Shown piece by piece: positions 1-8,747 of a stretch of DNA of 8,747 nucleotides. The notes under the pieces were generated by a model, which was not told where the DNA came from, searched no databases, and saw only the letters and a program-made list of their open reading frames with translations. The position numbers and the translations under genes are program-made. The stretch covers positions 1-8,747 of the forward strand of contig CACXFY010000033.1 in NCBI GenBank assembly GCA_902767005.1, in the 5' to 3' direction. Source of the DNA: an uncultured Erysipelotrichaceae bacterium. GTDB lineage: Bacteria; Bacillota_I; Bacilli_A; RF39; UBA660. The first letter of the stretch is position 1, and each line of letters starts with the position of its first letter.

Positions 1-438
1 GGAATGATTGTTGAGAATAGTGAAGATATAGATACAGCATTAAATTATTTTAAAGATAGTAATTTAGATAATATATATGTTTGTGGTCAAACTACTTTTG
101 AAGAAGATAAGTTTTTAAAACTAGTAGAAGAAATTAAAGAAAAAAGTAAATGTTTAGTAGAAGTAGATAATACTATTTGTAGTGCTACTCATGATAGACA
201 AAATGAAACTAAAGAGTTGAGTAAAAGAGTAGATTGTATGTTAATAGTTGGTGGAAAGAATAGTTCTAATACTAAGGAATTATATAATATTAGTAAAAAT
301 AATGTTATGACATATTTGATACAAGATGTTAATGATTTAAATGATTTAGATATTAATTATGAAAATATTGGTATTATGGCTGGAGCGTCTACTCCAGAAA
401 TAGTAATAGAAGAGATAGTTGACTACTTGAGTAGCTAA
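1..438 (+). CDS. ispH: 4-hydroxy-3-methylbut-2-enyl diphosphate reductase, C-terminal half (5' truncated by window edge)
   Basis: This is the last enzyme of the MEP isoprenoid pathway. It reductively dehydrates HMBPP to IPP and DMAPP with a [4Fe-4S] cluster in the cytoplasm. About 145 residues are visible against a usual length near 280-320, and the frame is open at base 1, so the N-terminal half lies upstream. The ATG at 4 is an internal Met, not a start. Counting from that Met, family motifs appear in order: GQTT near 28-31, NTICSATHDRQ near 56-66 with the third cluster-ligating Cys at 59, GGKNSSNT near 83-90 (substrate diphosphate binding), and AGASTPE near 126-132 with its conserved Ser. 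No key C-terminal residue is missing. It is on the same strand as dxs, another MEP enzyme, about 570 bases downstream. Identification is firm; only completeness is unknown. Confidence 0.93.
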   Translation, partial: GMIVENSEDIDTALNYFKDSNLDNIYVCGQTTFEEDKFLKLVEEIKEKSKCLVEVDNTICSATHDRQNETKELSKRVDCMLIVGGKNSSNTKELYNISKNNVMTYLIQDVNDLNDLDINYENIGIMAGASTPEIVIEEIVDYLSS

Positions 439-450
439 TTATCTTTTTTT
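419..450 (+). terminator. Weak candidate terminator after ispH
   Basis: CTAC-TTGA-GTAG can form a short stem at the very end of the ispH reading frame, extended imperfectly outward by A-T and G-U pairs. It is followed by ATC and a run of seven T (444-450). The stem core is only four base pairs, so termination is probably partial and the next gene may receive read-through. Confidence 0.4.
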
Positions 451-466
451 ATGTTATGGTAATAAT

Positions 467-952
467 ATGAAGAAATGGCAAAAAACATTAATAGGACTTG
501 GTATTTTTATAGCTTTATGTAGTTATAATTTAGATAATAGTTATGATACTAGTGCAGTTGAAATAGTAAATGAGGATTATTATGCTACATATAGTGATGG
601 GGCTGTCTATATTGGAGATAGGTGTTTTCTTGATGGAATCGATTGCAATGAAGGGGATATTTTAGTTGAAGATTTAAGATATAATGATGATCCTGATATG
701 AAAGTAATTAATTCTATAGATATAAAAGATAAAAATAAAAGAAATGAAATATTAGAAATATTATGTTCTTATGAAGAAGATAATCCTAGTACTTGGAATA
801 GAAGTATTGAGTCTATGAGATTAGAATGGTTAATGCATAATATTAGTTATGATTATGGATTAGAAAAAAGAAGAACTAAAGATGTAGATTTAGATAATGA
901 AGACGAAGATGAATATGATAATAAAGTACTAAGTAAGATTTTTAAATTGTAA
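467..952 (+). CDS. Small membrane-anchored or secreted protein of unknown function
   Basis: A 161-residue protein with no function I can name. Residues 1-5 are basic and about 7-19 are hydrophobic, giving a signal peptide or N-terminal anchor. Cys18 follows a Leu, which does not make a good lipobox. The rest is acidic and presumably extracytoplasmic. The most family-like part is the C-terminus: E120-W121-x2-H124-N125 followed by a DVDLD stretch at 139-143, which resembles short hypothetical proteins I recall from gut Firmicutes with an EWxxHN...VDL pattern; that link is from memory. The start is the only ATG that leaves the hydrophobic segment intact. The ribosome site is poor: GGTAAT at 458-463 is a one-mismatch form of the GGTGAT used elsewhere in the window. 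I see no convincing promoter, so it may depend on read-through from ispH. Its last codons lie inside its own terminator. Confidence 0.75.
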   Translation: MKKWQKTLIGLGIFIALCSYNLDNSYDTSAVEIVNEDYYATYSDGAVYIGDRCFLDGIDCNEGDILVEDLRYNDDPDMKVINSIDIKDKNKRNEILEILCSYEEDNPSTWNRSIESMRLEWLMHNISYDYGLEKRRTKDVDLDNEDEDEYDNKVLSKIFKL

Positions 953-969
953 TCTTACTTGTTTTTTTT
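931..969 (+). terminator. Strong intrinsic terminator overlapping the gene end
   Basis: A perfect 10-bp inverted repeat (AAGTAAGATT at 931-940 with AATCTTACTT at 951-960) is separated by a 10-base loop and followed by G and eight T. The stop codon of the upstream gene (950-952) lies at the edge of the loop and 3' arm. Confidence 0.85.
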
Positions 970-986
970 ATTTAAAATGATACAAT
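959..986 (+). promoter_or_regulatory. dxs promoter, extended -10
   Basis: TTGTTT (959-964), a 16-base spacer, then TACAAT (981-986) preceded by TG at 978-979 in the TGn extended -10 arrangement. It starts within the T-run of the preceding terminator, so dxs is likely transcribed afresh. The predicted transcript starts only about 20 bases before the dxs start codon. Confidence 0.6.
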
Positions 987-1012
987 AATTATTGTGTATT
1001 GGGGGCTATTAT

Positions 1013-2848
1013 ATGTTAAATAAAGTTAATATGCCAAGTGATGTAAAAAGATTAAATTATGCAGAAAAGAAAGAACTGGCTGATGATATAAGAGAAGAAA
1101 TATTAAATGTTGTTTCTAAAAATGGTGGACACTTAGCTTCTAACTTAGGTATTGTAGAACTTACTATTGCGCTTGTTTCTTATTTTAATGTGGAAAAAGA
1201 TAGAGTTATATTTGATGTTGGACATCAATCTTATGTATATAAATTGTTAACTGGTAGAAAAGATAGATTTAAGACTTTAAGAAAAATTAATGGATTAGCT
1301 GGATTTCCAAGAGTAGATGAAAGTAAATATGATTATTTTGATACAGGTCATTCTAGTACTTCTATTAGTGCAGCTTTAGGTATGGCTAGAGCTAGAGATT
1401 TATTGAATAAAAAATATAATGTAATTGCCGTTATTGGAGATGGGGCTTTGACTGGTGGAATGGCACTTGAAGCATTAAATGATGCTGGTATAAGTAGAAG
1501 TAGATTAATAGTAATACTTAATGATAATGAAATGAGCATTTCTAAGAATACTGGTGGTTTATCTAGATTTCTTACTAAGTTACGTACTAAAAGAGTATAT
1601 GTTGCGAGTAATAAAAAGATAAAGAAATTTGTTAATAAAATACCTCTAATTGGTAAGCGATTAAGTAAAAGAATAGGTAAGATTAAAAATGGTATTAAGG
1701 AAATGATTATTCCAAAGATGTATTTTGAAAATATTGGTTTTACTTATTTAGGACCAGTTGATGGTCATAATATTGAAGCAATGGAAGATATTTTTAAAAG
1801 AACAGAGAATATAGATGGACCGATTCTTATTCATGTTCTTACTAAAAAAGGTAAAGGTTATAGTTTTGCGGAAGAAGAACCTAATAAATATCATGCAACT
1901 GGACCATTTGATTTGAATGTAGGTAAACAAAGTAGTGGAAAATTAGATTATAGTGCTGTAATGGGTAATAAATTAGTAGAACTTGCTTCTAAAGATAAAA
2001 GAATAGTAGCTGTTACAGCGGCTATGGAAGAAGGAACTGGACTTAGTGATTTTGCTAAAAAGTATCCTAAGAGATTCTTTGATGTAGAAATAGCTGAGCA
2101 ACATGGCCTTACTATGGTAGCAGGTATGGCACGTGAGGGATTAAAGCCAGTTATTCCAATTTATTCTTCTTTTTTACAAAGAGGATATGATCAAGTAGTA
2201 CATGATATTTGTTTACAAAAACTAGGTGTAGTTATATGTGTAGATAGAGCTGGTTGTGTTGGAGCTGATGGAGAGACACATAATGGACTTCTTGATTTAA
2301 GTTATCTTAGAACAATACCTAATATGACTGTTATGGCTCCTAAGGATTTTGTAGAACTTGAAAATATGTTAGAGTTTGCATGTAAATTTGATAAGCCTAT
2401 TGCGATTAGATATCCTAGAGGTGGAGAAGGTAGTTATAAGTTTTCCAAACATAATAGAATAATATTAGGAAAGAGTGAATTATTAAAAGAAGGTACTGAT
2501 GTTACTATAGTTGGTATTGGTAAGATGACTGAGAGAGCTATGGAAGTTAGTGATTTATTAGAGAAAGACGGTATTAGTTGTGAAGTTATTAATGCTCGAT
2601 TTGCTAAACCAATTGATATAAAGACTATCTCTTCTTCTGTTTCTAAAACAGGTGTACTTATTACAATAGAAGATAATAGTATAAGTGGAGGATTTGGAGA
2701 AGGAGTTAAAGCTAATATTAGAGATGGTAAAGTACTTAGTTTTGGTTATCCAGATAAATTTATTAAACATGGAAGTGTAGCTGAAATAGAAGAAAAATAT
2801 GGACTAGATAAAGATAGTATTTATAAAAAAATAAAAGAGATTATTTAA
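1013..2848 (+). CDS. dxs: 1-deoxy-D-xylulose-5-phosphate synthase
   Basis: First MEP-pathway enzyme: thiamine-diphosphate-dependent condensation of pyruvate with glyceraldehyde 3-phosphate to DXP, in the cytoplasm. The product is 611 residues, normal for the family. Visible motifs are GGHLASNLG with His40, FDVGHQ with His71, GHSSTS near 112-116, the ThDP/metal motif G142-D-G running to LNDN at 169-172, PVDGHN, a KGKGY/AE/P/YH segment, AEQHG with the catalytic Glu at 362, and the RAG...GADGETHNG loop of the second half. A basic insert around 186-230 is where the family varies. An in-frame TTG at 992 would extend the protein by seven residues, but it lies upstream of the GGGGG ribosome site at 1001-1005, which is correctly spaced for ATG 1013, so I use 1013. 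It has its own promoter and ends in a terminator shared with the convergent deacetylase gene. Confidence 0.96.
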   Translation: MLNKVNMPSDVKRLNYAEKKELADDIREEILNVVSKNGGHLASNLGIVELTIALVSYFNVEKDRVIFDVGHQSYVYKLLTGRKDRFKTLRKINGLAGFPRVDESKYDYFDTGHSSTSISAALGMARARDLLNKKYNVIAVIGDGALTGGMALEALNDAGISRSRLIVILNDNEMSISKNTGGLSRFLTKLRTKRVYVASNKKIKKFVNKIPLIGKRLSKRIGKIKNGIKEMIIPKMYFENIGFTYLGPVDGHNIEAMEDIFKRTENIDGPILIHVLTKKGKGYSFAEEEPNKYHATGPFDLNVGKQSSGKLDYSAVMGNKLVELASKDKRIVAVTAAMEEGTGLSDFAKKYPKRFFDVEIAEQHGLTMVAGMAREGLKPVIPIYSSFLQRGYDQVVHDICLQKLGVVICVDRAGCVGADGETHNGLLDLSYLRTIPNMTVMAPKDFVELENMLEFACKFDKPIAIRYPRGGEGSYKFSKHNRIILGKSELLKEGTDVTIVGIGKMTERAMEVSDLLEKDGISCEVINARFAKPIDIKTISSSVSKTGVLITIEDNSISGGFGEGVKANIRDGKVLSFGYPDKFIKHGSVAEIEEKYGLDKDSIYKKIKEII

Positions 2849-2860
2849 TAATCTCTTTTT
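2833..2860. terminator. Bidirectional terminator shared by dxs and the sirtuin gene
   Basis: The palindrome AAAAGAGATTATT (2833-2845) / AATAATCTCTTTT (2847-2859) has an A-run on one side and a T-run on the other, so it works as a U-tract hairpin on both strands. It contains the stop codons and final coding residues of both convergent genes. Confidence 0.85.
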
Positions 2861-3572
2861 CTATTTCTTTAAAGACTTTACCAATTGAATCATATATTAC
2901 TAAATCACAAGTATTATCATATGGTGTTATTTGTTTATTTATTAGTACTAAGTGCTTTCCATGGAAATATCTTATTAAACCAGCAGCTGGATAAACATTA
3001 AGAGAAGTACCACCAATTATTAATAATTCGGCTTCAGATATTTCATTTATAGCTTTTTCTACATCTTTGTCTTTTAAGCCTTCTTCATATAAAACAACAT
3101 CTGGTTTTATAATACCATTACACTTTTTACATTTTGGTACATTTTTAGATGAGAATACGTATTTTGCATCATAAAACTTATGACAGTCCATACAATAATT
3201 TCTTTTTATTGAACCATGTAATTCTATTACATTTGATCCTACTTCTTCATCAAAGCCATCTATATTTTGGGTTATGACAGAACTTAGTAGTTTTTTGTCT
3301 TGTAGTTCTTTTAAAACGATATGTGTAATATTAGGTTTATATTCTAGTGAGTTTAATTTATCTTTATAGAACTTATAAAATTCTTTTGTATTATTTAAAA
3401 AGAAACTATGTGATAATATTTCTTCTGGTGGATAGTCATATTTTTCATTATAAAGACCATCTACTGATCTAAAATCTTTTAATCCAGATTCAGTAGAAGT
3501 ACCAGCTCCACCAAAAAATACTGTATGTTTTGATTCTTTTATCCATTTAATTAAAGTAGCTATTTTATCCAT
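2841..3572 (-). CDS. cobB: NAD-dependent protein deacylase, Sir2 family
   Basis: A sirtuin that removes acyl groups from lysines using NAD+, releasing nicotinamide and O-acyl-ADP-ribose; cytoplasmic. The 243-residue length is normal for bacterial single-domain sirtuins. Visible are the NAD-binding GAGTSTESGLKDFRS at about 22-36, TQNID at 101-105, catalytic His119 in ELHGS, four zinc Cys (127, 130, 148, 151) as two CxxC pairs, KPDVV at 156-160, GTSLNVYPAAG at 188-198, and a late INK nucleotide-contact motif. The family usually has Leu-His after TQNIDG; here it is Phe-Asp, a modest departure. The closest pattern I recall is the bacterial group containing Thermotoga Sir2. Start: ATG preceded by GGTGAT, and no longer in-frame option is supported. 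It is divergent from the kinase-like gene at 3650 and convergent with dxs, overlapping it by 8 bases. Confidence 0.94.
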   Translation of the reverse strand: MDKIATLIKWIKESKHTVFFGGAGTSTESGLKDFRSVDGLYNEKYDYPPEEILSHSFFLNNTKEFYKFYKDKLNSLEYKPNITHIVLKELQDKKLLSSVITQNIDGFDEEVGSNVIELHGSIKRNYCMDCHKFYDAKYVFSSKNVPKCKKCNGIIKPDVVLYEEGLKDKDVEKAINEISEAELLIIGGTSLNVYPAAGLIRYFHGKHLVLINKQITPYDNTCDLVIYDSIGKVFKEIEKEIIK

Positions 3573-3587
3573 AATATCACCAAATTT

Positions 3588-3596
3588 ATTATATCA
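3588..3596 (-). promoter_or_regulatory. cobB promoter, extended -10
   Basis: Read on the minus strand this is TGATATAAT, an extended -10 matching consensus. At normal spacing the -35 would be about TTCTTA (3611-3616), which is weak, so recognition probably relies on the TG extension. The short leader carries TTGGTGAT immediately before the ATG. Confidence 0.55.
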
Positions 3597-3599
3597 CAT

Positions 3600-3628
3600 T
3601 TGATTTATATTAAGAAATATGGTATAAT
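3600..3628 (+). promoter_or_regulatory. Promoter of the first kinase-like gene
   Basis: TTGATT (3600-3605), a spacer of exactly 17, then TATAAT (3623-3628) with TG at 3620-3621 as an extended -10. It is interleaved with the divergent cobB promoter. It makes the ATG at 3629 untranslatable as a start because that ATG would lie upstream of the transcription start (about 3635). Confidence 0.8.
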
Positions 3629-3649
3629 ATGACCTCGGTTGGTGATAGT

Positions 3650-4336
3650 ATGGAAAAATTAGTGACAGATAGCGGTGTTTTATATAAAGAACATTGTGGT
3701 GATTTATATAAGGATGATTCTAAATTAGAATTAATTGATTTTGGTGAAGAAGGTAGAGTATATCGAGATGGAGATACTGCTGTTAAGATATATCATAAAT
3801 GTCCTAATAAAGACGTTTTAGATGATGAAGAAATTAGGCAATTAAGTGATATTGATACACAAAGAGTGGTATTACCTGATGAAGCTGTTAATGGTGATAA
3901 AGTTAGAGGATATACTATGCCATATATCGAAGGAGATAGTGAATCTATATTTGATATGAATAAAGATGTTTTAGTTTCTGAATTAGGATTATTAGAAGAT
4001 GATTTAAAGCTATTAGGTGAAGAAAAAGTACTTATTGGTGATTTAAGAGAAAGTAATTATTTAAGTACTGAAGATTATTTTTATTTAATAGATAGTGGTG
4101 ATTATCAAGTAATTGATAGTAAATGTTCTAAAGCCAACTTAGAAATGTTTTATGAATTTTTTATTCAAGATGTATTTGGACTATATTTATTAGATAGTGG
4201 AGATATGAGTAAAGTATTTACTATATATAGTAATATTAAAAAAGATTTTTATAATTATAATGGGGGGTTAGCAGAATATGTTAACGATACTTTTAGTGGG
4301 AGCATTCATGAAGAAGTTAAGAAGCTAGTTAAGTAA
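3650..4336 (+). CDS. Small protein-kinase-fold protein (paralogue 1)
   Basis: A 228-residue protein with remnants of a eukaryotic-like or aminoglycoside-kinase fold in the right order. A glycine-rich loop FGEEGRVYR lies at 31-39, the beta-3 motif AVKIY has Lys46, a Glu pair at 60-61 could be the helix C Glu, MPYIEG at 90-95 resembles a hinge, a catalytic-loop-like GDLRESN has Asp131 and Asn136, and DSGD at 148-151 stands where DFG would be. This is the most intact of three paralogues here, so ATP binding and phosphotransfer are possible, but the substrate is unknown. It has no signal or membrane segment, so it is probably cytoplasmic. ATG 3650 is chosen over 3629 because the promoter -10 ends at 3628 and GGTGAT (3641-3646) sits just before 3650. 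It stands alone in transcription: divergent from cobB, and the next gene has its own promoter. Confidence 0.72.
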   Translation: MEKLVTDSGVLYKEHCGDLYKDDSKLELIDFGEEGRVYRDGDTAVKIYHKCPNKDVLDDEEIRQLSDIDTQRVVLPDEAVNGDKVRGYTMPYIEGDSESIFDMNKDVLVSELGLLEDDLKLLGEEKVLIGDLRESNYLSTEDYFYLIDSGDYQVIDSKCSKANLEMFYEFFIQDVFGLYLLDSGDMSKVFTIYSNIKKDFYNYNGGLAEYVNDTFSGSIHEEVKKLVK

Positions 4337-4337
4337 T

Positions 4338-4367
4338 TTGACAAAGACTTTATTAGTTTGTTAAAAT
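4338..4367 (+). promoter_or_regulatory. Promoter of the glucosaminidase-like gene
   Basis: TTGACA (4338-4343), an 18-base spacer, and TAAAAT (4362-4367), with TGT at 4359-4361 as an extended -10. It lies right after the stop codon of the kinase-like gene, where I see no U-tract terminator, so some read-through from upstream is also possible. Confidence 0.65.
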
Positions 4368-4402
4368 TAATTATCGGTTGAAGAAAAACTGAGGTGACAT
4401 TT

Positions 4403-5035
4403 GTGGATAGAATAAAATCGGTTAGTAAAATATTAATTATACTAAGCGTGATGTTTATTATTATCGGTGCGGTACTACAAGTAACTGATATATTATCTAT
4501 AAAAAATATTAAAGATTTTAAATTAGATAGTTTAGCTACTAGCAGTAGTGTTGCGGTTAAGAGTAGTAGTCTTACTGATAGTGTTATAATTAATAATAAT
4601 GCCGCAGTTGGTATTATGAGAAAAGAAGTATATAAGGGTATGACTTTAGATGAAGTCGCTAATCAAATAAATAAGAGTTTAAAGAATGATATTTCTGGTA
4701 AGGGAATGGTTATTGCTTCTAAGAGTATTGAACTTGGAGTAGATCCTTTTGTTGCGACAGCTATTATATTGCATGAAACTGGATGTGGACAAAATAGTTG
4801 TAGTAAGATTGCGAGAGAGTGTTATAACTTTGGTGGTCAAAAAGGTGCTGGATGTGGTGCTTATAGAAGATATTCTTCTATAGATGAAGGATTACAAGGA
4901 ATGATTATTAACTTACATAATAACTTTTATTCTAAAGGATTAACTACTGTAGAGTCTATTGGTCCAAGATATGCAGAATCTGGTACTTGGGTTAGTAAGA
5001 TTAATTGGTATGTTAATAAAATTAAGAATGCATAA
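4403..5035 (+). CDS. Membrane-anchored glucosaminidase-like peptidoglycan hydrolase
   Basis: Likely a cell-wall hydrolase of the LytG/FlgJ glucosaminidase type, cleaving the glycan strands of peptidoglycan outside the membrane. The 210-residue product has a cytoplasmic basic N-terminus, one membrane segment at about 9-29, a Ser-rich linker near 43-60, and a lysozyme-like domain from about 80 to the end. His124-Glu125-Thr-Gly is the usual HETG/HE site, Glu125 being the probable acid, followed by YNFGG at 141-145 and a Y/S-rich EGLQGMI helix start near 162-168. Four Cys at 128, 133, 140 and 151 may form disulfides. The start is GTG at 4403, with GAGGTGA at 4391-4397 as ribosome site; an upstream in-frame GTG at 4394 lies inside that site. 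It implies the organism has a peptidoglycan wall. The exact bond cleaved is inferred from the family. Confidence 0.82.
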   Translation: MDRIKSVSKILIILSVMFIIIGAVLQVTDILSIKNIKDFKLDSLATSSSVAVKSSSLTDSVIINNNAAVGIMRKEVYKGMTLDEVANQINKSLKNDISGKGMVIASKSIELGVDPFVATAIILHETGCGQNSCSKIARECYNFGGQKGAGCGAYRRYSSIDEGLQGMIINLHNNFYSKGLTTVESIGPRYAESGTWVSKINWYVNKIKNA

Positions 5036-5055
5036 GCTATCATAGATAGCTTTTT
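5034..5055 (+). terminator. Intrinsic terminator after the glucosaminidase-like gene
   Basis: Perfect 8-bp stem AAGCTATC / GATAGCTT with a 3-base ATA loop and a T-run ending at 5055. It begins within the stop codon. Confidence 0.85.
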
Positions 5056-5057
5056 CT

Positions 5058-5086
5058 TTGACTTTACAACGTATTTATGTTATAAT
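5058..5086 (+). promoter_or_regulatory. Promoter of the HExxH membrane protein gene
   Basis: TTGACT (5058-5063), 17-base spacer, TATAAT (5081-5086) with TGT at 5078-5080 as an extended -10. It is one base from consensus and starts directly at the end of the previous terminator. Confidence 0.85.
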
Positions 5087-5110
5087 TTGTCGTAATTTGG
5101 GGGGATAATA

Positions 5111-6181
5111 ATGGGTAAAGCAGCTCGTAATATAATTGCTACTACAGTGCTTGCTGGACTAGTATATGCAGGAGCAACAGGAACACTTGGACAAATAGCA
5201 CATAATCCAAATAATATATATAATGATCGTTCTTTAACAATAACTGATGAAGAAAAAGATTTATTAATTAGTAATGTAGAAAATAGTATTGGTTATGATG
5301 TAAGTAGTGAAAAAGAAGATGATTATTTATTATTGAATGCTATACTTGTGAATAATAATTTAAGTGATGAAGAAAAGATAACTTTTTTTAGATTTGGTGA
5401 TATGTTTTATGATAATCCATATTTGGATAGAGAGAAGACATATAATAATTTAAGGAAAGTAAAGATAGATTATACAAGTATGCGTGGTTTTAATGATAGA
5501 AATGTAATGGGTAATTATGATTATAAAGAGAATGTAATTAGAATATATGATAATTCTGATTCAATTATGGGACATGAAATTATTCATTGTATTTACAATA
5601 TTAAACCAAGTTTTTTAGATAAGTATTTTTCTGAGGGAATGACTGAATTATTATATAATGAATATTTTGAAGAGAATCCCTTTTTAGAAGTGAATTCATA
5701 TCCATTAGAAATAAGTGCTGTTAAGATGCTATGTGATGTATGTGGTAGTGATATAGTGTTAGAAGCTTTTTCTAAATCTAATATGAGACCTATTATTAAT
5801 GAACTTGCTAATTACAGTAGTAAGAAAGAAGCTAAGGATAAATTATATTTATTAGATGAATTAATGACTGAATATGAAGAAAAAGGTACAGTTACTCATT
5901 ATGTAGAATATGAGGAAATCTTAGATTATTTAGAGAATATTATTAGTGATAAGTATGGTACTGGAGGATTTGAACATAATAGTTTTAAATATAATAGAAA
6001 ATTATTTAGTTGTGTTTTTTCAGATAATCCTTTAGAAGATTATTTAATAACTATTGGAAATGAAGGAATAGGTGAGAAAGCATATTTTAGTGAAAAACTA
6101 AAAAATGATTATTATTATTTTGATATAGAGCCATGTAATTATACTTTTTCTATGAATAATAAGGTTTATGCAAAAAACTAG
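5111..6181 (+). CDS. Membrane-anchored zinc metallopeptidase-like protein (HExxH)
   Basis: A 356-residue protein with an N-terminal hydrophobic segment (about 7-28, rich in Ala/Gly/Thr) that serves as a signal peptide or anchor, placing the rest outside the cell. The clearest motif is H155-E-I-I-H159 in MGHEIIHCIY, and 16 residues after the second His comes S-E175-G-M-T-E179. This HExxH plus EGxxE layout is that of gluzincin-type zinc peptidases, with His155, His159 and Glu175 as likely zinc ligands and Glu156 as the general base. No other family domain is recognisable, and the C-terminal 150 residues are acidic and rich in Tyr/Asn. The start is ATG with TTTGGGGGGAT as a strong ribosome site. 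It ends in TAG only 5 bases before the -35 of the RNA gene, with no separate terminator visible. The substrate is unknown, and a binding role without catalysis cannot be excluded. Confidence 0.75.
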   Translation: MGKAARNIIATTVLAGLVYAGATGTLGQIAHNPNNIYNDRSLTITDEEKDLLISNVENSIGYDVSSEKEDDYLLLNAILVNNNLSDEEKITFFRFGDMFYDNPYLDREKTYNNLRKVKIDYTSMRGFNDRNVMGNYDYKENVIRIYDNSDSIMGHEIIHCIYNIKPSFLDKYFSEGMTELLYNEYFEENPFLEVNSYPLEISAVKMLCDVCGSDIVLEAFSKSNMRPIINELANYSSKKEAKDKLYLLDELMTEYEEKGTVTHYVEYEEILDYLENIISDKYGTGGFEHNSFKYNRKLFSCVFSDNPLEDYLITIGNEGIGEKAYFSEKLKNDYYYFDIEPCNYTFSMNNKVYAKN

Positions 6182-6185
6182 AAAA

Positions 6186-6214
6186 TTGACAAATAGTGTA
6201 AAATATAGTATAAT
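6186..6214 (+). promoter_or_regulatory. Perfect-consensus promoter of the OLE-type RNA
   Basis: TTGACA (6186-6191), spacer of exactly 17, TATAAT (6209-6214): both hexamers match sigma-A consensus fully, the only such case in the window. Transcription should start near 6221. The -35 begins 5 bases after the upstream stop codon. Confidence 0.92.
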
Positions 6215-6220
6215 TACTAT

Positions 6221-6847
6221 AGTAATTGATGGCACATTATTCTAGTCAATTACTTTGCTAGGAAGACGAGAATAAACAATCGTTAAAGGGCATATCTGTG
6301 AAACCTTTGGTGCTTGCTTCTTACGCCCAGTTTGGGGTGAGTGCTGGAGATGAAGATTTTTGGGCGACGCATAATGGCATATGTGAGCCGACCCAATTGT
6401 CGTGGAGACCTATTATTGTGGTAAGCCTATACGTGTATAACTGATGGACTTATTACGAAATGGGATTAAACCTATATTGTGGCGAAAGCTATGTGTAGTG
6501 TAGCCTGTCTTGAGTGAAAGTCTTGGGATAAATGATCTTGCTTATGATAAGAGGCCGCTTATTATAAGTATTGCGTTTTGAAATCACTTTTGCAAAAAAG
6601 TACTAATAGCGAAGTGTTGGGGAGGAAATCTCCTAGAGTGGGTGCTAATATAGGATTGCAGTGGACACTAAGTGGTAATCAAGTCGTATCATTCGGTGAC
6701 GAGATATAAACTCTTTTAAAGGGGAACCGCAATTTTGGTAACGGAATTGTAAGAGTTTGGGAAAACCTACTTGACCTAAGGTTCAAAGTTTACTATATTG
6801 CTCGCCAAGCAATTATAAGAATTAAGTAGTTTTATACTACTTTTTTT
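6221..6847 (+). ncRNA. ole: OLE (Ornate Large Extremophilic) RNA candidate
   Basis: A roughly 627-nt non-coding transcript between a perfect promoter and a U7 terminator. OLE RNAs are about 600 nt, work with the membrane protein OapA, and lie directly upstream of oapA in Bacillota, often beside isoprenoid genes; all three hold here. Two sampled 60-base rows are 43-48% GC against 23% in one coding row. Visible helices are AGTAATTGA/TCAATTACT (6221-6229 with 6246-6254), a GAAA-capped stem (6472-6498), an 11-bp stem with loop AGGCCG (6541-6568), GGAG/CTCC (6621-6633), an 8-bp helix (6708-6715 with 6751-6758) enclosing a GUAA-capped stem (6730-6749), and ATTGCT/AGCAAT (6797-6813). CTTTG 6253-6257 with CAAAG 6784-6788 could close the molecule. 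No reading frame of note is present on either strand. The name rests on size, structure and neighbour, as I cannot recall the base-by-base consensus. No group II domain V or RNase P core is seen. Confidence 0.85.
6824..6847 (+). terminator. Terminator of the OLE-type RNA
   Basis: Stem AAGTAGT (6824-6830) / ACTACTT (6836-6842), loop TTTAT, T-run 6841-6847. It separates the RNA from oapA transcriptionally, apart from read-through. Confidence 0.9.
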
Positions 6848-6849
6848 GA

Positions 6850-6858
6850 TGTTATAAT
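6850..6858 (+). promoter_or_regulatory. oapA promoter, extended -10
   Basis: TGTTATAAT, a full TGn-TATAAT extended -10, starts three bases after the OLE terminator T-run. The -35 position (TTTTAT, 6830-6835) falls inside the terminator loop and is poor. Predicted start is near 6865, leaving a leader of about 10 bases. oapA may therefore be made independently of OLE RNA. Confidence 0.6.
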
Positions 6859-6873
6859 ATAGGTGGTGATAGA

Positions 6874-7479
6874 ATGTTTTTTAAAAAGAAAAATAAGAAA
6901 CCAAGCGAATTTGAAAATTTAGTAGAACAAAGTAAGAAAAAAGAGAAGATAAAGAAAGAGACTGTTAACTATAAATGGATATTTACAATAGTAGTACTAA
7001 GTTTTGTAATATCATTTTGTCTATCTTTTATTGCTAATATAACGATTCCTAATCTTACTTTTGTTTTTGGATGCTTAATTACTTTTCTATTTATTATAAT
7101 TGGTATTATATTTGATATTATTGGAGTATCAGTAACATCTGCAGATGAAGCTGTATTTCATTCCATGAGTTCTAGAAAAGTAAAAGGAGCAAATGTTGCG
7201 GTTAAATTTAAAAAGAATGCTGATAAAGTATCAAGCTTTTGTTGTGATGTAATAGGTGATATATGTGGTGTTATATCAGGAGCTGCTGGAACTACAATAG
7301 GAGTAATATTAGTTACAGATATGCATTTTAATGTTCTACTTACTGGTCTAATTATTACAGCGGTAATTTCATCTTTAACTATAGGAGGAAAAGCTATAGG
7401 AAAGAGTTTTGCTATAAATAAGAGTGAAATTATATTATATGAGTTCTCCAAATTTATATCTAATTTTTATAAAGGTTAA
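6874..7479 (+). CDS. oapA: OLE-associated membrane protein OapA
   Basis: A 201-residue integral membrane protein, the partner that carries OLE RNA to the cell membrane; OLE/OapA complexes are linked in Bacillus halodurans to ethanol, cold and Mg2+ stress responses. Residues 1-32 are strongly basic and probably cytoplasmic, suited to RNA contact. Four hydrophobic segments follow at about 35-56, 61-88, 130-150 and 153-172. Family-like marks are FDIIGVSVTSADEAVFHSM at 80-98, a basic KVKGANVAVKFKKNAD stretch at 102-117, and CDVIGDICGVISGAAG at 124-139 containing the DxxxD motif (Asp125, Asp129). Length fits the family (about 180-200). Start: ATG after AGGTGGTGAT, with no longer option. It sits 26 bases after the OLE terminator, the expected position. 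The family relation is from recalled pattern, and relatives are sometimes labelled as CorB/DUF21-like transporters. Confidence 0.88.
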   Translation: MFFKKKNKKPSEFENLVEQSKKKEKIKKETVNYKWIFTIVVLSFVISFCLSFIANITIPNLTFVFGCLITFLFIIIGIIFDIIGVSVTSADEAVFHSMSSRKVKGANVAVKFKKNADKVSSFCCDVIGDICGVISGAAGTTIGVILVTDMHFNVLLTGLIITAVISSLTIGGKAIGKSFAINKSEIILYEFSKFISNFYKG

Positions 7480-7490
7480 AATTAGTTTTA

Positions 7491-7519
7491 TTGCAAAAAG
7501 CCTTCATTTGTGGTATAAT
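7491..7519 (+). promoter_or_regulatory. Promoter of the second kinase-like gene, inside a hairpin
   Basis: TTGCAA (7491-7496), spacer of 17, TATAAT (7514-7519) with TG at 7511-7512 as an extended -10. The -10 straddles the apex of the inverted repeat at 7495-7545. Transcription should begin near 7526, so the RNA would contain only the 3' arm and leave the GGAGG ribosome site free. Confidence 0.8.
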
Positions 7520-7545
7520 ATGTACCACATATGGAGGTCTTTTTT
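7495..7545 (+). terminator. Long hairpin terminator after oapA that also hides the next ribosome site
   Basis: Bases 7500-7515 pair with 7523-7538: 16 positions with one T-T mismatch and two G-U pairs, around a 7-base loop. A-run 7495-7499 faces the T-run 7540-7545 with one C bulged. On RNA coming from oapA this is a strong U-tract terminator. Its 3' arm includes GGAGG (7533-7537), the ribosome site of the gene starting at 7546. Confidence 0.82.
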
Positions 7546-8208
7546 ATGGCTTATACTTTGAATAAAAGAAATGATATTATTTCTCACAAAAAATTATACT
7601 ATTTATCAAAGAGTGATACAGGTACGGTATATCGTTATAATGGAAAAGCTATACATATATTTCCAGATAATGTCGATGGTGTTTTTTCTGAAGAAGAGGG
7701 TTTATATTTAACTAATTTAGATACACATCGTATTTTACTTCCAGATGATATTTTATATAAGAATAAGCATATGGTTGGATTTACTACTACGTTACCTAAA
7801 AAGAATAGATCACAAAAATTGATTAATAGCGATAAAACTGATTTTTTATATAGTTTATATTTATTAGAAGAAGATGTAGATGTATTATCTAAACATAGAG
7901 TATTAATGAGTGGTTTAGTTACAGATAAGAGTTTATATAATGGAGATTTATATTTATTAGATCCTTCTAAATATGGAAGAATATCTATGGGAGAAGATAC
8001 TATACTTAAACTTAATTTATATCAATTACATTTATTAATATCTAAATTATTAATGACAGAGTTTAAGAAGAATAATAGTTCCTATAATGATTTACGTGGT
8101 GTAGAGGAATTATTACAATTAAGAGAACAAGACGAGTATCCTAGTAAGTTCTTTAATAATATTTTAGAAGATAGAGAAAAAGTAAAATCATTAGTTAGAA
8201 AAGTATAA
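7546..8208 (+). CDS. Small kinase-fold protein, probably a pseudokinase (paralogue 2)
   Basis: A 220-residue paralogue of the protein at 3650. Shared landmarks in order are the SDTGTVYR loop at 23-30, AIHIF at 35-39, an E-E-E run at 49-51, LDTHRILLPDDIL at 58-70 (compare DTQRVVLPDE in paralogue 1), a YLLEEDV helix near 105-111, and LLDPSKY at 137-143 in the DFG position. Key catalytic groups are missing: the beta-3 Lys is replaced by His37, no HRD or DxxxxN loop is present (SGLVTDKSLYN instead), and the metal-binding triplet is DPS. It is therefore more likely a binding or regulatory protein than an enzyme. ATG 7546 is used because GGAGG at 7533-7537 is correctly spaced and an upstream in-frame ATG at 7531 overlaps that site. 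It is followed 18 bases later by paralogue 3, likely one transcript. Confidence 0.72.
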   Translation: MAYTLNKRNDIISHKKLYYLSKSDTGTVYRYNGKAIHIFPDNVDGVFSEEEGLYLTNLDTHRILLPDDILYKNKHMVGFTTTLPKKNRSQKLINSDKTDFLYSLYLLEEDVDVLSKHRVLMSGLVTDKSLYNGDLYLLDPSKYGRISMGEDTILKLNLYQLHLLISKLLMTEFKKNNSSYNDLRGVEELLQLREQDEYPSKFFNNILEDREKVKSLVRKV

Positions 8209-8226
8209 GATATTGGGGTTGGTTGT

Positions 8227-8747
8227 ATGAAAATTAGATTAGGTAAAAAAATATTTGAATTTAATGATATTCAATTAGATAAAATGTATATTGATGAAGG
8301 TATGGAAGGTACTATTTACAGACTCGGAGAAGATGCTTTAAAAATATATAGTAAATATCCTGCTAAAGATAGATTAAACGAAGAAGAAGCTTTAAAACTT
8401 AGTAAGATAGTTACAGAGAGATTCTTATTACCAAAAAAATTAATATATGATGAAGATAATAATTTTATTGGATATAGTACAAAATTTATAGAAGATTATG
8501 ATTTTAAAAATGTTAGATATTTACCAATGAATGAATTTTGTAGTGAATTAGATATTTTATATAATGAATTAAAATCACTAAATGATAATTTAGTAGATGT
8601 AGAAGATTATTCTTTATATAATGCTATTTATAATGGAGAAATATATATAGTTGATCCAGGTAGTTATAGATTTGTAAAAGATGAAGGCTATTTACATAAA
8701 GATAATAAATATAAGTTAAATGAGTTTATTATTTGGTACTTATTACC
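8227..8747 (+). CDS. Small kinase-fold protein (paralogue 3), 3' end cut by window edge
   Basis: 173 codons are visible and open to the last base. It has the same order of landmarks as the other two: EGMEGTIYR loop at 24-32, ALKIY with Lys39 at 37-41, NEEEALKL at 51-58, TERFLLPKKLIY at 63-74, YSTKFIE hinge-like at 83-89, and IVDPGSYR at 141-148 in place of DFG. As in paralogue 2, the catalytic-loop segment (VDVEDYSLYN) lacks HRD or a DxxxxN arrangement, although the beta-3 Lys is kept. Nucleotide binding is possible; phosphotransfer is doubtful. ATG 8227 follows TATTGGGGTTGG, a G-rich ribosome site, and lies 18 bases after the stop of paralogue 2 with no terminator or clear promoter in between, so the two form an operon. 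The missing C-terminus is probably about 40-60 residues, judging by its relatives. Confidence 0.7.
   Translation, partial: MKIRLGKKIFEFNDIQLDKMYIDEGMEGTIYRLGEDALKIYSKYPAKDRLNEEEALKLSKIVTERFLLPKKLIYDEDNNFIGYSTKFIEDYDFKNVRYLPMNEFCSELDILYNELKSLNDNLVDVEDYSLYNAIYNGEIYIVDPGSYRFVKDEGYLHKDNKYKLNEFIIWYLL

Follow-up and report, generated by a model that had tools for sequence, protein, structure and literature searches.

An OLE RNA gene with its OapA partner in an uncultured lineage of gut-type Bacilli

The stretch of DNA analyzed here, a window of 8747 nt, very probably carries a complete OLE ribonucleoprotein locus of uncultured gut-type Bacilli that is maintained by selection, and this confidence covers both the identity of the locus and the selection on it. 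Our computations show an ole gene with all major helices, located behind its own perfect-consensus promoter and followed by oapA. OLE RNAs are abundant, membrane-bound transcripts of ~600 nt that OapA binds 2:1; they are among the largest and least understood bacterial RNAs, and their function has been an open question for nearly 20 years. Natural variation in this clade takes several forms: full-length OLE occurs in genomes with no match for OapC or MpfA, other genomes have neither OLE nor OapA, the dimer loop switches from GGCC to CGCG in a pair of loci, a near-perfect promoter is retained across the sampled loci, and there may be an additional partner. Comparison of these variants, and their transplantation into Halalkalibacterium halodurans, can test partner needs and the dimer model.

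An earlier note on this DNA had stressed OLE in an apparently non-extremophile Bacillota-like genome. In gut Bacillota of this kind OLE is not new: variants from the uncultured gut clades RF39 and TANB77 were published in 2024, as were gut OLE RNAs without OapB and OapC, two proteins that are largely missing from these clades in the part of that survey drawn on here (PMC11332333). In the literature on OLE that we consulted, we did not come across the consensus promoter kept in place, the switch to CGCG, the kinase-fold neighbor specific to this lineage or the miniature OLE described below.

Structure, promoter and conservation of the OLE RNA

The Rfam covariance search of the window returned a match to RF01071 (OLE) at positions 6213–6824 of the forward strand, the strand of all features given here, with 384.4 bits and an E-value of 2.9e-110 over model positions 1–616 of 616, where the gathering score of the family is 50 bits. 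No other Rfam family matched the window at E ≤ 1, and this includes ROOL and GOLLD. The earlier note had predicted a structured, non-coding OLE RNA of ~627 nt, richer in G+C than its surroundings and directly 5′ of an OapA-like gene. Its coordinates, size, order and motifs were right, the checks that it proposed for the RNA came out in its favor, with a full-length plus-strand hit to the OLE model and no competing class of large RNA, and the G+C content is 0.39 within 6213–6824 against about 0.23–0.27 close by on both sides. We could place 155 of the 159 model pairs in the window RNA, and 140 of these 155 are standard pairs.

With helix names assigned by order along the Rfam model, the gene is complete and includes P4a, P5, P6, P7, P8, P9 and the 3′ domain. 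The hairpin that we take as P4a on the basis of model pairing and loop (6265–6284) carries a UAAA loop (6273–6276) that is invariant in all 58 OLE sequences compared; P4a is the reported OapA-binding region, and its A-rich loop forms dimer bridge B1 according to the parts of the two reports used here (PMC12265935, PMC12286853). The 5′ strand of the k-turn in J4a/5 (6296–6301; C6296, U6299, G6300 and A6301) and the GAGA of J6/7 (6405–6408), its second strand in the cryo-EM reading, correspond to C84, U87, G88, A89 and G193–A196 of the window RNA, and all of these positions are likewise invariant (58/58). The location of the k-turn follows published descriptions consulted in part (PMC9723947, PMC12286853), and the J6/7 partner strand follows the latter. 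P7 (6409–6464) has 15 standard pairs out of 17, with double-sided changes in 13, while P8 (6472–6498) has 11 out of 13, with 83.4% of cells paired. Relative to the Rfam model, the window RNA is without a small hairpin at about 424–435 and has a 12-nt insertion in the P7 loop. Loop L9.3 contains the palindrome GGCC (6553–6556), assigned to kissing-loop bridge B3 of the OLE dimer in the cryo-EM paper, where GGCC, GAUC and AGCU appear as L9.3 palindromes in the part drawn on here (PMC12286853). GGCC is found in 54 of the 58 sequences. Two related loci, L032 and L043, have CGCG instead, and another two that are related, L061 and L062, have neither; judged from the letters, CGCG would be a further self-complementary switch.

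The alignment used for these counts has 58 rows, the window and 57 loci for which we required an nhmmer E-value below 1e-60 and more than 540 nt; four of the 61 loci with an nhmmer match hold cut or partial OLE sequences and were excluded. Rows were aligned by MAFFT without structure, and the pairs were taken from Rfam's model. Double-sided changes occur at 100 of the 155 pairs, with 956 double-changed cells compared with 271 in shuffles, and 88.5% of cells are paired versus 78.3% in shuffles and 38.8–46.7% with slid partners. None of 500 shuffles was as high on any of five covariation measures. Support is weakest for the helix at columns 366–372, with 55.6% of cells paired, and for the outer pairs of the helix closing the 3′ domain. 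Kinship among the loci inflates covariation counts, yet the slid control, in which kinship is kept, fails.

The ole promoter (6186–6214) consists of TTGACA (6186–6191), a 17-nt spacer and TATAAT (6209–6214), matching the sigma-70-type consensus at 12 of 12 positions, and transcription is expected to start near 6221. It is the sole 12/12 site in a scan of 5900–8747, a region where 24 promoter-like sites were found versus 22.1 expected by chance and where no terminator-like site was found. Separate promoters before oapA and before the gene at 7531 were considered and rejected, as the sites there reach only 10/12, the chance level. For comparison across loci we took the first CTAGT motif as anchor in 57 of the 58 sequences, all except the truncated L030. 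Within the 100 nt upstream of this motif, the best site scores 12/12 in 46 sequences and 11/12 in the other 11; in a shuffle control of 1140 stretches, 11/12 was reached 11 times and 12/12 never. The distance from promoter to CTAGT is 23–31 nt in 55 of the 57, and an earlier CTAGT served as anchor in L021 and L041. OLE of H. halodurans has its own promoter and is among the most abundant transcripts, as described in the part of the source cited (PMC9723947), and the locus in the window is probably strongly transcribed as well. Reading the RNA as a non-functional relic or as another large RNA class (ROOL, GOLLD) is hardly conceivable and, as far as sequence can reach, already refuted, with RF01071 the only Rfam match at E ≤ 1 and with covariation, invariant loops, an intact promoter and an intact oapA all speaking against it.

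OapA and its association with OLE

The oapA gene (6874–7479) encodes a predicted membrane protein of 201 amino acids, the partner of OLE RNA, and its open reading frame begins 49 nt downstream of the OLE match. The protein contains ADEAVFHSM at residues 90–98 and DVIGD at residues 125–129, of which H96-S97-M98 and D125, G128 and D129 are invariant in 50 of 50 aligned relatives (the window and 49 of the 62 loci). Pfam CNNM matches 38 of these 50 at E ≤ 0.01; for the window protein the match has an E-value of 0.0026 and 17.9 bits, below the cut-off of 28.4. No curated OapA model was among the Pfam or NCBIfam matches, so motif, fold and linkage carry the assignment.

The AlphaFold2 model of the protein (mean pLDDT 82.6) has long helices at residues 33–57, 63–89, 116–150 and 154–182, in agreement with the four-helix protein described in the earlier note. 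Its best four PDB matches by Foldseek are all CNNM proteins, namely two MtCorB chains, the MtCorB R235L mutant and the CorC transmembrane domain, with probabilities of 0.97–1.00 and E-values of only 3e-3 to 0.9. A sequence search of the PDB with the OapA profile gave no match at E ≤ 1; since neither this search nor the one with the kinase profile described below was significant, the folds decided. In contrast to the CNNM/CorB/CorC (MpfA) Mg2+ transporters, the protein has DxxxD, shows no CBS or CorC_HlyC domain match and is much shorter at 201 amino acids. Full MpfA proteins are far longer than that. As a group, OapA proteins are also set apart by lacking a proline that CNNM domains typically have. 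H. halodurans OapA has been placed in the CNNM family, with DxxxD separating OapA from CNNM in the part of the survey drawn on here (PMC11332333). The identification of the 201-residue protein as OapA, a four-helix CNNM-like membrane protein, is supported by its modeled fold together with its motifs.

The OapA relationship is borne out by the invariant DxxxD (50/50), by the CNNM-like fold and by close co-occurrence with OLE. Among 62 loci chosen by likeness to the OapA of the window, 61 have OLE 5′ of the OapA relative, at a distance of at most 300 nt in 54 and a larger one in seven. The exception, L022, showed no OLE by nhmmer or by the covariance model in the 760 nt of contig 5′ of oapA; we considered a contig end as the cause and rejected it, as 760 nt should have held OLE and the covariance search was negative. 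A second comparison covered 98 genomes from the family that includes G001, the source of locus L001; the OLE of L001 is 95% identical to that of the window. OLE and OapA are each found in 65 of these genomes, with both in 63, neither in 31, OLE only in two and OapA only in two (Fisher p 8e-21, a value inflated by kinship of the genomes). OLE was found in 119 of 193 genomes of the order to which G001 belongs. Of the four discordant family genomes, three (G108, G110 and G043) have a contig end at the expected position of the partner: oapA is at the contig end in G108 and G110, with a cut OLE visible at that end in G108, and in G043 OLE is 117 nt from the end where oapA would come. In G058 (L081) OLE lies in mid-contig and OapA was not found, and in G028 (L082/L083) the two are on separate contigs. 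Besides its full OLE, genome G004 has another OLE-like match where a contig ends (L077:1956–2424) with a poorly matching 5′ part, possibly a contamination of the metagenome-assembled genome.

The window shares with H. halodurans OLE/OapA the main helices, the P4a loop, the k-turn residues, the L9.3 palindrome, the ole gene's own promoter and oapA directly 3′. By analogy with the H. halodurans literature and the cryo-EM structures, we lean towards a mode of action in which ole would be transcribed from about 6221, the RNA would be anchored to the membrane by OapA at P2/P4a and dimerize via L4 and the L9.3 palindrome, and OLE with OapA would form a particle that responds to stress and has to do with the balance of divalent metal (Mg2+). 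In one sub-lineage, the kinase-fold gene behind oapA would be a candidate accessory factor. The host bacterium is probably gut-dwelling.

Partner proteins and size classes

Presence and absence of partner proteins were read from relatives, mostly metagenome-assembled genomes of untold completeness. Unlike the H. halodurans OLE ribonucleoprotein, the relatives of the window have no L7Ae match (the OapC family; 0 of 25 related genomes, with a positive B. subtilis control). PF00467 (KOW) matches one to three times per genome, for the most part in reading frames about as long as L24 or NusG, and provides no firm test for OapB. The k-turn positions are invariant in all 58 OLE sequences despite the lack of an L7Ae match, which fits the cryo-EM observation, in the part of the paper used here, that the OLE k-turn forms without protein (PMC12286853). 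Judged from these gene contents, the OLE of this lineage appears to work without an L7Ae-type OapC. Spo0A_C was found in 23 of the 25 related genomes, in line with the correlation of OLE with sporulation that has reportedly been published.

CorC_HlyC, the domain used to detect MpfA, matched in none of the 25 related genomes and in none of the 98 family genomes. Replacement of OLE by MpfA is said to have been proposed from an anticorrelation of the two, and we considered whether MpfA stands in for OLE where OLE is missing; with matches absent even in relatives without OLE, such a replacement is not seen inside the family. Because 31 of the 98 genomes are without OLE and OapA and none has MpfA, up to a third of the family would do without the function or replace it by other means, although assembly gaps may account for part of the 31. 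Since the relatives are without an MpfA-type exporter, OLE–OapA may be the sole CNNM-kind device of the cell.

The best OLE match is at least 540 nt long in 45 of the 65 OLE-bearing family genomes and 381–536 nt in the other 20. The published ‘full-length’ class begins at 390 bits with its authors' own model, whereas the window RNA reaches 384.4 bits by the Rfam model and has P7, P8 and P9. It differs from the published RF39 variant 2, which is without P7 and P8 in the part of the survey drawn on here (PMC11332333). The window RNA has both helices; it probably comes from the same wide group of gut Bacilli as variant 2, and no OapC was found in its relatives. The OLE size classes and the survey suggest that the window belongs to RF39.

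Two much shorter OLE-like matches, which we refer to as mini-OLE, were found immediately upstream of oapA in a pair of related genomes: L076:1663–2043 in G059 (381 nt, 134 bits) and L084:1669–2046 in G127 (378 nt, 139 bits). These scores are below the lowest cut-off of the 2024 survey, 235 bits with a different model. The two sequences are identical at 346 of 384 columns, which leaves little variation to judge by; in their joint fold, 89 pairs are unchanged, three changed on one side and none broken. They are without P5–P8 and most of P9. What they keep is the A-rich P4a loop, the 3′ domain and a short P9 hairpin that bears the palindrome UGAUCA. If real, mini-OLE shows which part of OLE is needed by OapA.

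Kinase-fold genes and other neighbors

A gene directly 3′ of oapA (7531–8208) encodes a kinase-fold protein that is a pseudokinase by motif, with the beta-3 Lys changed to His and the catalytic-loop Asp and Asn changed to Gly and Lys. Its structure model matches protein kinases (PknI, JAK, Src and others); it has the fold in common with them, but the HRD motif is absent from the kinase-fold proteins and the 7531 copy has no catalytic residues. Two further members of the same family keep the positions of the Lys, the catalytic Asp, the Asn and the metal-binding Asp: one at 8227–8745, open at the window end, whose counterpart in L001 is complete (11369–12031), and one 5′ of ole at 3629–4336, a position where only L001 of the 62 loci has a family member. 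The description of these genes in the earlier note as degenerate kinases is therefore correct as to the kinase fold, with one family of three, while only the 7531 copy is clearly degenerate by motif. No Pfam kinase family matched any of 42 family members, and no NCBIfam kinase exceeded its cut-off for the three window proteins, the best being a 12.7-bit Bud32 match. Nothing was significant in the PDB sequence search with the kinase profile (best E-value 0.06, Bud32-type kinases). PADLOC made no convincing defense assignment, giving one 18.7-bit match to the 3629 protein and cross-matches of the ABC-F protein described below. A search of a protein database with the family profile gave at least 12 matches and was not used for frequency.

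The recurrent neighborhood across loci has the order glucosaminidase, sometimes an HExxH protein, ole, oapA, one to three kinase-fold genes and an ABC-F type gene. In the window, a glucosaminidase-domain protein (4394–5035; PF01832, E-value 1.8e-7, 32.3 bits against a cut-off of 30.2) and an HExxH protein (5111–6181; no Pfam or NCBIfam family over cut-off) precede ole, each with a hydrophobic N-terminal stretch that was recognized by eye, as was the HExxH. Relatives of these two lie within 5 kb 5′ of OLE on the same strand in 35 and 20, respectively, of 52 testable loci. The recurrent gene that comes next, after oapA or the kinase-fold genes, encodes an ABC-F type ATPase and is present in 38 of the 62 loci; the example at L006:10669–12249 matches NCBIfam ‘ABC-F family ATPase’ with 673.7 bits, below the cut-off of 762.

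We consider it likely that the kinase-fold genes are a tandem family unrelated to OLE that changes quickly and happens to occupy a space prone to insertions, the one between oapA and the ABC-F gene. Their copy number is variable, and on the OLE tree (a quick search with 58 rows) the kinase-neighbor label needs nine changes, of which eight are forced by well-supported branches, pointing to repeated gain or loss. A decayed copy is seen in L049 (G080). In G092 (L063:3787–5225) glucosaminidase and kinase-fold matches lie 77 nt apart while OLE and OapA were not found in the genome, an apparent loss of ole–oapA with the kinase gene kept and a possible natural deletion. Relatives of the family at E ≤ 1e-10 occur in 65 of the 193 order genomes, mostly away from OLE. 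Genome G066 (L067, contig C11), which has no OLE match, contains a tandem array of five family matches. Against this reading stands the retention of one exact place: a kinase-fold gene follows oapA directly on the same strand, with a gap of −28 to 86 nt, in 39 of the 62 loci and in the window (L056 has too little sequence to judge), though these loci were chosen by likeness of OapA, and shared descent accounts for part of the retention.

That the gene behind oapA is instead a working part of the OLE particle in this lineage, filling the place of OapB and OapC, for example as a nucleotide- or phosphorylation-dependent switch, seems unlikely to us. Its position next to oapA would speak for it, with relatives at this place down to about 61% OapA identity, as would the kinase fold and the finding that, among the loci with the kinase-fold gene directly behind oapA, all 32 in which an ABC-F relative was also found have their one to three 3′ kinase-fold copies between oapA and the ABC-F gene. 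In L006, L007, L010, L012 and L014, however, the ABC-F gene comes directly after oapA, and the 62 loci were picked by OapA likeness. In the draws by taxonomy the association is limited to a clade, with a kinase-fold gene at the OLE locus in six of 65 OLE-bearing family genomes, plus the decayed copy in G080. Of 119 OLE-bearing order genomes, seven have a same-strand copy no more than 4 kb 3′ of OLE (by coordinates; one of the seven is G185, the source of L053, where the distance behind oapA is 1 kb). The tree changes, the decay, the gene kept without ole–oapA in G092 and the many relatives elsewhere, including the five-copy array in the OLE-less G066, count against a working part in the same way. 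The 5′ glucosaminidase gene is kept about equally often (35/52), so position alone says little on a partnership of the kinase gene with OLE.

We also considered and rejected the gene as OLE-specific, a view suggested by nearly all strong matches lying at OLE loci; that count is circular because the profile was built from those loci, and the family and order draws show a clade-limited gene that is mostly elsewhere. The kinase context proposed in the earlier note as an extension of the known contexts of OLE thus stands for one lineage only (seven of 119 OLE-bearing order genomes), where any function would be a candidate one. As judged from gene content and position, the kinase-fold gene is at most a lineage-specific candidate partner or accessory factor. 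A more specific version, in which an OLE particle without OapC, and without OapB as reported for such clades, took a co-encoded kinase-fold protein as its third core member, represented in the window by a pseudokinase and intact-looking paralogs, strikes us as quite improbable. OLE has reportedly been likened in function to the eukaryotic TOR complexes by its discoverers; a kinase-fold core member, if true, would tie OLE to a real kinase fold and provide a handle on its function.

Isoprenoid genes are said to have been named among OLE neighbors. We did not count the closeness of ispH and dxs to OLE in the window as evidence of OLE context, since among the 62 loci the dxs link is common to L001 only. 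Positions 1–3572 of the window hold the end of ispH, an unknown ORF, dxs and a sir2 deacylase gene, all 5′ of the OLE locus.
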